From the NCBI RefSeq assembly GCF_900172265.1, contig NZ_FWFK01000001.1:186001-250000 (forward strand): a stretch of DNA of 64,000 nt, given 5' to 3'. This document shows positions 1 to 64,000 of the stretch, one piece after another. The translations under genes were made by a program, and so were the position numbers. Each line of letters opens with the position of its first letter. Position 1 is the first letter of the stretch. The notes under the pieces were generated by a model that saw nothing but the letters and a program-made list of their open reading frames with translations, was not told the origin of the DNA and searched no databases. Origin of the DNA: Roseivivax jejudonensis (lineage in GTDB: Bacteria; Pseudomonadota; Alphaproteobacteria; Rhodobacterales; Rhodobacteraceae).

Positions 1-1816
1 GCTCTCCGGCAGTGGCGTCGCGCGCAGGGATCGGCGTCGGGCGATCCTCGACCGGGTCGAGCGGGATGCGGATCCAGAAAAGGCTGCCTTCGCCCAGCTC
101 GCTTTCGACGCCGATCTCGCCACCCATGAGGCCCACGAGGCGCCGCGCGATCCCGAGGCCGAGTCCCGTGCCGCCGGTTTGCCGCGAATACGACGAGTCG
201 AGCGTTTCGAAATCGTTGAAGATACGGTCGAGATTGCCGTCGGCGATGCCGACCCCGCTGTCGATGACCCGGAACTCGATACTGTTGTCGCCATCGCCTA
301 TCTGCTCGACCTCGATGTCGATGGTGCCGCCGCGCGTGAACTTGACGGCGTTGCCGACGAGATTGAGCAGCACCTGACGCAGCAGGCGGGAATCCCCGAG
401 AACCGCCCGGCCTGGCGGGCCGACCCACTGCCAGCTCAACGCGTTTCCGTTGCTGGCGGCGAGGCTCGCCGTGGTCTCGATCACGCCGTCCAGCAAACGC
501 TGGATCTCGAACGGGCGACGCTCTGCCGTCAGCTTGCCCGCCTCGAACTTCGACAGGTCGAGTACGTCGTTCACGAGGCCCAGCAGAAGCCGCCCCGAGC
601 TGACCATGCGATCCAGCAGCTCGGTCTGCCGTTCGGTCAGGTCATGATCGCGCATCAGCTGCATCGTCCCGAGAAGGCCGTTCAGCGGCGTCCGCATTTC
701 ATGGCTCATCACCGCAAGGAACTCGGCCTTCGCTTTCTCGCCCGCAAGCGCCTTGTCCCGCGCCTCGGTCAACCCTTCCTCGGCGGCCTTTCGGCGCGAG
801 ATATCGCGGACGAAGGCGACGTAGACGACCTCGCTCTCGTCCTCGGCACGGTCGATCGACATCTCGGCGGGAAACCTGCGCCCGTCGCGGGTGACCGCGA
901 CGCTCTCGAACACCCGCCGGTCGGCTCGAGGCCGCCGCCCCTCGGCGACAGCGGCCATCGCATCGTCGCGCAGGATCGGCTGAATGTCAGCGGGAAAGAG
1001 CGTCTCGAGCGCGGAGCGCCCGATCAGTTCGCTCTTGGGATAGCCGAAGGTGCAGACCGCGGCGCCGTTCACGTCGACGATGCGACCGGTCTTGTCGCTC
1101 ACCACAATCGCATCGACCGAGGTTTCGACGATCGTCTGCATCCGGGCCCCGGTCTGGCGAAGATCGCGGGCGCGCAACTCGGACAAGCGGTAAAGACGTC
1201 GAAACGACAGCGCGAGCAGCGACAACCCCGCCAGGAGCAGCGCCAGAACCGCGGCCATGACAAGAAGCGTGGTCGTCACCTCGTCGCGCCGCGCGTCCGA
1301 CAACTCGGCGAAGCTGGTCAGCCCGGCCAACGACAATTCCCGCACGTCGTCCGTCAGGGCGCCAACCTCGCGCGCCAGATCGGGAAGCGCCGCGCGCAGA
1401 TCCTCCGGCGGTCCGTCGATCAACGGCACCGTCGCGTCGAGGAAGTCGCGCACGTTCGCCCGAGGCGCGTCGTAGTCCGGGTTCTCGCGCATGTCGCGGA
1501 ACACCTCGCCGCGCTCGAGGGTCGACATGCGACTGTAGAAGATGTCGAACCGGCGGCGCACCACCGGCAGCAGCGACGGATCCCGCTCGGCCTCCAGAAG
1601 GGCGACCTCGAGCTGAAGGAACTCCACGTCGACCTGCGCGAGGCTCCATTGCAGGTTGTCGGAGTTGGCCGTGCTGAGATCGTCGATCTCGCGCAGAACG
1701 AGCCAGCCCATCCCGGCGACGGTCGAGAAGCAGAAGACGAGCAGAGTGACCACGACCGACAGACGCGACCAAAGCGTGCGCCGCGGTGCGATTTCCTGGG
1801 CCGTGGTCGTACTCAT
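1..1816 (-). CDS. Membrane sensor histidine kinase with PAS domain (C-terminus cut by window edge)
   Basis: An inner-membrane sensor kinase that should autophosphorylate on His and pass the phosphate to a response regulator. It opens at ATG 1816 and stays open to base 1, giving about 605 residues. Visible in order: transmembrane helix at about 19-41, a periplasmic stretch of about 140 residues, a second helix at about 183-206, a PAS domain (about 225-330), a HisKA box with phospho-acceptor His372 in SHEMRTPLNG, and a HATPase domain with a GTGLGLGIARRL box near the edge. The frame continues past the ATPase domain, so a receiver domain (hybrid kinase) may follow outside the window. It starts 14 nt after the stop of the periplasmic molybdopterin-fold gene, so the two are probably co-transcribed. 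The nearby NarL-type regulator at 4179 is a plausible partner, by position only. Confidence 0.9.
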   Translation of the reverse strand, partial: MSTTTAQEIAPRRTLWSRLSVVVTLLVFCFSTVAGMGWLVLREIDDLSTANSDNLQWSLAQVDVEFLQLEVALLEAERDPSLLPVVRRRFDIFYSRMSTLERGEVFRDMRENPDYDAPRANVRDFLDATVPLIDGPPEDLRAALPDLAREVGALTDDVRELSLAGLTSFAELSDARRDEVTTTLLVMAAVLALLLAGLSLLALSFRRLYRLSELRARDLRQTGARMQTIVETSVDAIVVSDKTGRIVDVNGAAVCTFGYPKSELIGRSALETLFPADIQPILRDDAMAAVAEGRRPRADRRVFESVAVTRDGRRFPAEMSIDRAEDESEVVYVAFVRDISRRKAAEEGLTEARDKALAGEKAKAEFLAVMSHEMRTPLNGLLGTMQLMRDHDLTERQTELLDRMVSSGRLLLGLVNDVLDLSKFEAGKLTAERRPFEIQRLLDGVIETTASLAASNGNALSWQWVGPPGRAVLGDSRLLRQVLLNLVGNAVKFTRGGTIDIEVEQIGDGDNSIEFRVIDSGVGIADGNLDRIFNDFETLDSSYSRQTGGTGLGLGIARRLVGLMGGEIGVESELGEGSLFWIRIPLDPVEDRPTPIPARDATAGE

Positions 1817-1830
1817 GGGATGCGAAGGTC

Positions 1831-2349
1831 CTACTCGGCGACGACAATCCGGTCGAGTTGCCAGATGCTGCGCGAATAGACCACCTCGGTTTGATATTCG
1901 GTGTTGTCGTCGAAGGGATAAACCACCCAGAGCGGCCCCTTGTCGCGCACCGACATCGGCGATCCGTTGTTCAGGTAGGCGATGATCGGACCGCCTTCGA
2001 CCCAGTCGTCGCGCGGGATCTCGACCGCGTAGTCGTTGATCGCGGTCGCGCTCAGGACGTCGCCTTCGGCACCGACCGCCTCCATCAACGTGACCAGGGG
2101 GACGCCGGTGAACGTCTGCTCGCCCTCGGTCCAGATCGTCGTCGTGCGGATCGTCACGGGTCCGAGCGCTTCGAGCATGTCGAGATCGAAGGCCGCCGCA
2201 TCGCCTTCGTTGGTGGTCTCGATGGCACCGGTCACCGTCAGGATGACCTCGCCTTCCGGCTCGGGCAGCGCCTGGGCGGCGGCTGGCACCGGGCCGAGGG
2301 CACAGGTCAGGACCAGGGACGTCAGAGCAAGACGAGTGAGAGATGTCAT
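1831..2349 (-). CDS. Exported molybdopterin-fold (sulfite-oxidase-like) protein
   Basis: A 172-residue secreted protein. The first 25 residues are a clear signal peptide ending in AAAQA. The rest resembles the short stand-alone form of the oxidoreductase molybdopterin-binding (SUOX) fold, seen in the TFTGVPLVTLMEAVGA and IPRDDWVEGGPIIAYLN stretches and the conserved final strand WVVYPFDD. I see no cysteine in the mature part, so the cofactor-binding Cys of true sulfite oxidases appears absent. A ligand-binding or sensory role is therefore more likely than catalysis. It lies just upstream of the sensor kinase on the same strand, suggesting a periplasmic accessory to that kinase (inference). 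Confidence 0.7.
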   Translation of the reverse strand: MTSLTRLALTSLVLTCALGPVPAAAQALPEPEGEVILTVTGAIETTNEGDAAAFDLDMLEALGPVTIRTTTIWTEGEQTFTGVPLVTLMEAVGAEGDVLSATAINDYAVEIPRDDWVEGGPIIAYLNNGSPMSVRDKGPLWVVYPFDDNTEYQTEVVYSRSIWQLDRIVVAE

Positions 2350-2422
2350 GGCGATACTCCGAAAAGCGTGTGCGGGGCTTATGCCACAACCCGGCTTGAA
2401 CGGTCATCGGGACATCGGCAGA

Positions 2423-2450
2423 GCCCACCTATCCGAAGGGATAGGTGGGC
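2423..2450. promoter_or_regulatory. 12-bp perfect inverted repeat containing CTATCC-N4-GGATAG
   Basis: The arms 2423-2434 and 2439-2450 are exact reverse complements around the tetranucleotide GAAG. The inner 16 bp (2429-2444) match the palindromes at 4054-4069 and 4870-4885. It sits between the end of the glycosyltransferase fusion and the start of the periplasmic protein, both on the minus strand. It could act as an operator for the downstream pair, as a terminator stem, or both. No T-run follows on either strand, which weakens a simple Rho-independent terminator reading. Confidence 0.55.
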
Positions 2451-2471
2451 GACCACGCGATCAAGCGCGGC

Positions 2472-3887
2472 TCAGTAGGCGCCGCGGCCGCCAAGGACGG
2501 CACGGAACGTCATCGCGATCAGGATGAGGTCCAGCAGGACCGAGCGTGACTGTGCGTAGGCCAGGTCGACGTCGATCATCTTGTCGAACCCGATCTCCGC
2601 CCGGCCGGAGACCTGCCAGATGCCGGTGAGGCCGGGCTTGACCGCCAGCCGCCCGAGCGCGCGCGCCGGGTAGGCCGCGACCTCTTCGGGCAGAGCGGGC
2701 CGTGGCCCGACGACCGACATCTCGCCGCGCAGCACATTGATGATCTGCGGAAGCTCGTCGATCGAGAACCGGCGCAGGATGCGCCCGACCCGCGTGACCC
2801 GTGGATCGTTGCGCGACTTGAAGCAGACGCCGGCCCGGTCGGCTTGCGCGAGCAGCGCCGCGCGACGCGCCTCGGCATCGACGTGCATGGAGCGGAACTT
2901 CAGCATGGTAAACGGCGCGCCGTCCTTGCCCACCCGCACCTGCCGAAAGAACACTGGCCCGCGGCTGTCGATCTTGATCGCGGCGAGGAGGAGCAGGAGC
3001 AGCGGCGCCAGCGCCAACAGCGCCGTCCCGGCCAGCGCGATGTCGAGCGTCCGGCGAACTGCCGCGACACGGTCGATCCGGCCTGCCGCGTGACGCGCAG
3101 CGCGCGCGAGGAATGTCGCGTTGCCGACAAGGTAGCGGCCCGCCATCCGGCGCGGCTCCATCGCAAGGCGCCAGATCCATTCACAGCGTGCCTTCCGGAT
3201 CGCGACAGGCGCGCGCCGCACCCGGCCGGCAAGAAAGTCGAAAAGCGCGCCGACGCCCAGAGTGACCCTCGCATCGAGGAGACGGGCATATTGCGCCAGC
3301 CAGACATCCTGCGCCGGCACCCCCATCGCCACCAGCACGATGTCGGGGCGCGCCGCGTTGATCGCGGCGATCGCCGCCGGGGCGCTTGCCACGCCATCGA
3401 AGCCGTCGCGCGTGCCGACCACGCGCAAGCCGGGGAACCCGAGGCAGAGGGTGCGCGCGGCTGCCTCGGCCACGCCGGGTCGTCCACCGAGAAGAAACAC
3501 GCTCTGACCGCAGCGGGCCGCCTCCGCCAGAAGGGCCGGCACGAAATCGGTGCCGTTCAGGTTCTCTGCGAAACGTGTGCCGCACATCCGCGCGGCCAGC
3601 TCCACACCGATGCCGTCCGGCAGGACCATATCGGCCGAGTGAAGCGCATCGGCGTATCGCGCGTCGCGTGCCATGATGTTCCCGCAATGGGCATTCAGGA
3701 AGGCGACGCGGCTGCGCCATCCAGGCGCGAGAAGAGCGTCGATCACGGCGCCACGGTGGGCGTCGACCACGTCGAGGCCGAACAGGCTGACATGCGCCAG
3801 ATCAGCGTCAGGCGCCGGGGGCTGGGCGGCCGGAACGGCCGAAAGCGCCGAGGTGGCAAAACTGCGGGCAGGGCTGGCGAAGGTCAT
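2472..3887 (-). CDS. WecG/TagA glycosyltransferase fused to polyprenyl-phosphate sugar transferase
   Basis: A 471-residue bifunctional protein for exopolysaccharide assembly. Residues about 30-256 are a GT26 (WecG/TagA/CpsF) domain, with LPDGIGVE (89-96), GGRPGVAE (134-141), MGVPAQDVWL (188-197), GVGALFDFLAG (211-221) and the C-terminal EWIWRLAMEPRRMAGRY. Residues about 280-471 are a bacterial sugar transferase (PF02397 type) with one membrane helix (about 281-306), FKSRNDPRVTRVGRILRR, SIDELPQIINVLRGEMS, VGPRP and KPGLTGIWQVSGR. The first domain should add a sugar to a lipid-linked primer, while the second normally makes the primer by moving a sugar phosphate to undecaprenyl phosphate. These are usually separate proteins. 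Divergent from the response regulator, with a palindrome between them. Confidence 0.92.
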   Translation of the reverse strand: MTFASPARSFATSALSAVPAAQPPAPDADLAHVSLFGLDVVDAHRGAVIDALLAPGWRSRVAFLNAHCGNIMARDARYADALHSADMVLPDGIGVELAARMCGTRFAENLNGTDFVPALLAEAARCGQSVFLLGGRPGVAEAAARTLCLGFPGLRVVGTRDGFDGVASAPAAIAAINAARPDIVLVAMGVPAQDVWLAQYARLLDARVTLGVGALFDFLAGRVRRAPVAIRKARCEWIWRLAMEPRRMAGRYLVGNATFLARAARHAAGRIDRVAAVRRTLDIALAGTALLALAPLLLLLLAAIKIDSRGPVFFRQVRVGKDGAPFTMLKFRSMHVDAEARRAALLAQADRAGVCFKSRNDPRVTRVGRILRRFSIDELPQIINVLRGEMSVVGPRPALPEEVAAYPARALGRLAVKPGLTGIWQVSGRAEIGFDKMIDVDLAYAQSRSVLLDLILIAMTFRAVLGGRGAY

Positions 3888-4178
3888 GGAAACGATCCCG
3901 TTCGATTGCGTTTCCAGTGACTTGCGGCGAACGCGCCTTTCCTCTCAAGCGCGCGTCGGGCGAGGCTGCGCCTCCGCCGGGACAGCGGGCCAGCGCGTTC
4001 AGGCAGCGCGGCGCGCCGTGGGGAGTGGCGCCGGACCGTAGGCATCAGACCCGCTATCCGATCGGATAGCATGGTTAACCGTCAGCGCCCTGTTCATGCG
4101 TGGTTAACGGTGCAAAAGACACGTCGCGGGCCTGTGACCCTCACCCGCCGTAGTTGTGTCTTGTTCAGGAGTTAGGCG
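3888..4178. promoter_or_regulatory. Divergent promoter region of exopolysaccharide fusion and response regulator
   Basis: This 291-nt gap separates two divergent genes and should hold both promoters. It contains an 18-bp perfect palindrome at 4053-4070 with core CTATCC-GATC-GGATAG, and two copies of TGGTTAAC at 4072-4079 and 4101-4108. The TTAA core of the latter resembles a CtrA half-site, but no second half with the usual seven-base spacing is present. No clear -35/-10 pair could be chosen by eye. Confidence 0.55.
4053..4070. promoter_or_regulatory. Perfect 18-bp palindrome, candidate operator of the response regulator
   Basis: GCTATCCGATCGGATAGC is fully self-complementary. It lies 109 bp before the response regulator start and 166 bp before the glycosyltransferase fusion start. 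The same CTATCC-N4-GGATAG core recurs at 2429-2444 and 4870-4885, always in gaps of this exopolysaccharide locus. That suggests a dimeric regulator, most simply the NarL-type protein encoded next door. Confidence 0.6.
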
Positions 4179-4868
4179 ATGGATATCGAGTTCGGAACCA
4201 CGGCGAGCCAGCCGCCCCGCGCGGTCCGGCCGACGCTCTCGAAGAGGCCTTTGGACATGCGGATCCTGATCGCCGACGACCACGACCTGCTGCGGGAAAC
4301 GCTCGACATGTTCCTGACCAGCGAGGGCGGGATCGAAACCGAGACGGCCGCCGACTACACCGAGGCCGAACGGCTCGTATCGGAAAGTGCCTTCGACCTG
4401 GTGCTGCTCGATTTCTCCATGCCCGGGATGCAGGGGCTCGACGGGCTCGCGCGCATGATGGCGATGCCGGGCGACCACCGCGTCGCGATCATATCCGGCA
4501 CGGCGGATCAGGACGTGGCGCAGCAGACCCTGGCGTCCGGCGCCGCGGGCTTCCTGCCGAAAACGCTTTCGGCGAAGTCGCTGATCAACGCCGTGCGGTT
4601 CATGGCGATGGGCGAGCAATACGCCCCGCTCGAGTTCCTGCGCGCGCCCACGCCGGTCGCCCAGCATCCTCTCGCGGAGAAACTCTCGCAGCGCGAGTTC
4701 GAGGTGCTGCGCGGTCTGACCGAGGGCAAGTCGAACAAGGAAATCGCCCGCGATCTCGATATCCGCGAACCGACGGTCAAGCTTCACATGAAGACGCTCT
4801 ACCGCAAGATCGGCGTGTCGAACCGGACCCAGGCGGCGATGATCGCGCGGGACGAGGGCCTGTTCTGA
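4179..4868 (+). CDS. NarL/LuxR-type response regulator
   Basis: A 229-residue two-domain transcription factor. Residues 27-145 form a receiver domain: acidic pair at IADDHD (31-36), phospho-acceptor Asp78 in LLDFSMPGMQG, and Lys in FLPKT. Residues about 167-229 form a LuxR-type helix-turn-helix (LSQREFEVLRGLTEGKSNKEIA, with TVKLHMKTLYRKIGV as recognition segment). The start at 4179 is supported by AGGAG at 4167-4171 with 7-nt spacing; ATG 4257 (MRILIADDHD) is the alternative if the 26-residue leader is not translated. Palindromes lie upstream and directly after the stop. It probably controls the flanking exopolysaccharide genes in response to a kinase such as that at 1-1816 (inference). Confidence 0.92.
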   Translation: MDIEFGTTASQPPRAVRPTLSKRPLDMRILIADDHDLLRETLDMFLTSEGGIETETAADYTEAERLVSESAFDLVLLDFSMPGMQGLDGLARMMAMPGDHRVAIISGTADQDVAQQTLASGAAGFLPKTLSAKSLINAVRFMAMGEQYAPLEFLRAPTPVAQHPLAEKLSQREFEVLRGLTEGKSNKEIARDLDIREPTVKLHMKTLYRKIGVSNRTQAAMIARDEGLF

Positions 4869-4869
4869 C

Positions 4870-4920
4870 CTATCCCTCCGGATAGTTCGCGCTATCCCGC
4901 GGCTCCGGCCGCTATCCCGC
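4870..4920. promoter_or_regulatory. CTATCC palindrome plus two direct half-site repeats before the GumC-like gene
   Basis: CTATCC-CTCC-GGATAG occupies 4870-4885, two bases after the response regulator stop codon. It is followed by two identical decamers GCTATCCCGC at 4891-4900 and 4911-4920, exactly 20 bp (about two helical turns) apart. All lie 60-110 bp before the start of the chain-length gene. This layout suits cooperative binding of the neighbouring regulator. The region may equally hold the promoter of the 4979 operon. Confidence 0.55.
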
Positions 4921-4978
4921 CCCGCACGCGCATCGACGATCCGATCGGGCTAGAGCGACAGGCAAGGAGACTTGCCAG

Positions 4979-6463
4979 ATGCCCAGCCCCCGTTCGATCC
5001 CGTTTCGCCTTCCCCTGCTCGTACGGCTGCCCTTTCGGCAGCTGTCGCTGACCCGCGTGCTGCGTGGCGGGCGCCCGCGCGATCTCGGACGCTTGCCGCG
5101 CTATGTCGGGCTCTTCGCCCTCGGCGCCGCATGCATCTGGGGACCGATCACCAGCTACCTGCAGACCGCGCCGCTGCGGTTCACCTCCAGCACGTCGCTG
5201 ATCCTTCCCGGCTCCGGCGCCTCGGCCTCGGTCAACCTCGACCGGATCGGTCAGGCCTCGTCCTTTGCAAACTCGCCGTTCGCCAGCAACGCGGTGAGCC
5301 CGACCGAGACCTACAAGCGGCTTCTCGGCGCAGGACGCATCGTCGATGCCGCCGCCGAAACCGTCGGACTGCGCGCGCGCGATTTCGGCCAGCCGCGGGT
5401 CGAGCTCGTGGACCAGACCGGCCTGATCCACGTGTCGGTGACCGGGGCGTCCGCGGAGGATGCTCGGGCACGCGGCGCGGCTCTGCTCGACGCGTTCTTC
5501 ACCGAAATCGACGCCCTGCGCACCGACGAGGTCACACTGCGCGAGGACAGCGGCCGCGACGCGATAGAGGAATACCGCCAGTCCGTTCTCGCGACGCGGG
5601 ACGAGATTTCGCGCCTTCAGCGCGAGACCGGGCTCATCTCGGCCGGGCAATACACGGATCTCGTCGCCGAAACCGAGATCCTGGCCCAGCGCGTGCGCGA
5701 CCTCACCGCGACTCTGGACGAAAAGACGGAATCCGTGGCTGCGCTCGAACGCGCGCTCGGGTCGGACGCGACGCTGGCCGCGGCCGCGCTGCGCCTGCAT
5801 GCCGATACCGAGTTCGCGGCGCTCAACGAGGAGCGGTCCGTGCAGGCGGCGGCGCTGTCGCAGGCGGAGGGCCGCTACGGCGCGAACCACCCCGAGGTTC
5901 GCGCGGCGCGGGCCGGTCACGAGGCCGCCCGAACGCAAGCGCTCGCGCGGGCAGAAGCCCTGACCGGTCTGCCGCACAACGCGCTCGACGCGCTCGACCT
6001 CAGCCATGTCGGCAGCCGCGCGGATCTCCTGAGCGATCTGGTGTCGCTCGAGGCCGAACGCGCTGGCCTGTCCGCCGAGTTGGCCGCGCTGTCGGCCCGG
6101 CTGGAGACGGCCGAGGCGCGCAAGATCGATCTGATCGAACCGGCGGCGCGGCTCGAGGATCTGCAGCGCGACTTCTCGGTCGCCGAGGCGGTGTTCGCCT
6201 CGGCGATGGCCCGGACGCAGACCAGCAAGACCGATCTCTACGCCTCCTACCCGCTCGTGCAGGTGCTCGAGGATCCCTCGCTCCCGACCGAGCCCTCGTC
6301 GCCGAAGAGAAAGCTCGCGCTCGCGGCCGGCGTCGCCGCGACGCTGTTTCTGTTGATGGGCCTCTTCCTCGGCTGGCTGCGCCGCCCGCTGATCAACCGC
6401 CTGCTGGCAGAGCCCGGCGCACCGCACGGCGCGTCCGCTCCCGGACTGGTGCCCGCCGAATGA
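4979..6463 (+). CDS. Wzz/GumC-type polysaccharide chain-length and export protein
   Basis: A 494-residue inner-membrane protein of the polysaccharide co-polymerase type. It has an N-terminal membrane helix (about 41-62), a large periplasmic part rich in long helices and predicted coiled coil (about 185-420, Ala/Glu/Arg heptads), and a C-terminal helix (about 445-466). There is no cytoplasmic tyrosine kinase domain, so it is the kinase-less form. It should set chain length or couple synthesis to export of the exopolysaccharide. AAGGAG lies 11 nt before the ATG. The stop overlaps the next start as ATGA, so it is coupled to the ligase-like gene. Confidence 0.85.
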   Translation: MPSPRSIPFRLPLLVRLPFRQLSLTRVLRGGRPRDLGRLPRYVGLFALGAACIWGPITSYLQTAPLRFTSSTSLILPGSGASASVNLDRIGQASSFANSPFASNAVSPTETYKRLLGAGRIVDAAAETVGLRARDFGQPRVELVDQTGLIHVSVTGASAEDARARGAALLDAFFTEIDALRTDEVTLREDSGRDAIEEYRQSVLATRDEISRLQRETGLISAGQYTDLVAETEILAQRVRDLTATLDEKTESVAALERALGSDATLAAAALRLHADTEFAALNEERSVQAAALSQAEGRYGANHPEVRAARAGHEAARTQALARAEALTGLPHNALDALDLSHVGSRADLLSDLVSLEAERAGLSAELAALSARLETAEARKIDLIEPAARLEDLQRDFSVAEAVFASAMARTQTSKTDLYASYPLVQVLEDPSLPTEPSSPKRKLALAAGVAATLFLLMGLFLGWLRRPLINRLLAEPGAPHGASAPGLVPAE

Positions 6464-7860
6464 CACCCGCAAGCGACATCCGGCCCGAGAACCCGGCAGA
6501 GGCGCTGGTGTTCCGGACCCTGCGCTGGACCTGGCCGTTCTACTTCGTCGGCGCGCTCTACGTGGTCGGGCCGGTCCTCGCCTGGGTGCTCGGCGGACTG
6601 GCGGTGCTCTCGCTCTACCTCGGGCCCGCGATCCGTCCGGACCTGCGCGCCCGCGGACCGGTTCCGGATGTCGTCTGGATCTGGATACTCGGCATGGCGG
6701 TGATGCTCGTGGCGCTGTGGGCGGGGCATGTCGACTGGGGCCTCGGGCTCAAGCAGACGATCAAGTCCTCGATCGGCTGGGCCAAGGGGTGGGCGCTGCT
6801 GGCGCTCTTCCCGCTCGCCGGTGCCGTGCTGCCGGTCAGGCGCGAAATTCTCGTGCGCGGGCAATGCGTGATCGGACTGTGGACGCTCGCGTTGCTGCCG
6901 ATCCTCGTTGCCGCGCCCTATGTCGGGCTGCCCGAGCGCATCTTCACCTCGCCGCTCAAGGCGATCGGCGGGCCCGGGCCGGAGTACTTCTCGGTCTTCC
7001 TGTTCACCTGGGATCCGGCGAGCTGGACGCCACGCTGGCAGTTCTATGCCCCATGGTCACCGTTCGCCGCACTGCTGGGCGTGCTGCAGGTCTGTTTCGC
7101 GCTGGAAGAGCGCAACATGCGCTGGCGGACCATCGGCATCGCTGCCGGCCTCGCCCTGATCCTGCTGTCGAAATCGCGCATGGGCCTCGTCGGACTCGTG
7201 GCCTGCACCGCCGGCCCTCGGCTGATGCCGCTCGTCCTGCGCGTTTGGGCGTGGCAGGCGCTTGCCGCGGTGACCGCCTCGCTGGCGATGTTCGGGCCCG
7301 CGCTCGTGCAGGCGCTGCGGGACGGTGTCGCGGCCTTCAAGGGTGCGCGGGCCGACAGCACGCGCGTCCGCGCGACGCTGCAGCGCATTGCCGGCGAACG
7401 CTGGGAGAACGAGGCGTTCTGGTTCGGTCACGGGACGGTCCACCCGGGCGCGCACGTTGTCGAATACATGCCCATCGGCAGCCATCACACATGGTGGGGC
7501 CTCTTGTTCGTGAAGGGTCTGGTGGGGCTCCTCGCCCTTCTGGTGCCGATGCTCTGGCAAACCGCCCTGGCCCTGTCCGACGCCGCACGCGGACCCAGAG
7601 GGCGGCTGCCGCTCAGCGTCATGATGACCCTCGTCCTGCTGTCGTTCGGCGAGAACATCGAGATCGAGGCCTACATGCTCTGGCCAGGCCTGATGGTGCT
7701 GGGACTCCATGCCGCCGAACTCGCGCAGCGACCGATCCATGGCTCGGACGGTCCGGACGCTCCTCGCGTCGAGGCCTGGCCGGTGCAGGAAACCGCGGAC
7801 ACGGAGTGCAGCAAGGGCTCGCTGCGGATCGCGGCCAAACCCGGGTGCCCGATACCTTGA
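6460..7860 (+). CDS. O-antigen ligase/polymerase-like membrane protein
   Basis: A 466-residue polytopic inner-membrane protein with about 10-12 hydrophobic helices and a large periplasmic loop (about 300-345) holding WFGHGTVHPGAH and GSHHTWWGLLFVKGLVGL. That loop pattern is typical of O-antigen ligase/Wzy-like (PF04932) proteins. It should polymerise or transfer lipid-linked oligosaccharide in the periplasm. The start ATG 6460 overlaps the preceding stop, which fixes the start. An open frame upstream in the same phase (from 4972) is not coding, because it runs through the GumC-like gene in another frame. Confidence 0.85.
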   Translation: MTPASDIRPENPAEALVFRTLRWTWPFYFVGALYVVGPVLAWVLGGLAVLSLYLGPAIRPDLRARGPVPDVVWIWILGMAVMLVALWAGHVDWGLGLKQTIKSSIGWAKGWALLALFPLAGAVLPVRREILVRGQCVIGLWTLALLPILVAAPYVGLPERIFTSPLKAIGGPGPEYFSVFLFTWDPASWTPRWQFYAPWSPFAALLGVLQVCFALEERNMRWRTIGIAAGLALILLSKSRMGLVGLVACTAGPRLMPLVLRVWAWQALAAVTASLAMFGPALVQALRDGVAAFKGARADSTRVRATLQRIAGERWENEAFWFGHGTVHPGAHVVEYMPIGSHHTWWGLLFVKGLVGLLALLVPMLWQTALALSDAARGPRGRLPLSVMMTLVLLSFGENIEIEAYMLWPGLMVLGLHAAELAQRPIHGSDGPDAPRVEAWPVQETADTECSKGSLRIAAKPGCPIP

Positions 7861-7892
7861 ACCCGCGGGGCAAGAGCCAAGGCAAGAGCAGC

Positions 7893-9221
7893 CTAGAGGA
7901 ACAGTGTAACCGTCGACGGCACCAGGGCGACGATCACGAGCACCGCGAGCATCACGGCGATGAACGGCAGCGTCGCACCGAAGATCTGTTCGACCGACAC
8001 GCTCGGGTCGTTCAACGTGTTGTGGACCGTGAAAACGGATATGCCGAACGGGGGAGTCAGCAACCCGATCTCCACAGCGATTACCGTGACGATGCCGAAA
8101 TGCATGAGGTCGATGCCCATCCCCTGCGCGATGGGCGCGGCAATGGGTACCATGATCAGCAGGATGGATGTGCTGTCGAGGATCATGCCCATCAGCAGGA
8201 TGATCAGCGCATAGAAGAACAGGAACCCGAGCGGTCCGAACCCCGACTCGGTGACCAGTCCCGCAATCGCGTTGGGCAGGCCGGCGATGGCGAGCATCCG
8301 GGAATAGAACGACGCTGCGACCAGCAGCAGCAGGATCGAAACCGAGATCACGCCGGTCTGCTTCATCACCTGCCAGAGCTTCTTGCGATTGAGGCTGCGC
8401 CGCGACAGCGCCACGACGAGCGCGCCGAATGCGCCGACCCCGCCCGCCTCCGTCGGCGTGAAGAAGCCGGTATAAAGGCCGCCGAGCACGAGGATCACGA
8501 GCAGAATGATGGGAATGAGCTTCGACACCATCACGTTGAGCGGCATCGACTCCTGTGCCCGGTCGAGCCGGCGCTGGCGCGTGCCCTCCGGATCCTCGAG
8601 CACGAAGCCCGGAAACAGGATCGTGACGCTGATGAGCATGGCGACGAAGCCGCCGGCGAGCATGAGGCCGGGAATGATGCCGGCAATGAACATCCCGCCG
8701 ATACTGACCTCGGCCAGCACCCCGTAGATGATGAGCAGAAGGCTCGGCGGGATCAGCATGCCTAGAACCGAAGAGCCCGCCACAGTCCCGGCCGAGAACG
8801 ACGGGCGGTATCCATGCCGCTTCATCTCCGGCACCGCCACGCGGGTGAAAACGGCCGCCGACGCGATCGAGACGCCGGTGACCGCCGCGAAGATCGTGTT
8901 CGCCGCGACAGTCGCCACCCCCAGCCCGCAGATCATGCGGCGCAGAAGATCCTCGGCCACCTCGAACGTGTCACGGCCGACATTCGACACGCTGACCAGC
9001 AGCCCCATGAGCACGAACAACGGTATGGTGGCAAAGAGGTAATCCGCGATCCCCGAATAGGCGGTGAGTTCGAGCATCCGGAACGCAAGGTCGATGTTGT
9101 CGCGGATCATCCAGATTCCGACGAAGGCCACACCGAAGAGCGCGTAGGCGATCTGCATCCCCAGGAGGACCAGGGCGATCAGCACCCCGATCAGAACGAA
9201 ACCGAAGGCGAGCGTGGTCAT
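7893..9221 (-). CDS. dctM: TRAP transporter large permease subunit (DctM type)
   Basis: The 442-residue large membrane subunit of a tripartite ATP-independent periplasmic transporter. It has about 12 helices and family signatures including SIASAAVFTRVAVPEMKRHGY, GTVAGSSVLGMLIPPS, FTPTEAGGVGA and GLLTPPFGISVF. It drives substrate import with a sodium or proton gradient. The start ATG 9221 overlaps the stop of the small permease (ATGA). It is the last gene of the molybdenum hydroxylase-TRAP operon and faces the ligase-like gene across a 32-nt gap. Confidence 0.95.
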   Translation of the reverse strand: MTTLAFGFVLIGVLIALVLLGMQIAYALFGVAFVGIWMIRDNIDLAFRMLELTAYSGIADYLFATIPLFVLMGLLVSVSNVGRDTFEVAEDLLRRMICGLGVATVAANTIFAAVTGVSIASAAVFTRVAVPEMKRHGYRPSFSAGTVAGSSVLGMLIPPSLLLIIYGVLAEVSIGGMFIAGIIPGLMLAGGFVAMLISVTILFPGFVLEDPEGTRQRRLDRAQESMPLNVMVSKLIPIILLVILVLGGLYTGFFTPTEAGGVGAFGALVVALSRRSLNRKKLWQVMKQTGVISVSILLLLVAASFYSRMLAIAGLPNAIAGLVTESGFGPLGFLFFYALIILLMGMILDSTSILLIMVPIAAPIAQGMGIDLMHFGIVTVIAVEIGLLTPPFGISVFTVHNTLNDPSVSVEQIFGATLPFIAVMLAVLVIVALVPSTVTLFL

Positions 9222-9784
9222 GGCAGGCTCCGGATCGTTCGGATTTCGTCGGTCGTTCGGTAAAGCGCCGCCATGACGGCCAGAGCGCATCCCAGCACCG
9301 TGATGCCCCGGAACGGCCAGGTCGGGATCGTCCAGACGCCCTGCACGCCGAAGAACTCGGCGGTCGCCCAGCTTTCGGGCAGCTTGGGCCACGACGCCCA
9401 GAGGATCAGGGCGAAAACGATGGCGCCCACGACCGAGAAGACCGCCTCGATCGCCGAGACCGCGGCGGGCGACGCCGTCTCGATCCGGCGGACGAGGAAA
9501 TCCGCCCGGGTCAGGCGGCGCTGCAAGATCGCGGCGGGAACCTGAAGGAACACGATGGCGACGACAGACCGCGCGGCGATCTCGGACACCCCGGTGACAG
9601 GCGCATCGAGAAAGTTGCGCCCGATCACGTCGGCCACGATGAGCAGCATCAGCGCGCCGATGGCGATCGTGCCGACGGCCGAAAGCGCGGCTGCCGCGCT
9701 GCCGAGGATCGCGCCCACCGGCGCCTCCGAAAACGCCGGGACGAACCGGTCTTCTTCGAATTCGCCGGAGTCTTCGTCGCTCAT
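9218..9784 (-). CDS. dctQ: TRAP transporter small permease subunit (DctQ type)
   Basis: A 188-residue four-helix membrane protein. Helices are visible at about 24-52, 66-88, 105-130 and 150-175, with the family segment IVADVIGRNFLDAPVTGVSEIA near residue 50-70. The N-terminus is unusually acidic (about 20 residues rich in Asp/Glu) before the first helix. It pairs with the DctM subunit, whose start it overlaps by four bases, and works with the binding protein at 9858. A 73-nt gap separates its start from the DctP stop. Confidence 0.92.
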   Translation of the reverse strand: MSDEDSGEFEEDRFVPAFSEAPVGAILGSAAAALSAVGTIAIGALMLLIVADVIGRNFLDAPVTGVSEIAARSVVAIVFLQVPAAILQRRLTRADFLVRRIETASPAAVSAIEAVFSVVGAIVFALILWASWPKLPESWATAEFFGVQGVWTIPTWPFRGITVLGCALAVMAALYRTTDEIRTIRSLP

Positions 9785-9857
9785 GCCCCTGCCCTGTCCT
9801 TACGTGATGCGCCGCCCGGCATCGCTGCCGGGCGGTCGCGTGTCGATCTGTATTGCC

Positions 9858-10910
9858 TCAGAGGCCTTCGTCCCAGGCCCGCAGCGGCTCCGCACCGCGT
9901 TCGCGCAGCGCGTCGAAATAGGCCTTGAGCACGACCTCGCCGGCTTCGCCGGTCTGTTCCAGCCACGGCTCGACGATGTTCGGAAGGCCGTTCACCCAAG
10001 CCTCCTTTTCCTCCTCGGGCAGCTCGTGGATGGTCAGCCCGGCCTCCTGCATCTCGTCGATGGCGCGCGCGGCAAGGTCCGCCACGTAGTCGCCGTGCGC
10101 GATCGAGGTCGCCTGCGCGGCCTCGCGCATCGCGTTCTGGACAGGCGCCGGCAGCCCTTCGAAGAAGCTCTGGTTGGCGGCAATCCCGCCGAAATACATG
10201 GAGCCGATGCCGACGCGGGTGAGTTCCGGCGCGACCTCGTAGACACGGGTCGGCAGGATGCCCGACGCGAAGGACAGCGTGCCCTCGGTCACGCCGGTCT
10301 GGATGTTGGTGTAATAGGTGGTCAGTGCCCCGTCGACCGGCGTCGCACCGGTCTCGCGCAGCCAGTTGGCCGAGGTGCCCGGCGCATTCAGCTTGCGGTT
10401 CTGGAGGTCTTCCATCGAAGAGACCGGAAAGGTCGCGTAGATGTCGTAGCTGTCCGTGATCAGCGACGACAGGTGCACCATGCCGTTTTCGGCCCAGCTG
10501 TTCTTCAGCTCCGGCAGGTTCTCGGACAGGTCGTCGAAGATCTCGATGATCATGCGGTGATCTTCGGTGGCGAACGGCGTGAAGTAGGTCACGTTCTGAA
10601 GCGGCATGTTCGCCCCTTCCCAGACCGTGCCGACCATGCCGACATCGACAATGCCGTCCATCACCGCCTCGCGGGTGTCGGTGAACTTGTAGAGCGTGCC
10701 GGCATAGCTCTCGACCCAGTTCACCTGGTACTCGTTGCCGCCTTCCTCGAGGATACGGTTCACCTCGGGCTGGAAGGTGTTCTTCATCGCGTAGACCCAG
10801 ATATTCTGTTCGGGGTGCGACGAGCCGATGTTTACGGTGATCTGCTGCTGCGCGACCGCAGCGCCGCCGCAAAGGACGGCCGCGGCCGCCGTGAAGGCTG
10901 TGAGTTTCAT
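9858..10910 (-). CDS. dctP: TRAP transporter substrate-binding protein (DctP type)
   Basis: A 350-residue periplasmic binding protein with a signal peptide (about 1-20, ending AAVAQ). The mature protein has DctP-family features: NIGSSHPEQNIWVYAMK, GIVDVGMVGTVWEG, the Arg-containing LQNRKLNAPGTSANWLRETGATPV, and FGGIAANQSFFEGLP. It delivers the ligand to the DctQM permease. The start ATG 10910 has a strong GGGAGG upstream. The ligand is unknown; its place behind a molybdenum hydroxylase suggests the compound that enzyme oxidises (inference). Confidence 0.92.
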   Translation of the reverse strand: MKLTAFTAAAAVLCGGAAVAQQQITVNIGSSHPEQNIWVYAMKNTFQPEVNRILEEGGNEYQVNWVESYAGTLYKFTDTREAVMDGIVDVGMVGTVWEGANMPLQNVTYFTPFATEDHRMIIEIFDDLSENLPELKNSWAENGMVHLSSLITDSYDIYATFPVSSMEDLQNRKLNAPGTSANWLRETGATPVDGALTTYYTNIQTGVTEGTLSFASGILPTRVYEVAPELTRVGIGSMYFGGIAANQSFFEGLPAPVQNAMREAAQATSIAHGDYVADLAARAIDEMQEAGLTIHELPEEEKEAWVNGLPNIVEPWLEQTGEAGEVVLKAYFDALRERGAEPLRAWDEGL

Positions 10911-10969
10911 TGCTTTCCTCCCTTTTGGTTCCTGTGATCGAGCGCCGCTCCCCTTGGCGCCCTTGCGGT

Positions 10970-13351
10970 TCAGTCGTCCAGTTTTCCGAGCGCGCGAAGG
11001 ATCCGCTCCGGGGTGAACGGCATCTCGGTCACTTGCGCCCCGAGGGGTCGCAGCGCGTCGTTGATCGCGTTCATCACGGCGGCGGGGGCACCTGCGGTGC
11101 CGGCTTCGCCCGCGCCCTTCGCGCCCAGTTCGCTTTCGCCCGTCGGCGTTTCCACGTGTCCGATCTGCATGTCGGGCATCTCTGCGGCCATCGGCACGAG
11201 GTAGTCGGCCATCGAGCCGTTCAGAAGCTGCCCGTCCTCGTCGTAGTGGATCTCTTCGTAGAGAGCGCCGCCGAGCCCCTGAACGATGCCGCCGCGGATC
11301 TGTTCGTCGACCAGCTGCGGGTTGATGACCCGACCGCAATCCTCGACGCACCAGTGCTTGAGCAGCGTCACCACGCCGGTGTCCACGTCGACCTCGAGGT
11401 AACTGGCCTGCACACCGTTGGTGAAGGCGAACGGATACTCCATCGTGATGAAGTGCCGGGTCTGCACCAGCTCGCGCGGCAGGTCCTTGGGCAGGGTATC
11501 GCCGCGGAAATACACGATGCGACCCAATTCCTCGAGCGGCATGCGATCCTCGCCGGTGTCGGCATCGACGACCTGACCGGCGCGGATGTCGAGCTTGCCC
11601 TTGTCGGCCTGCAGCATCGCCGCCGCGACCTCGAGGATCGAGTCCCGCAAGGCGCGCGCCGCCTGCAGCGCCGCCTCGCCGCCGATCCCGGCACCGCGCG
11701 ACGCCCAGGTGCCGCCTCCGTAGGGCGTGACCTGCGTATCGCCGGTGATGATGCGCACCTGGCCGGGATCGACGCCGACCCCTTCGGCCACGACCTGGCT
11801 CAGCATCGCCTCGGTGCCCTGTCCCTGTTCGGTCACGCCCGACAGCGCGACGACCGAGCCGTCGGGATCCATGCGCACTGTGCAGCCGTCCTGCGCCGAG
11901 ATGCGCGCCCCGCCGATGCCGTACATGAAGGGCGAGGGATTCGTCAGTTCGATGAAGCTCGCGATGCCGATGCCACGGTATTTGCCCTGCTTTCGCGCCT
12001 CCTCCTGGTCGGCGCGCAGCGCGTCGTAGTCCATCATCTCGACGAGCCTGTCCATCGACGCGTGATGCGACAGCCCCTCGAAGCGCATCTTGGCCGGGGA
12101 CGTCACCGGGTAGGCGTCGTCGGCGTACATGTTGCGCCGCCGGATCTCGACCGGGTCCATGCCGATCGCACCGGCCGCCATGTCGACCAACCCCTCGGTG
12201 ATGGCGACCGCGATGGGATGGCCCACCGCGCGGTATTGGCAGGTCGGCGTCTTGTTCTGGAAAACGACCGTCGTCTGCGCGCGGTAGTTGGCGAAGTCGT
12301 AGGGACCGCCGCACAGGTTCACGACCTGGTTGCCCTCGATGGCCGAGGTGCGCGGATAGACCGAGTACGGCCCGATCCCGGTCCAGTCGTCCACGTCGAT
12401 GGCGAGGATCTTGCCCTCCTCGGAGACCGCGATCTTCGCTTCGATCTCGTGATCGCGGGCGTGTATGTCGGTGGTATAGCTCTCCAGCCGGTCGGCGATG
12501 AACTTGATCGGTCGGCCCATGACCTTGGCGATGGCAGCGGTCGCCACCTCGTCTGGATAAACATGGACCTTGATCCCGTAGGACCCCCCGACATCTCCGC
12601 AGACCACGCGCACCCGGCTTTCGGGAATGTCCAGATGCTCGGCAAAGACCGTCTGCATCATGTGCGGCGCCTGCGTGGCGTGGTAGGCCGTCATCTGCCC
12701 CTCGGCCGGGTTCCAGTCCACGAGGATGGAGCGCGGCTCGAGCGTCACGCCGGTATGCCGGGCGGTGCGAAAGCGGGCGGAGACGACCTTGTGCGCGCTC
12801 TCAAGCGCCGCATCGACGTCGCCCTCTTCGTGCAGGCGGCGGAAGGCGAGGTTGTCGCCCAGATCCGGATGGATGACCGGCGTGTCGGTGTCGAGCGCGG
12901 TCATCGTGTCGGTGACGGCGGGCAGATCCTCGTAATCGACGGCGACCAGCGCCGCGGCCTCCTCGGCCGCCGCCCGAGTGGTCGCGACGACCGCGACGAC
13001 CGGCTCGCCCACCCAGCAGGCGCGATCCACGGCCAGCGGATATTCGGGCGGCGATTTCAGGCCCTTGAGATGGGCGAGCACGGCGACCCAGGGCGTGCAG
13101 ACCTCGGCGAGGTCCTTCCCGGTGAAGATCCGTATCACGCCCTTCACCGCCTTCGCCTCGGACAGATCGATCTCGCCGATCCGGGCATGCGCCACCGGAG
13201 AGCGCGCGAAGCAGACATGCAGCATCCGCGGCAGCACGATGTCGTCGACGTAGCGCCCCCGCCCCTGCACGAGCTTGGTCGCGTTCGGGCGCGGGACGGT
13301 CTTGCCGATATACGAGTTCGGCCGGTCCGGGTTGTTGAACGGGATGGTCAT
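10970..13351 (-). CDS. Molybdenum hydroxylase large (molybdopterin-binding) subunit
   Basis: A 793-residue xanthine dehydrogenase/CO dehydrogenase-family catalytic subunit. It should hydroxylate a substrate at the Mo centre and send electrons through the 2Fe-2S and FAD subunits. The N-terminus has GRGRYVDDIVLPRMLHVCF and the C-terminus carries the catalytic-base motif GAKGAGEAG (Glu749). The active-site loop at 372-379 reads QYRAVGHP. That matches neither the form I CO dehydrogenase loop (AYRCSFR) nor the common AYRGAGR form, so a CO substrate is unlikely. Start ATG 13351 overlaps the small-subunit stop. Substrate unknown; N-heterocycles, aldehydes or purine-like compounds are typical for the family. 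Confidence 0.9.
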   Translation of the reverse strand: MTIPFNNPDRPNSYIGKTVPRPNATKLVQGRGRYVDDIVLPRMLHVCFARSPVAHARIGEIDLSEAKAVKGVIRIFTGKDLAEVCTPWVAVLAHLKGLKSPPEYPLAVDRACWVGEPVVAVVATTRAAAEEAAALVAVDYEDLPAVTDTMTALDTDTPVIHPDLGDNLAFRRLHEEGDVDAALESAHKVVSARFRTARHTGVTLEPRSILVDWNPAEGQMTAYHATQAPHMMQTVFAEHLDIPESRVRVVCGDVGGSYGIKVHVYPDEVATAAIAKVMGRPIKFIADRLESYTTDIHARDHEIEAKIAVSEEGKILAIDVDDWTGIGPYSVYPRTSAIEGNQVVNLCGGPYDFANYRAQTTVVFQNKTPTCQYRAVGHPIAVAITEGLVDMAAGAIGMDPVEIRRRNMYADDAYPVTSPAKMRFEGLSHHASMDRLVEMMDYDALRADQEEARKQGKYRGIGIASFIELTNPSPFMYGIGGARISAQDGCTVRMDPDGSVVALSGVTEQGQGTEAMLSQVVAEGVGVDPGQVRIITGDTQVTPYGGGTWASRGAGIGGEAALQAARALRDSILEVAAAMLQADKGKLDIRAGQVVDADTGEDRMPLEELGRIVYFRGDTLPKDLPRELVQTRHFITMEYPFAFTNGVQASYLEVDVDTGVVTLLKHWCVEDCGRVINPQLVDEQIRGGIVQGLGGALYEEIHYDEDGQLLNGSMADYLVPMAAEMPDMQIGHVETPTGESELGAKGAGEAGTAGAPAAVMNAINDALRPLGAQVTEMPFTPERILRALGKLDD

Positions 13352-13848
13352 GCCGCCCCCTTTCCGGCGCGCGCCTGCGCCACGCCTTCGACCGCGTCGA
13401 TGATCGCCTCGTAGCCCGTGCAGCGGCAGTAATTGCCCGAGAGGTGCTCACGGATCTCCGCGCGGCTGGGAGTGCCGGACTGCGACAGGAGTTCTTCGGC
13501 CGCGACCAGCATCCCGGGCGTGCAGAACCCGCATTGCAGTGCGTTGCGCGCGACGAAGGCATCCTGCAGGTCGGTCATCGCGCCGGTGTCGGTCAGGCCC
13601 TCGACCGTCCACACCTCGGCGCCGTCGGCCTGCGCCGCCAGCATCAGGCATCCGCGCACGGACTGATCGTCGACGCGGATGGTGCAGGCGCCGCAGACCC
13701 CGTGTTCGCAGCTTGCATGCGCGCCCGTCAGGCCGAGCTCGAGCCGGAGGAAGTCGATCATGTGCTGACCGGCAGGCACGCGGGCCTCGACCGGCTCGCC
13801 GTTGACGGTCAGCGACACGTCGACCTTGTCGCGGAAGTGTCCGGTCAT
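13348..13848 (-). CDS. Molybdenum hydroxylase 2Fe-2S small subunit
   Basis: A 166-residue iron-sulfur subunit with two [2Fe-2S] sites. The plant-ferredoxin-like site is CEHGVCGACTI with a downstream Cys in VRGCLML; the helical site is CGFCTPG plus CRCTGY. It carries electrons between the molybdenum centre and FAD. The start ATG 13848 overlaps the FAD-subunit stop, and the stop overlaps the large-subunit start (ATGA in both cases), so the three subunits are translationally coupled in the order FAD, FeS, Mo. Confidence 0.95.
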   Translation of the reverse strand: MTGHFRDKVDVSLTVNGEPVEARVPAGQHMIDFLRLELGLTGAHASCEHGVCGACTIRVDDQSVRGCLMLAAQADGAEVWTVEGLTDTGAMTDLQDAFVARNALQCGFCTPGMLVAAEELLSQSGTPSRAEIREHLSGNYCRCTGYEAIIDAVEGVAQARAGKGAA

Positions 13849-14678
13849 TGATTGTCTCCTTTCAGCCGGGCCACGGCGCGGCGCAGAAGCACACCGGCCA
13901 GGTGGCGGCGGTAGGCGGCGCTGGCCTGCGTGTCGGACGGCGGGTCGATCTCGGCCGCGAGCGCCGCGACCGCACCGTCCAGATCGCCGTCGTCGAGCGC
14001 GGTCATCGCGCCCGTCGCAAGAATCGGCTTCGGCCCGACCGAGAACAGCGCGATGCGGTGGCCGGCGGCACGCTTGACGAGGCACAGACCCGCCAAAGCG
14101 TAGTCGCCAGAGCGGCGCGCGACTTCCTCGAGGACCTGCTTTTCGCCGTCCTCGGCCACGGGCACGGAAATCGCGGTGAGGATCTCGCTCTCATCGAGTG
14201 CGGTGGTGAACACCTCCTCGAAGAAGTCCTCGGCCGGGATCGTGCGCGTGCCGTCCGGCCCCTCCGCGTGCATCTCGGCCCCGAGCGCGAGCGCGCAAGC
14301 CGGGAACTCGGCGGCCGGGTCGGCGTGGGCCAGGGCCCCGCCGATCGTCCCGCGGTTCCGGATCGCCGCGTGCGCGATGTGCGCGACCGCCGCGGCCAGG
14401 ACGGGCGCGTGTGTCTTCACCAAAGGATCGGAGCCGATTTCGACATGGCGCGTCAGTGCGCCGATGTGCAGCGTGCCGCCCTGTTCGGTGACCCCGGACA
14501 GCTCGCTTAGCCGCGAGATGTCGACGAGCAGATCGCCGGCAGACAGCCGCATGTTCATCGCTGCAACGAGGCTCTGGCCACCTGCGAGAAGGCGACCCTG
14601 GCCGCCCGAGGCCGCCAAGAGGTCGAGCGCGTGGCGCACGTTTTCAGCCCGGGCGTAACCGCCCGCCGATGCCTTCAT
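13845..14678 (-). CDS. Molybdenum hydroxylase FAD-binding medium subunit
   Basis: A 277-residue FAD-binding subunit (CoxM type). The FAD motifs are LLAGGQSLVAAMNMRL near residue 36 and IRNRGTIGGALAHADPAAEFP near residue 107. The start at ATG 14678 is chosen because GGAGG lies upstream and the family usually begins with a short MKA-like segment; an upstream ATG (14768) would add 30 atypical residues. First gene of the minus-strand operon running to 7893, divergent from the TetR gene at 14804. Confidence 0.93.
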   Translation of the reverse strand: MKASAGGYARAENVRHALDLLAASGGQGRLLAGGQSLVAAMNMRLSAGDLLVDISRLSELSGVTEQGGTLHIGALTRHVEIGSDPLVKTHAPVLAAAVAHIAHAAIRNRGTIGGALAHADPAAEFPACALALGAEMHAEGPDGTRTIPAEDFFEEVFTTALDESEILTAISVPVAEDGEKQVLEEVARRSGDYALAGLCLVKRAAGHRIALFSVGPKPILATGAMTALDDGDLDGAVAALAAEIDPPSDTQASAAYRRHLAGVLLRRAVARLKGDNQ

Positions 14679-14714
14679 GGCGTCCTCCCTTCCTCCTTTG
14701 ACCCGCGCCTTATT

Positions 14715-14728
14715 AAGCGCTTGATCAA
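14715..14728. promoter_or_regulatory. Overlapping palindromes AAGCGCTT and TTGATCAA in the divergent promoter region
   Basis: AAGCGCTT (14715-14722) and TTGATCAA (14721-14728) share two bases. They lie between the divergent molybdenum hydroxylase operon and the TetR gene, 37 bp before the FAD-subunit start. A near-repeat TTGAGCA follows at 14734-14740. This is a reasonable place for a TetR operator, but the assignment rests on position and symmetry only. Confidence 0.35.
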
Positions 14729-14760
14729 TCCTGTTGAGCAGATGATCTTTTAACTCGAGT

Positions 14761-14779
14761 CGATGCAAGAAGATTCTTT
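14761..14779 (-). promoter_or_regulatory. 19-nt shared promoter-region element, copy A
   Basis: Read on the minus strand this is AAAGAATCTTCTTGCATCG, identical over all 19 bases to 37653-37671 on the plus strand and closely matched at 29910-29928. In each case it points toward the downstream transport/catabolic operon (here the FAD-subunit start, 82 bp away). The TTGCAT inside it could be a -35 hexamer, but no good -10 follows 17 bp later, so its role is open. Confidence 0.5.
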
Positions 14780-14803
14780 GGGCCGGGGAGCTGCGGGAGT
14801 TTC

Positions 14804-15448
14804 ATGGACGGACCGACCGACAAGACCGCGTCCGAAAGCGACTGCGGCACGATCCGCCGCCGCCTTCCCCCGGCCGAGCGGCGTCAGCAGATCGTCGACG
14901 AGGCGGTGCGCTTCTTCGCCGAGGTCGGGCTAGACGGAAAGACCCGCGAGCTGGCGAAGCGCCTCGGCGTCACGCAATCGCTGCTGTTCAACTACTTCGC
15001 GACGAAGGACGACCTGATCGAGGCGGTCTACGAGAAGGTCTATATCGGTCGGCTCTCGCCGGACTGGCCCGAACGTCTGACCGATCGCAACGTGCCGCTG
15101 CGCGACCGGCTGATGGCGTTCTACAGCGAATACAGCGCGCTGATCTTCGAGCGCGACTGGATGCGGATCTTCATGTTTTCTGGTCTTGCCGGGGCATCGC
15201 TGAACCACCGCTATCTCAAGCATCTCGGCGACGTCATCCTTCGCCCGCTCTTGTCCGAGACCGAAGCGCTCGCGCGGACGGACGTCCGCCCGACGATGGA
15301 GGATGTCTGGAACCTGCACGGCGGAATCGTCTACATCGGCATCCGTCAACACATCTACCGGATGCCGGCGCCGGAGAGCCCCGACGACGAGATCGCTCGG
15401 GCCATCGACAAGTACCTTCAGTTCTTCGGGATCGAGCGGGACGATTGA
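14804..15448 (+). CDS. TetR/AcrR-family transcriptional regulator
   Basis: A 214-residue regulator. The N-terminal helix-turn-helix is at about 24-70: RRQQIVDEAVRFFAEVGL, then TRELAKRLGVTQSLLFNYFATKDDLIEAVY. The C-terminal ligand-binding part is helical with no motif that names a ligand. GGGAG lies just before the ATG. It is divergent from the molybdenum hydroxylase-TRAP operon across a 125-nt gap and is the obvious candidate to repress it. It could also influence the Rieske operon that begins about 500 bp downstream on its own strand. Confidence 0.92.
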   Translation: MDGPTDKTASESDCGTIRRRLPPAERRQQIVDEAVRFFAEVGLDGKTRELAKRLGVTQSLLFNYFATKDDLIEAVYEKVYIGRLSPDWPERLTDRNVPLRDRLMAFYSEYSALIFERDWMRIFMFSGLAGASLNHRYLKHLGDVILRPLLSETEALARTDVRPTMEDVWNLHGGIVYIGIRQHIYRMPAPESPDDEIARAIDKYLQFFGIERDD

Positions 15449-15947
15449 GCGCCCGCCGGCGCGGACGGCGGAGGGCCGTGACCGCGTATCATCCGCGGTG
15501 ACGGTCCCACCCGGCCGAGTCGGCAGGTCTTTGCGACCTCCGCCGCCAAGGATATTCCGATCGCCCGGACCGGTGCGTCACGCCATTGCGAGGTGACGAA
15601 ACACTCGGCATGTGCCGCGGCCGCCCAAGCGGCGATCTCGACCGCGTTCGACGCGGTTCGAGCGGCAAAACGTTTCAATGGACCCCAATCGCGTGATCCG
15701 GCCGCGGGGCGCGTTGCCAGAACCCGAAAACCTGCCGTCAAATGCTCTCGAAGCATCTGTGTCTCGGGAAGGAACGCGGCGTGGTCGAGCACTCGGCAGG
15801 TACACTCGGTTTGGACCACCCCGGACCGCGCGCGCCCAGACGCGCGGCCTGGACCGAAGCGTTGCGGTCCGTCGTCCCGGCACCGGGCGCGAATGTCACC
15901 CCCGTCGGGAGCCGGGCGCGGTTCGACCATCTCGAGGCGATCGGCCG
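15449..15947. other. 499-nt gap before the Rieske operon, no gene seen
   Basis: Open frames cross this stretch on both strands, but none has family-like sequence, a ribosome site or normal codon use. A short inverted repeat (ACCGCG...CGCGGT) lies near 15480-15500. The promoter of the downstream Rieske operon should be here, but I could not place it with confidence. It may include a decayed gene. Confidence 0.4.
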
Positions 15948-17555
15948 ATGAACATGGTCTCGGTCGCATCGTTCAGCGCGTTGGCGGATCGGCAGCCGCA
16001 CTATGCACTTGTGGGAGAGGTCGACCTCGTGGTGGTGCGCTGGGACGAGGACGTGTCAGTGTTTTACGGCCAGTGTTTGCATCGCGGTGCACTTATGTCC
16101 GACGGGTTCGTGCGGGGGCGCAACCTCATCTGCGGGGTTCACGACTGGGATTACCGGCTCGACACCGGGGTGTCTGAATACGCCAACGACGAGGCCCTGC
16201 CGAAATTCACCAGTCGGATCGAGGGCGACCATGTACTGGTCGACAGCGCCGAAATCGCCGCCTGGGCGGAGGCCAACCCGCAGCCGTTCGACCGTGAGGC
16301 CTATCTCGGCCTCTACGCCGATACCTCGCACGGTACCGCGGAGGAACCGCATGCCGCCCTCACCCACACATACGCGCGCGACGGGCTGGCATCGACCGGC
16401 CACCACGGCATCATCGATGCGATGGGCGTGCCGCGCGACCGCCTGCCCTCATGGGACGATCTGCAGATCCTGACCGCTCAGCTGCATCGCGCGCCGCTCC
16501 TCGACGATCATCCCGTCGGCACCGACGTCGTCATCGGCCCGACGGCGCAAAAACCGCTCAGGCTCGAGATCCCGCTTCTGGTGTCCGACATGTCCTTCGG
16601 CGCGCTGTCCCAGCCCGCCAAGATCGCGCTCGCCCGCGGGGCGGAGCTTGCCGGGACAGGCATCTGTTCCGGCGAAGGCGGGATGCTCCCCGAAGAGCAG
16701 GCCGCCAACGCGCGCTACTTCTACGAATTGGCGAGCGCTCGCTTCGGCTTTTCGTGGGACAAGCTCGACCTCGTCCAAGCCTTTCACTTCAAGGGGGGCC
16801 AAAGCGCCAAGACGGGCACGGGCGGCCACCTCCCGGGGGCCAAGAACACCGGCCGGATTGCCGAGGTGCGCGGCATCCCGGAAGGACAGCCGGCGATCAG
16901 CCCCGCACGCTTTCCCGACTGGACCGAGCCCGCCCAGATCCGCGACTTTGCCGACGAAGTGCGCGACCGGACCGGCGGGATCCCGGTCGGCTACAAGCTT
17001 TCTGCCCAGCATGTCGAGAAGGACATCGATGCGGCGCTGGAGGTCGGTGTCGACTACATCATACTGGACGGACGCGGTGGCGGCACCGGCGCGGCGCCAA
17101 CGCTCTTTCGCGACAACATATCGGTCCCGACCATCCCGGCCCTCGCCCGCGCGCGGCGCCACCTCGATCGCGCGGCGCCGGACGTCAGCCTGGTGATCAC
17201 CGGCGGGCTCCGGACGCCGGCCGACTTCATCAAGGCCCTCGCGCTCGGCGCGGATGCCGTCGCGGTGTCGAACGCCGCGATGCAGGCGATCGGGTGCATT
17301 GCAATGCGCGCGTGCCACACCAACAACTGCCCTGTCGGGATCGCCACACAGAAACCGCACCTCGTCAGCCGGTTGGTCGTCGAGGCCTCCGCCCGGCGCC
17401 TCGCCAACTTCTTCTCGGCCGCGACCGATCTGATGCAGGTCATGGCACGGGCCTGCGGTCATGATCACGTTTCGAAGTTCAACGCGGATGACCTGACCAC
17501 GTGGAAGCGCGACATGGCCGAGTTGTCGGGCGTCGCCTACGGCGGCGTCCGATGA
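15948..17555 (+). CDS. Rieske domain fused to FMN-binding glutamate-synthase-like domain
   Basis: A 535-residue fusion. Residues about 1-90 form a Rieske [2Fe-2S] domain with ligands Cys43, His45, Cys62 and His65 (CLH and CGVH). Residues about 130-520 match the FMN-binding domain of glutamate synthase: LVSDMSFGALS, GTGICSGEGGMLPEE, KGGQSAKTGTGGHLPG, YIILDGRGGGTGAAPT and the [3Fe-4S] ligands Cys450, Cys456 and Cys461 in CIAMRACHTNNCPVG. The glutamine amidotransferase domain of true GltB is absent, so glutamine-dependent synthesis is unlikely from this chain alone. Rieske to 3Fe-4S to FMN gives a plausible electron path. No signal peptide, so cytoplasmic. Start ATG 15948 (ATG 15954 possible). 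Its stop overlaps the next start. Confidence 0.9.
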   Translation: MNMVSVASFSALADRQPHYALVGEVDLVVVRWDEDVSVFYGQCLHRGALMSDGFVRGRNLICGVHDWDYRLDTGVSEYANDEALPKFTSRIEGDHVLVDSAEIAAWAEANPQPFDREAYLGLYADTSHGTAEEPHAALTHTYARDGLASTGHHGIIDAMGVPRDRLPSWDDLQILTAQLHRAPLLDDHPVGTDVVIGPTAQKPLRLEIPLLVSDMSFGALSQPAKIALARGAELAGTGICSGEGGMLPEEQAANARYFYELASARFGFSWDKLDLVQAFHFKGGQSAKTGTGGHLPGAKNTGRIAEVRGIPEGQPAISPARFPDWTEPAQIRDFADEVRDRTGGIPVGYKLSAQHVEKDIDAALEVGVDYIILDGRGGGTGAAPTLFRDNISVPTIPALARARRHLDRAAPDVSLVITGGLRTPADFIKALALGADAVAVSNAAMQAIGCIAMRACHTNNCPVGIATQKPHLVSRLVVEASARRLANFFSAATDLMQVMARACGHDHVSKFNADDLTTWKRDMAELSGVAYGGVR

Positions 17556-17914
17556 GCACCGCGGCCGCGATACTGGACCTCGCGAGAGCCTGGCTCTGGA
17601 TCGGGGCTGCGGTCGCGGCGCTGTTCCTGTCGATCGGGATTGGCCGGATCGACCCGGACGCCCGGGGCGCGTTCGTCTTTCGCGTGCTCCTGGTACCCGG
17701 CTTGCTTCTGATCTGGCCCTTGGTCCTCTGGAGATGGTGGCGGCTGGAGAAGGGCGACCGGTGGCTGCCGCGCTACCGTCCGCCTTCGGCCCACGCCTCC
17801 GCCGCCGCCGCGATGTCGGCGCTGATCATGGCCGCGCTGGTCCTGTCCTATGGCGCGCGTCAGGACTGGCCCGACAATATCGCTCCGCGGCGGATCACGG
17901 AGGCCGGGTCGTGA
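17552..17914 (+). CDS. Small two-helix membrane protein of the Rieske operon
   Basis: A 120-residue protein with hydrophobic segments at about 11-31 and 41-64 and a third at about 88-105. Between them is a WRWWRLEKGDRWLPRYRPP stretch. I do not recognise a family. The start overlaps the stop of the Rieske-glutamate synthase fusion (ATGA) and its stop overlaps the next GTG start, so it is translationally coupled on both sides. That favours a structural or anchoring role in a membrane redox complex made by this operon (inference). Confidence 0.75.
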   Translation: MSTAAAILDLARAWLWIGAAVAALFLSIGIGRIDPDARGAFVFRVLLVPGLLLIWPLVLWRWWRLEKGDRWLPRYRPPSAHASAAAAMSALIMAALVLSYGARQDWPDNIAPRRITEAGS

Positions 17915-18963
17915 GCGTCCGCTACATCCCGGTCCAGTGGAACCGCTTCAAATGGGGCTACGACGCGGCGCTTCTTGCCAGCGTCGGTGTGTTTCTCTGG
18001 GCGTTTCTGCGTGTGACCCCGGAGGACCTAGGACACGAGCGCGATGTCTCCGGCGCGATCCGCAACGCGCGGGCCTTCGGCGCCTGCGCGTTCGTCATGC
18101 TGACGGGGATCCTGTGCATCGGCCCCCTCGCCCGGCTCGACACCCGCTTCCTCCCGCTTCTCTACAACAGGCGGCATTTCGGGGTCGTGACCGCCGCAGT
18201 GGCGCTGACGCATTTTTCCTTCGTGCTCGACTGGTATTTCGCGTTCTCGCCCGCGGGCAAATACGAAGCCCTCCTGTTCGCCAACACGAGCTTCACGAAC
18301 GGCGTGGCCGGGTTTCCGTTCGAGGCGTTCGGAATCTTCGCGCTCCTGTCGCTGCTGATCCTCGCCGCGACCAGCCACGACTTCTGGATGAAGTTCCTCA
18401 CCCCGCCGGTCTGGAAGGGTCTGCACTACCTGATCTATCCGGCCTACGCCGCCGTTGTCGCGCATGTGGCCTGGGGCGCCCTGCTCGATCAGGAGAACAC
18501 GACGTTCGCCTGGGTGGTCCATGTCGGCGCGCTCTTGGTCGTCGGCCTGCACCTCGGCGCGGCGCTGTCTGGACGGGACGCGGCGAAACCGAGAACCGCC
18601 GGCTGGGTCGATGCGGGCGATCCGGCAACGATCCCGGAAGGCCGTGCGCGCATCGTGACGCTGGCCTCCGGCGATCGGGTCGCGGTCTTTCGGCACGAGG
18701 GCGCGCTCTCGGCCATATCGAACGCCTGCGCCCACCAGAACGGCCCCCTCGGCGAGGGTCGCATCATCGATTGCCTCGTGACCTGCCCATGGCACGGCTT
18801 CCAGTACGATGTGCGCACAGGGCGATCGCCCGCGCCGTTCACCGAAAAGGTGCCGACTTACGCGCTACGGCTCGAGGGCGGCAGACTGCTGGTGAGCCCC
18901 GACGCGGATCCCCCCGGCACGCCGCAACGCCCCGTCCCCGTGCACAGGGGGCGGACGACATGA
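17911..18963 (+). CDS. Ferric-reductase-like transmembrane protein with C-terminal Rieske domain
   Basis: A 350-residue fusion. The N-terminal two thirds has about six helices of the ferric-reductase-like type. His residues sit where b-haem ligands are expected (LYNRRHFGVVTAAVALTHF and LHYLIYPAYAAVVAHVAWG). Residues about 240-335 form a Rieske domain with Cys273, His275, Cys292 and His295 (CAHQNGPLGEG and CPWHGFQYD). It should pass electrons between a cytoplasmic Rieske centre and membrane haems or quinone. The start is GTG 17911, overlapping the preceding stop as GTGA. There is no FAD/NAD reductase domain as in NOX/FRE proteins; the Rieske domain takes its place. Confidence 0.88.
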   Translation: MSVRYIPVQWNRFKWGYDAALLASVGVFLWAFLRVTPEDLGHERDVSGAIRNARAFGACAFVMLTGILCIGPLARLDTRFLPLLYNRRHFGVVTAAVALTHFSFVLDWYFAFSPAGKYEALLFANTSFTNGVAGFPFEAFGIFALLSLLILAATSHDFWMKFLTPPVWKGLHYLIYPAYAAVVAHVAWGALLDQENTTFAWVVHVGALLVVGLHLGAALSGRDAAKPRTAGWVDAGDPATIPEGRARIVTLASGDRVAVFRHEGALSAISNACAHQNGPLGEGRIIDCLVTCPWHGFQYDVRTGRSPAPFTEKVPTYALRLEGGRLLVSPDADPPGTPQRPVPVHRGRTT

Positions 18964-19718
18964 GCGAGCGTCCGTTCTTCGTCGGGTACCTCGGCCTGCC
19001 GCGCGGTCTGCGGTTCATGACGCTTGCGCTGGCGGTGTCGCTGCTGATTGGCGGAGGACTTCTGGCCACCGTCATCGCGCGGGCCAAGGACGATCCCGGT
19101 CCCGGCACCTTCAGGTTCGACTACGGCCGGCAGACCGTCACCGGCATCGTCGCGCTCACGCCGACGCCGATCCTGCACGTCACCAAGGGCTCCGAGCACA
19201 TCGAGGCGGGCCGTACGCTCATGCTGTCCGGCCAGGGCAAGAACGGCGCTCTGCTCCGCGCCCGCGCGCTCGAGGGCCGGCTGGCCAATGCCTCGGGCAT
19301 CCTTCTCACACGGGGAGATCTCGACATGATGCAGCTCGTTTGCGGCGAGGCCGGCCTCGGCCCCGCGGACGGCGACGCGCCCATGGCTCCCGAGCCCGAG
19401 GATCTCGGCCGCTGGGAACTGGCCGGAGAGATCTGCGACGGCAAATGCGCCGCCGGCGCCATGCGGCCCGGGACCGGCATAGCGCACAAGGCCTGCGCCA
19501 GTCTCTGCATCCTCAACGGGCTGCCACCGGTCTTCATATCGACCCGGCCGATCGAGGGGGAGACATTCCTTTTGATCGCCGGCACACCCGAGGACCCGAT
19601 GCCGCCCGAGCTCTACGACTGGGTCGCGGAATACGTCGCGCTCAAGGGCCAGATCGTGCGCCACGGCGACCTGCTCGTTCTCGACATCGACACGGCGACG
19701 CTGGAGCGCACGCCATGA
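18960..19718 (+). CDS. Membrane-anchored Cys-rich protein of the Rieske operon
   Basis: A 252-residue protein with one helix (about 18-42) and a large, probably periplasmic, part. The striking feature is a cluster at 159-183: Cys159, Cys163, His176, Cys179 and Cys183, in GEICDGKCAAGAMRPG and HKACASLCILNG. This could bind a metal or haem or form disulfides. I do not recognise a named family. Start ATG 18960 overlaps the preceding stop, and its stop overlaps the next start. The location suggests a redox partner or assembly factor for the Rieske proteins (inference). Confidence 0.78.
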   Translation: MSERPFFVGYLGLPRGLRFMTLALAVSLLIGGGLLATVIARAKDDPGPGTFRFDYGRQTVTGIVALTPTPILHVTKGSEHIEAGRTLMLSGQGKNGALLRARALEGRLANASGILLTRGDLDMMQLVCGEAGLGPADGDAPMAPEPEDLGRWELAGEICDGKCAAGAMRPGTGIAHKACASLCILNGLPPVFISTRPIEGETFLLIAGTPEDPMPPELYDWVAEYVALKGQIVRHGDLLVLDIDTATLERTP

Positions 19719-19999
19719 TCCGCCACCTGCCCGCAACGACACTGACCCTCCTTGCCGGAGCCTGCATCTTCTACGTCAGCCGCTTCTGGACACTCCGCCT
19801 CTGGTCCGGCGGGCTTTTCGGGATCGAGGCGTTGCCCGCGCAAGGCGGCCTGACCGCCCGGTGGCTGCGCGGCACGCCGCTCGCACCCTACGAGCTGATC
19901 ATCTGGCTCGTCGGCGGCGTCCTCATGCTCACCGTGCTCGAAGCGCTGATATCGCGGCTCTGGCCGCCCGTACCGGAGGACGACAGCCATGAAGGATGA
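19715..19999 (+). CDS. Small two-helix membrane protein of the Rieske operon
   Basis: A 94-residue protein with helices at about 7-24 and 58-82, ending in an acidic tail (PVPEDDSHEG). No family recognised. Start ATG 19715 overlaps the preceding stop by four bases, and its last 11 bases overlap the start of the Rieske-ThDP gene. With the 17552 and 17911 products it would form the membrane part of the proposed complex. Confidence 0.72.
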   Translation: MIRHLPATTLTLLAGACIFYVSRFWTLRLWSGGLFGIEALPAQGGLTARWLRGTPLAPYELIIWLVGGVLMLTVLEALISRLWPPVPEDDSHEG

Positions 20000-21962
20000 A
20001 GCGCTCGACTGGGTCAGCGTCGGCGCTGCCGATCTCCCTGAGGGACGGGTCAAGACGGTGTCGGCGCGCACCCGCTACCTTTGCCTGTCACATTTTGACG
20101 GGCGGTGGGCCGCGATGGACAACCACTGCCCGCACCAGGGCGGACCGCTCGGCGAAGGCACGATCGAGCGCGGCGTCGAGGGCAAGTGCTGGATCCGCTG
20201 CCCCTGGCACGGCTGGGACTTCGACCCGATCACCGGCGCCCCGCCGGGCGGGCACGCGGATGCCGGGCAGACCACCTACCCCGTAAAGGTCGAGGGTGGG
20301 GAAGTCTTTGTCGGCCTCACGCCCGATCCGCCCCGCGCCCGCACCGTGACCGACGCAATAGCCGAGACCATGGTGGCGTGGGGGATCAAGCGCGTCTTCG
20401 GCATGGTGGGGCATTCCAACCTCGGACTTGCGGACGCGATCCGCCGCCGCACCGCGGATGGCGAGATGGCTTATGTCGGAATTCGCCACGAGGGGGCGGC
20501 CGCCTTTGCGGCCTCCGCCTACGGCAAGCTCGCCGGCCGGCCTGCCGCGTGCCTGACCATCGCGGGCCCCGGCGCCACGAACCTTCTGACCGGGCTCTGG
20601 GACGCCAAGGTCGATCGCGCGCCGGTGCTGGCGTTGACGGGTCAGGTTCAGACGCAGGTCTTCGGACCCGGAGCGTTCCAGGACATTGACCTGGGCTCCG
20701 CGTTCGAGGCGGTGAGCCGGTTCTCGCAGCCCGTGCTCTCGACCTCGAACCACCCCAAACTGGCCGCGCTCGCCATCAAGACGGCTCTGATCGAACGGGA
20801 CGTCGCGCACCTAATTTTTCCCGACGACGTGCAAACGCAGCCGTCGGAGGCGCCGGCGCTGCCGCCCGCGGGCCGGGTTGGCGGCGCCGTGGTCAAGCCA
20901 TCGGATGCCGACATCGGCGCCGCACTGCAGCTCATCGGCGGCGCGCGCCGTCCGGTCATCGTCATGGGCCACGGTGCGTGGGAGGCGCGCGACCGGATCA
21001 TCGCGCTGGCCGAAACGCTCGGCGCGCCTGTGCTCACGACGTTCAAGGGCAAGGGCCTCATTCCCGACGATCACCCGAATGCCGGGGGCGTGCTCGGGCG
21101 ATCGGGTACGCCGATCGCAAGCTGGTTCATGAACGAGTGCGACCTCCAGATCGTCCTTGGCGCGTCCTTCTCGAACCACACGGGTATCGACCGGGGCAAG
21201 CCGACGATCCAGGTCGATTTCGAGCGTATGCAGCTTGGCAAGTTCCACCCTGTCACTTTGCCGATCTGGGGCGAGATCGGCGCGTTCTGCGACGCGGTCG
21301 CCCCCCGTGTGACATGCCATCCCGATGCCGACGACCAGATCGCTGACCTCGCCACACGCTGGTCGATGTGGCGCGAGGAAAAGCAGCGGCGCCTGTCGGA
21401 AGAGCGCGGTACCGGTGTGCATTCGGTCGCGGTATTCGAGGCGCTTGCACGGGTCGCGCCGCCCGACGCCCTGATCGCGGTCGATGTCGGCAACAACACG
21501 TATTCCTTCGGCCGCTATTTCGAGACGCGCGGCCAGCGGGTGCTGATGTCCGGGTATCTCGGCTCGATCGGCTTCGCGCTCCCGGCCGCCATGGGTGCGT
21601 GGGCGGCAACCCAGGACATCGAGGACTTCGCCGGGCGCAAGGTCATCTCGATCTCCGGCGACGGTGGTTTCGGACAATACGCGATGGAACTGACGACGGC
21701 CGTGAAGTACCGGATGGATATAACCCACGTCCTTCTGCACAACGCGGAGCTCGGCAAGATTTCCAAGGAGCAGCGCTCCGGCGAATGGCCGGTGTGGGAA
21801 ACCTCCCTCGTCAATCCGTCGTTTGCGGCCTTCGCGCGGCTCTGCGGTGCGCAAGGATCCAAGGTAACCAAAGGCCTGGATGTGGAGGCGGCGCTGGCGG
21901 AGGCCATCGCCGTGCCGGGCCCCGCCCTTGTCGAGATCATGACCGACCCCGAGTTGGTTTGA
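19989..21962 (+). CDS. Rieske domain fused to ThDP-dependent enzyme (pyruvate oxidase/acetolactate synthase type)
   Basis: A 657-residue fusion. Residues 1-110 form a Rieske domain with Cys47, His49, Cys71 and His74 (CPHQGGPLGEG and CPWHGWDFDP). Residues about 115-657 have the three-domain ThDP enzyme layout: PYR domain with catalytic Glu168 in GIRHEGAAAFAASAYGK and TIAGPGATNLLTG, a middle domain (about 305-440), and a PP domain with the cofactor motif beginning GDGGF (Asp558) and ending HNAELG. It should decarboxylate a 2-oxo acid or act on an acyl-ThDP intermediate, with the Rieske cluster as a built-in electron acceptor. The closest well-known relative in domain order is pyruvate oxidase. 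Substrate unknown. Confidence 0.9.
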   Translation: MKDEALDWVSVGAADLPEGRVKTVSARTRYLCLSHFDGRWAAMDNHCPHQGGPLGEGTIERGVEGKCWIRCPWHGWDFDPITGAPPGGHADAGQTTYPVKVEGGEVFVGLTPDPPRARTVTDAIAETMVAWGIKRVFGMVGHSNLGLADAIRRRTADGEMAYVGIRHEGAAAFAASAYGKLAGRPAACLTIAGPGATNLLTGLWDAKVDRAPVLALTGQVQTQVFGPGAFQDIDLGSAFEAVSRFSQPVLSTSNHPKLAALAIKTALIERDVAHLIFPDDVQTQPSEAPALPPAGRVGGAVVKPSDADIGAALQLIGGARRPVIVMGHGAWEARDRIIALAETLGAPVLTTFKGKGLIPDDHPNAGGVLGRSGTPIASWFMNECDLQIVLGASFSNHTGIDRGKPTIQVDFERMQLGKFHPVTLPIWGEIGAFCDAVAPRVTCHPDADDQIADLATRWSMWREEKQRRLSEERGTGVHSVAVFEALARVAPPDALIAVDVGNNTYSFGRYFETRGQRVLMSGYLGSIGFALPAAMGAWAATQDIEDFAGRKVISISGDGGFGQYAMELTTAVKYRMDITHVLLHNAELGKISKEQRSGEWPVWETSLVNPSFAAFARLCGAQGSKVTKGLDVEAALAEAIAVPGPALVEIMTDPELV

Positions 21963-21973
21963 GGACGCGGTGG

Positions 21974-22783
21974 ATGGCAAAGATCGCGCCGACCCCTCCA
22001 ACCCGCCTCGCCACGGCGCGGACACAGGCGCACGCGGCGGTCCAGTTGCTCTATCGCGCCGCGGTCGCGAACCTCGCCGCGCAAGCCGGCGATGCGCATA
22101 CCAACCTTGCTTGGGATCGCGCGGACATGGCCCTGGCGACGCAGCCGCTCGGCCGCCGCGAGGTAACGGTCGGCCTTCGGATGTCTCCCCTGACGCTTCG
22201 GATCGGCGACGCGGAGCTTGCGCTTGACCGCCGGACCGCGTCCGACGCGCTCGCTTGGCTCGACGATCGGCTTGCCGATGTCGGTCTGCGCTCGGCGCGG
22301 TCCACGGCTGTAACGTACGACCTGCCGACGGCGGTGGCCCACCTTCACGGTTTCGAGGACGATCCCGGGCTAATCGCATTGGCGGAATGGTTCGATCTTG
22401 CCGATACGGCACTGCACCGCGTCGCGAAACGGATCGACGCGGTGCCAGGGCCAAGTCCCGTGCGCTGCTGGCCCCATCATTTCGACATTGCCAGCTATGT
22501 CGCACTCGAGGACGGCGATCCCGAAGAGGCGCGCGGTATCGGCATCGGCCTGTCGCCCGGAGATGCGGCGCAGGATCAACCTTATTTCTACGTGACCCCT
22601 TGGCCGCGGCCTCCGGTGCATCTGTTGCCCGAGGCGATCCCGCCGGGACGATGGCACCGCGGATCCTTTGTCGGGTTGGTGGCGTCTGCCTCGGATCTCA
22701 CGGCCATGTCCGAGATCCATTCGGCAAGCGAGGAATTCCTGGAGCGAAGCGTCGCCATTGCGCGCGAACTCCTTGGCGCATGA
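21974..22783 (+). CDS. Conserved-looking hypothetical protein, end of Rieske operon
   Basis: A 269-residue soluble protein starting at ATG 21974 with GAGG about 9 nt upstream, 11 nt after the ThDP gene. Notable segments are VRCWPHHFDIASYV, GIGIGLSPGDAA and QPYFYVTPWPRPP, which look like conserved structural motifs, but I cannot assign a function. It has no signal peptide or membrane helix. The short gap suggests co-transcription with the Rieske genes, although the loss of the overlapping-start pattern could mark a looser link. Confidence 0.72.
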   Translation: MAKIAPTPPTRLATARTQAHAAVQLLYRAAVANLAAQAGDAHTNLAWDRADMALATQPLGRREVTVGLRMSPLTLRIGDAELALDRRTASDALAWLDDRLADVGLRSARSTAVTYDLPTAVAHLHGFEDDPGLIALAEWFDLADTALHRVAKRIDAVPGPSPVRCWPHHFDIASYVALEDGDPEEARGIGIGLSPGDAAQDQPYFYVTPWPRPPVHLLPEAIPPGRWHRGSFVGLVASASDLTAMSEIHSASEEFLERSVAIARELLGA

Positions 22784-23010
22784 GACGCGATGTGCCCCCG
22801 CCGCAGGTGTTGGAGGGAATTCGCACTGAGTCGTCATTCGTCGATATTTAGAGAAATATGGATCGGTCCGAAGCGCAGAGAACGTGTTACATACCTCACG
22901 AGTCGGAGCATCGCAGATCCGTGTAATGCGCGGAAATCCAATCGACCCTACTCTAGTCCCAATCGCCGACGCTTCATTTCGTCGGCGCTGGTATGAACAG
23001 GAGAGTCGCG

Positions 23011-23538
23011 ATGCCCGGATACGACATGACACGCCGCGCCGCAATCGGCGCCGCCCTTGCCTCCGTTGCAACGACCAAATCACGAGCGGATGACACCGCG
23101 GCGCTGACCAATGAGGACTTCATTTTTGAAATCACCCGCTCCGACGCCGAATGGCGGAGATTTCTCGGCGACGAGCGGTATTACGTCATGCGCGAGGTCG
23201 GAACGGAATGGGCACGCTCATCGGAACTCTGGGATCGATACGGTGCCGCGACATATTCGTGCGCTGGCTGTGATCTCAAGGTCTATGACGAGAAACAGCG
23301 CCGGCCCCTCGATAAGGGCTGGGTCTTTTTCCACCATGCGGAGCCGAGATCGGTTCTGATGAGCATCGACAGGGTCAGCCCCACCGCCTACGGCGGTTCG
23401 GGCATGGAGGAAGAGGGAAAGGAACTCATCGAAGTCCAGTGTCGCCGCTGTGGCTGTCACCTCGGGCACATTCTCTACCTCGAGGGCGGGATCGTGCACT
23501 GCATCAACGGGATCGCGTTGACGTTGCAGGAAATCTGA
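23011..23538 (+). CDS. msrB: Exported MsrB-like methionine-R-sulfoxide reductase
   Basis: A 175-residue protein of the SelR/MsrB family, which reduces methionine-R-sulfoxide. The zinc-type cysteines are Cys84/Cys87 (CAGC) and Cys144/Cys147 (CRRC). HLGH and the catalytic Cys164 in VHCINGIAL match the family RYCxN motif, with His in place of Tyr. The N-terminus carries a Tat-like twin-arginine signal (TRRAAIGAALASVA, about residues 7-30), so it probably works in the periplasm. The start at 23011 is chosen because CAGGAGA sits 6 nt upstream; an earlier ATG at 22993 is less likely. The usual resolving Cys is not obvious. Confidence 0.85.
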   Translation: MPGYDMTRRAAIGAALASVATTKSRADDTAALTNEDFIFEITRSDAEWRRFLGDERYYVMREVGTEWARSSELWDRYGAATYSCAGCDLKVYDEKQRRPLDKGWVFFHHAEPRSVLMSIDRVSPTAYGGSGMEEEGKELIEVQCRRCGCHLGHILYLEGGIVHCINGIALTLQEI

Positions 23539-23628
23539 GGACGCCCTTCTTGCGTGTCGCGCGGACCCTTTTGCCCGGCCAGACCAACCACAAGGCGCTC
23601 GTATAAATACGAGAATACCGACATCCTC

Positions 23629-23659
23629 AACAAGAAAGGTCGCGCCGTGGGGCGCGACC
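23629..23659 (-). terminator. Rho-independent terminator of the HdeA-like gene
   Basis: On the minus strand the stem GGTCGCGCC/GGCGCGACC (23638-23659, 9 bp, 4-nt loop) is followed by TTTCTTGTT. It lies 38 nt past the stop of the minus-strand gene at 23697. A 7-bp inverted repeat, CTCGTAT-AA-ATACGAG, lies at 23598-23613 between this and the convergent MsrB gene. Confidence 0.75.
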
Positions 23660-23696
23660 GATCATTCCGTTGGTTCTGGATAGACGGAACCGGCCG

Positions 23697-23975
23697 TCAG
23701 TCGTCCATCGTCATGCCGGCGGTCGCGGCGGTCAGGATCGTGGTGGCGGCCTCGTTGCTGCCGCAAATGTTGTTCAGGCGCACGCGCGCGGAGTCCGGAT
23801 TCTGGCGCGAGCCCAGGCGCTCGACCAATGCGGTTGCCGCTTCGAGCTGCCCCGCTTGGTCCATGTCCTGGAATTCCGCGCAGGTGATCGAGGAGACATC
23901 CATTTGTGCGGCAACGGGCGTCGCCATGACAATTGCGAGGCCGCAAGCCGAAAGGATCTTTGCGATATTCGTCAT
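23697..23975 (-). CDS. Small secreted HdeA-like protein
   Basis: A 92-residue protein with a signal peptide (about 1-23, ending VAAQ). The mature part has two cysteines, in SITCAEFQDMDQ and NNICGSN, with a helical spacing like HdeA/HdeB acid-stress chaperones, which protect periplasmic proteins by a single disulfide-held helical bundle. The family match is by length, signal peptide and the CxEF start only, so it is moderate. It has its own terminator and is monocistronic. Confidence 0.65.
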   Translation of the reverse strand: MTNIAKILSACGLAIVMATPVAAQMDVSSITCAEFQDMDQAGQLEAATALVERLGSRQNPDSARVRLNNICGSNEAATTILTAATAGMTMDD

Positions 23976-24372
23976 TACTGAGTTCCTTCAATAGGTGGCG
24001 TTTCCCGGAGAAGCTACACCGCTCATTCTCCGCATGAACAGTCTCCCTCAATCGCCGCACACATTCCATGAACAAGCCGGTCAGGAATACTACTGCAATA
24101 AATTCTCCACTCGTTCACGGACCCGCCCCGCGAAATCACGTTCCGGTCAGGCCGACAATGAATTCGTGAAACAATCGCCCCGGATATCGCAACGTACAGA
24201 ACAAAGAGAGAGTTGCAGACGCTTTCGGCTCTCGTCTTCGCCGAATTTCATCGCGGCCCCGGCATCTGTATTACAGCGCGCCGCACGAAGCGACGTATAT
24301 CCCGTCGACACGAGCCGATCCGCGGGCCCTGGACGGGTCCGGTCTCACTTCGCGGCCTTGTGCGGAAGCGTA
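23976..24372. other. 397-nt gap, no gene seen
   Basis: This stretch, somewhat less GC-rich than its neighbours, lies between the start of the HdeA-like gene and the end of the histidine kinase gene, both on the minus strand. It should hold the promoter for the former. Open frames here have no family-like sequence. Confidence 0.4.
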
Positions 24373-25635
24373 TCAGGAAAGGGGAATTCGGATCCGGAAG
24401 CAGGCGCCACGGTTGCGACCCTCGCTCGCGGCAAAGACGCGACCGCCATGCGCCGCGACGATCTCCTTGACGTTCGCGAGCCCAAGACCGAGTGACGGCT
24501 CGCCGGCCGTCGGACGCGCGGACAGCGTCTGGAACCGACGGAAGATCCGCTTGAGATCGCCCTGCTCCAACCCCTGCCCGGTATCGGCGACCATGATTTC
24601 GGCGCTCTCGGCATCGCACGACACCGAAACCGTCACGCGCCCGCCCGGATGGGTGTATTTGACGGCGTTGCTGACGAGGTTGTCTATCGCCTGCAGCACA
24701 AGGTCCGGATCGATACTTGCCGTGACGATCTCTGTCAGATCGTGGCGCAGCGCGATCGTTTTTCGTCGCGCGGCCTCTGCATTCAGGTCGAGAGCGATCT
24801 TCGCGAGGCCGCCCAGATCGGACGGGCGACGTTCCAGCGTCAGCGCACCGGTTTCGTTGCGGACACGATCGAGCGTCGCCGAAATGATCGCCGCCATGCG
24901 TTCGGCCTGTTCCAAGACGCCGGCGCAACGGCCCCTGAGTTTTTCGGTGTTGCCCGGAAGGCGATCGACCAACGTATCGATCAGTTCGAGCTGGATCATG
25001 ATCGCCGAGAGCGGGTTGCGCAGATCGTGCGCGATCATGCCAAGGAGCCGCGTCTTGAACTCGTTGACCTCGCGCAGCGCACAATAGCGATGGCGCAGAT
25101 GGTCGTCCGAGGCGTGCAGCGCACGAAAGAGCTCGTCGCGCTCGGTCTCGGTGCCTTCGGCCTGCCGTTCGATTGCGATCCGCTCGGCCGCAAGTTCGAC
25201 GATGGCGCGTGCGCTTTCGGGATCCCGGCAGGGTTGGCGCGACATCACGGCGATGTGCCCGTCCATTCGACCGGACACGACGATGGGCGCACCGATATAG
25301 GCTTCGAACCCGTCTTCTTCGGGAAACAGCCGGGCGAGGTCGCAAGGGATGATCACGGTGCCAGCAGGATGTACGAGTTGGCACGGCGACGTGTCAAAAT
25401 CGTACACGAAAGGGTCGTCCTGGGCGCCATCCGCGAACGCCAGTCGCGCGATGATCTGGCGCGTCTCCTCGTCGAAGGCGCCGGCAACGAAGACGAGATC
25501 CGGAGCCATCACGTGGCGCAGAGCCGTCGAGAGCCGCCTCAGGGTCTGAAGCTCCGTCGCGCGCGTCTCACCCGGGAGTTCGACACGGGTTACAGGCGGT
25601 TCGGTGGCATCCGTACAGTCGAGGAAGTGTAGCAT
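24373..25635 (-). CDS. Soluble histidine kinase with N-terminal GAF-like domain
   Basis: A 420-residue cytoplasmic sensor kinase without membrane helices. Residues about 15-165 look like a GAF-type sensory domain (FVYDFDTSPCQLVHPAGT and GFEAYIGAPIVVSGRMDGHIAV). A short helical linker leads to a HisKA box with His203 in IAHDLRNPLSAIM, then a HATPase domain with DNLVSNAVKYTHPGG, DTGQGL and LGLGLANVKEIV. The start ATG 25635 is preferred because GGAG lies 7 nt upstream; a TTG at 25650 is also in frame. No response regulator is adjacent, so it is an orphan kinase. Confidence 0.9.
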   Translation of the reverse strand: MLHFLDCTDATEPPVTRVELPGETRATELQTLRRLSTALRHVMAPDLVFVAGAFDEETRQIIARLAFADGAQDDPFVYDFDTSPCQLVHPAGTVIIPCDLARLFPEEDGFEAYIGAPIVVSGRMDGHIAVMSRQPCRDPESARAIVELAAERIAIERQAEGTETERDELFRALHASDDHLRHRYCALREVNEFKTRLLGMIAHDLRNPLSAIMIQLELIDTLVDRLPGNTEKLRGRCAGVLEQAERMAAIISATLDRVRNETGALTLERRPSDLGGLAKIALDLNAEAARRKTIALRHDLTEIVTASIDPDLVLQAIDNLVSNAVKYTHPGGRVTVSVSCDAESAEIMVADTGQGLEQGDLKRIFRRFQTLSARPTAGEPSLGLGLANVKEIVAAHGGRVFAASEGRNRGACFRIRIPLS

Positions 25636-25926
25636 CGCTTGCTCCGTCAAGACCCGGGGAAAGCATCCTCGCGCGTCGTCTTCCGAACAAGCCAGCGGCG
25701 CGTATGGATTTGATCGGTATTGCCAATGCCGCCGGTCCCAGCTGCCGGCCGCGGATGATCCGGGTCCCGCCGGCCACGCCGCACCCGTCGCCGAAACGGC
25801 ATATATTGCGGCACGTTGGCAGAGGTGCGCGCTGCCTCAGGCGATCGCGGTGCGGCCAACCTTGCCGGGACCTTGCGGCGCTGCGTATCCTGCGCTCGAC
25901 CGCATCGTGGCCCTGGACGAGCGAAC

Positions 25927-26802
25927 ATGGAACTTCGGCAAGTCAGATACTTTCTTGCCCTGAGCGAGACGCGCAATTTCACCCGCGCCGCCGAGATGTG
26001 CGACGTCACTCAACCGACGCTCACGCTCTCGATCAAGAAGCTCGAGGACGAAATGGGCGGGCCGCTTGTCCATCGCGAGCGCGGCAACACGCACCTGACC
26101 CAGCTCGGCGAGATGCTCCTGCCTTTCCTGGCGCAGGTCTACGAAAGCTCGACCGCCGCCTCGCGGCTCGCTTCCGAGATCGCGCATGGGGAGCGTGTGC
26201 CGCTCAACTTCGGTGTCTCGGACGTGGTGCGGAAGGCACTTCTGATCGCTCCGCTGCGCGAGACGGGGAATGCCGCCGAAGGGCTGGAATTGCACGTCGA
26301 AGGAGGATCCGATGGCGATCTGGTCCAGCGGCTCGTCGATGGCGTGCTTCACCTTGCACTCGTGGACGAGACCGCGATCTCGGCCGACCGCTTGCGCTTT
26401 CACCCGATCTACCGCGAAGCGCTTTCGGTCCTCATGCTCGCCGACGATCCGCTGACCGAGAGCAACCGCTTGCGCTCTGCCGATATCGTGGGGCGCCCGT
26501 GGATCACGCTGGACGGTTCGCCTGTTCACGAAGCGCTCCAAACCCGATTGCAGAGCATGTCGGCCGAATGGACCCCGCGACATCGCGCCAACCGCTCGGC
26601 CGATGCGCAGATCCTGTGCCTCGCAGGCATGGGCCTGACCCTGATCGGCCAGCAGGAGCCGGTCCTGCCCGGCCTCGTTGCGCGACCGCTGGACGACGTG
26701 TCGCTGAGCCGAACTATCGGCATTGCCGAGGCACGCGGCCGGCCGCTGTCCTCGACCGCGCTTTCTTTCACGCGGCTCCTACGCGCGCTGTCCGTCGCCT
26801 GA
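25927..26802 (+). CDS. LysR-family transcriptional regulator
   Basis: A 291-residue LysR regulator. The N-terminal helix-turn-helix is MELRQVRYFLALSETRNFTR, then AAEMCDVTQPTLTLSIKKLE. The C-terminal effector domain runs from about residue 90. The start at 25927 is the usual LysR start; the upstream extension to 25816 is not typical. Its layout resembles OxyR-like members, and it converges on a peroxiredoxin gene whose end overlaps its own by 24 bases. A link to oxidative stress is possible, but cysteine positions do not prove it. Confidence 0.92.
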   Translation: MELRQVRYFLALSETRNFTRAAEMCDVTQPTLTLSIKKLEDEMGGPLVHRERGNTHLTQLGEMLLPFLAQVYESSTAASRLASEIAHGERVPLNFGVSDVVRKALLIAPLRETGNAAEGLELHVEGGSDGDLVQRLVDGVLHLALVDETAISADRLRFHPIYREALSVLMLADDPLTESNRLRSADIVGRPWITLDGSPVHEALQTRLQSMSAEWTPRHRANRSADAQILCLAGMGLTLIGQQEPVLPGLVARPLDDVSLSRTIGIAEARGRPLSSTALSFTRLLRALSVA

Positions 26803-27456
26803 CGACGCGCGCCTTGCCAGCGCATCACGCATCTCGGTCAGCATTTCCGAGGGCTCTGGTCGCTCGCGGGGATCGATCCCGCCGAACTGGGCCACGATCG
26901 TTCCGTCCATGTCGATCCCGTAGCTCTCGGTCAGCGGCAGGAACCACGCGCCGGTGCCCGACCTTTCGCCAAGGTCGATGCCGCGGGATGTCAGGAACGC
27001 CCGCGTGTCCTCGGGCACGGCGAACAGCAGGCCGTAGGACAGCGTCACGCCCATGCCGACGTCGCAGAGCACGGGGAACGGCACATCGTGTCGCGCCGCC
27101 AACTTCCGCGCGCGGCCGCCGATCTCCGGCGAAACGATCGCGAGGCCAATTCCGGCGGCGGCGAAATCCGCCGCTGCATCCGAGAGCGCGGCGACTTGAG
27201 CGGCGCAATACGGGCACCAGTCTCCCCTGACGAAGACGAGTATCTGCGGCCCCTGCGCCAGCAGTTCAGACAACCGGACAATTCGGCCATCCTGGTGCGG
27301 CAGAGCGAAATCCTGCGCCATGTCGCCGATTCTCAGGCGCCGGTCCTCCTGCGCGATCCGTTCGAGAAAGGCGATGAGGTGGTCCTGATAGGCGTGGGAC
27401 TCGGGTCCACGTTCGGCGTTCAGCGCGGCGAGCCTGTCCTTGAGTTTGCCCAACAT
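26779..27456 (-). CDS. Peroxiredoxin/AhpC-TSA-like thiol protein
   Basis: A 225-residue thioredoxin-fold protein of the AhpC/TSA-like group. The active-site region is FVRGDWCPYCAAQVAAL, with a CPYC pair in the thioredoxin-like position; family members reduce peroxides or disulfides. An N-terminal helical part (about 1-60) precedes the domain. Start ATG 27456 is chosen because the earlier in-frame start (27561) adds a low-complexity leader unlike the family. Its 3' end overlaps the convergent LysR gene. Confidence 0.82.
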   Translation of the reverse strand: MLGKLKDRLAALNAERGPESHAYQDHLIAFLERIAQEDRRLRIGDMAQDFALPHQDGRIVRLSELLAQGPQILVFVRGDWCPYCAAQVAALSDAAADFAAAGIGLAIVSPEIGGRARKLAARHDVPFPVLCDVGMGVTLSYGLLFAVPEDTRAFLTSRGIDLGERSGTGAWFLPLTESYGIDMDGTIVAQFGGIDPRERPEPSEMLTEMRDALARRASSGDGQRA

Positions 27457-27684
27457 CCGTCTCGCCTTTGCATGATCGTGTCGACTGCCCAGCTTCACTG
27501 TATCTCGCGCGGCCGACGGGCTGAAATAGCGGCTCGCAATGATCGCGATCGGTTCGGCCAATGCAGCGTGGCGATCGGACCGGGCGCAGCCATAGCCGTC
27601 CGGGCGCGGCGATGCGCCCCGCGAGTGACGCGAAGCCTGCGCCTGTCTCGCCCTGCCCCCAACCGAAACGGTCTTCGTGACCCG

Positions 27685-28581
27685 TCAGGCCTCGTCGAGC
27701 AGTCGATCGAGAGCTTGAGCCACCCGATCCAGGTCACGCTCCGCAAGCGGGAGGATCGGTCGGGGCGGGCGAAGACTGCCCAACCCCAGGATTTCAGCTA
27801 TCGAGAACATGACGCGAAAGCTCCCGAACTCGCGAAAGAGCGACCATACAGGACCAAACGCGCGATCGAGCCGCTCGGCGGTGTCGATGTCCCCAGACTG
27901 CACCGCACGCGTCAAGGCGACGGCGGGCCCCGGCAGGAGGCCGGCCACAACGCTGAACCAGCAGGCGCCGCCCGCGAAAAGCGCCTCCTTCGCGCCCCAG
28001 TCGCCGCTATAGCCGACGGCGAACCCTTTGGGCGTGATGCCGCGCAACCTGAGCACCTCGCCCGTAAAGTCGCCGTCCGCCGGCAGCGGCATCTTGACCG
28101 CCGCGATGTTCGGGACCTCGGAGAGCCGCGCGATCAGGTCAGTCCCGAACGTGAATTTCGTCGTGGTCGGATTGTTGTAAATGCAAAGCGGCAGGCCCCC
28201 TGCCCCGGCGACCGCTTCGAAATGGCGGAAGACCTCTTCGTCCGACAGCGGCTGATACGACATCGGCGCGAGCAAGAGACCGTCCGCCCCACCCTCTCTG
28301 GCATCGCGGGCAAGGCTCTCTGCCTCGGCTGTCGTGAGAGCGCCGACACCCACGACGAGCGGCGTCCGCCCCGCCACGACCTCCACCGCCGCGCGCAGCG
28401 TGCGTTTGCGCGCTTCCGGCGAGAGGTAGGCATACGCGCCGGTGCTTCCCAGAAGCCCGATGGAGTCCGCCCCGGCGCCTACAATGCGGTCGAGGAACCG
28501 CTGCAGGAGGTCCGGTACCAGCCGCCCGGCGTCATCGACAGGCGTCAGCGGAAACGCGGAAAGGCCGGTGAACAGCGTCAT
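27685..28581 (-). CDS. DapA-family lyase/aldolase
   Basis: A 298-residue class I aldolase of the dihydrodipicolinate synthase/N-acetylneuraminate lyase family. It has GLLGSTGAYAYLS (the family GSTGE-like loop with Ala at the Glu position), CIYNNPTTT (YNxP with the catalytic Tyr) and the Schiff-base Lys in NIAAVKMPLP. True DapA has a different substrate loop, so a 2-keto-sugar-acid or related substrate is likely. The start is supported by AGAGGAGA before ATG 28581. It lies on the same strand after the LacI gene (200-nt gap) and may share its regulon. Confidence 0.88.
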   Translation of the reverse strand: MTLFTGLSAFPLTPVDDAGRLVPDLLQRFLDRIVGAGADSIGLLGSTGAYAYLSPEARKRTLRAAVEVVAGRTPLVVGVGALTTAEAESLARDAREGGADGLLLAPMSYQPLSDEEVFRHFEAVAGAGGLPLCIYNNPTTTKFTFGTDLIARLSEVPNIAAVKMPLPADGDFTGEVLRLRGITPKGFAVGYSGDWGAKEALFAGGACWFSVVAGLLPGPAVALTRAVQSGDIDTAERLDRAFGPVWSLFREFGSFRVMFSIAEILGLGSLRPPRPILPLAERDLDRVAQALDRLLDEA

Positions 28582-28781
28582 ATCGATCTCCTCTGCTGGT
28601 CCTGTACCGCAGCGCGACGGAGATCGACGCACCGAAATGCCGTGCCTTCATGGGCGCACCGTCCGGAGCCTTCGGAACGCGGCGCGAACATCACGTATCG
28701 TCAGCCTTACGGCATGTCTTATCCTCTCCTAGCCGAGATGCATTCCCAAACCGCGGCAAGATCTGCCTGCGCCGAACCGGT

Positions 28782-29828
28782 CTAAAGGTTCGTTTCCATC
28801 AGGATTTCGGTTCGAATGCGCTCTTGGTCTGCAAGGACCTCGTAGCCGTCGCACTTCGCTTTCAGGCGTCGCAGGACACTGCGCGCGAGATGTCCCGGAT
28901 CTTGTGTGATGAGCGCGTCGAGACGGCCCTCGCGCAGCGCCGAAACGGTGGCGGCCGTCCGTTCATGGGCGATCACCACGAGGTCGTCCTGCGCGTCGAT
29001 CTCGCGCAGGATCTCCAGCGGAATCCGCGCCTCCGCGCTCAGGATGTAGAGTCCGCACAGATCGCGGTAGTGGGTGCAGATGTTCGAGAGGATCGAACGC
29101 GTTCGGTCCGGATCGCCGTAGGTTTCGAGGCTCGCCGGAACACGGATCCCGGAGAACCTCTCACCGATCTGCCGGTCGAATCCGTAGCGCCGGTTCAGAC
29201 TGTCCTGCGACGTCATCGTTTCGGCGAGGACCGCTACCGTGCCGTGACGCTCACCAAGAAACCGGCCCATCAGAAGCCCGGCCGTCGCGCCTGCGGCCCG
29301 GTTGTCGATGCCGACGAAGCCGTCGCTCGCCTCGTCCTCTTGGCTCGTGACGAACGACATGACCTTCAGCCCCCGCTCGCTCAGCCGGAAAACCGCGTCA
29401 CGGACTTGCGGCGAGCGCGGCGCCATGATCGCGACGCCGTCCCAGTCCGCCGGATCGAGGCCCGACAGGTAGGCGGCCACGAGGTGAGGGTCGTTCATGT
29501 CGATGCGTTCGACCCGGGCGACGATACGTTCGGCGATGAAGGCGTTGGCCGCTTCGGAGACGTAGCGCTCCAATTCCTCGATGAACTGGTCGCCCGTCCG
29601 AGGAAGCAGATGCAGGAACCGGTAGCTGCGGCCCGTCGCCAGGTTGGCGGCCGCGACGTTGCGAACGAAGCCGAGTTCCCGGATCGCCTCGTGCACCTTG
29701 TCGATGGTCGGCTGACGAACACCCTCGCGATCGTTGAGAACCCGATCGACGGTGGCACGGCTCACCCCTGCGAACCGCGCGATGTCTTTGGTCGTCGGCC
29801 GCCGGAAGCCGTCGCTCTCCTCGTTCAT
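28782..29828 (-). CDS. LacI-family regulator of the adjacent ABC importer
   Basis: A 348-residue LacI regulator. The N-terminal helix-turn-helix reads TTKDIARFAGVSRATVDRVLND, followed by a periplasmic-binding-protein-like sensor domain. ATG 29828 is listed as start; an in-frame GTG at 29846 is the alternative. It is divergent from the sugar-binding protein gene at 30006. A pair of CACGTG-centred operators between them (29894-29909 and 29924-29939) makes it the likely repressor of the importer and dihydroxyacetone-kinase-like operon. Confidence 0.9.
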   Translation of the reverse strand: MNEESDGFRRPTTKDIARFAGVSRATVDRVLNDREGVRQPTIDKVHEAIRELGFVRNVAAANLATGRSYRFLHLLPRTGDQFIEELERYVSEAANAFIAERIVARVERIDMNDPHLVAAYLSGLDPADWDGVAIMAPRSPQVRDAVFRLSERGLKVMSFVTSQEDEASDGFVGIDNRAAGATAGLLMGRFLGERHGTVAVLAETMTSQDSLNRRYGFDRQIGERFSGIRVPASLETYGDPDRTRSILSNICTHYRDLCGLYILSAEARIPLEILREIDAQDDLVVIAHERTAATVSALREGRLDALITQDPGHLARSVLRRLKAKCDGYEVLADQERIRTEILMETNL

Positions 29829-29893
29829 GTCGGTCGCCAAATCCACATCGCCCCAACGCTTCTATCCGGTTGACGACGCCGCTTCCAGCAATA

Positions 29894-29939
29894 TGAGGCA
29901 CGTGTCTCAGAATTTTCTTGCAGTGATACACGTGCCTCA
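29894..29939. promoter_or_regulatory. Two inverted CACGTG operators for the divergent LacI regulator
   Basis: TGAGGCACGTGTCTCA (29894-29909) and TGATACACGTGCCTCA (29924-29939) match each other in inverted orientation at 15 of 16 positions, with centres 30 bp apart. The second fills the spacer of the best promoter candidate, TTGCAG (29918-29923), 17 bp, ATATGA (29941-29946). That is where a LacI-type repressor would block transcription of the operon starting at 30006. Confidence 0.75.
29910..29928 (+). promoter_or_regulatory. Shared promoter-region element, copy C (variant)
   Basis: The bases AGAATTTTCTTGCAGTGA line up with the 19-nt element found exactly at 14761-14779 and 37653-37671, differing at few positions, and further bases to the right (CACG) also match the 37653 copy. 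The TTGCAG within it is the proposed -35 hexamer of the importer operon. Confidence 0.5.
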
Positions 29940-29946
29940 AATATGA
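29918..29946 (+). promoter_or_regulatory. Sigma70-like promoter of the CUT1 importer operon
   Basis: TTGCAG (29918-29923), a 17-bp spacer and ATATGA (29941-29946). The start site would be near 29953, giving a leader of about 50 nt before the binding-protein gene. The same hexamer pair with 17-bp spacing precedes the candidate sRNA at 46023-46121. Confidence 0.55.
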
Positions 29947-30005
29947 ATGTTGCTGCCACGGGAGGACGCGGAGGCCACCGCGCCGAGGGCAATAGGGAGA
30001 AACAC

Positions 30006-31325
30006 ATGAAAAAGCTTCTGCTCGCAGGCACCGCCTGCAATGCCATCATGATTCTCGGCGCCGGCGCTTCGCAGGCCGAGGAGCTGACGCTCTGCTGGGC
30101 CGCGTGGGATCCGGCGAACGCGCTCGTCGAGCTTTCGACAGATTTCGAGGAGCAGTCGGGCCACACCATGAACTTCGAGTTCGTGCCCTGGCCGAACTTC
30201 GCGGACCGGATGCTCAACGAGCTCAACTCGGGCGGACAGCTGTGCGACCTGATGATCGGTGACAGCCAGTGGATCGGCGGCGGCGCCGAGAACGGCCATT
30301 ACATCAAGTTGAACGATTTCTTCGAAGCCGAGGGGATCGACATGGCGGATTTCATCCCCGCCACGGTCACCGGCTACGCCGAATGGCCCAAGGGCACGCC
30401 GAACTACTACGCGCTGCCGGCCTTCGGCGACGTGGTCGGCTGGACGTACCGCAAGGACTGGTTCGAGCGCCCGGAGATCCAGGAAGCCTTTCAGGAGGAA
30501 TACGGTCGCGAGCTCGCGGTTCCCGCCTCGCTCGATGAGCTCAAGGATATCGCTGCTTTCTTCCAGGGCCGCGAGATCGACGGCAACACCGTCTACGGCG
30601 CCGCGATCTACACGGAACGCGGCTCCGAAGGGATCACGATGGGCGTGACCAACGTGCTCTACAACTATGGCTTCCAGTACGAGAACCCGGACGAGCCCTA
30701 CGACATGGAGGGGTTCGTCAACTCCGAGGGCGCGGTCGAGGGCCTCGAGTTCTACAAGGAGCTCTATGAGGTGGGCACGCCTCCGGGGTCGTCGAACTGG
30801 TACATGGGCGAGAACATCGACGCCTACAAATCGGGCCAGGTCGCGCTGCAGATGAACTTTGCCTTCATCTGGCCGGGCGTGGAGGCGGACCCGAATGTCG
30901 GCGGCGGCGCCTCGGGGTATTTCGCGAACCCTCCCGGCCCTGCAGGGCAGTTCGCGCAGCTTGGCGGACAGGGGATCTCGGTCGTCTCCTACAGCGACAA
31001 GCAGGATGCCGCGCTCGAATACATCAAGTGGTTTGCCCAGCCCGAGATCCAGGCGCGCTGGTGGGAGCTCGGCGGCTACTCGGCCCTGCGCGCGGTGGTC
31101 GAGGATCCCGGCTTCGCCGAGAGCCAGCCCTATGCGCAAACCTTCCTCGACAGCATGGCGATCGTGAAGGACTTCTGGGCCGAGCCGGCCTATGCCGACC
31201 TTCTCCTCGCGATGCAGGACCGCGTCCACAACTACGTGATCGCCGGCGACGGCACCGCGCAGGAGGCGCTGGACGGTCTGGTCGAGGATTGGGTCGAGAT
31301 CTTCGAGTACGAAGGCAAGCTGTAA
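30006..31325 (+). CDS. ABC importer substrate-binding protein (CUT1 family)
   Basis: A 439-residue periplasmic sugar- or polyol-binding protein with a signal peptide (about 1-21, ending SQAEE). The mature protein has the family 1 solute-binding layout, with DLMIGDSQWIGGG, GTPNYYALPAFGDVVGWTYRKDWF, YGAAIYTERGSEG and a C-terminal helix EALDGLVEDWVEIFE. Start ATG 30006 is chosen because a signal peptide begins there and AGGGAG is upstream. It feeds the permeases at 31485 and 32432. The ligand is unknown; the kinase at the end of the operon suggests a short polyol or ketose. Confidence 0.92.
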   Translation: MKKLLLAGTACNAIMILGAGASQAEELTLCWAAWDPANALVELSTDFEEQSGHTMNFEFVPWPNFADRMLNELNSGGQLCDLMIGDSQWIGGGAENGHYIKLNDFFEAEGIDMADFIPATVTGYAEWPKGTPNYYALPAFGDVVGWTYRKDWFERPEIQEAFQEEYGRELAVPASLDELKDIAAFFQGREIDGNTVYGAAIYTERGSEGITMGVTNVLYNYGFQYENPDEPYDMEGFVNSEGAVEGLEFYKELYEVGTPPGSSNWYMGENIDAYKSGQVALQMNFAFIWPGVEADPNVGGGASGYFANPPGPAGQFAQLGGQGISVVSYSDKQDAALEYIKWFAQPEIQARWWELGGYSALRAVVEDPGFAESQPYAQTFLDSMAIVKDFWAEPAYADLLLAMQDRVHNYVIAGDGTAQEALDGLVEDWVEIFEYEGKL

Positions 31326-31331
31326 CCGGAT

Positions 31332-31367
31332 TTCCCGGGTTCGGGGCGACGCTCCGGACGCCGGGAA
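31332..31367 (+). other. Intergenic hairpin after the binding-protein gene
   Basis: TTCCCGG (31332-31338) pairs with CCGGGAA (31361-31367), with a smaller GC-rich helix inside the loop. It lies 6 nt after the binding-protein stop in the longest gap (159 nt) of the operon. Such hairpins often stabilise or partly terminate the message so that the binding protein is made in excess. No T-run follows. Confidence 0.4.
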
Positions 31368-31484
31368 CACCTCCCTCCGCGCCGCGCACCCCTTCGACGG
31401 CGCGGAGGGCCCAGGCCCACCGACTGCCGCGACCGCGTTCCGGTCGCCGGTGCCGGCCCCGTCTCGGCGAGCGAAGGACACAGA

Positions 31485-32435
31485 ATGGACGAGACATCGC
31501 ACCTCGACCGCGCGGCCCGAGCGACACCACCGCGCATCGCCCGGCGCATCCAGGGCCTGTCGGATCGCACAATCGCGTGGATCTTCGTCGCGCCGTCGAT
31601 CTTCCTGCTTCTCGCGGTGAACATCTTTCCGCTGATCTGGACGATCCGCCTGAGCTTCACGAATTACCGGGTCAACCGGCCGAACAACGCTGTCGAATGG
31701 GTCGGGCTGGAAAACTACCAGCGGATCCTGTCTGATGAGGACGTCTGGCAGACCATGCAGGCGACGGCGCATTTCCTGATCTGGACGATCGTCCTTCAGG
31801 TGCTGATCGGCTTCGCCCTCGCCTACCTCATCAACAAGAAATTCAAGGGAAACGATCTCTGGACGACGATCATCGTGTTCCCGATGATGCTGTCCCCGGC
31901 CGTGGTCGGCAACTTCTGGACGTTCCTCTACCAGCCGCAGATCGGCCTGTTCAATTACGTCGTCGCCTTCTTCACCGGCGCGGATCCTGCCTCGTTCTCG
32001 ATGATCGGTGACGTGAACCTGGCGCCCTGGGCCATCGTCATCGCCGACACCTGGATGTGGACGCCATTCGTGATGCTGATCTGCCTCGCGGGCCTGAGAT
32101 CGATCCCGGAGTCGATCTACGAGGCGGCCGAGTGCGACCGGGCCAGCAAGTGGCGACAATTCTGGACGATCACGGTGCCCATGGTGCTGCCGTTCCTGAT
32201 GCTGGCGGTGCTGTTCCGCGGCATCGAGAACTTCAAGATGTTCGACATGGTCGTCCAGCTCACCGGCGGCGGGCCGGGCAACACGACCACCCTGACGTCG
32301 ATCGATCTGAAGCGCGAGGCGTTCGAGCGGTGGCGCACGGGCTATTCGTCGGCCTACGCGGTGATCCTGTTCGTGACCGTGTTCGGCCTTGCCTCGATCT
32401 ACGTCAAAGCCCTGAACAAGGTGAAAGAGCGATGA
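31485..32435 (+). CDS. ABC importer permease 1 (MalF type)
   Basis: A 316-residue inner-membrane permease with six helices (first at about 38-60). It carries the EAA-loop motif YEAAECDRASKWRQFWTITVPM near residue 206, which docks on the ATPase. An AAGGA ribosome site precedes ATG 31485. The stop overlaps the next start as ATGA. It forms the transmembrane pore with the 32432 product. Confidence 0.94.
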   Translation: MDETSHLDRAARATPPRIARRIQGLSDRTIAWIFVAPSIFLLLAVNIFPLIWTIRLSFTNYRVNRPNNAVEWVGLENYQRILSDEDVWQTMQATAHFLIWTIVLQVLIGFALAYLINKKFKGNDLWTTIIVFPMMLSPAVVGNFWTFLYQPQIGLFNYVVAFFTGADPASFSMIGDVNLAPWAIVIADTWMWTPFVMLICLAGLRSIPESIYEAAECDRASKWRQFWTITVPMVLPFLMLAVLFRGIENFKMFDMVVQLTGGGPGNTTTLTSIDLKREAFERWRTGYSSAYAVILFVTVFGLASIYVKALNKVKER

Positions 32436-33370
32436 GCCTTTCCGTCACCGACCCGAACCCGCGCACCAAGTGGATCGCCGGCGCTCTGGTGATTGGCTAC
32501 GCGATCGTCACGATCATGCCGCTGCTCTGGATCATCGCGACCGGCTTCAAATCCCCGGCAGACTCGATCGCGTATCCGCCGAAGGTCGTGTTCGAACCGT
32601 CCCTCGAAGGATACGTGAACCTCTTTACGGAGCGCACGCGAGCGACCGAGGGCATGCTCGAGGACGCGGGCCCGCCGACGACCTGGTACGAGCGGATCGT
32701 GCGCGACCAGGGCATGGTCATCACCGGGCCGAGCCGGTACGGCGAACGATTTCTGAACTCGGTCATCATCGGCTTCGGCTCGACGGCGCTCTGCATGTTG
32801 CTCGGGACGATGGCGGCCTATGCGTTCAGCCGCTTTCGCGTGCCGCTCAAGGACGATCTGCTGTTCTTCATCCTGTCGACGCGGATGATGCCTCCGATCG
32901 CGGTGGCGATCCCGATCTTCCTGATGTTCCGCGGCCTGGGACTGAACGACACGCATCTGGGCATGATCCTGCTCTACACGGCAGTGAACCTGTCGTTGTC
33001 GGTCTGGCTGCTGAAGGGGTTCATCGACGAGATCCCGGTCGAATACGAGGAAGCCGCGCTGATCGACGGCTACACGCGCTTTCAGGCATTTTACAAGGTC
33101 GTGCTCCCGCAAGCGGCGACGGGTATCGCGTCAACCGCGATCTTCTGCCTCATCTTCGCGTGGAACGAATACGCCTTCGCGGTCCTCCTGACCTCTGGCA
33201 CGGCGCAGACGGCGCCGCCGTTCATCCCCACCATCATCGGCGTCGGCGGCAAGGATTGGCCGGCCGTCGCGGCAGGCGCGACCATCTTCCTCGTGCCGGT
33301 CATGGTCTTCACCATCCTGCTGCGAAAGCACCTGCTGCGCGGGATCACGTTCGGAGCGGTGCGCAAATGA
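32432..33370 (+). CDS. ABC importer permease 2 (MalG type)
   Basis: A 312-residue permease with six helices and the EAA-loop YEEAALIDGYTRFQAFYKVVLP near residue 208. Between helices 1 and 2 is an unusually long periplasmic loop (about residues 45-105). Start and stop both overlap their neighbours by four bases (ATGA), coupling it to permease 1 and the small membrane protein. It pairs with the 31485 permease. Confidence 0.94.
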   Translation: MSLSVTDPNPRTKWIAGALVIGYAIVTIMPLLWIIATGFKSPADSIAYPPKVVFEPSLEGYVNLFTERTRATEGMLEDAGPPTTWYERIVRDQGMVITGPSRYGERFLNSVIIGFGSTALCMLLGTMAAYAFSRFRVPLKDDLLFFILSTRMMPPIAVAIPIFLMFRGLGLNDTHLGMILLYTAVNLSLSVWLLKGFIDEIPVEYEEAALIDGYTRFQAFYKVVLPQAATGIASTAIFCLIFAWNEYAFAVLLTSGTAQTAPPFIPTIIGVGGKDWPAVAAGATIFLVPVMVFTILLRKHLLRGITFGAVRK

Positions 33371-33648
33371 CCAAACCCGGAGCCGGATACGGAAACGTCC
33401 CGCCAGAAGCCGATCGCGGCCCGCTCGAGCCCACGGCCGCCCGCCTTGGTGGTGACGCCGACCCTGCGCCGGCCGGATGGCCGCGGTTCCTGCGACGGGG
33501 CCCGATGGAGATGGTCGCCTCGATCCTCATCGCGGCGGGGGTCGTGATGCTGATGCAGCCTTTCGCGATCGCGCTCTACAGCTGGTCATTCCTCGTGACG
33601 CTGATCGGAACGGTCATGTTCCTCGTCGTCAGCCACTTCCCGAAATAG
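33367..33648 (+). CDS. Small membrane protein within the importer operon (GlpU-like position)
   Basis: A 93-residue protein with a Pro-rich cytoplasmic N-terminus (about 1-45) and two helices (about 49-66 and 69-89). It is coupled by ATGA overlap to the permease gene and lies just before the ATPase genes. The rhizobial glycerol importer GlpSTPQUV also has a small membrane protein (GlpU) with two permeases and two ATPases, so the role may be analogous. Sequence homology to GlpU was not shown here. Confidence 0.78.
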   Translation: MTKPGAGYGNVPPEADRGPLEPTAARLGGDADPAPAGWPRFLRRGPMEMVASILIAAGVVMLMQPFAIALYSWSFLVTLIGTVMFLVVSHFPK

Positions 33649-33653
33649 GCGTC

Positions 33654-34751
33654 ATGGCACAGATCAGAATAGAAGACGTGCGAAAGGATTTCGGCAGCTT
33701 CACCGCGGTGAAGTCGTCGACCTTCACGATCGAGGACGGCGAGTTCTTCATGCTGCTGGGCCCGTCCGGCTGCGGCAAGACGACAACGCTCCGGATGATG
33801 GCGGGCCTGGAGTTGCCCACGGCCGGCCGGATCTATCTCGACAACGAGGAGGTGGGGCAGAAGCCCGCATCGGAACGCGATATCGCCTTCGTTTTCCAGA
33901 TGTTCGCGCTCTATCCGCACATGAACGTGCGCAACAACATCTCCTACCCTCTCAAGAGCCAGGGAATGCGGCGCGACGAGATCCGACGCAAGGTCGCGGA
34001 GGTCGCCGAGATCCTCGCGATTACCGATATCCTCGACAAGCCCGTAGGCGGTCTGTCGGGCGGAGACCGCCAGCGCGTCGCCCTCGGCCGGGCGATCGTG
34101 CGCGAACCGAAGGCGTTCTTCATGGACGAACCCCTCGGTGCGCTCGACGCCGAGTTTCGCGAACGCATGGCCGAGGAGTTGCGCGCGCTGCACGACCGCA
34201 TGAACGCCACGACGGTGTACGTGACCCACGATCAGCTGGAGGCCATGCAGATGGGCGACAAGATCGTGGTGATGAACCACGGTGTGGTCGAGCAGTTCGG
34301 CGTTCCGCAGGACATTTACGACTGGCCGGCCACCAAGTTCGTGGCCGAGTTCATCGGCTCTCCCCCGATGAACTTCCTGCGGTTCAACGGTTCGGTCGCC
34401 AAGGGACAGGACAGCATCGCGCTCGATGGCACCGAGATCGCCGTGCCGCCCTCGATCGACGAGCGGAGCGGCGAACTGGCGCTCGGCGTCCGGCCCGAAT
34501 TCGTGAAGCTGGACGATGCCTCGAGCTACCGTGGCCGCATCGCGGCCTCCGAATACCTTGGCACGACCCAGATCGTGACCATCGACACCCCGTCAGGGCG
34601 CATTCGCGCCCGGATACCGTCGGACGCCACGGCCCGCGAAGGCGAAACGGTCGGGCTACGCTTCGACGCGCGGACGCTGACGATCTTCGACGACGCGACG
34701 GGTCGCGCGCTGCGCTCGCAGGGCAACCGGGAGGTGCTGGAGCATGGCTGA
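33654..34751 (+). CDS. ABC importer ATPase 1 (MalK/UgpC type)
   Basis: A 365-residue nucleotide-binding subunit. Walker A is GPSGCGKTTT, the Q-loop is QMFALYPHMNV, the signature is LSGGDRQRVALGRA (Asp replaces the usual Gln), Walker B is AFFMDEPL and the switch His is in YVTHDQLEAM. A C-terminal TOBE/OB domain (about 240-365) follows. It starts 5 nt after the small membrane protein, and its end overlaps the second ATPase gene by 8 bases. The two ATPases probably form a heterodimer. Confidence 0.95.
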   Translation: MAQIRIEDVRKDFGSFTAVKSSTFTIEDGEFFMLLGPSGCGKTTTLRMMAGLELPTAGRIYLDNEEVGQKPASERDIAFVFQMFALYPHMNVRNNISYPLKSQGMRRDEIRRKVAEVAEILAITDILDKPVGGLSGGDRQRVALGRAIVREPKAFFMDEPLGALDAEFRERMAEELRALHDRMNATTVYVTHDQLEAMQMGDKIVVMNHGVVEQFGVPQDIYDWPATKFVAEFIGSPPMNFLRFNGSVAKGQDSIALDGTEIAVPPSIDERSGELALGVRPEFVKLDDASSYRGRIAASEYLGTTQIVTIDTPSGRIRARIPSDATAREGETVGLRFDARTLTIFDDATGRALRSQGNREVLEHG

Positions 34752-35739
34752 GGTCGTTCTGGACGGGATCACCAAGCGCTACGGCGATACGCTTGCGCTC
34801 AAGGACGTCTCGATGACCGTCCCGGACGGCGCCTTCGTAGTGCTGCTGGGCCCGACCGGCGCCGGCAAGACGACGACGCTCCGGATGGTGTCGGGCCTCG
34901 ACGTGCCGGAGGGCGGCGACGTCCGGATCGGCGGGCAGTCGATGCGCGGCCTGTCTCCCGCCCAGCGCAACGTGGCGATGGTGTTCCAGCAATACTCGCT
35001 CTACCCGCATCTCACGGTCCGCGAGAACCTGGCGTTCCCGTTGAAGTCGCCCCTGCTTCGGACGCCACAGGCGCAGATCGACATGAAAGTCGCCGAAGTG
35101 GCCGAGGTGCTGCAAATCGCGCACAAGCTCGACAACAAGGCCACGGCGCTGTCGGGCGGCGAGATGCAGCGGGTGTCGATCGGCCGCGCGCTGGTGCGGC
35201 GGCCGTCGGTCTATCTCATGGACGAGCCGCTGTCGTCGCTCGACGCGAAGCTTCGGGCGGACCTCAGGATCGAGCTCAAGCGGATCCAGGCGACCTCCGG
35301 CGCCACGCTGCTCTACGTGACGCACGACCAGATAGAGGCGATGACGATGGCGACCCACGTCGGGGTCCTCGATCGCGGCCGGCTCGTCCAGTTCGGCACG
35401 CCGCGAGAGATCTACGAGGACCCCGTCAGCGTCTACGCCGCCAGCCGGCTGGGCTTGCCGCGGATCAACATTCTGCCGGCGGACCTGTTCGGACGCGCGC
35501 CCGACGGCGCGGCCCAGATCGGCCTCCGCCCCGAACAGATCCGCCAAGGCGAAGGGACGGACGCATCGGTTCGGCGTGTCGAGAGGCTGGGCGACCAGAC
35601 CCGGCTGCACCTGACGATACGCGACCACGACATCGTCACGGTGACCGACGCCCACACCACGCTGGAAAGCGGAGACATCGTGAAGATCAGGCCCGAGCGT
35701 GCGTTCTATTTCGACGCCGCCGGCGCACGCATCGCCTGA
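34744..35739 (+). CDS. ABC importer ATPase 2 (MalK/UgpC type)
   Basis: A 331-residue nucleotide-binding subunit. Walker A is GPTGAGKTTT, the Q-loop is QQYSLYPHLTV, the signature is LSGGEMQRVSIGRA, Walker B is VYLMDEPLSSLD and the switch His is in YVTHDQIEAM. A shorter C-terminal OB-like domain follows. Paired ATPases of this kind in one CUT1 operon are known from the rhizobial glycerol importer. It starts inside the end of the first ATPase gene, so the two are coupled. Confidence 0.95.
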   Translation: MAEVVLDGITKRYGDTLALKDVSMTVPDGAFVVLLGPTGAGKTTTLRMVSGLDVPEGGDVRIGGQSMRGLSPAQRNVAMVFQQYSLYPHLTVRENLAFPLKSPLLRTPQAQIDMKVAEVAEVLQIAHKLDNKATALSGGEMQRVSIGRALVRRPSVYLMDEPLSSLDAKLRADLRIELKRIQATSGATLLYVTHDQIEAMTMATHVGVLDRGRLVQFGTPREIYEDPVSVYAASRLGLPRINILPADLFGRAPDGAAQIGLRPEQIRQGEGTDASVRRVERLGDQTRLHLTIRDHDIVTVTDAHTTLESGDIVKIRPERAFYFDAAGARIA

Positions 35740-35750
35740 GGGAGGGAAGG

Positions 35751-37394
35751 ATGGCGCATTTCATCAATGAAAAGGCCGACGCGGTCACCGACGCGATCGA
35801 CGGCACGATCGCGGCTTCGGGGGGAAGCCTCACGCGGCTGGACGGCTTTCCGCACATCCGGGTGGTCGTGCGGGCCGATTGGGACCGCTCGAAAGTCGCC
35901 CTCGTCTCGGGCGGAGGCTCCGGGCACGAACCGGCCCACGCGGGTTTCGTCGGCCAAGGCATGCTCACCGCTGCGGTCTGCGGCGACATCTTCGCGTCGC
36001 CGTCCGTCGATGCGGTGCTCGCCGGCATTCTCGCCGTGACCGGCGATGCGGGATGCCTCTTGATCGTCAAGAACTACACCGGTGACAGGCTGAATTTCGG
36101 CCTTGCCGCGGAACGCGCGCGGGCCTTTGGCCGCAAGGTCTCGATGGTCGTGGTCGACGACGATATCGCCCTGCCCGACCTGTCGCAGCCACGCGGCGTC
36201 GCGGGCACGCTCTTCGTCCACAAGATCGCCGGGGCGCTCGCCGAGCAAGGCGCTGACCTCGGCACCGTGTCGGACGCCGCGCGGCGGGTCATCGCGACGA
36301 CACGCTCCATCGGCATGTCGCTCGACACCTGCACGATCCCCGGTTCGGCCAAGGAAAACAGGATCGGACCGGGCATGGCGGAGCTGGGCCTCGGCATCCA
36401 CGGAGAAGCCGGGGTCGAGCAGATCGCGTACCACAACGCCCGCGAGGCCATGAACGCGGTCGTCGGCAAGCTTTCGGCAGGCCTGAAGGAGGTCAGCTAC
36501 GTTGCGCTGTTCAACAATCTCGGCGGGCTATCGGACCTCGAGATGCAGGTGCTCGCGAACGAGTTGCTCCGCTCGGACCTCGCCTCGCGGGTCGAGCTCG
36601 TCGTCGGGCCCGCCGCACTCATGACGTCGCTCGACATGAAGGGCTTTTCGGTCTCGCTGCACGCGCTGGACGGCGCAGATGCAGAGCACCTGACCGCGCC
36701 GACCGGAACGCTCGCGTGGCCAGGATGCCGACCGGTCAAGGCCGCCAGGGTGTTGCCGCTGCCGGACGGACTGACCCCGATCAAGCCACTGGCATCGCCG
36801 CACCCGGCGACGCGGACCTTCCTCGTGCGGTGTTGCGAAACCCTCATCGCGGCCGAGGCCGACCTCAACGCGCTCGACGCGAAGACCGGCGACGGCGATA
36901 CCGGATCGACACTCGCACACGCCGCGCGCGCGCTGATCGACGCAATGGAGCGGCTTCCGCTCGCCGATCACACGCAGCTGTTCCGCGCGATCGGCCAAGA
37001 GCTCAGCCAGACCATGGGCGGATCGTCGGGCGTCCTTCTGGCCATTTTTTTCGCGGCCGCCGGAGACGCCGCATCGTCCGGGATGCCGACGCGCGAAGCG
37101 CTGCGCGCGGGGCTCGCCCGCATGCAGGAAATCGGCGGCGCCGACATCGGCGACCGCACGATGGTCGATGCGCTGGCGCCGGCTCTGGAGCACCTTCACG
37201 ACGGGCTCGACGGGGCTGCGTCGGCGGCGCGTGCCGGAGCCAACCGCACGGCCGGCATGGCGCGAGCGAATGCAGGCCGCGCGGCGTATATCAGCGCGGC
37301 GCAGCTCGAGGGACATATCGACCCGGGCGCCGAAGCCGTCGCCCGGCTGTTCGAGCACATGGCCGAGCAGGCGAAATCGACCGCCAAGGGATAG
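35751..37394 (+). CDS. Dihydroxyacetone kinase-type enzyme (DhaK-DhaL fusion, ATP-dependent)
   Basis: A 547-residue kinase of the ATP-using DAK family. The DhaK domain (about 1-330) has VSGGGSGHEPAH and His217 in GLGIHGEAG, which forms the covalent hemiaminal with the substrate carbonyl. The DhaL domain (about 350-545) has the ATP/Mg motif LDAKTGDGDTGSTL and MGGSSGVLL. It phosphorylates dihydroxyacetone or a related short ketose; tetrulose-1-kinases (LerK/DerK) of actinobacteria share this fold. It is the last gene of the importer operon, 11 nt after ATPase 2, so it probably traps the imported or derived ketose. Confidence 0.93.
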   Translation: MAHFINEKADAVTDAIDGTIAASGGSLTRLDGFPHIRVVVRADWDRSKVALVSGGGSGHEPAHAGFVGQGMLTAAVCGDIFASPSVDAVLAGILAVTGDAGCLLIVKNYTGDRLNFGLAAERARAFGRKVSMVVVDDDIALPDLSQPRGVAGTLFVHKIAGALAEQGADLGTVSDAARRVIATTRSIGMSLDTCTIPGSAKENRIGPGMAELGLGIHGEAGVEQIAYHNAREAMNAVVGKLSAGLKEVSYVALFNNLGGLSDLEMQVLANELLRSDLASRVELVVGPAALMTSLDMKGFSVSLHALDGADAEHLTAPTGTLAWPGCRPVKAARVLPLPDGLTPIKPLASPHPATRTFLVRCCETLIAAEADLNALDAKTGDGDTGSTLAHAARALIDAMERLPLADHTQLFRAIGQELSQTMGGSSGVLLAIFFAAAGDAASSGMPTREALRAGLARMQEIGGADIGDRTMVDALAPALEHLHDGLDGAASAARAGANRTAGMARANAGRAAYISAAQLEGHIDPGAEAVARLFEHMAEQAKSTAKG

Positions 37395-37652
37395 ACGATC
37401 AAGTGTAGCGGTCGGACCATTCATGGGCATCGGACGGCTTTAGTCAGGTCTCCGTGCGAGGTCGGCGGCGCCTCGTGACGCTTCGGCGCGCGCGCGCGAT
37501 CCGCCACGCGGTCGCACGGCCCGCCTCGGACATGCATGAGCCGCAGGACCGGCGTCGGCCGAGATCCGTCGCGGTCCTTTTTCGACACGGACCGGGACTC
37601 TGACCCGAGTGCGCGAATTTCCATCCGTCGGCTAGTGGCAGGCTGCATTCCG

Positions 37653-37671
37653 AAAGAATCTTCTTGCATCG
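37653..37671 (+). promoter_or_regulatory. 19-nt shared promoter-region element, copy B
   Basis: AAAGAATCTTCTTGCATCG, an exact 19-base match to the minus strand of 14761-14779 and close to 29910-29928. It lies 46 bp before the LacI gene, pointing toward it. See the finding on the shared element. Confidence 0.5.
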
Positions 37672-37693
37672 ATTCACGCGTTGTTGTGCGCTT

Positions 37694-37707
37694 GTAAAAC
37701 GCTTTAC
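37694..37707. promoter_or_regulatory. LacI-type operator near-palindrome
   Basis: GTAAAACGCTTTAC pairs 6 of 7 bases around a central CG, as LacI/GalR-family operators usually do. It ends 10 bp before the LacI gene start. Binding here by the LacI protein itself would give autoregulation of the whole operon. Confidence 0.6.
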
Positions 37708-37717
37708 CGAGGGTGGA

Positions 37718-38764
37718 ATGGCGAATCTCAGCGATGTTGCGAGGAAGGCAGGTGTGTCGGTCACGACCGTTTCGCGCTTTCTGAACGGCTCGCTGTCCCT
37801 GCCCGAGGCGCGTGCCCAGCAAATCCGCGATGCCGTCTCCGAATTGCGCTACGTGCCCAATCCGCATGCCCGCCGCCTGTCGCGCGGCCGGTCTGACGCC
37901 ATCGGTCTCGTCGTTCCCGACATCGCCGGGCCGTTCTTCGCCAAGCTGGTCGCGGCGGTCGAGGAGGAGGCGGACCGACGGGGCCTGGGGCTCGTGCTTC
38001 ACGCCACGCTGAACCGGCCTGCGCGCGAGGTGCGCTACCTCGATTCCCTACGCATGCGCCACCTCGACGGCATGATCTTCGTGACCAACCGCGCCGCGGA
38101 CGCGGCCCTGCTCGATGCGGTCAGGTCGTGCCGACACCTCGTGCTGCTCGACGAGGACGTTCCGGGCGCCGATGTGCCCAAGGTCTTTTGCGACAACGAG
38201 GCCGGCGGACGCATGGCCGGATCCCATCTCGCGGCGATGGGACACCGATCGGTGCTGTTCGTCGGCGGAGCGTCGGAGATGATCTCGGGGCGTCGCCGTT
38301 ATCGCGGGTTCGAGCAGGAATTGCAGCGCATCGCCGATGGGCCGGTCCGGATAGAACGGGTGCTCGGACCCTACACGCCAGAGACCGGACGCGATGCGGC
38401 GCGCCATTACCTGCAGATGGACCCGCGCCCCACCGCGATATTCGCCTCGTCCGACGACATCGTCATCGGGTTGATCGAGGTCCTGCGCGATGCGCTGATC
38501 ACGATCCCCGACGACGTCTCCCTGATCGGGTTCGACGACGTGGGCCCCCTGCACCTTTTCGCGCCGCCAATCACCGCGATCCGTCAGCCGGTTCGCGAAC
38601 TTGGCGGCCGCGCGCTCGGCATCGTTCTGGACACGCTGAGAAACGACACGGGCGAGCCCGCTCCGACCGAAGAGCTCCTCCCCGTCACCCTGGTTGAGCG
38701 GGCTTCCGTCGCCCCGCCGGCCGGTCGATCAAATGCGGCGGTCAACAGGAGAGCCTCACCATGA
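37718..38764 (+). CDS. LacI-family regulator heading the CUT2 sugar operon
   Basis: A 348-residue LacI regulator. The helix-turn-helix is NLSDVARKAGVSVTTVSRFLNG with the hinge YVPNPHARRLSRGRS, followed by a sugar-binding sensor domain (about 60-335). The start at 37718 has GAGGG upstream. The stop overlaps the start of the ribose-type binding protein gene (ATGA), so the regulator is the first gene of the operon it probably controls. Confidence 0.93.
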   Translation: MANLSDVARKAGVSVTTVSRFLNGSLSLPEARAQQIRDAVSELRYVPNPHARRLSRGRSDAIGLVVPDIAGPFFAKLVAAVEEEADRRGLGLVLHATLNRPAREVRYLDSLRMRHLDGMIFVTNRAADAALLDAVRSCRHLVLLDEDVPGADVPKVFCDNEAGGRMAGSHLAAMGHRSVLFVGGASEMISGRRRYRGFEQELQRIADGPVRIERVLGPYTPETGRDAARHYLQMDPRPTAIFASSDDIVIGLIEVLRDALITIPDDVSLIGFDDVGPLHLFAPPITAIRQPVRELGGRALGIVLDTLRNDTGEPAPTEELLPVTLVERASVAPPAGRSNAAVNRRASP

Positions 38765-39696
38765 TGACAATAAAGACAGTTCAACGCGCGGCGATTGCGC
38801 TGGCAAGCGCAACGGCCCTCAGCTCCACGGCGGCCTTCGCGCAAGATGACGGCAAGACCTTTGCCCTCGTTCAGATCAACCAGCAGGCGCTTTTCTTCAA
38901 CGAAATGAACCGCGGCGCGCAGGAAGCGGCAGACGAACTCGGCGTCGAGCTCGTGATCTTCAACGCCAACAACGAGGCGTTCGAGCAGAACTCGGCCATC
39001 GAGACCTACATCACCCAAGGCGTCGATGGGATCGCGGTCGTCGCCATCGACGTCAACGGGATCATGCCCGCCGTCGAACAGGCGGACGCCGCGGGCATCC
39101 CCGTTGTCGCCATCGACGCCATCCTGCCGGAGGGGCCGCAGGCGGCCCAGATCGGCGTGGACAATGCCCAGGCCGGCGCCGATCTCGCGAGCTTCATCGG
39201 GGAGAACATGGAAAGCGAGGAGATGTCGCTGGGCGTCGTCGGCGCATTGAACTCCTACATCCAGAACGTCCGCCGCGACGGTTTCGTCGACAATCTTCCG
39301 GAAGGCGTGAGCGTGGTAAACACGGTCGACGGCCAGAATATCCAGGACGTCGCGCTGAACGCCTCGGAAAACCTCCTGACCGCCAACCCGGGCATGAACG
39401 CGATCTACGGGACCGGCGAACCCGCACTTATGGGCGCGATCGCGGCCGTCACCTCGCAGGGGCGCACCGAAGACATCTCGATCTACGGGTGGGACCTGAC
39501 AGAACAGGTGATCCAGGGGATCGACGACGGATACGTCAAGGCGGTGGTGCAGCAGGACCCGGCCCAGATGGGCGCCGAAGCCATCCGCTCGCTCAATACG
39601 CTGGCCGACGGCGGCGAGGTCGAGTCGGAAATTTCCGTCCCGGTGACCATCGTGACCCAGGACAACGTCGACGACTTCCGGTCCCTGTTCGAATGA
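38761..39696 (+). CDS. CUT2 sugar-binding protein (ribose/fructose type)
   Basis: A 311-residue periplasmic binding protein of the peripla_BP_4 fold. The signal peptide spans about 1-27 (ending AAFAQ). The mature part has FFNEMNRGAQEAADELGV, QGVDGIAVVAIDVNGI, IPVVAIDA and IYGTGEPALMGAI. It binds a monosaccharide for the importer formed with the genes at 39693 and 40478. Two ATGs are adjacent (38761 and 38764). The end overlaps the ATPase start. Confidence 0.94.
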   Translation: MMTIKTVQRAAIALASATALSSTAAFAQDDGKTFALVQINQQALFFNEMNRGAQEAADELGVELVIFNANNEAFEQNSAIETYITQGVDGIAVVAIDVNGIMPAVEQADAAGIPVVAIDAILPEGPQAAQIGVDNAQAGADLASFIGENMESEEMSLGVVGALNSYIQNVRRDGFVDNLPEGVSVVNTVDGQNIQDVALNASENLLTANPGMNAIYGTGEPALMGAIAAVTSQGRTEDISIYGWDLTEQVIQGIDDGYVKAVVQQDPAQMGAEAIRSLNTLADGGEVESEISVPVTIVTQDNVDDFRSLFE

Positions 39697-40478
39697 TGGC
39701 GACCGACACCAGCATCGCGCCGGAGGGGGAAACCTCCCCCTCCGGTGGCAAGCCGCTGATGTCCCTGAAGGGCATTCGCAAAACCTTCGGTTCACACCAG
39801 GCGCTGCGCGGTGTGGATCTCGATATTTTCGCCGGCGAGTGCGTCGGGCTGATCGGCGACAACGCCGCCGGCAAGAGCACGTTGTCGAAGATCATCGCCG
39901 GGACGCACATTCCCGACGACGGGCACATGATGCTTCGCGACGAACCGGTCCGTTTCCAGTCGCCCGCGGACGCGCGCGCACGGCATATCGAAATGGTCTA
40001 CCAGGACCTTAGCCTGTGCGATCACATCGACGTCGTCGGCAACCTGTTCCTCGGGCGGGAGATGACCAAGGGCCCGTTCCTCGACCAGGACCAGATGATC
40101 AAGCGCGCCGAGGAAATGCTGGCCCGGCTGGAGATCCGGATCCCCCGGCTGACCGCGAAGGTCGAGAAACTGTCGGGAGGACAGAGACAGGCCATCGCCA
40201 TCGCACGGGCCGCAAGCTTCGAGCCCGACATTCTCATCATGGACGAACCGACCTCCGCCCTCGCCGTGGCCGAAGTCGAGGCCGTGCTCGGCCTCATCAA
40301 CCGCGTGAAGGAGCGCGGTGTCGGCGTGATCCTCGTGACGCATCGGATGCAGGACCTGTTCCGCGTCTGCGACCGCATCGCGGTCATGTACGAAGGCACC
40401 AAGGTCGCCGAACGACGCACGCAGGACACCAACCTCGAGGAGCTCGTCGACCTCATCGTCGGAAAGGGAGGACACTGA
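39693..40478 (+). CDS. CUT2 importer ATPase (single-domain, FrcA type)
   Basis: A 261-residue ABC ATPase with one nucleotide-binding domain: Walker A GDNAAGKST, signature LSGGQRQAIAIARA, Walker B ILIMDEPTSALAV and switch His in VTHRM. Most CUT2 ATPases (RbsA, XylG) are double-length, so this short form is like FrcA of the fructose importer. ATG 39693 overlaps the preceding stop; ATG 39696 is also in frame. The next gene starts at its stop codon. Confidence 0.93.
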   Translation: MMATDTSIAPEGETSPSGGKPLMSLKGIRKTFGSHQALRGVDLDIFAGECVGLIGDNAAGKSTLSKIIAGTHIPDDGHMMLRDEPVRFQSPADARARHIEMVYQDLSLCDHIDVVGNLFLGREMTKGPFLDQDQMIKRAEEMLARLEIRIPRLTAKVEKLSGGQRQAIAIARAASFEPDILIMDEPTSALAVAEVEAVLGLINRVKERGVGVILVTHRMQDLFRVCDRIAVMYEGTKVAERRTQDTNLEELVDLIVGKGGH

Positions 40479-41488
40479 TGTCCACCACCTACACCGAGCG
40501 CGTTGCCGGCTCGGCCCTGCGCGACTTCGTGACGGACTTCGCGCAGGTCCTGTCTATCGCGACCTTCTTCATCATCTGCCTCGTCTTCTTCGGCACGATG
40601 TCCGACGTCTTCCTGACCCCGGCCAACCTTCTGAACATCGTGCGGCAGGCCGCGCCGATCCTCGTGGTCGCGGTCGCGATGACGATGGTCATCACCACAG
40701 CGGGCATCGATCTGTCGGTCGGCAGCCAGGTGGCCTTCATCAACGCGCTGGCCGCGATCACGATCTCTGCCGGTGTGCCGTGGCCGGTCGCGATCGTCCT
40801 GATGCTGGCGGCCGGGGCGATGATCGGCGGCGTGCAAGGCTGGTTCGTCTCCTACCAGGGCATTCCCGCATTCATCGTCACGCTGGCCGGCCTGTCGATC
40901 TACCGCGGCGCCGCACTCCTGCTGACCGAAGGCTACTCGATCCCGATCCGCGATGCGGACGGGTTCCTTTGGCTGGGTCGCGGCACGCTCCTCGGGATCC
41001 CGGTGCCGGCGCTGATTGCCGTACTCGTCGTCATCGCGGGTTTCGTCGTGATGTGGCGCACGCCGTACGGGCGACAGATCATCGCCTGTGGCTCCAACCT
41101 CGAGGCGGCTCGCCGGGTGGGCATGCCCGCGCGGCGCGTGGTCAATTCCGTCTACGTGTTGACCGGCGTGGCCAGCGCGCTCGCCGCGCTTCTGCTGGCC
41201 GCGCGGCTCGGGTCCGGGTCGTCGAACGCGGCGCAGGGCTTCGAGCTCCAGGTGATCGCGGGCGTGGTGCTCGGGGGCACGTCTCTCATGGGCGGCAAGA
41301 CCTCCATGATCGGGACGGTCCTGGGCACGCTGACCATCGCGGTGATCGGCAACGGGCTCATCCTGATGCACGTCTCTCCGTTCTTCACCCAGATCGTGAC
41401 GGGCGTGATCATCCTTCTCGCCATCTGGATGAACACCCGCCTGTTCACCGGAACATGGAAGATCGGAAAGGGGGCGTCGAATGGCTGA
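40478..41488 (+). CDS. CUT2 sugar importer permease (RbsC/FrcC type)
   Basis: A 336-residue permease with about 10 helices and family motifs MVITTAGIDLSVGSQVAF, GIPAFIVTLAGLSIYRGAALLLT, YGRQIIACGSNLEAARRVGM and QVIAGVVLGGTSLMGGK. It is coupled to the ATPase (TGATG overlap). The last 8 bases overlap the hydrolase gene at 41481. Confidence 0.95.
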   Translation: MSTTYTERVAGSALRDFVTDFAQVLSIATFFIICLVFFGTMSDVFLTPANLLNIVRQAAPILVVAVAMTMVITTAGIDLSVGSQVAFINALAAITISAGVPWPVAIVLMLAAGAMIGGVQGWFVSYQGIPAFIVTLAGLSIYRGAALLLTEGYSIPIRDADGFLWLGRGTLLGIPVPALIAVLVVIAGFVVMWRTPYGRQIIACGSNLEAARRVGMPARRVVNSVYVLTGVASALAALLLAARLGSGSSNAAQGFELQVIAGVVLGGTSLMGGKTSMIGTVLGTLTIAVIGNGLILMHVSPFFTQIVTGVIILLAIWMNTRLFTGTWKIGKGASNG

Positions 41489-42548
41489 GCTGTCTCCCGC
41501 CCACGTCGGCTCGGGCTTCGTGATGACCGTGGACGGCCCGCGCCCCTCGGCCGAGATGGGCGTGACGCTGATGCACGAGCACCTGCAGAACGATTGCAGC
41601 TGCTGGTGGCATCCGCCCGAGACGGAAGAGCGCCAATACCTCGTCGATGGTCCGGTGCGGATCGAAATCCTGTCCGAGCTGCGACAGGACCCCTTCGTGA
41701 ACCGTCACAACATCGCGCTCGACGAGCTCGATCTCGCAATCGACGAGTTGGGCGATTTCGTTCGGCTCGGGGGCCAAACCGTGGTCGACCCGACCTGCCG
41801 CGGGATCGGGCGCGACCCGAACAAGCTGCGCCAGATCTCGGCGCGGACAGGCCTGCAGATCGTGATGGGGGCTGGCTACTACCTGGCTTCGTCCATGCCC
41901 GAGGGGATCGCCGACAAGACGGCCGACGACATCGCGGACGAGATCGTCACGGAGGCGCTGACCGGAGTGGACGGCACCGACGCTCGGATCGGCCTCATCG
42001 GCGAGATCGGCGTCTCGGGCGATTTTCTGGAGATCGAGGAGCGGTCGCTTCGCGGTGCGGCGCGGGCCCAGGCTCGAACCGGGCTCCCGTTGATGGTTCA
42101 CCTGCCCGGCTGGTTCCGCCACGCGCACAAAGTGCTCGACATCGTCGAGAGCGAAAGCGCCGACATCCGCCAGACGGTGCTCTGTCACATGAACCCGTCG
42201 TTCGACGACGTCGCCTACCAGACCGAGCTGGCCGACCGCGGGGCGTTTCTCGAGTTCGACATGATCGGGATGGATTTCTACTACGCGGACCAGGGCGTTC
42301 AGTGCCCCTCGGATGACCAGGTCGCCGAGGCGATCATCGGGTTGGCCGGTGCCGGCCATCTCGATCGGCTGCTCCTCTCGCAGGACGTCTTCATCAAGAT
42401 GATGCTCACCCGGTACGGGGGGAACGGCTACGCCTTCGTCCTGCGCCACTTTCTGCCGCGGCTGGAGCGGCACGGCATGCCGCGCGCCGACGCGATGCGC
42501 ATGCTTACGCACAACGCGCGCAGCGTCTTCGACTCCACAATTTCCTGA
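41481..42548 (+). CDS. Phosphotriesterase-family metal hydrolase (likely lactonase)
   Basis: A 355-residue TIM-barrel hydrolase of the phosphotriesterase-like group. Metal ligands can be read as His32 and His34 (HEH), Glu175 in IGEIG in place of the carboxylated Lys, His207 in MVHLPG, His236 in LCHMNP and Asp302 in SQDV. Family members open sugar lactones or hydrolyse phosphoesters. Being inside a sugar import operon, a sugar lactone is the likeliest substrate (inference). It overlaps the permease gene by 8 bases. Confidence 0.9.
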   Translation: MAELSPAHVGSGFVMTVDGPRPSAEMGVTLMHEHLQNDCSCWWHPPETEERQYLVDGPVRIEILSELRQDPFVNRHNIALDELDLAIDELGDFVRLGGQTVVDPTCRGIGRDPNKLRQISARTGLQIVMGAGYYLASSMPEGIADKTADDIADEIVTEALTGVDGTDARIGLIGEIGVSGDFLEIEERSLRGAARAQARTGLPLMVHLPGWFRHAHKVLDIVESESADIRQTVLCHMNPSFDDVAYQTELADRGAFLEFDMIGMDFYYADQGVQCPSDDQVAEAIIGLAGAGHLDRLLLSQDVFIKMMLTRYGGNGYAFVLRHFLPRLERHGMPRADAMRMLTHNARSVFDSTIS

Positions 42549-42562
42549 AAGGACCGCCCGCC

Positions 42563-43327
42563 ATGACAATCAAGGCCATGCTCGTGGGAGAAAGCTGGGT
42601 CACGTCCGAGACCCACTACAAGGGCTTCGACCAATTCGGCAGCGTGCATTTCCACCTTGGCGCTCAGCCGATGGTCGATGCCCTCAGCGGCAGCGATATC
42701 GAGCTCGACTGGATGACCGCGCATGACGCGGCCGAGAAATTTCCGTTCGAGCGCTCGGGCCTCGACGCATACGATGTCCTGATCCTGTCGGATATCGGTG
42801 CGAACACGTTTCTTTTGCCCCCGGACGTCTGGCTGCGGTCCAAGCCGGTTCCGAACAGGCTCAACCTGATCCGCGACTGGGTTGCCGATGGCGGCAACCT
42901 CCTGATGGTCGGCGGGTATTTCAGCTTTCAGGGGATCGACGGGCGCGCGCGCTGGCGCCGGACCCCGGTGGAGGAGGCGCTGCCCGTTCGCTGCATGCCG
43001 TGGGACGACCGGGTGGAAATCCCCGAAGGCGCGCACCTTGACCCTGTGGCGCCCGGTCACCCGATCCTATCGGGCTTTCCCGAGGGCGAATGGCCGCTCC
43101 TTCTCGGGGTGAACGAGGTCGAGCCGAAGGACGACGCGACCGTGGTCGCCCGCCTTCCCCCGCATCAGGGAGGCCACCCGCTTATCGTGACCGGCAGCCA
43201 TGGCAAGGGCCGCAGCGCCGTGTGGACCAGCGATCTCGGGCCGCACTGGCTCCCGCCGGAGTTCTGCGAGTGGGCAGGGTACGGCGTTCTTTGGCGCAAC
43301 CTCCTCGGATGGCTCACGGCGCGATGA
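42563..43327 (+). CDS. Class I glutamine amidotransferase-like (ThuA/DUF1355-type) protein
   Basis: A 254-residue cytoplasmic protein with a glutamine-amidotransferase-like flavodoxin fold: AMLVGESWVTSETHYKGFDQF, YDVLILSDIGANTFLLP, VADGGNLLMVGGYFSFQGIDGR and VTGSHGKGRSAVWTSDLGPHW. The nucleophilic Cys of true amidotransferases is replaced by the GGYFSF region, so amidotransfer is unlikely. Proteins of this kind are often found in sugar operons with unclear roles. It lies 14 nt after the hydrolase gene. Confidence 0.78.
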   Translation: MTIKAMLVGESWVTSETHYKGFDQFGSVHFHLGAQPMVDALSGSDIELDWMTAHDAAEKFPFERSGLDAYDVLILSDIGANTFLLPPDVWLRSKPVPNRLNLIRDWVADGGNLLMVGGYFSFQGIDGRARWRRTPVEEALPVRCMPWDDRVEIPEGAHLDPVAPGHPILSGFPEGEWPLLLGVNEVEPKDDATVVARLPPHQGGHPLIVTGSHGKGRSAVWTSDLGPHWLPPEFCEWAGYGVLWRNLLGWLTAR

Positions 43328-43338
43328 CGCACCGCGCC

Positions 43339-44214
43339 TCAGAGCAGCGTGCCGATCTCGGCCGCGGTGGGAAACGCCGCGACCGTGCCGGACCGCGAGA
43401 CCGTGATCGCCGCCGCCGCGGCAGCGACTTCAAGGGCCTGCTCGTCGAGCGTCCGGCGTCCGCGCAGGATCGTCGACGCGAGCGCCGTTGCCATGAAGCA
43501 GTCGCCCGCTCCGGTCGTGTCCACGATGTCAGCCGAGACGGCGGGAATTGCGTAGCTGCCAGCAGCGTCGCTCAGCAACGAGCCTGCGCCGCCGAGGGTG
43601 GTCACGACCTGCCCGACGCCGGCGCGAAGAACCGCGGCGGCGCCACCGAGCGCCTCGGCTTCGCCCTCGTTGACGACGACGACGTCGAGGAGTGGCCACA
43701 GCGCAGCATAGCCCGGTTGCAGCGGCGAGGGATTGATCGCCGTAAGCATGTCGCGGTCCTTTGCCGCTGCCAGAAGCGCCTCGGTGGTCTCGAGCGACAG
43801 ATTGCCCTGAAGAACGAGCCAGTCACCCGCTTCGGCGTCGGCCAGCACACCGACGGCCGTTTCCGTCCCGAGCGCGGAGGCGGCCTCCCGCGTGGTGATG
43901 ATCGTATTGTCGCCATCGGCCGCACGCACGATGATCGAGGTATCGGTTGCGACCCCGTCGAGGTCGATGGGGTGCCGGCGGACCGGCTCGCGGTCCAGTG
44001 CGGCGCGCAGTGTCACGCCCCGCGCATCGTCGCCGATCGGGGCCGCCAGAATTGTCGTCACGCCTGCGCGGCCGAGCATGACCGCCTGGTTGACGCCCTT
44101 GCCCCCGAGCCCGCGCGTTCCTGTGCGTCCGAAGATGGATTGACCCGGGCGCGGCAGGGCATCGACTTCGAAGATCTCGTCGAGTGCGGCGTTTCCGATG
44201 ACGAAGGCGCGCAA
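43339..44214 (-). CDS. PfkB/ribokinase-family sugar kinase
   Basis: A 291-residue kinase with GLGGKGVNQAVMLGRAG (first PfkB signature) and DTTGAGDCFMATALA (second signature with the catalytic Asp). It should phosphorylate the imported or processed sugar. The start is probably TTG 44214, because AGGAG lies 6 nt upstream; TTG 44220 is also in frame, and no ATG fits the family N-terminus. It is on the opposite strand from the rest of the operon, converging on the amidotransferase-like gene and divergent from the BtpA-family gene. Confidence 0.9.
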   Translation of the reverse strand: MRAFVIGNAALDEIFEVDALPRPGQSIFGRTGTRGLGGKGVNQAVMLGRAGVTTILAAPIGDDARGVTLRAALDREPVRRHPIDLDGVATDTSIIVRAADGDNTIITTREAASALGTETAVGVLADAEAGDWLVLQGNLSLETTEALLAAAKDRDMLTAINPSPLQPGYAALWPLLDVVVVNEGEAEALGGAAAVLRAGVGQVVTTLGGAGSLLSDAAGSYAIPAVSADIVDTTGAGDCFMATALASTILRGRRTLDEQALEVAAAAAAITVSRSGTVAAFPTAAEIGTLL

Positions 44215-44249
44215 AATCAACTCCTTGCTTATCGCACGAAAGGCGATCG

Positions 44250-45086
44250 ATGACTGTCATATCCAGCAGATCTTCTGGCGCAATAGAGGAAATCTTCGGC
44301 CGACCGAAAGCCCTGATCGGGATGATCCATTGCCCGCCGTTCCCGGGTGCCCCCCGATATCGGGGGGCCTCGCTCGACGAAATCTGCGACGCTTGCCTGC
44401 GCGATGCCGACCGCCTCGTCGAGAACGGAATGCATGGTCTCATCGTCGAGAACCACGGAGATATCCCGTTCTCGAAGCCCGAGGATATCGGCCCGGAGAC
44501 GGCCGCCTTCCTGGCCGTGGTTTCGCGACGGATCCGCGATCGCTTCGACGTGCCGCTGGGCATCAACGTGCTGGCAAACGCGCCGATCCCGGCCTTCGCG
44601 GCCGCCGCGGCCTCCGGCGCTTCTTTCATTCGGGTGAACCAATGGGCAAACGCCTATGTCGCGAACGAAGGGTTCATGGAGGGACGCGCCGCCGAAGCCA
44701 TGCGATACCGGTCCGCTCTGCGTGCCGAACACATCAAGGTCTTCGCGGACTCGCACGTCAAGCATGGCGCCCATGCGATCACCGCCGATCGCACGATCGT
44801 GGAGCTGACCCGCGACCTCGCGTTCTTCGACGCCGACTGCGTGATCGCCACGGGGCAACGAACCGGCAACAGCGCAACGACCGACGAAATCACTGAAATC
44901 GCCAGCGCCACGCAGCTCCCTCTCCTGGTCGGGTCCGGCGTTTCGGAGGATAACGTCGTCGAGATCCTCGGCCTGACGAACGGCGTGATCGTCGCCTCCT
45001 CGCTGAAGGAAGACGGCGTATGGTGGAACCCGGTCGAGGCCGCCCGGGTCAAGAGCTTCGTGTCTCGGGCGTCGGAGGGTCTGTGA
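44250..45086 (+). CDS. BtpA/SgcQ-family TIM-barrel protein
   Basis: A 278-residue protein of the BtpA family, with the typical start IGMIHCPPFPGAPRY, MHGLIVENHGDIPFS, PLGINVLANAP, FIRVNQWANAYVANEG, DSHVKHGAHAI and LLVGSGVSEDNV. BtpA was named for a role in photosystem I stability, but SgcQ and other members sit in sugar operons and are probably sugar-processing enzymes. Here it is near a PfkB kinase and a CUT2 importer. ATG 44250 has AAGG upstream. The stop overlaps the TenA-family start. Confidence 0.88.
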   Translation: MTVISSRSSGAIEEIFGRPKALIGMIHCPPFPGAPRYRGASLDEICDACLRDADRLVENGMHGLIVENHGDIPFSKPEDIGPETAAFLAVVSRRIRDRFDVPLGINVLANAPIPAFAAAAASGASFIRVNQWANAYVANEGFMEGRAAEAMRYRSALRAEHIKVFADSHVKHGAHAITADRTIVELTRDLAFFDADCVIATGQRTGNSATTDEITEIASATQLPLLVGSGVSEDNVVEILGLTNGVIVASSLKEDGVWWNPVEAARVKSFVSRASEGL

Positions 45087-45727
45087 TGGTCGAGAACCTG
45101 TCCGACCGCTGCCTGCGCGAGAACCGCGATGCCTTCGACCGGATGGTCGGTCACCGGTTCGTCCGCGATATCGCGACCGACGCCCTCCCCCGCGCCGTAT
45201 TCGACAGATACCTTCTCATCGAGGGAGAATTCGTCGCGACTGCCATTTCGATCTTCGCGTTTGCCACCATAAAGACCGAGGATATCGGCGATCGCCGGCG
45301 CCTGATCGCGGTGCAGCACGCGTTGGCCAATGACCAGATCCCGTACTTTGAAAAACTGCGCGACCGGCGCGCCATCGCCGCGGCACCGCAGGTTGCAAAG
45401 GATCCGCGCGTGGTCGCGTTTGACCGCGGCATGTTCGATATCGCAGCCAAAGGAGATCTGCCGCAAATCCTGGCGGCGATGTTCGCCGCCGAATGGATGT
45501 ATCTGACCTGGTGCCAGCGCGTCAGCAGCAACCCGATCAGCGACCCGGATATCCGCAAATGGGTCGACATGCACACGGACGCCGACTTCAGCGATCAGGC
45601 CCATTGGCTCAAGACCCGTCTGGACGCCGCCGGTGCAAAGATGGACGAGGCACAGGCGGCGGCCTGCAGCCGCATCTTCGGAACCGTGCAGGATCTGGAA
45701 TACGACTTCCACGAAGCAGCGTACTGA
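45086..45727 (+). CDS. TenA/thiaminase II-like protein
   Basis: A 213-residue all-helical protein of the TenA fold, seen in FDRYLLIEGEFVATAISIFAFA, FDRGMFDIA and FAAEWMYLTWCQRVS. TenA proteins hydrolyse aminopyrimidines for thiamine salvage; this one lacks an obvious Cys at the usual active-site position, so another reaction is possible. No other thiamine gene is near. Coupled by overlap (TGATG) to the BtpA-family gene, it is more likely part of the sugar pathway. Confidence 0.82.
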   Translation: MVENLSDRCLRENRDAFDRMVGHRFVRDIATDALPRAVFDRYLLIEGEFVATAISIFAFATIKTEDIGDRRRLIAVQHALANDQIPYFEKLRDRRAIAAAPQVAKDPRVVAFDRGMFDIAAKGDLPQILAAMFAAEWMYLTWCQRVSSNPISDPDIRKWVDMHTDADFSDQAHWLKTRLDAAGAKMDEAQAAACSRIFGTVQDLEYDFHEAAY

Positions 45728-46022
45728 TCGCGTCGATCCCTCGAAACGGGAAGATTTCCCCACCGGCGCGCGGTCTCCGCCCCGCCGGTGGTCTCCGCCT
45801 CTCGGGCGGCGGGCGGTGCTCGAAGAGGTCGTCGGCCCCGACGCGGGCCGCGTGATGAACGGCTCCGAAGGTCAGGCGGGATCGAAACTGAGCCTATCCT
45901 ACTGCGGCCGCGGACCATCACAGCTCGTGCGCTGACATCACAAACCGTTACACATTCAAAAAATGAATCGACCGGTGGATCGCGGTAGGATATCTCACCA
46001 CACGTGATTAACCGGTAGACGG

Positions 46023-46121
46023 AAAAAAAGACCCCGAACGCGAGAAACGTCCGGGGTATCAAGTCTACGGTGTGCAAAGGCGAACTTGATGCAGCCAATG
46101 AGGGTGGTCAAGTTCGCCTTT
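46023..46121 (-). ncRNA. Candidate small RNA of about 100 nt
   Basis: Read on the minus strand the parts fall in order. First is a promoter (TTGCAG, 17 bp, ATATGA at 46156-46128). Then comes a perfect 14-bp hairpin AAAGGCGAACTTGA/TCAAGTTCGCCTTT (46121-46076) with an 18-nt loop starting CCACCCTC. Last is a terminator stem ACCCCGGACG/CGTTCGGGGT (46056-46031, one mismatch, 7-nt loop) followed by C and seven T. The C-rich loop is the kind that pairs with Shine-Dalgarno sequences in other alphaproteobacterial sRNAs. No open frame fits the transcript. I do not recognise a known sRNA family. Confidence 0.55.
46031..46056 (-). terminator. Rho-independent terminator of the candidate sRNA
   Basis: A 10-bp stem with one mismatch and a 7-nt loop is followed on the minus strand by CTTTTTTT (46030-46023). 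The plus-strand side has no T-run, so it is directional. Confidence 0.7.
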
Positions 46122-46127
46122 TACCGT

Positions 46128-46156
46128 TCATATCAAACAGTGTGTTTCCTCTGCAA
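46128..46156 (-). promoter_or_regulatory. Sigma70-like promoter of the candidate sRNA
   Basis: On the minus strand: TTGCAG (46156-46151), a 17-bp spacer and ATATGA (46133-46128). Both hexamers and the spacing are identical to those proposed for the importer operon at 29918-29946. Confidence 0.55.
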
Positions 46157-46210
46157 CGAGCAATGTAGCCAACGCGACCGTGCCGATCGGCCAACCGAGG
46201 AGCGAAATCA

Positions 46211-46453
46211 ATGGCGGAGCAGAACCCCTACATTCTCGATGAAGTCGGCCTGGCGCTGGCCGCCAAGCACTTCGCGCAGATTCCGGAAATTCGATCGGAC
46301 GAGGAATTCGCGCATTACGCCCGTCAGGTCATTCAAGCGAGCAACCAGCACTCCGTCCACACGCCACTCGAAGCACGCGCGATGATCGTCGCCGTTCTCC
46401 ACCGGCTGATCGAATACGATGGCAACGCCGAAACGCCGGACGCCTGCGCCTAG
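46211..46453 (+). CDS. Small hypothetical protein
   Basis: An 80-residue, mildly acidic, helical protein beginning MAEQNPYILDEVGLALAAKHF. A GAGGAG ribosome site lies about 10 nt before the ATG, which supports translation. No signal peptide, membrane helix or known motif is visible. It is isolated: the candidate sRNA lies upstream on the opposite strand and the next gene faces it. Confidence 0.6.
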   Translation: MAEQNPYILDEVGLALAAKHFAQIPEIRSDEEFAHYARQVIQASNQHSVHTPLEARAMIVAVLHRLIEYDGNAETPDACA

Positions 46454-46479
46454 CTCGATCGAATTCGGAGCGCATCAGA

Positions 46480-46614
46480 TCACTCGGTCGCTGCCGCGCC
46501 CGTCGCGGCCGGCATCGGTGCGTCATCGTCCGAGCCGCCGAAGACTGCGAGCGGCAGGACACCCACCACCACGACGATACCGACGAGGATCAGCGCGTTC
46601 CGCGACGTGGACAC
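46480..46614 (-). CDS. Small single-helix membrane peptide (tentative)
   Basis: A possible 44-residue protein starting at GTG 46614: a short polar start, one strong helix (NALILVGIVVVVGVLPLAVFGG) and an acidic/Ala-rich tail. The hydrophobic run is unlikely by chance, but the ribosome site (GGGAGG touching the GTG) is poorly spaced. No family is recognised. Confidence 0.4.
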   Translation of the reverse strand: MSTSRNALILVGIVVVVGVLPLAVFGGSDDDAPMPAATGAAATE

Positions 46615-47043
46615 CCTCCCGGACTCGAATGAGCCCACGCTAGCTTGTTTGAAAGGCGCCCTGTCGGAGCAACGCATGATTGCGCAGCCTGTTGTCGCTG
46701 TTTGTCGACCCGTGGCCCTAGCCATGGTCGTTTTCCGAGAACTGATCCATCACGGATCGCGTCGAATAAGGGCGCATCATCGGGTGCGGTGCGAGTTGGC
46801 AGAACCTTTGCACCGCGCTTGACCGGCCGTATCGACCCGTTCGAAACCCATCGAGACCGCCTGCAAGAACAGGCTTGCACAAAACCTGGGAAGGCAGATC
46901 GCGCTGTTTTTAAATTATTTTTTCGGATCGCCCCGTGCGCCCGGACAAATGTGGCGCCGAAACGGCCGGCTCGCCTTCAAACCGGCCGACTGGACCAACA
47001 GACATAAGGTAATTGAACGATACGGCAAACCCCGAGCGACTTG
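46615..47043. other. 429-nt gap, no gene seen
   Basis: Includes an AT-rich patch near 46907-46925 (TTTTTAAATTATTTTTTC), which stands out in this GC-rich window and may be an UP-element or promoter region for the Hint-domain gene. Open frames here look random. Confidence 0.4.
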
Positions 47044-48075
47044 ATGGAAGAATTCCAGTTCACCGGCCTGCAAATCGCGACGTTTTCGTTCGCCTATTCG
47101 ACCGGCAACGCGAATACCAATGACCTCCAGCTCAATCTTCGGGGCGTGGAGGCGATCGGCACCGGCGATGAGATCTACACGCTTCGCCAGACGCAGCAGA
47201 CCGGGAATACCGGCGAGTTCGACAACGGACAGTTCTGGGAGTTGCGGGGTCCCGATGGCGATATCCTCGCCCGACAGCTCAACCCGGACGACAACAATTA
47301 CCAGGGTCTCGGTGCGACCGACGAGTACATCGTCTTTCAGGGGAACAGCTTCGGCAACGTCATTATAAGCGTCAACGACCTCCCGACAGAGCCCACGGAT
47401 CTGACGTTCACTCAGGCCGACGAGAGTGGCACCGTCGGTGACGGCGACGACGATGGCAATTACGATTTCACCGAAGCCGCGACAGCCGTTCCGGTCTGCT
47501 ATGTGTCCGGGACGTTGATCGATACGCCGTCCGGCCCGCGGCCGGTCGAGCAGCTCAAGGCGGGTGCGCTCGTCGTAACGGCCGATGGAGGTTGGGATTG
47601 CGTCACGTGGACCGCTTCGACGTTGGTCAAGCTCGACAACTCGAGCATGGCACATGCGCCTGTGGTGGTGAAAAAGAACGCTCTAGGCTCCGGTTGCCCG
47701 AACCGGGACCTGTTCGTTTCGCCGCAACATCGGATACTTCTCGATGGTCCCGAGATCGAATTGAACTTCGGAACGCCAGAGGTGTTCTTTAAAGCCAGGG
47801 ACCTGATCGACGGAGAAGGCGTTCAACAAACGTTTCGCCGCGGCTTGGTGCGCTACCACCACGTTCTTTTGAGTTCCCATCAGGTGATCGTTGCGAACGG
47901 TCTCTTGTCCGAGAGTTTCTTTCCCGGCCCGGGCAGCGTGACGATGATGTCGGCCAAGACCCGGCGAAGCCTTGCCAACGTTCTCGGGGCGACACTCGAA
48001 TACGGCCCTCTGGCCCGCCCCGAGGCGCATCCTCGTCTCGCGAACGTCTTGCAGGCGCGCCTGAGAGCCGCCTAA
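47044..48075 (+). CDS. Hint-domain protein
   Basis: A 343-residue protein. The N-terminal part (about 1-145) is Asn/Asp/Gly-rich and resembles secreted beta-rich proteins. Residues about 150-310 form a Hint (hedgehog/intein) domain: Cys152 at the start of CYVSGTLIDTPSGPRPVEQL, then VVTADGG, LFVSPQHRILL and HHVLLSSHQVIVANG. Hint domains cleave the chain before the Cys. Such proteins are common in marine alphaproteobacteria, often beside RTX repeats, and their role is unknown. ATG 47044 is used; TTG 47041 is just before it. No classical signal peptide, so type I secretion is possible. Confidence 0.82.
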   Translation: MEEFQFTGLQIATFSFAYSTGNANTNDLQLNLRGVEAIGTGDEIYTLRQTQQTGNTGEFDNGQFWELRGPDGDILARQLNPDDNNYQGLGATDEYIVFQGNSFGNVIISVNDLPTEPTDLTFTQADESGTVGDGDDDGNYDFTEAATAVPVCYVSGTLIDTPSGPRPVEQLKAGALVVTADGGWDCVTWTASTLVKLDNSSMAHAPVVVKKNALGSGCPNRDLFVSPQHRILLDGPEIELNFGTPEVFFKARDLIDGEGVQQTFRRGLVRYHHVLLSSHQVIVANGLLSESFFPGPGSVTMMSAKTRRSLANVLGATLEYGPLARPEAHPRLANVLQARLRAA

Positions 48076-48491
48076 CTCCCGCGATGCACAGGCCAGATCA
48101 TTTTTGCGAACCGGTTCGTGGTCGACAGCATTTTTCGCGAGATTGATGCGGGAAAGCCAGCACGACGATGTGCGAAACAAGCACCGGGCGCCAAGCAGTT
48201 CGTTCCAGCGATACTCTCGTTCGATTTGTCGTCACCAACACCGCCTCCAAATCGTGTCGTTGCAGTCAGCCCAGCGCGTCAGTCAAGTTTACTGCCAACC
48301 ACTCGTATATAATATCCCGAATGCTCGGTGTGATCCGGATCGGGCATCCGAGCCGAAATGACATTCAACAAGCGCTATATTGCATGGGGCTAGATGCTGC
48401 TTTTGATTGAGGTCGCGACATCGGATATTCACGGCGCAGACTTCGGCGTTAGCTTTAACAGCCGCATTGATACGCGGCGCTGAAAACCGTA
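48076..48491. other. 416-nt gap, no gene seen
   Basis: Slightly AT-richer than its surroundings. TATAAT occurs near 48309 within TCGTATATAATATCC and may be a promoter -10 box for the downstream membrane protein, but I could not pair it with a good -35. No terminator for the Hint-domain gene was found. Confidence 0.35.
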
Positions 48492-50276
48492 TTGACCCAG
48501 AAGAAGCCAATCGAGCCCCGATATCTCTTGAGCACGCCCCCCTCCGAGACCACGATTTCCCGTGCAGGAGGGATGCCCAAGGTCTGGGCCGTCGTCATTG
48601 CGCTCCTTGCCATCGCCCTGTGGCCGACCCTCGGACGCGTTCATGTCGAGGGGTTCTCCTACCTCACAGAAACCATCTCGGTGCTGTTTCCAGACATCGC
48701 GGCAAGTGATCCCTTGTGGGGCGTCAACTCGGAGTTTTTCTACCTGACGCGGCCGGGTGCCAGCTGGCTCATGGCTCCGCTGTCAGACCTTTCGCCTGGG
48801 AATGGCTACAACATCCTCACATGGCTGGTACTGCCGCCTTTTCTCTTCGGCCTGGTTCTGGTCACGCGGCTATGGAGCGGCGCCTCGTGGCTGGCGAGTG
48901 CTTCCACGCTCTTGCTCCTGCCGATTTCCGTCGAAGTCGGCCATTTCTACAACGACAATATCGTGGCGATGAGCTTTTCGCTCTGGGCCTTGGCAAGCGT
49001 GCTGGCCGGCCCAAGCTTGATCTGGCCCGCGCTGTCCGGGGCCCTGCTGTCGATCGCCATATTGTGCCGGCTCGATAATCTGCTGCTGCTGCCGTTGATG
49101 TTGTTTTTGGCGGGATTGCCGGCAGATCGGCTCCATCGGGCGCTTTTGCGATCGGTGCTTCTGGTCGCGGCCGCCATCGCAGTCCATCTTCTCGCGTCAC
49201 TCGTGGATCCCGCGGCCGCGAACCTGTTCGGGCGCATCGAACTTGCGGCTCAGGCGGATGCGCTTTGGTCTCGGGACCAGTTCCCGTTGCATGACCTGTT
49301 TGCGAGCGACGCATCGGCATGGCTGACCGCGTTCGGGCTTGGAGTACCGGCGATCATAGCCGGTATCGTGGAGGTGAGACTGCGGTCGCGCGTCGAGGCC
49401 GCGAGTGCAGAAGGTTCGGTGATGGATCGCCTGAGGCACTGGTCCGGCCCATTGTGTTTCTTTGTCTATCCCCTCGCGATCTACGCTCTGACGATGGGTA
49501 AGTATTACGATCCCCGCGGTTTCCTGACCATGTTGCCGCTTCTGGCGCCCCTGGCCGCACTGGGAGCGGATCGCTGGATGTTCGAGCCGTTGCGCGCGGG
49601 CCGGGCTCTCGGGTCGCAAAGTTCGGTCGGAGCTCTGCTGATCCTTGCCCCGTTGCTGATCCCCGGTGTGCCGGCCCCGCCGGAGCCCGAAAGTCCCGTG
49701 ACGTCCTTGACCGGGCGGATCTGGCATGGGGGCGACTGGCGGAGTTGGCAGACCGCAGTGCAGCGTCGCGATGCAAACCTGCGAAGACTGGTGACCGAGC
49801 AATTGCCGCGCGGCGAAACCTCGGTTCTGGTGGCACGACAATGGACTCCCGACCGCAGGGCGCAGAATACCCTCGCCACGGAGGGTTTTCGTCTCGTGAC
49901 AGAGCGCGCTGAGGGTCAAGAACGGTTCGCGTCACTGCCCGACAGCCCTGCGGCCGCGTGCGATACCCTGAGCGAGACATGGCGCCACCCGGACGGGACG
50001 CAGGTCCGCCTGCTTCGGCTCCATGTGCCTTTCCTCGCGAATGCCGCCACGAAAACGGATGCTGCCCTGGTGCTGGCACGCCCGTGTCTCGAGCAGAGCG
50101 CTTCCGATCGGCGCTTCGTCATCGATCGCGCCGAACCGGTTCGCCTGTCTGGGTCCGACCTCGACGCCAGGCATGGGGCCGCGGTCGCGAATCTGCGCAC
50201 GCTCTCCCCGCATGACGCCCCGCGCCGCACCGCGCTGGAGATATTGCAGACCGCCGACTCCGTGTTGAACCGCTGA
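48492..50276 (+). CDS. Polytopic membrane protein, glycosyltransferase-like
   Basis: A protein of up to 594 residues with about 10 membrane helices in residues 30-410 and a soluble C-terminal part. The layout (acidic residues after the first helix, FPDIAASDPLWGVNSEFFYL, then alternating helices) resembles GT39/GT-C polyprenyl-sugar-dependent glycosyltransferases, but no firm family motif was found. The listed start is TTG 48492; ATG 48573 is possible but its ribosome site is too close. It converges on the glycan operon at 50421-55210 and may be part of the same pathway. Confidence 0.7.
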   Translation: MTQKKPIEPRYLLSTPPSETTISRAGGMPKVWAVVIALLAIALWPTLGRVHVEGFSYLTETISVLFPDIAASDPLWGVNSEFFYLTRPGASWLMAPLSDLSPGNGYNILTWLVLPPFLFGLVLVTRLWSGASWLASASTLLLLPISVEVGHFYNDNIVAMSFSLWALASVLAGPSLIWPALSGALLSIAILCRLDNLLLLPLMLFLAGLPADRLHRALLRSVLLVAAAIAVHLLASLVDPAAANLFGRIELAAQADALWSRDQFPLHDLFASDASAWLTAFGLGVPAIIAGIVEVRLRSRVEAASAEGSVMDRLRHWSGPLCFFVYPLAIYALTMGKYYDPRGFLTMLPLLAPLAALGADRWMFEPLRAGRALGSQSSVGALLILAPLLIPGVPAPPEPESPVTSLTGRIWHGGDWRSWQTAVQRRDANLRRLVTEQLPRGETSVLVARQWTPDRRAQNTLATEGFRLVTERAEGQERFASLPDSPAAACDTLSETWRHPDGTQVRLLRLHVPFLANAATKTDAALVLARPCLEQSASDRRFVIDRAEPVRLSGSDLDARHGAAVANLRTLSPHDAPRRTALEILQTADSVLNR

Positions 50277-50346
50277 CTTCACGGATCGGCCGCGCGGCGG
50301 GAGTGTGGCGGCACCGCCGGGAGCAGCCGCGGGAGCCATGCGGAAC

Positions 50347-50368
50347 CCGTGGTCCAATGGACCCACGG
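50347..50368. terminator. Possible shared terminator hairpin between convergent genes
   Basis: CCGTGGTCC pairs with GGACCCACGG around AAT, with one bulged C. It lies between the convergent stops at 50276 and 50421. No T-run follows on either strand, so termination activity is uncertain. Confidence 0.3.
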
Positions 50369-50420
50369 CGATACACAGAATCACCGGCGGAGCTTGCACG
50401 AGCCGATGACGCAGAAGCGC

Positions 50421-51179
50421 TCAAGCCTGACAGAGGGACAGAGCGGCGAGCGGCGGACGTGCCTTGAACTCCGCCACCTGCTCCGGCGTGCCGAGCATGC
50501 CAACGTCGTCGAGGCGCAGCGGAGAGATGCGGACCTGCGCTCCGTCCGCGATCAATTGATTGTAGAGCGGCGCGACGTAGCGCTCCCCGCTCTCCTCGCG
50601 GCCGGCGATGCCGTAGTAGCATCGGTAAGCCCCCACGTATCGTGCAGCGCTGTCGAACCAGTAGAGGCCGACGGTCGCATGGGCTGAAATCCGCTGCTTC
50701 TCGCGCAATTCCACGACGTGTCCGTACGCATCGGTCCGCGCGAAGGACCAGCCTTCACCGGGGGCCGGGAAGCAGGGCACCCACCCGGCGCAGGTGGCGG
50801 GATCGGGGGGAACCATCGCGGCCGGCGCGACGAACGTATCGATGTTGTAAATTGCGAACGGCGCGTCTTGTGCCGCACGCTCCGCAAGCATCAAAGCTGT
50901 CGTCGCCTGCCCGTCGGTCACGCCATCGATGCTCAGGACTTCTGTTTCTCCCAAACGCAGCGCGTTGGCGCGTTCGGCGATGTAGGCCCGCGCGCCGAGC
51001 CCCTCCCGAACCGCGAACGAAAAGCGCCAGCCGGCGGTGCGGAACGCCTCAAGGCTCAGCATCGACCAGTCGAAGAGCGGGCGACCGAGCGCATCCAGCT
51101 CGTATTTCGGCCGGTCGAAACCCGCCTTGGCGAAGCGGCTACCGAGACCCGCCATGGTGATGGCGACCGTGCCGCTCAT
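50421..51179 (-). CDS. Nucleotidyltransferase-like protein of a capsule/glycan locus
   Basis: A 252-residue protein with the sugar-nucleotidyltransferase-like start ITMAGLGSRFAKAGFDRPKYELDALGRPLFDWSM, where the GLGSRF loop and PK lysine match NTP transferases. It should activate a sugar or small alcohol, or act as a related glycan enzyme. The start ATG 51179 overlaps the HAD gene stop by four bases. Together with the HAD and kinase-like genes it resembles trios found in capsular polysaccharide loci. Substrate unknown. Confidence 0.85.
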   Translation of the reverse strand: MSGTVAITMAGLGSRFAKAGFDRPKYELDALGRPLFDWSMLSLEAFRTAGWRFSFAVREGLGARAYIAERANALRLGETEVLSIDGVTDGQATTALMLAERAAQDAPFAIYNIDTFVAPAAMVPPDPATCAGWVPCFPAPGEGWSFARTDAYGHVVELREKQRISAHATVGLYWFDSAARYVGAYRCYYGIAGREESGERYVAPLYNQLIADGAQVRISPLRLDDVGMLGTPEQVAEFKARPPLAALSLCQA

Positions 51180-51613
51180 GAGCGGTCCTCCTCGGCCGAG
51201 CCGGTCTCTGCGAACGATCGTGCGACCCGGTCGCGGTCGACCAGCGCGTTCAATTCCTCGAGGCTGAGTTGGAGGAACTCGCGCGGGCGCACCGACCTGT
51301 CGTCGACGTAGAAGCCCTGCCGTCCCGGCCAGGGCTTGGCCAAGTGCAATTCGTCGAAGGGGATCTCGTGCTCGATCAGCCATTGAAGCATGCCCGGCGC
51401 CGCGGTCTTGCCGATCCTGCCGACGTTGCCGTCGTTGCTTCGCATGCCGCGCGCGGAGCTGAGAATGATGTGCCACCCCTCTGCATGAAGCGCCCTAAGT
51501 CGCGCGAGCATGCGCGGTTCGGGCACCATGTCGGCGTAGCTTTCATCCGGCCGCTTGATGGCGCACAGGGTCCCGTCGACATCGACCACGAGCGCTTTCT
51601 CGGTCTCAATCAT
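51176..51613 (-). CDS. HAD-family phosphatase of a capsule/glycan locus
   Basis: A 145-residue short HAD hydrolase with the nucleophile motif VVDVDGTLC, a threonine/serine motif IILSSARGMRSNDGN, Lys in AKPWPGRQGF and the acidic YVDDRS. Short HADs like this accompany nucleotidyltransferases in capsule loci and remove phosphate from a sugar. ATG 51613 is used; ATG 51625 is also in frame. It overlaps both neighbours, so it is translationally coupled. Confidence 0.85.
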   Translation of the reverse strand: MIETEKALVVDVDGTLCAIKRPDESYADMVPEPRMLARLRALHAEGWHIILSSARGMRSNDGNVGRIGKTAAPGMLQWLIEHEIPFDELHLAKPWPGRQGFYVDDRSVRPREFLQLSLEELNALVDRDRVARSFAETGSAEEDRS

Positions 51614-53075
51614 TCCCGCCCCCATCGAGTTCGGTCAGGATTTCCGCGGCGATCAGGCAAAAGGCGATGAGCTTTCGCTCGTGGTCCACGTGAAGCGGCA
51701 GCATCGACAGAAACAGCGAGGCTTCCACCGCGCGCATCTGCGCGACGTCCCAGCCCTCGTCCACGACCCGTTCGCGGAAGGCCGCCTGCATCCAGTCCGG
51801 CGCACCGCCCTGATGCGGTTGCAACGCGAGGCCCAGAGCGTCGTTGACCTCGATGGAAAACAGGCCGTTGTTGACGAAATCGTAGCCGCCGCAAATCGAA
51901 TGCGAGAACTTCGCCAAATCGTACAGCGGATGGAGGAGCGCATCCTCGCGGGTGACCGCCCCGCGCGGATCGATCAGGCGGAACAGGCTGATCCGGCTGT
52001 CGAAGAGCACGTTGGACAGACATGGATCCCCGTGACTGAACGCCAGATACGTCGCGCCATTGGCGTCGAGTGCGGCCTCGACAAGCGACGCGGCGCGGGC
52101 CTGCAAACCCGAAAGCCCGCCCGAGATGCTGGCGGCCTCGAGAAAGGCATCGACCCGGGCTCCGGCCGCACTCGCGCGGAATGCCTCCAGCCGGGTGTGC
52201 ATCTTGCCCACGATCTGGTCTTGCCCCACAGCGCGAACCCGGGCCCGGCCACGCGCCTCCCGAGCCCGCGCATTCAGGAACGCGAAGAAGTGATCCAGAA
52301 GTTGCTCGAACTGGGGTTCCGAGAAAGAGCCAAGCACGAATTGCAGTGCGGCGTCCGGGACGCGCAGATGCTCCATCTTGTAGGAGGCACGTCCACGGTC
52401 CTCGGAATAGCCGAATGTCGGCAAGAGGAACCGCTTCATCTCGGGAGGTGCGAGCTCGAAGAAGCCGTGTTCCGCCTGCATTTTTGCGATATCGGAAGAG
52501 CTCTTGACGAACACGCCCTCCTTCACCGCGAGGTGGTTGAAGGCCCGCGGCTCGGTGGCGCCAGAAAGAAACGCACGCAGCGCATCGGGCTGGCGAAGAT
52601 CTGCGCAGGGAAGTGGATCGGCCAGCATCTCGGCCTCGGCCTCCAGCTGCAACACGATCGACCGTCTCTCCCGCCCGGCTGATGCCGAGAGAAGCGTCAA
52701 CGCGGAAGGTCCCGTCAGGACCATTGGCGCGTCGTCCTCCATGACCGGGCTGAGCAGCATCGTTCCCAGGGCAAAGCGCATCTTGCGGATCACGAAGTCG
52801 ACCCTTTCGAGGTCGAATTGCCCGATAACCGTCGGCAGGCGCAGCCAAAGCCCATCGCCGCGCGCGCCCTCGATCCGGCGTTGAAGTTGCTCTTCCTCTT
52901 CGGCGGTGCGGATCACGATCACATCGTCGGCCCCGGCGCAGGCCGCGGCAAGCTCGTCCAGATACCTGCGGCGGCGACGCAGCAGGTCGCCGAAATGGAT
53001 GTCGCCGATCAACCGCTGAAGCTCGGTCGGCAGCGGCTCTCGGTCATCTATGATCGCGCACAGTCTCGGCTTCAT
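51606..53075 (-). CDS. Kinase-like (aminoglycoside/choline phosphotransferase-fold) protein
   Basis: A 489-residue protein. The C-terminal half has a phosphotransferase-like catalytic region, FSHGDPCLSNVLFD with HGD...N and then LIDPRG (DPRG in place of DFG-like), as in aminoglycoside and choline kinases. The N-terminal half (about 1-200), including an RRRRRYLDELAAACAGADDVIVI stretch, is not recognised. It probably phosphorylates a sugar or alcohol for the glycan pathway. The start ATG 53075 overlaps the upstream membrane protein stop. Confidence 0.8.
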   Translation of the reverse strand: MKPRLCAIIDDREPLPTELQRLIGDIHFGDLLRRRRRYLDELAAACAGADDVIVIRTAEEEEQLQRRIEGARGDGLWLRLPTVIGQFDLERVDFVIRKMRFALGTMLLSPVMEDDAPMVLTGPSALTLLSASAGRERRSIVLQLEAEAEMLADPLPCADLRQPDALRAFLSGATEPRAFNHLAVKEGVFVKSSSDIAKMQAEHGFFELAPPEMKRFLLPTFGYSEDRGRASYKMEHLRVPDAALQFVLGSFSEPQFEQLLDHFFAFLNARAREARGRARVRAVGQDQIVGKMHTRLEAFRASAAGARVDAFLEAASISGGLSGLQARAASLVEAALDANGATYLAFSHGDPCLSNVLFDSRISLFRLIDPRGAVTREDALLHPLYDLAKFSHSICGGYDFVNNGLFSIEVNDALGLALQPHQGGAPDWMQAAFRERVVDEGWDVAQMRAVEASLFLSMLPLHVDHERKLIAFCLIAAEILTELDGGGND

Positions 53076-53965
53076 GGGATCACGCGTAACTCCGCACGAC
53101 CGGCTGCGGGCACGCGGCGGGGCTCGTTTCGGCGGCGCTTCAGGTAGAGGAAGACCATCAACGGCCAGGGCAGCAGCAGTGCGATGGTGACCAGCGCCAA
53201 CGCGGGACCTGCAACCGGATCGACCCCCAGATCCCACCACGGTGCGACGAGACGGGCGCCAAGCAGTTCAAGCGCCTGACCGGCGACCGCATTGACCAGG
53301 ATGAGACAGACCAGAAACTCGCTCAGCCAGATCAGGAAGGACAGAAGACTGAGTTCGGGCGCGCGGCGCAGCGCAACATCGGACGCCCGCGCCACGATTA
53401 CGCGAAGCGCGTCGATCTGCTGCAGCAGGCTCAGCGTGCGACGGGAGTTGTGGTTGACCAGGATATACCGCTGCAACTCGGTCAGCAGCTTTGGGCCGAT
53501 CACCACAATCGTCAGCGGCAACGCCGCGATGAGCAGGGTCAGAAGCGTCAGGGTGGTCGGCGCGCCTCCCTGGCTCAGCAGAACGAGCAGGACCGGGACG
53601 AGAAACAGCGAGTCGTACATCCTGTCGATGAGAAGCGCGATCAGCGCATAGACGGCTGTTCCGCTCAGACGCCAGAGCTCGTACAGGCGGAAGAGCTCTC
53701 CGGTCTTGAACGGCAGGATCAGCGCCAGAGGCGCCGTCGCGAAATGCATGAGCGCCGCCGAACGCCCGGACAGGCCCAGAATGTCCGTTGCCAGCAGCAT
53801 GAGCCGGCAGGCGCGCAGGACGTGGCTCGCCAGGTAGATACCTCCGGCGACAAGCGCTCCGATCATCGTCAGATCACTCACGAGCGGCAACAGCAGGATG
53901 ACCGCGACGGCACTGAACGCGGCCGCAACCGCCGCGCCAAGCGTGTATGACGCGGCCCTCTTCAC
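53072..53965 (-). CDS. LPG-synthase-like (UPF0104) membrane protein
   Basis: A 297-residue membrane protein with about seven helices. The signatures PFKTGELFRLYELWRLSG and ALIALLIDRMYDSLFL fit the lysylphosphatidylglycerol-synthase transmembrane family, whose members act in lipid modification or lipid-linked sugar flipping. The start is GTG 53965, overlapping the GT2 stop as GTGA. Together with GtrA and GT2 it suggests a lipid-linked glycan assembly module. Confidence 0.82.
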   Translation of the reverse strand: MKRAASYTLGAAVAAAFSAVAVILLLPLVSDLTMIGALVAGGIYLASHVLRACRLMLLATDILGLSGRSAALMHFATAPLALILPFKTGELFRLYELWRLSGTAVYALIALLIDRMYDSLFLVPVLLVLLSQGGAPTTLTLLTLLIAALPLTIVVIGPKLLTELQRYILVNHNSRRTLSLLQQIDALRVIVARASDVALRRAPELSLLSFLIWLSEFLVCLILVNAVAGQALELLGARLVAPWWDLGVDPVAGPALALVTIALLLPWPLMVFLYLKRRRNEPRRVPAAGRAELRVIP

Positions 53966-54756
53966 GCGTCCCACCGCGCAATGCGGGTCGATGGATAGGC
54001 CGTCCGTGGCGTGTCCCGATGCTCTCCCGTCAGAAACGCGTGCTTGTTGGAGACCCGCCGCCACAGCAGGCCGAGGATCTGAAGCCCCATGCGGCCGAGC
54101 TTGGCGTTGGACACCTGGTCGTCCTCGCGCCAGGTGAGCGGGAAGAACTGTAGGGCATGGCCGCGCGCCGCTACGGCGAGGATCAGGTAGTAATTGAACG
54201 TCAGATCGTCGGCGAAGCGCAGGTGGAAGCCGTCCGAGAACGCCGACACGCGGAACACGTTCAGGCCCGAGCCCAGATCGTAGAGCCGCGTCCCGGATAC
54301 CGCCGAAAAAATCAGGTTGAAGGTTCGATTGGCCGCGGTTCGAAGCGTGGAGTATCCTTCGAGCGTCGAGCCGCGCATGAAGCGCGCGCCCATGAGGAAT
54401 TCGCTCCGTTCGTGCGCGCGGGCCTCCAGATGGGGGATCAAATCGCGAATGGAGCCTTGATCGTCGCCATGCAGGACCGCCAGATGCGTATAGCCATGCG
54501 CCGCGGCATACTCGATGGCCACCTTGTGCGACCCACCAAGCCCGTAATTGCCATCGTTTTGCAAGAGAACGCGCGAGGGGACATCGGCAGCCTCCAGTCC
54601 CGCTTTGGCGGCCGCGACCGTTCCGTCGGTCGAGCGATTGTCGATGCAGAGAATGCCGTCGACCCATGTGGCGATACCGGCATCGTTGAACTGCGCAAGA
54701 ACCCGTGGGATCTGTGCCGCGCAATCATACATCGGAATGAATACGAGAAGAGACAC
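53962..54756 (-). CDS. Family 2 glycosyltransferase (polyprenyl-phosphate sugar synthase-like)
   Basis: A 264-residue GT-A fold enzyme. It has VFIPMYDCAAQIPRVL, the nucleotide-binding DNRSTDGT, NYGLGGSHKVAIEYA, the metal-binding HGDDQGS and an acceptor-region DLGSGLNVFR. It resembles dolichol/polyprenyl-phosphate mannose or glucose synthases and should make a lipid-phosphate sugar. The start is GTG 54756, with AAGG about 9 nt upstream, 4 nt after the GtrA stop. It is coupled to the LPG-synthase-like gene by overlap. Confidence 0.9.
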   Translation of the reverse strand: MSLLVFIPMYDCAAQIPRVLAQFNDAGIATWVDGILCIDNRSTDGTVAAAKAGLEAADVPSRVLLQNDGNYGLGGSHKVAIEYAAAHGYTHLAVLHGDDQGSIRDLIPHLEARAHERSEFLMGARFMRGSTLEGYSTLRTAANRTFNLIFSAVSGTRLYDLGSGLNVFRVSAFSDGFHLRFADDLTFNYYLILAVAARGHALQFFPLTWREDDQVSNAKLGRMGLQILGLLWRRVSNKHAFLTGEHRDTPRTAYPSTRIARWDA

Positions 54757-54760
54757 GCGT

Positions 54761-55210
54761 TTAACCTTGGCCCGTCGAAATGGACAGACCCGAGCTGAGG
54801 CGTCGCGTCAACCATCGCATGAAAAGGAAGTTGGCCAAAAGTGTTATCGGCGTGACAAGCGCTTTTGCCGCGCCGGAGGCCAAAGCCAGCGGGTCGGCTG
54901 CTTGAACCGGCAAGGCTGCGGCCATGGGTAGAAGAGCATGCGATAGCCACGCAACGAGCGCCGAGGCGATAAAGATCGCAACAGCCTGCCAGATCAGATA
55001 CGCGGGGAACCCACGCGCCCCCAGCGCACCTTCGACCGAGAAAATCCTATTGAGCGAAACGACATAGACGAAGCTCACTGCCACCGCTGCACCGATCATG
55101 CTGCTCCAGAACGGCGAGGCGCCCAATTGCACCAGCCCCATGGTCAGCCCAACATCCAACAGCCAGCCACACCCGGATACGATGGCAAATACGAGAAAGT
55201 TGGAGTGCAT
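54761..55210 (-). CDS. GtrA-family membrane protein
   Basis: A 149-residue protein with four helices (about 5-25, 36-58, 70-93 and 112-133) and the GtrA-like pattern FAIVSGCGWLLDVGLTMGLV and LNRIFSVEG. GtrA proteins are thought to flip polyprenyl-phosphate sugars made by a partner GT2, which is the next gene. First gene of the minus-strand glycan operon that runs to 50421. Confidence 0.9.
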   Translation of the reverse strand: MHSNFLVFAIVSGCGWLLDVGLTMGLVQLGASPFWSSMIGAAVAVSFVYVVSLNRIFSVEGALGARGFPAYLIWQAVAIFIASALVAWLSHALLPMAAALPVQAADPLALASGAAKALVTPITLLANFLFMRWLTRRLSSGLSISTGQG

Positions 55211-55947
55211 GAGCCTGCTTTGCGGTTTCGCCCTTGGAAAACGGACCGGCCTTAGGCCAGCCCATACCGAGCACGCTAACGCGAGATAAGCGCCGCGTGA
55301 ATTGCGGAAGCTCAGAGTTCGTCACTCAAATTACGCAACGTAAGCATTGGGAGGCTTAAACTGCTAGCGGTCTTGCGACGCTCCTTATTGCCCAGTTAAC
55401 GCCTTCGGAAGCGGAAAGGCTGAAGAATTTCGCGAAGTTGGGCCAGCAGCGCAGAGGATTTCGATCAGGCGATATCGACGACCCTGATTGTTTTTACAAT
55501 ACATCCGAACAGTGGCCGCCCGCAACGGATGCGGAAAATTGAAATTGTCGGGTGATCAGCGCAGATCTTGTTTTGGTATATCTGGCGCGGCGCTGGATGC
55601 TCGCGAACGAATATCACCGCCGCAGAACACGCCGTCCGCGCCATGACGGACAACAAGGCCAGCCCGCAGCGATCTCAGCAGCATGTCGTTGGGCGGACCG
55701 GACAATCGGAAACGGCTGTGGGACCAACGCCGTCTCTGCTGCCGTCAATCGTGGTTCCGCCATGGGCCGCGCCCGCAAACCCACAACATTCCGAAGTTGG
55801 CACGAGACGGCGTTGGTCCCGCTCGTCCTGTCCTCGTGACCCCCGATCACCGCAACTGCGGACCATCGCCCAACGCGAAACCGAACACTGCGGGACGGAG
55901 CCATCGCGGGAGTGGCGGCGTTGTTCCCGAGCAAAAAGGCTTCTGCG
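55211..55947. other. 737-nt gap, no gene seen; nested inverted repeats
   Basis: No supported gene. It should contain promoters for the GtrA operon (minus) and the antiporter (plus). TTACG-CAA-CGTAA lies at 55331-55343. A 17-bp perfect inverted repeat (55720-55736 with 55804-55820) and an outer 9-bp pair (55687-55695 with 55867-55875) suggest a remnant of a mobile or repeat element; see the separate entry. Confidence 0.45.
55687..55875. repeat. Nested inverted repeat of unknown origin
   Basis: GGGACCAACGCCGTCTC (55720-55736) is the exact reverse complement of 55804-55820, with a 67-nt spacer. Outside it CGTTGGGCG (55687-55695) is matched by CGCCCAACG (55867-55875). The spacer has no clear gene. 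It could be a small non-autonomous element or a decayed insertion, or a large cruciform-forming site. Confidence 0.5.
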
Positions 55948-57189
55948 ATGGATGATCCGCGTTTCGGCTTCGAAGTCTACCACCTCCTGTTGGCTGCACT
56001 GGGCGCGAGCCTCCTGGTGTCATTCTGGCTGACTCACCTCGTCTCAAGCCGACCACCAGCGTCGAGCGCGCTGCTCATCGCCTGCGGTTTCGCAACGTCC
56101 CTCGTGTTTCCGGGCATGTTCGGCGCAATCGACCCGCTTCAGTCCCCGGAGCTCTGGGAGACCTCTGCCGAGATCGTCGTCATCGTCGTACTCTTCGCCA
56201 CCGGACTGCGCATCGACGATCTCGGCCACAAGCGTCTCTGGCGCCCGACGATCCGGCTCCTGGCCGTAACGATGCCGCTGTCGGTCGCGGCTGTCGCGGT
56301 ATTGGGCTGGGGGCTTGCGGGCATGACGGTCGGTGGCGCGATCCTCTTGGGGGCCGTGCTCGCCCCGACCGACCCGGTCCTCGCGGGCGACCTGCAGATC
56401 GGTCCGCCCCTCGGCGGGCGCGAACATCCGGTCCGCTTCGCGCTGACGACCGAGGCCGGTCTGAACGACGGCCTCGCCTTTCCGTTCGTCTACCTCGCGC
56501 TCCACATCGCCGCCGTCGGTGTGGCCCCGTCCGTCTGGCTGACCGAGTGGCTCGTTTGGGACGTGCTCTACCGGATCGCGGCCGGGGCGCTTCTCGGGGC
56601 CGCGATCGGCTGGATTCTCGGGCGCGTCCTTTTTCGACTGCCCGGTCGCAGCACGCTTGCCGAATCAGGGCCCGGCGTCCTCGCGCTCGCCGGTGTGTTC
56701 CTGACATACGGCCTGGTCGAACTGGCAGAGGGCTACGGCTTCATCGCAGCGTTTGTCGCCGGCCTCGTCTGCCGCAGGGCCGAGCATTCGCACGCGTTCC
56801 ACCAGCGGCTGCATGCCTTCACCGTTTCGATCGAACATGCCGTATCGGCGATCCTCCTGGTGTTTCTCGGCGGCGTCATGCCGTCGCTTCTGTCCTATCT
56901 GGACTGGTCTCATGCGGTCATCGCATCCGCGCTCCTGCTGGTGATCAGGCCGCTGACCGGCTGGCTCGGCCTGATCGGGACCGATTTCACGAGACGGGGC
57001 CGACTGGTGATCTCCTCGTTCGGGGTGCGAGGCATCGGCTCGCTCTACTATCTCGGATACGCCTCGACTCATGTCGAGTTCGTCGACGAGGGGTCGCTTT
57101 GGGCGCTGGTGGCCTTCACCATCTTCGCTTCGACAGTGGTCCACGGATTGACCGCGAACCGTATGATCGAAGGTCTCGACCGACAGTGA
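55948..57189 (+). CDS. CPA1-family Na+/H+ antiporter (NhaP type)
   Basis: A 413-residue membrane protein with about 12-13 helices. The signature APTDPVLAGDLQ carries the ion-binding Asp region, and TTEAGLNDGLAFPFV matches the NhaP-type ND motif. It should exchange Na+ or K+ for protons and help pH/salt balance. The start ATG 55948 has AAAGG upstream; an earlier ATG (55912) would add an unlikely leader. Apparently monocistronic. Confidence 0.92.
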   Translation: MDDPRFGFEVYHLLLAALGASLLVSFWLTHLVSSRPPASSALLIACGFATSLVFPGMFGAIDPLQSPELWETSAEIVVIVVLFATGLRIDDLGHKRLWRPTIRLLAVTMPLSVAAVAVLGWGLAGMTVGGAILLGAVLAPTDPVLAGDLQIGPPLGGREHPVRFALTTEAGLNDGLAFPFVYLALHIAAVGVAPSVWLTEWLVWDVLYRIAAGALLGAAIGWILGRVLFRLPGRSTLAESGPGVLALAGVFLTYGLVELAEGYGFIAAFVAGLVCRRAEHSHAFHQRLHAFTVSIEHAVSAILLVFLGGVMPSLLSYLDWSHAVIASALLLVIRPLTGWLGLIGTDFTRRGRLVISSFGVRGIGSLYYLGYASTHVEFVDEGSLWALVAFTIFASTVVHGLTANRMIEGLDRQ

Positions 57190-57388
57190 GACACCGACCT
57201 GGTCGAAGGGCCGGCCTGCGTCCCGCGTTGACACGGGATCGATTAAAAAAAATCTCTTCGTATCAAGAGCCTCGCGCTTGGACGCTCGACGGCCGGGAAC
57301 CCGTCGAACCGGCCGCGGGCTATCCGGTGAGGGGCCGCGATCGGTTCAGTCGAACGAGCGCTGCACGGATGTCGGGCCGGCGACCGGC

Positions 57389-58318
57389 TCAGGAACGAGG
57401 ATGGCCCATTTCGTTGCAGGACCTTTTGGCGGGCCAGACTTCCAGCACGCCGGCGCACAGCACGAGCGCGCCGCCCACGAGTTCCCGCGGGGCCAGATGC
57501 TCACCGGCCAGGACGGCCGCCGACGCCGCACCGACGATCACCTCGGTCATCAGAAGAATGCCCACCCGCGCAGGTTCCAGTCGGACCGTCGCCCACATCA
57601 GGGCAGCGGTCGAGAGCACCCACCAAAGGCCGCCAGTCGCCAGAGCCAGAGCGGCAGGCTCAAGAAAACCTCCGACATCCGGACCGGCCGGCCATGCGCC
57701 CAGCCACGGCGCCACGACGAGCGCCGTCACCGTTGCGCCGAGCGCGAAGACGAACGCGGCCGCGACGGGCTCGACCCGCGATTTGACGCGCATCCCGGTG
57801 GTGGCGATGGACCAGAGGCCGCCGGCAAGCAGCGCCATCCACTCCCCGGTCCCTTGCGGCACCGGCAGACCGCCATCGCTGCTGAGCATGACGTAGAGTC
57901 CCGCCAAGCCAAGAAAGATCGCGACTACGCGCAAAAGCGGCGTGTGCCACCCCATGACGTACCGTGCGAACAGGCTGCTCCAGACCGGCGTGAGGAAATA
58001 GAGCAGGATGATGATCGCGACGTGCCCGTATACGAAGCCGATGGAATACAGCGCGAAGGCGGCGCCGCCCAAGGCGATCGACAGAAGTCCGATCCGGTTC
58101 GATGCAAGGAGATGGCGCCGTCGCAACACCGCAGCCGGACACAGAAGAAGCACTGCGGCCGACGTGATGGCGAGCGTTCCCCAAGCACCATCGAGGCCCG
58201 CATCGCGAAGCGACCGGATCGGCAGCCAATAGAGACCCCACAGCACGCCAGTGACAATGACAATCGCGGTGGCGAGGCTCGTGGTCTGTTGCTGGTTCAT
58301 GAGGATCGCATACGTCAT
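57389..58318 (-). CDS. EamA/DMT-family permease
   Basis: A 309-residue membrane protein with about ten helices in two repeats, each with an EamA-like pattern (GVLWGLYWLPIRSLRDAGLDG and TGGLWWVLSTAALMWATVRLEP). DMT permeases export or import metabolites; no substrate can be named. ATG 58318 is listed, but its GGAGG is very close; ATG 58300 is the alternative. It converges on the antiporter gene. Confidence 0.87.
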   Translation of the reverse strand: MTYAILMNQQQTTSLATAIVIVTGVLWGLYWLPIRSLRDAGLDGAWGTLAITSAAVLLLCPAAVLRRRHLLASNRIGLLSIALGGAAFALYSIGFVYGHVAIIILLYFLTPVWSSLFARYVMGWHTPLLRVVAIFLGLAGLYVMLSSDGGLPVPQGTGEWMALLAGGLWSIATTGMRVKSRVEPVAAAFVFALGATVTALVVAPWLGAWPAGPDVGGFLEPAALALATGGLWWVLSTAALMWATVRLEPARVGILLMTEVIVGAASAAVLAGEHLAPRELVGGALVLCAGVLEVWPAKRSCNEMGHPRS

Positions 58319-58967
58319 GCCTCCGGGGAGTCAAAGCCGCCTCGGCCGCCGCTCGAAGCCGTGCGCAAGCGGCATGCGCGCGCCTCGCCAACAGAGGACC
58401 GATCTGGTGGCCGGTCACGTCTCGAGATGCTGCGACACGGGTGGATGAGCGCGTCACGCAAGATACGCCCGACAGGCGCAGCCATTCGAATGACAAATAC
58501 TCGATGATTACGCCAATATTCTGACATCTTTCATTGGAGCCTAGGCCGAACGACCATCCTGCCCGGAATCCAAGTATCAATCAGAACTCAGCCGAGAATG
58601 GATGCCAATAGCCTTGGCGACTCCCGCGCGGAGCGGCGCCGTTATCCGGGTCCAGATGAAATGGCCAGAACGCAAGAGGCGAGCTGACTTAACGTAATGA
58701 ACCCGTGAGCGTTGTCACGCCGACGGGCCGAGCAGGTTTGAGCGTCAGCCTGCCGGAAACCAGATAGGATCGAATTTTCGCGCCTTTTCATTGCCTTCTG
58801 ACAGGCGAAACCTTCAACTTGGACTCACCATAAGGTCACGCACGGTCGGGTATCGGGCCGTGCAATTCCGGGGAAGCTTTGCGCCGCACAGCACCCGGCG
58901 TCGAAATCCGACGCCGGAACCCGGGAATATTGACCGCTAATGGCTATTTTCTTGAGGGAGGCATCGA
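58319..58967. promoter_or_regulatory. 649-nt leader/promoter region of the RTX protease
   Basis: No gene supported. Two hairpins lie close to the protease start: GCACGG/CCGTGC (58840-58863, 12-nt loop) and a perfect 9-bp stem CCGGCGTCG/CGACGCCGG with a 5-nt loop (58895-58917, 50 nt before the ATG). They may control translation of the long message. Much of the left part is AT-richer than the neighbouring genes. Confidence 0.45.
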
Positions 58968-61900
58968 ATGCCAGAAACAAATCAGACCGGCACCGAATGG
59001 TGGATCAACGATCAGACGCCGGACAATCCTTATGGCAAAAGCGAGGATTACGACGCCTTTCTCGATTATCTCGGCGCTCTGCCCCGCAGCCTGACGCCCG
59101 AGATCGCGTCCGAGCCGCTGAAAATCAACGTCTCCGACCTCAACGATCATCCGGGCTACAAGGATGCCGCCATCGGCGCTCTCGAGATGTGGTCGTCGGT
59201 CACGCCGCTCGAGTTCGAGATCGTCGATGACGAACCGTTCGACCCCGAAACCCAGTGGATGGAGGTCGTCAGTCCCGAACTTGGCGAGCCGAGCGACGGA
59301 AGCGCCTTTTCGGCCAACCGCTACGTGAGCATCGGCCAGCGGTTCCACGATACCGAGCCGAACCTCACCGACATCGGCGGGTATGTCTACGACAGCTTCG
59401 TACACGAGTTCGGCCACGAGTTCGGGCTGAACCACCCGGGTCTTTACAATTACAGCGGCCCCGGCGGCGTTCAGATCAACTATCTCAACAACGCGACCTG
59501 GACCTACGATCGCCAGCAATACAGCGTCATGTCCTACTTCGACGGCATCGATGTCGGGGAAGATTCGCGCTGGTCCGCGGTCACCCCGCTCATGGCCGAC
59601 GTCGATGCGGTGATCCGCCGCTTCTTCTCGAGCGTGGACGAGGACGGCAACCGGACGTTCGAGACGATCGACCTCATGACCGGCGACAACGTCTACGGCT
59701 TCGGCAGCACGGAGTATGGCTACGAGCTCGAGTCGTCCGGCATGAAGAAGGATATCGGCTTCGTCATTCACGATACCGGCGGGGACGACACGATCGACTT
59801 CTCCGGCTCGACCGACGCCACGATCCTCGACCTGCGCGCCGGCAATTTCTCGAGCGTCAACGGCCACAGCAACAACGTGTCGATCTTCGACGGGTACAAC
59901 GAGGACCAGGCAGAGTACTACATCGAGACCGGCATCGGCAGCGATCACGACGACATCCTCATCGGCAACGACGGCGACAACGTGCTCGACGGGCGCGGCG
60001 GCGCCGACAGCATGGCCGGCAATGACGGCGACGACACCTACTTTGTCGACAGCGCCGACGACGTGGTCCGCGAAGAGGCCGACGGCGGCACCGACACCGT
60101 CATCGTGTTGAACGAGGATCTCGACCTCGGAGAGATCGAGAACGTGGAGAACATCGTCTATACTGGCGCGACCGCTCCGGAAGAGGACGGCGGGTCCACG
60201 CCCACCGGGGAGGACAGCGGCCCAGCCGTCGCGGCCTCCGAGATCGTCTTCGGCGACGAGACCAGCGAAACGATCGACGGCGGCGCGGACGGCCAGCGCA
60301 TCTTCGGGCTCGGCGGCGACGACTACATCGTCGGGGGCCGCGACACGTTCGAAAGCCGCGACATCAACAACACGATCGCGGTCGAGGACCTCGAGGATCA
60401 GACCCCGAGCGACGACGCCGCCGATGCGCTCTATGGCGGTGCCGGCAACGACACCATCGACGGCGGCGCCGGCGGCGATCTTCTCGATGGCGGCAGCGGT
60501 GACGACGTGCTGCGCGGTCAGGACGGCGAGGACACGTTCTACGGCGGCGCCGGCAGCGACACAGTCGACTACAGCCGGGAAAGCCCGTTCCAGCTGCTGG
60601 TGAACCTCGAGACCAACACCGCTTCGGGCGGCACGGGATCCGGTGACCAGTTCTACTCGATCGAGAACCTGATCGGTTCTGACGACCGGATCGACAGGTT
60701 CATCGGCACAGAGGCCGACAATCACTTCGTCGGCCGCGGTGGCGGCGACGTGTTCAACGGCCGCGAGGGCGACGACACGCTCGATGGCGGGCGCGACGGC
60801 GACCTTCTCTACGGTGAGGGGGGCGACGACTACATCGTCGGCGGTGCCGGGCAGGATTACCTCAACGGTGGCGCCGGGACCGACACGATCGATTACTCGG
60901 GCAGCGACGAGGGCGTAACCGTGGACCTCGCCGGGGGCACGGCCCGGGGCGGCGATGCCGACGGCCCGGTCCAGATCGTCGGACGCGGTACCACGATCCG
61001 CCACGACATCATCGAGAATGTCGAGAACGTCGATGGCTCGTATTATGGCGACCACCTGATCGGGACCGACGGCGAGAACGTCCTGTCGGGCGCACAGGGC
61101 GACGACACGCTGACCGGCAGTCTCGGCGCCGACACGCTCGACGGCGGCACCGGCCGCGACACCGCGGACTATTCGACGAGCGAAACCGGGGTGAACATCA
61201 ACCTGCAGTCCGGCAATACCGAGGGCGACACCTACGCGTCGATCGAAAACCTCTCGGGCTCGGGCATGGATGACCGGATCCGGGGTGACCGGGGCGAAAA
61301 CGTGCTGACCGGCCAGGGCGGCGACGACGTTCTGCGCGGCGCGGCCGGGGACGACACGCTGCTCGGGGACTTCGCCTACGACGACGAGTCGATCCCGCGT
61401 CCGGGCCTGGGCAGCGGCTACGCGAGCCTCGGGGCGGATGCCGACAACAACACGCTCGAAACCGCGTTCGATATCTCGGACAATTTCTCGCTGGAGGAGG
61501 ATCCGGACATCTTCGACTCGACAGAGGTTCTGCACACGACCGTTGAGTCGACGGGCAACGGCCAAGGCGACTACTACCGGATCGACCTCGCGGCTGGCAC
61601 GGTCATCACGCTCGACATCGACGGCATCGCCGATCCGAGCGTGCATGACAGCTGGATCCGGCTGCTTGACGAGAACGGCGAAATCGTCGCGCAGAACGAC
61701 GATGCCGGCGGCGATCCCGGGTCGACCTCGAACCGCGACTCGAGCCTGGTCTACAGCGTCGAGGAAACCGGCACCTACTACATCCTCGAGGGCCAGTGGT
61801 CCCCGGAGACGGGCGACTTCGATCCGTCGGTGCCCGAGGGCTCGACCTACGAGCTCAACGTGTCGGTAGAGTTCCCGCCGGAGCCGATCGAGCCGGGCAC

Positions 61901-62306
61901 GCCGGGCAACGACCGCCTCGCCGGTGGGCGCGGCAACGACCTGCTGGACGGCGGTCTCGGCGACGATATCCTCTTCGGCGGTCAGGGCGCGGACAGCTTC
62001 CGCTTCTCGACCGAGCTCGGGGCGGACAACGTGGACCGTATCCGCGACTTCGACAGCGGCGAGGACATGGTGCTTCTGGACAGCGAGATCTTTGCGGGTC
62101 TGGGCGCGGAAGGCCCGCTGTCCTTCGGAGCATTCCATTCCAGCGCGACGGGCGAGGCGCAGGACGCGGAGGACCGGCTTGTCTACAACACGCGGAGCGG
62201 CGACCTGTCCTGGGACGCGGACGGCTCCGGCGATGTCGAGGCGGTCACGTTCGCCCGCCTGCAATCGGCGCCCGAGCTCACGGAGTCGGACTTCATCCTC
62301 GTGTGA
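58968..62306 (+). CDS. Serralysin-like RTX zinc metalloprotease with PPC domain
   Basis: A 1112-residue secreted protein. The N-terminal metzincin domain (about 1-260) has the zinc motif HEFGHEFGLNH (His146, Glu147, His150, His156) and a Met-turn at Met188 (YSVMSYF). Residues about 310-815 hold blocks of GGxGxDxLx calcium-binding RTX repeats. Residues about 825-965 resemble a PPC (pre-peptidase C-terminal) beta-sandwich, followed by a final RTX block and a C-terminal hydrophobic strand ending FILV, typical of type I secretion signals. It has no N-terminal signal peptide, as expected for T1SS. GGGAGG lies 8 nt before the ATG. No T1SS genes are in the window. Confidence 0.92.
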   Translation: MPETNQTGTEWWINDQTPDNPYGKSEDYDAFLDYLGALPRSLTPEIASEPLKINVSDLNDHPGYKDAAIGALEMWSSVTPLEFEIVDDEPFDPETQWMEVVSPELGEPSDGSAFSANRYVSIGQRFHDTEPNLTDIGGYVYDSFVHEFGHEFGLNHPGLYNYSGPGGVQINYLNNATWTYDRQQYSVMSYFDGIDVGEDSRWSAVTPLMADVDAVIRRFFSSVDEDGNRTFETIDLMTGDNVYGFGSTEYGYELESSGMKKDIGFVIHDTGGDDTIDFSGSTDATILDLRAGNFSSVNGHSNNVSIFDGYNEDQAEYYIETGIGSDHDDILIGNDGDNVLDGRGGADSMAGNDGDDTYFVDSADDVVREEADGGTDTVIVLNEDLDLGEIENVENIVYTGATAPEEDGGSTPTGEDSGPAVAASEIVFGDETSETIDGGADGQRIFGLGGDDYIVGGRDTFESRDINNTIAVEDLEDQTPSDDAADALYGGAGNDTIDGGAGGDLLDGGSGDDVLRGQDGEDTFYGGAGSDTVDYSRESPFQLLVNLETNTASGGTGSGDQFYSIENLIGSDDRIDRFIGTEADNHFVGRGGGDVFNGREGDDTLDGGRDGDLLYGEGGDDYIVGGAGQDYLNGGAGTDTIDYSGSDEGVTVDLAGGTARGGDADGPVQIVGRGTTIRHDIIENVENVDGSYYGDHLIGTDGENVLSGAQGDDTLTGSLGADTLDGGTGRDTADYSTSETGVNINLQSGNTEGDTYASIENLSGSGMDDRIRGDRGENVLTGQGGDDVLRGAAGDDTLLGDFAYDDESIPRPGLGSGYASLGADADNNTLETAFDISDNFSLEEDPDIFDSTEVLHTTVESTGNGQGDYYRIDLAAGTVITLDIDGIADPSVHDSWIRLLDENGEIVAQNDDAGGDPGSTSNRDSSLVYSVEETGTYYILEGQWSPETGDFDPSVPEGSTYELNVSVEFPPEPIEPGTPGNDRLAGGRGNDLLDGGLGDDILFGGQGADSFRFSTELGADNVDRIRDFDSGEDMVLLDSEIFAGLGAEGPLSFGAFHSSATGEAQDAEDRLVYNTRSGDLSWDADGSGDVEAVTFARLQSAPELTESDFILV

Positions 62307-62316
62307 TACGATCCGC

Positions 62317-62342
62317 GGGAGGGCGCCGTCCGGCGCCCTCCC
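62317..62342 (+). terminator. Strong GC hairpin after the RTX protease
   Basis: GGGAGGGCGCC (62317-62327) pairs exactly with GGCGCCCTCCC (62332-62342) around a 4-nt loop, 10 nt after the stop. There is no T-run, so it may slow or protect the 3' end rather than fully terminate, and could lower expression of the following lipoprotein gene. Confidence 0.5.
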
Positions 62343-62392
62343 CGTCCGAGCCCGGCACGTTTCCCGGGGCATTCATCGCAAAGGGCTTGAAC

Positions 62393-62746
62393 ATGGCCTC
62401 CGACCTGCACCGTCGACAGCTCCTGTCGTGTCTCGCTGCGCTCCCCTTCACGCTCGCAACCGCCGCCTGTGCATCAGAGATGCGCGGTGAACTGACTTTT
62501 GCGGACGGCGGGGCGATCCCCCAAGGGACGATCCGCGTCTTCGCCGAACCGACCGGCGACCGGTCCGACGTTGTCCTCGAGAGCGACGGCAAGGCACGCG
62601 CCCTGGCGTTCTCCCTGCCGCACGGCGATGCGGAGCCGCGCCAGATCGTTGCCGTGCTCGAACGCAAAGACGGCTGGCTTCTGGCACGCGGCAGCGCGGC
62701 ACCGTCCGACCCACTGTCCATCACGCTCTACGAGGCAGCACGCTGA
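62393..62746 (+). CDS. Small lipoprotein next to the RTX protease (YscW/YbaY-like)
   Basis: A 117-residue exported protein with a basic HRRQLL start, a hydrophobic stretch and a lipobox-like LATAAC with Cys26. The mature part, beginning ELTFADGGAIPQGTIRVFAEP, has the beta-sandwich pattern of YbaY/YscW lipoproteins; the match is weak. Serralysin operons often carry a small periplasmic inhibitor, and this gene has that position, but its sequence is not clearly the Inh family. A role in protecting the cell from the protease is possible (inference). Confidence 0.65.
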   Translation: MASDLHRRQLLSCLAALPFTLATAACASEMRGELTFADGGAIPQGTIRVFAEPTGDRSDVVLESDGKARALAFSLPHGDAEPRQIVAVLERKDGWLLARGSAAPSDPLSITLYEAAR

Positions 62747-62890
62747 CGCGGCGCGGGCCGGCTCCCGGCTCAGGCGCCGGGGTTCGACATCCGGTCGGGC
62801 CGAAGCGCGAAACAGAGGCACTTCGCATCTGGCGAACGGCGTTCGCGCCCCTCCTGCACGGCCCTCGGCCAGGAAACGCAAGCGACACAC

Positions 62891-63613
62891 CTACCCGACA
62901 GCGCTGCCGTCGGCATTCCAATCGGACCAGCCGGGAAACCGGAGCGGCTCGGCCTGATCGAGGCGCGTCAGGTGTGCCGACCAGGCGTCTTGGTTGTGGC
63001 GAAGCCGCTCCTGGACGCTTGCCTCATCCTCGTAGCTGTAGCCGTGCCCCTGGACACCGTAGGAAATGAAGGGCGGCAGCACCGAAAACCCCATGTAATG
63101 CATCGAATATTGCACGGGCCAGAGCATCGTCTCGAAGTCGCCGCCCCGGCCCCCTGGCCCGAAGGCCGCCTGCGGGGCGCCCGTCGTCACGGAGACGATC
63201 GCGCGGCGCCCCCTGAAATAGCCCGCATCATAGCGCATCCGACTGGTGTAGAGCCCGCCGCTGACGAACACGCGGTCCATCCAGCCTTTGAGAATGGCGG
63301 GCGGCCCATGCCACCAGAGCGGAAACTGAAGGACGACCAGGTCCGAGCGTTCCAGTTGCCGGATTTCGACGGAAACGTCGTCGGGCAGAGCATCGATGCG
63401 CCAGGCATGGCGCTGCTCGGCGAGCGGAGCGAACGTGTCAGGCTGGGCGCGGTTCGCGTAGTGCCGGCCGCTTTCGACCGGGTCGAAGCCCGCGCGGTAG
63501 AGGTCGCTCACCGTCACGCTACCCCGTTTCCGCATCGTGCGCTCTGCGGCCCGAGTGAGCGCGGCATTGTAGGATCTCGGCTCGGGATGGGCATGAACGA
63601 TATGGGTGTGCAT
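62891..63613 (-). CDS. NAD(P)H quinone oxidoreductase (flavodoxin-like fold)
   Basis: A 240-residue FMN/FAD enzyme of the NQO1/KefF type: HIVHAHPEPRSYNAAL at the N-terminus, VVLQFPLWWHGPPAILKGWMDRVF, YFRGRRAIVSVTTGAP and YMGFSVLPPFISYGVQG. It should reduce quinones by two electrons, giving redox protection. The start ATG 63613 has GGAAGG upstream; ATG 63631 is also in frame. It is divergent from a LysR gene that probably controls it. Confidence 0.9.
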   Translation of the reverse strand: MHTHIVHAHPEPRSYNAALTRAAERTMRKRGSVTVSDLYRAGFDPVESGRHYANRAQPDTFAPLAEQRHAWRIDALPDDVSVEIRQLERSDLVVLQFPLWWHGPPAILKGWMDRVFVSGGLYTSRMRYDAGYFRGRRAIVSVTTGAPQAAFGPGGRGGDFETMLWPVQYSMHYMGFSVLPPFISYGVQGHGYSYEDEASVQERLRHNQDAWSAHLTRLDQAEPLRFPGWSDWNADGSAVG

Positions 63614-63671
63614 CTGAGCGCCTTCCGGCATCGGTTTCGGGTCACCTCGACGCTGCACGATCACTTCTGAT

Positions 63672-63687
63672 ATGTCTTCGGACACAT
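63672..63687. promoter_or_regulatory. Candidate LysR operator between divergent genes
   Basis: ATGTCTTCGGACACAT has inverted ends ATGT/ACAT and an inner TGTC/GACA pair, close to the T-N11-A form of LysR sites. It lies between the quinone reductase start (63613) and the LysR start (63709). Confidence 0.4.
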
Positions 63688-63708
63688 CTGATAGCCGTGC
63701 TTTCAAAA

Positions 63709-64000
63709 ATGAACAAAAAGCTTGATTGGAACGACTACGCGACGGTCCTGCGGATCGCGGAGGCCGGCTCGCTCGCCGGGGCGGCCCACCGGATCGGATC
63801 GAGTCATCCGACGATGTTCCGCAGGATCAACGCGGTCGAGGCCAAGCTCGGCGTGCGGCTTTTCGAGCGGTTCCGCACGGGCTATCGGCTCACGAGCGCA
63901 GGCGAGAAGGTCGCGGCCGCCGCGCGGGAGATCGAGGAACTTACCAACGAGACCGAACGGCGCGTCGCGGGACATGACCTTCGCCCCTCGGGCATCGTAA
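63709..64000 (+). CDS. LysR-family regulator (C-terminus outside window)
   Basis: The first 97 residues of a LysR regulator: MNKKLDWNDYATVLRIAEAG, SLAGAAHRIGSSHPTMFRRINAVEAKLG and VRLFERFRTGYRLTSAGEKVA form the helix-turn-helix and start of the linker. The gene runs off the window end. It is divergent from the quinone reductase gene, the usual layout for a LysR regulator and its target. Confidence 0.9.
   Translation, partial: MNKKLDWNDYATVLRIAEAGSLAGAAHRIGSSHPTMFRRINAVEAKLGVRLFERFRTGYRLTSAGEKVAAAAREIEELTNETERRVAGHDLRPSGIV

Follow-up and report, generated by a model that had tools for sequence, protein, structure and literature searches.

A conserved but modular operon in Roseivivax jejudonensis encoding three different Rieske fusion proteins

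The Rieske domain occurs on three different partners within one operon of the window, the 64,000-nucleotide stretch of Roseivivax jejudonensis DNA analysed here. This suggests that the products of these genes exchange electrons with one another. The initial annotation described an operon of six to seven near-overlapping genes. Seven open reading frames (A to G, Table 1) are present, all head to tail, between positions 15948 and 22783. Neighbouring genes overlap by four bases at A/B, B/C, C/D and D/E and by 11 bases at E/F, and the gap between F and G is 11 bases.

Table 1. Genes of the operon and their positions in the window
Gene	Position	Strand	Length (aa)	Features
A	15948..17555	+	535	N-terminal Rieske domain and glutamate-synthase-type FMN/[3Fe-4S] domain
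B	17552..17914	+	120	About three hydrophobic stretches (hydropathy)
C	17911..18963	+	350	GTG start; ferric-reductase/MsrQ-like membrane domain and C-terminal Rieske domain
D	18960..19718	+		Single N-terminal hydrophobic helix and beta-rich part; C159/C163/H176/C179/C183
E	19715..19999	+	94	One clear hydrophobic stretch (hydropathy)
F	19989..21962	+	657	N-terminal Rieske domain and PoxB/pyruvate-oxidase-like ThDP enzyme
G	21974..22783	+		Family without a name; invariant C165-W-P-H-H-F-D171

Three complete Rieske ligand sets had been claimed, on an FMN/[3Fe-4S] protein, a ferric-reductase-like protein and a ThDP enzyme, and both the motifs and Pfam agree with this. The Rieske domain (PF00355) is matched in A, C and F with E-values of 1.6e-10, 4.6e-14 and 2.5e-13. 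The ligands are C43-x-H45 and C62-x2-H65 in A, C273-x-H275 and C292-x2-H295 in C, and C47-x-H49 and C71-x2-H74 in F. They are without variation in 66 aligned rows of A, 64 of C and 88 of F, where each row covers at least 85–90% of the window protein, the window row is counted and some rows are redundant; the A rows (at least 90% coverage) exclude by construction relatives without the Rieske part. Judging by these alignments, the conservation of the Rieske ligands in all three proteins exceeds chance. A tree built from 74 Rieske domains groups the A rows in one well-supported clade and the C rows in another; the F rows come together too, one long branch among them being uncertain. The natural reading is that the fusions are old and arose separately.

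Lack of conservation outside this genome had been named in the initial annotation as grounds against its proposal. The gene set is conserved well outside it. A genome collection was scanned with F and the best 80 of 409 relatives were kept (L009–L088), the neighbours in these F loci being scored by tblastn. In 48 of the 80 (the well-flanked loci) F is preceded by at least 7 kb and followed by at least 4.5 kb; the count leaves out the remaining 32. A is present in 39 of the 48 (38 with the Rieske part and one short), C in 30, D in 30 and B in 29, and B travels with C and D. E is found by sequence in nine of these loci. A relative of G is present in seven of them and in 15 of the full 80. F is alone in five, with A–E and G absent within about 7 kb. 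The well-flanked loci show 14 arrangements in total, the commonest being A F B C D (15 loci); the order of the window, A B C D E F, occurs in six, as do A F and A F G.

A family sample of 198 genomes, including that of the window, was searched for F (E<=1e-100), C (E<=1e-40) and A (E<=1e-90), which are present in 13, 20 and 36 genomes, respectively. The match reaches the Rieske part in 22 of the 36 A genomes, in one of them (G184) in two pieces. Twelve of the 13 F genomes have C, 12 have Rieske-bearing A and 11 have all three. Without correction for kinship, Fisher p-values in this sample are 2.9e-13 for F with C, 1.5e-12 for F with Rieske-bearing A and 3.6e-10 for C with Rieske-bearing A. F is present in five genomes of a phylum sample of 398, the window's own genome included. 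The operon is real and conserved.

The FMN/[3Fe-4S] part of A belongs to the Glu_synthase family (PF01645, 2.9e-87 by Pfam). The presumed [3Fe-4S] cysteines C450, C456 and C461 are invariant in 66 rows. PDB sequences of glutamate synthase (GltS) are matched by A only at about residues 854–1187 of ~1500. A full glutamate synthase was ruled out for A, as the glutaminase domain is absent from this 535-residue protein. Short relatives of A match from about residue 127 (~127–534), mostly at 67–71% identity.

Ten GltS-like proteins were scanned for CDGSH domains. A tandem CDGSH replaces the Rieske domain in seven of these, every one a short relative of A (L018, L019, L066, L155, L156, L157 and L170), and at L018, L019 and L066 the tandem-CDGSH relative of A adjoins F. 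The L170 protein is a short A relative from a Vibrio fortis plasmid. The other three are a haloarchaeal A with a Rieske domain, a Priestia protein with neither domain and a GltS-like protein near F at L059, also with neither. Rieske and CDGSH domains both hold His-ligated [2Fe-2S] clusters, so one kind of enzyme core is found with either. The His-ligated cluster module on A-type enzymes is, by comparison of these sequences, exchangeable, CDGSH for Rieske. We regard this exchange, which is new here, as the most informative result.

F contains three TPP_enzyme domains (N, M and C) by Pfam. The best NCBIfam models for F are pyruvate oxidases or dehydrogenases and the best PDB match is Escherichia coli PoxB (3eya/3ey9). 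The scores lie below the equivalog cut-offs, at 362 bits against 742 for PRK08611 and 300 against 792 for PRK09124. Residues E168, F230-Q231, K590 and E594 are conserved in 88 rows; we take the position of K590 to be that of Phe479 in Lactobacillus POX. In comparison with five POX/PoxB proteins from plasmids, F departs at positions that are conserved both among its own rows and within that group, so pyruvate is not assured as its substrate.

C contains a ferric reductase domain (PF01794, 9.1e-10 by Pfam). The NCBIfam MsrQ model gives C 39 bits and its cut-off of 130 is not reached. All 64 rows keep the pairs H89-x11-H101 and H172-x12-H185 as well as H156; H214 is kept in 97%. Six helices are expected, of which a hydropathy scan detects five; helix 3 was placed by eye. 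The charges of the loops suggest, with helix limits set by eye, that both ends of C, and hence its Rieske domain, lie inside. Pfam recognises no flavin or NADPH domain in C.

At E 0.01 neither Pfam nor NCBIfam gives a match to any of the four remaining proteins. D has none in either collection even at E 1, and B and G have none in NCBIfam at that threshold. The two small membrane proteins that had been proposed correspond to B and E, which look so by hydropathy. In 14 loci another small hydrophobic open reading frame follows D at the place of E, a likeness of position. G yields an AF2 model with a pLDDT of 90.8, which has no match in the PDB at E<=0.001.

D is the protein for which a paired Cys/His motif had been noted, and the motif, C159-x3-C163...H176-x2-C179-x3-C183, is present. 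C163, H176, C179 and C183 are invariant in 65 rows and C159 is kept in 95%. C159 is missing from D at L085 and L086, which makes the other four residues the core of the site. The AF2 model of D (mean pLDDT 85.5) has a helix at 15–42 followed by two beta-rich parts, and the cluster loop around 164–166 is of low confidence. Short relatives of the C-terminal part of D (roughly 140–195 amino acids) have N-termini that resemble signal peptides, judged without a predictor, and on these grounds we place the Cys/His site of D outside. One such relative lies alongside SCO1/SenC and rhodanese genes (L197, by Pfam) and another alongside a SCO1-like gene (L193, by eye).

We therefore propose, with a probability of about one half, that the operon encodes an electron-transfer system built of modules, with His-ligated [2Fe-2S] domains as its wiring, in which electrons are exchanged between C and F and probably also between C and A. 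As a PoxB-type enzyme, F would decarboxylate a 2-oxo acid or take an aldehyde-level substrate. Its electrons would go to its own Rieske cluster, probably via flavin; PoxB itself passes them to the membrane instead. A, as an FMN/[3Fe-4S] enzyme, would give or take electrons via its own Rieske cluster. If the three sites are occupied by clusters, the Rieske domain of C could dock to F and A in the cytosol and electrons could pass from Rieske to Rieske. Two b haems would then carry them through C to the outer face, and the partner of C there may be the Cys/His domain of D or the quinone pool.

The initial annotation had proposed electron wiring within a possible redox complex. The fusions, the overlapping genes and the conserved co-occurrence are in line with the proposal; a fixed multi-enzyme complex finds no support in that form, because B-C-D(-E) and A are also found on their own. 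B-C-D-E occurs without A and F at L144 and L147, and Rieske-bearing A occurs without the other genes at L148 and L150–L153. At L139, genes A, C, D and E accompany one for a Na+/H+ exchanger, in the absence of F. In the family sample, eight of the 22 genomes with Rieske-bearing A lack F and C, six of the 20 C genomes lack F and Rieske-bearing A, and two have C and Rieske-bearing A in the absence of F. Among 37 genomes in which the F locus lacks C, C is found elsewhere in 13 (in one as a fragment); the other 24 have no C match at E<=1e-40, many of these being MAGs that may be incomplete.

Plasmids carry parts of the gene set as well. In a plasmid search Rieske-bearing F turned up on five plasmids, four of them haloarchaeal and one mycobacterial, at 55–60% identity. 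A is present on three of these five records, every one haloarchaeal, and on two of them it lies about 4 kb or less from F. Five Rhizobium plasmids carry relatives of C and D, and in the plasmid search Rieske-bearing F is absent from the Rhizobium plasmids with B-C-D. Each of the three Rhizobium plasmids examined has an SDR gene in front and, a few kb upstream on the opposite strand, a separate ThDP gene. B-C-D(-E) is a movable module, and the gene set is conserved but modular.

Such modularity would also be expected if A, F and B-C-D-E were separate enzymes that form no complex, are kept together by co-regulation and horizontal transfer, and have a soluble carrier of their own for each Rieske domain. 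The occurrence of all three modules apart, the shuffled gene order and the Rhizobium plasmids with B-C-D in the absence of Rieske-bearing F argue for this explanation. We nevertheless consider it somewhat unlikely, as the genes overlap and nearly every F genome in the family sample (12 of 13 in each case) has C and Rieske-bearing A. In addition, Pfam recognises no ferredoxin reductase in the seven genes, of which B, D, E and G are without a family.

A and F may also be a catabolic pair, in which A would work oxidatively and make an imino or 2-oxo acid from an amino or hydroxy acid, F would decarboxylate the product and both would feed C. The operon would then respire a particular amino or hydroxy acid. 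The two genes are close together in most well-flanked loci and on the two haloarchaeal plasmids, and in A the [3Fe-4S] cysteines are kept, as is much of the FMN region of GltS. One Priestia plasmid has a pyruvate oxidase gene followed by an FMN-GltS-like gene, with a Rieske domain on neither, but just one of the five loci examined around a YerD-like gene on bacillar plasmids shows this pairing. Branched-chain-type ABC transporter genes are found 4–10 kb past F on the opposite strand in 8–10 loci (by eye), and this may reflect no more than synteny that close relatives have in common. Across the wider set no matching transporter or aminotransferase recurs, the recurrent transporter being a Na+/H+ exchanger, and we judge a catabolic pair unlikely.

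The Na+/H+ exchanger relative is present in 35 of the 80 F loci. Haloarchaeal copies have redox and sulfur genes as neighbours, and neighbours of this type were not found around the 80 F loci. One Rhizobium copy has a chlorite-dismutase-family gene and ECF/NrsF genes downstream. The genes yerD (GltS-like) and ydaP (pyruvate-oxidase-like) of Bacillus subtilis are presumably analogues of A and F, to judge by their family names. A SigB-regulon list names both (PMC7824861), a table labels yerD with paraquat stress and ydaP with ethanol stress (PMC5717166), and YerD is classed under osmotic resistance (PMC7522486). By analogy, these neighbours and the Bacillus genes hint weakly at a stress role for the operon.

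Electrons could also run inward, with C drawing on quinol or the periplasm to supply A, and also F working non-oxidatively, for a reductive or repair reaction under stress. GltS domains normally work reductively, and the presence of yerD and ydaP in the same SigB-regulon list is consistent with this direction. However, enzymes of the PoxB type donate electrons, the reducing power of a Rieske cluster is low for GltS chemistry and the osmotic classification of YerD leaves the stress label unsettled; inward flow appears improbable. It is more improbable still that Rieske and CDGSH domains gate A and F as redox switches or sensors rather than conduct, for although CDGSH can stand in for Rieske in A relatives and genes of redox or sulfur handling lie near the haloarchaeal copies and near one from Rhizobium, this leaves a domain of the same type on the membrane haem protein C, co-occurring with F, unexplained.

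The modular electron-transfer system that we favour could, in its most far-reaching form, be a new class of membrane redox systems. Soluble ThDP and FMN/[3Fe-4S] enzymes would share the membrane haem protein C through exchangeable plugs, Rieske or, in relatives, CDGSH, and reducing power from 2-oxo acid oxidation would cross the membrane to D, a periplasmic Cys/His acceptor of a new type. We put this forward tentatively, as a proposal with the odds against it. If true, it would give a function to orphan Rieske-ThDP fusions of bacteria and haloarchaea, to GltS-like FMN proteins with Rieske or CDGSH domains, to Rieske ferric-reductase-like proteins and to the D family. One could then test whether His-ligated [2Fe-2S] domains link soluble enzymes to the membrane as exchangeable connectors.

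The initial annotation knew of no characterised system with this gene set, and none was found described in the literature searched, among the matches listed; subscription journals lie mostly outside that literature, which makes this weak evidence. Among the matches listed, one paper alone contains Rieske, pyruvate oxidase and glutamate synthase together; it is on bifurcation, and its accessible part handles the three separately (PMC6037941). Such a fusion was not found in the accessible part of PMC8097209, and in PMC5676040 Rieske occurs only as an author name.

The kinds of protein brought together in the operon are already known as membrane-linked ThDP oxidases, ferric-reductase-type conduits and CISD/GltS enzymes. 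F resembles PoxB/POX of the PRK08611 type in its three ThDP domains, the catalytic Glu E168, F230-Q231 and E594-Q595. It differs in the additional N-terminal Rieske domain and in having H142 for D, N198 for H and K590 for F or M. F also terminates at residue 657, whereas the five POX/PoxB proteins run tens of residues further. The C-terminal tail of PoxB is membrane-binding, and the Rieske domain may be a substitute electron exit for F in place of this tail.

The FMN/[3Fe-4S] half of A matches the FMN region of the glutamate synthase large subunit in the PDB. A lacks the glutaminase domain and the remainder of the large subunit, has a Rieske domain at the N-terminus, and several of its pocket-side residues are not those of GltS. 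The FMN domain is of the same kind as that of type 5 CISD proteins, in which it is joined to a tandem CDGSH (PMC3174974); this form is mentioned in PMC5859297 as well. The accessible parts of these two papers give the GltS fusion neither a function nor a Rieske counterpart. In the window's A protein a Rieske domain stands where type 5 has its two CDGSH domains, and the absence of CDGSH (by Pfam) sets this protein outside that type.

The membrane domain of C is like that of MsrQ and of the ferric reductase/NOX proteins and has two pairs of His, each with a spacing of about 12 residues. C differs from MsrPQ in falling under the MsrQ cut-off, and no MsrP-like partner or molybdopterin domain is recognised among the seven genes. 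In NOX and ferric reductases the membrane domain is joined to a cytosolic FAD/NADPH domain, and at this place C has its Rieske domain.

A Na+/H+ exchanger is encoded close to F, the Rieske-ThDP enzyme, in 35 of the 80 F loci (the best 80 of 409 F relatives), including L014, and it often lies immediately ahead of A, the gene for the Rieske-FMN protein. A cation:proton antiporter is present in the vicinity of a mycobacterial F, and at one haloarchaeal locus a sodium:proton antiporter gene comes after F. A gene pair putatively encoding an ECF sigma factor together with a zinc-finger anti-sigma factor, recognised by eye, is divergent from the exchanger-A-F cluster at L030 and L202; related ORFs occur at 5-6 loci.

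Other neighbours recur less often among the same best 80 of 409. A SnoaL-like protein is found near A or F in four loci (L012, L019, L020 and L066; Pfam was run for L012 and L020), and relatives of a DUF1622 membrane protein are near F in two (L086 and L087). The MsrB protein encoded a short way past the operon in the window has a signal-like N-terminus. No MsrB relative was found close to F in the 48 of these 80 loci with at least 7 kb before and at least 4.5 kb after F.

Features around the operon and its relatives
Feature	Location	Strand	Basis
MsrB gene (SelR), shortly past operon	window 22993-23538		Pfam
Putative CoxMSL-type molybdenum hydroxylase genes, putative TRAP-type binding protein gene	window about 9858-14768	minus	by eye
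Unnamed exported-looking family, related to D C-terminal part	L193:3771-4196, L195:3931-4374, L197:4242-4730, L198:4368-4835
Na+/H+ exchanger	L014:4598-5896		PF00999
Putative sigma/anti-sigma pair	L030:4293-5218, L202:937-1838		by eye
SnoaL-like protein	L012:7534-8316
DUF1622 relatives	L086:10514-10861, L087:12154
A gene in pieces	L158:4308-6338
Pyruvate oxidase and FMN genes	L177:4619-7964

The C-terminal part of D, the Cys/His protein, has relatives whose neighbours include a second small Cys-containing protein, which adjoins them in L193, L197 and L198; SCO1/SenC and rhodanese genes are also present at L197. Genes for a CoA transferase and OpgC, as well as a separate ThDP gene, lie near the Rhizobium B-C-D genes (L162, L163 and L171).

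The Rieske-containing A gene of L158 (genome G184) is in two separate open pieces and may thus be broken or interrupted. Proteins of L018, L019, L066, L155-L157 and L170 combine tandem CDGSH domains with an FMN domain of the type present in A. On a Priestia megaterium plasmid (L177) an FMN glutamate-synthase-like gene immediately follows a pyruvate oxidase gene.
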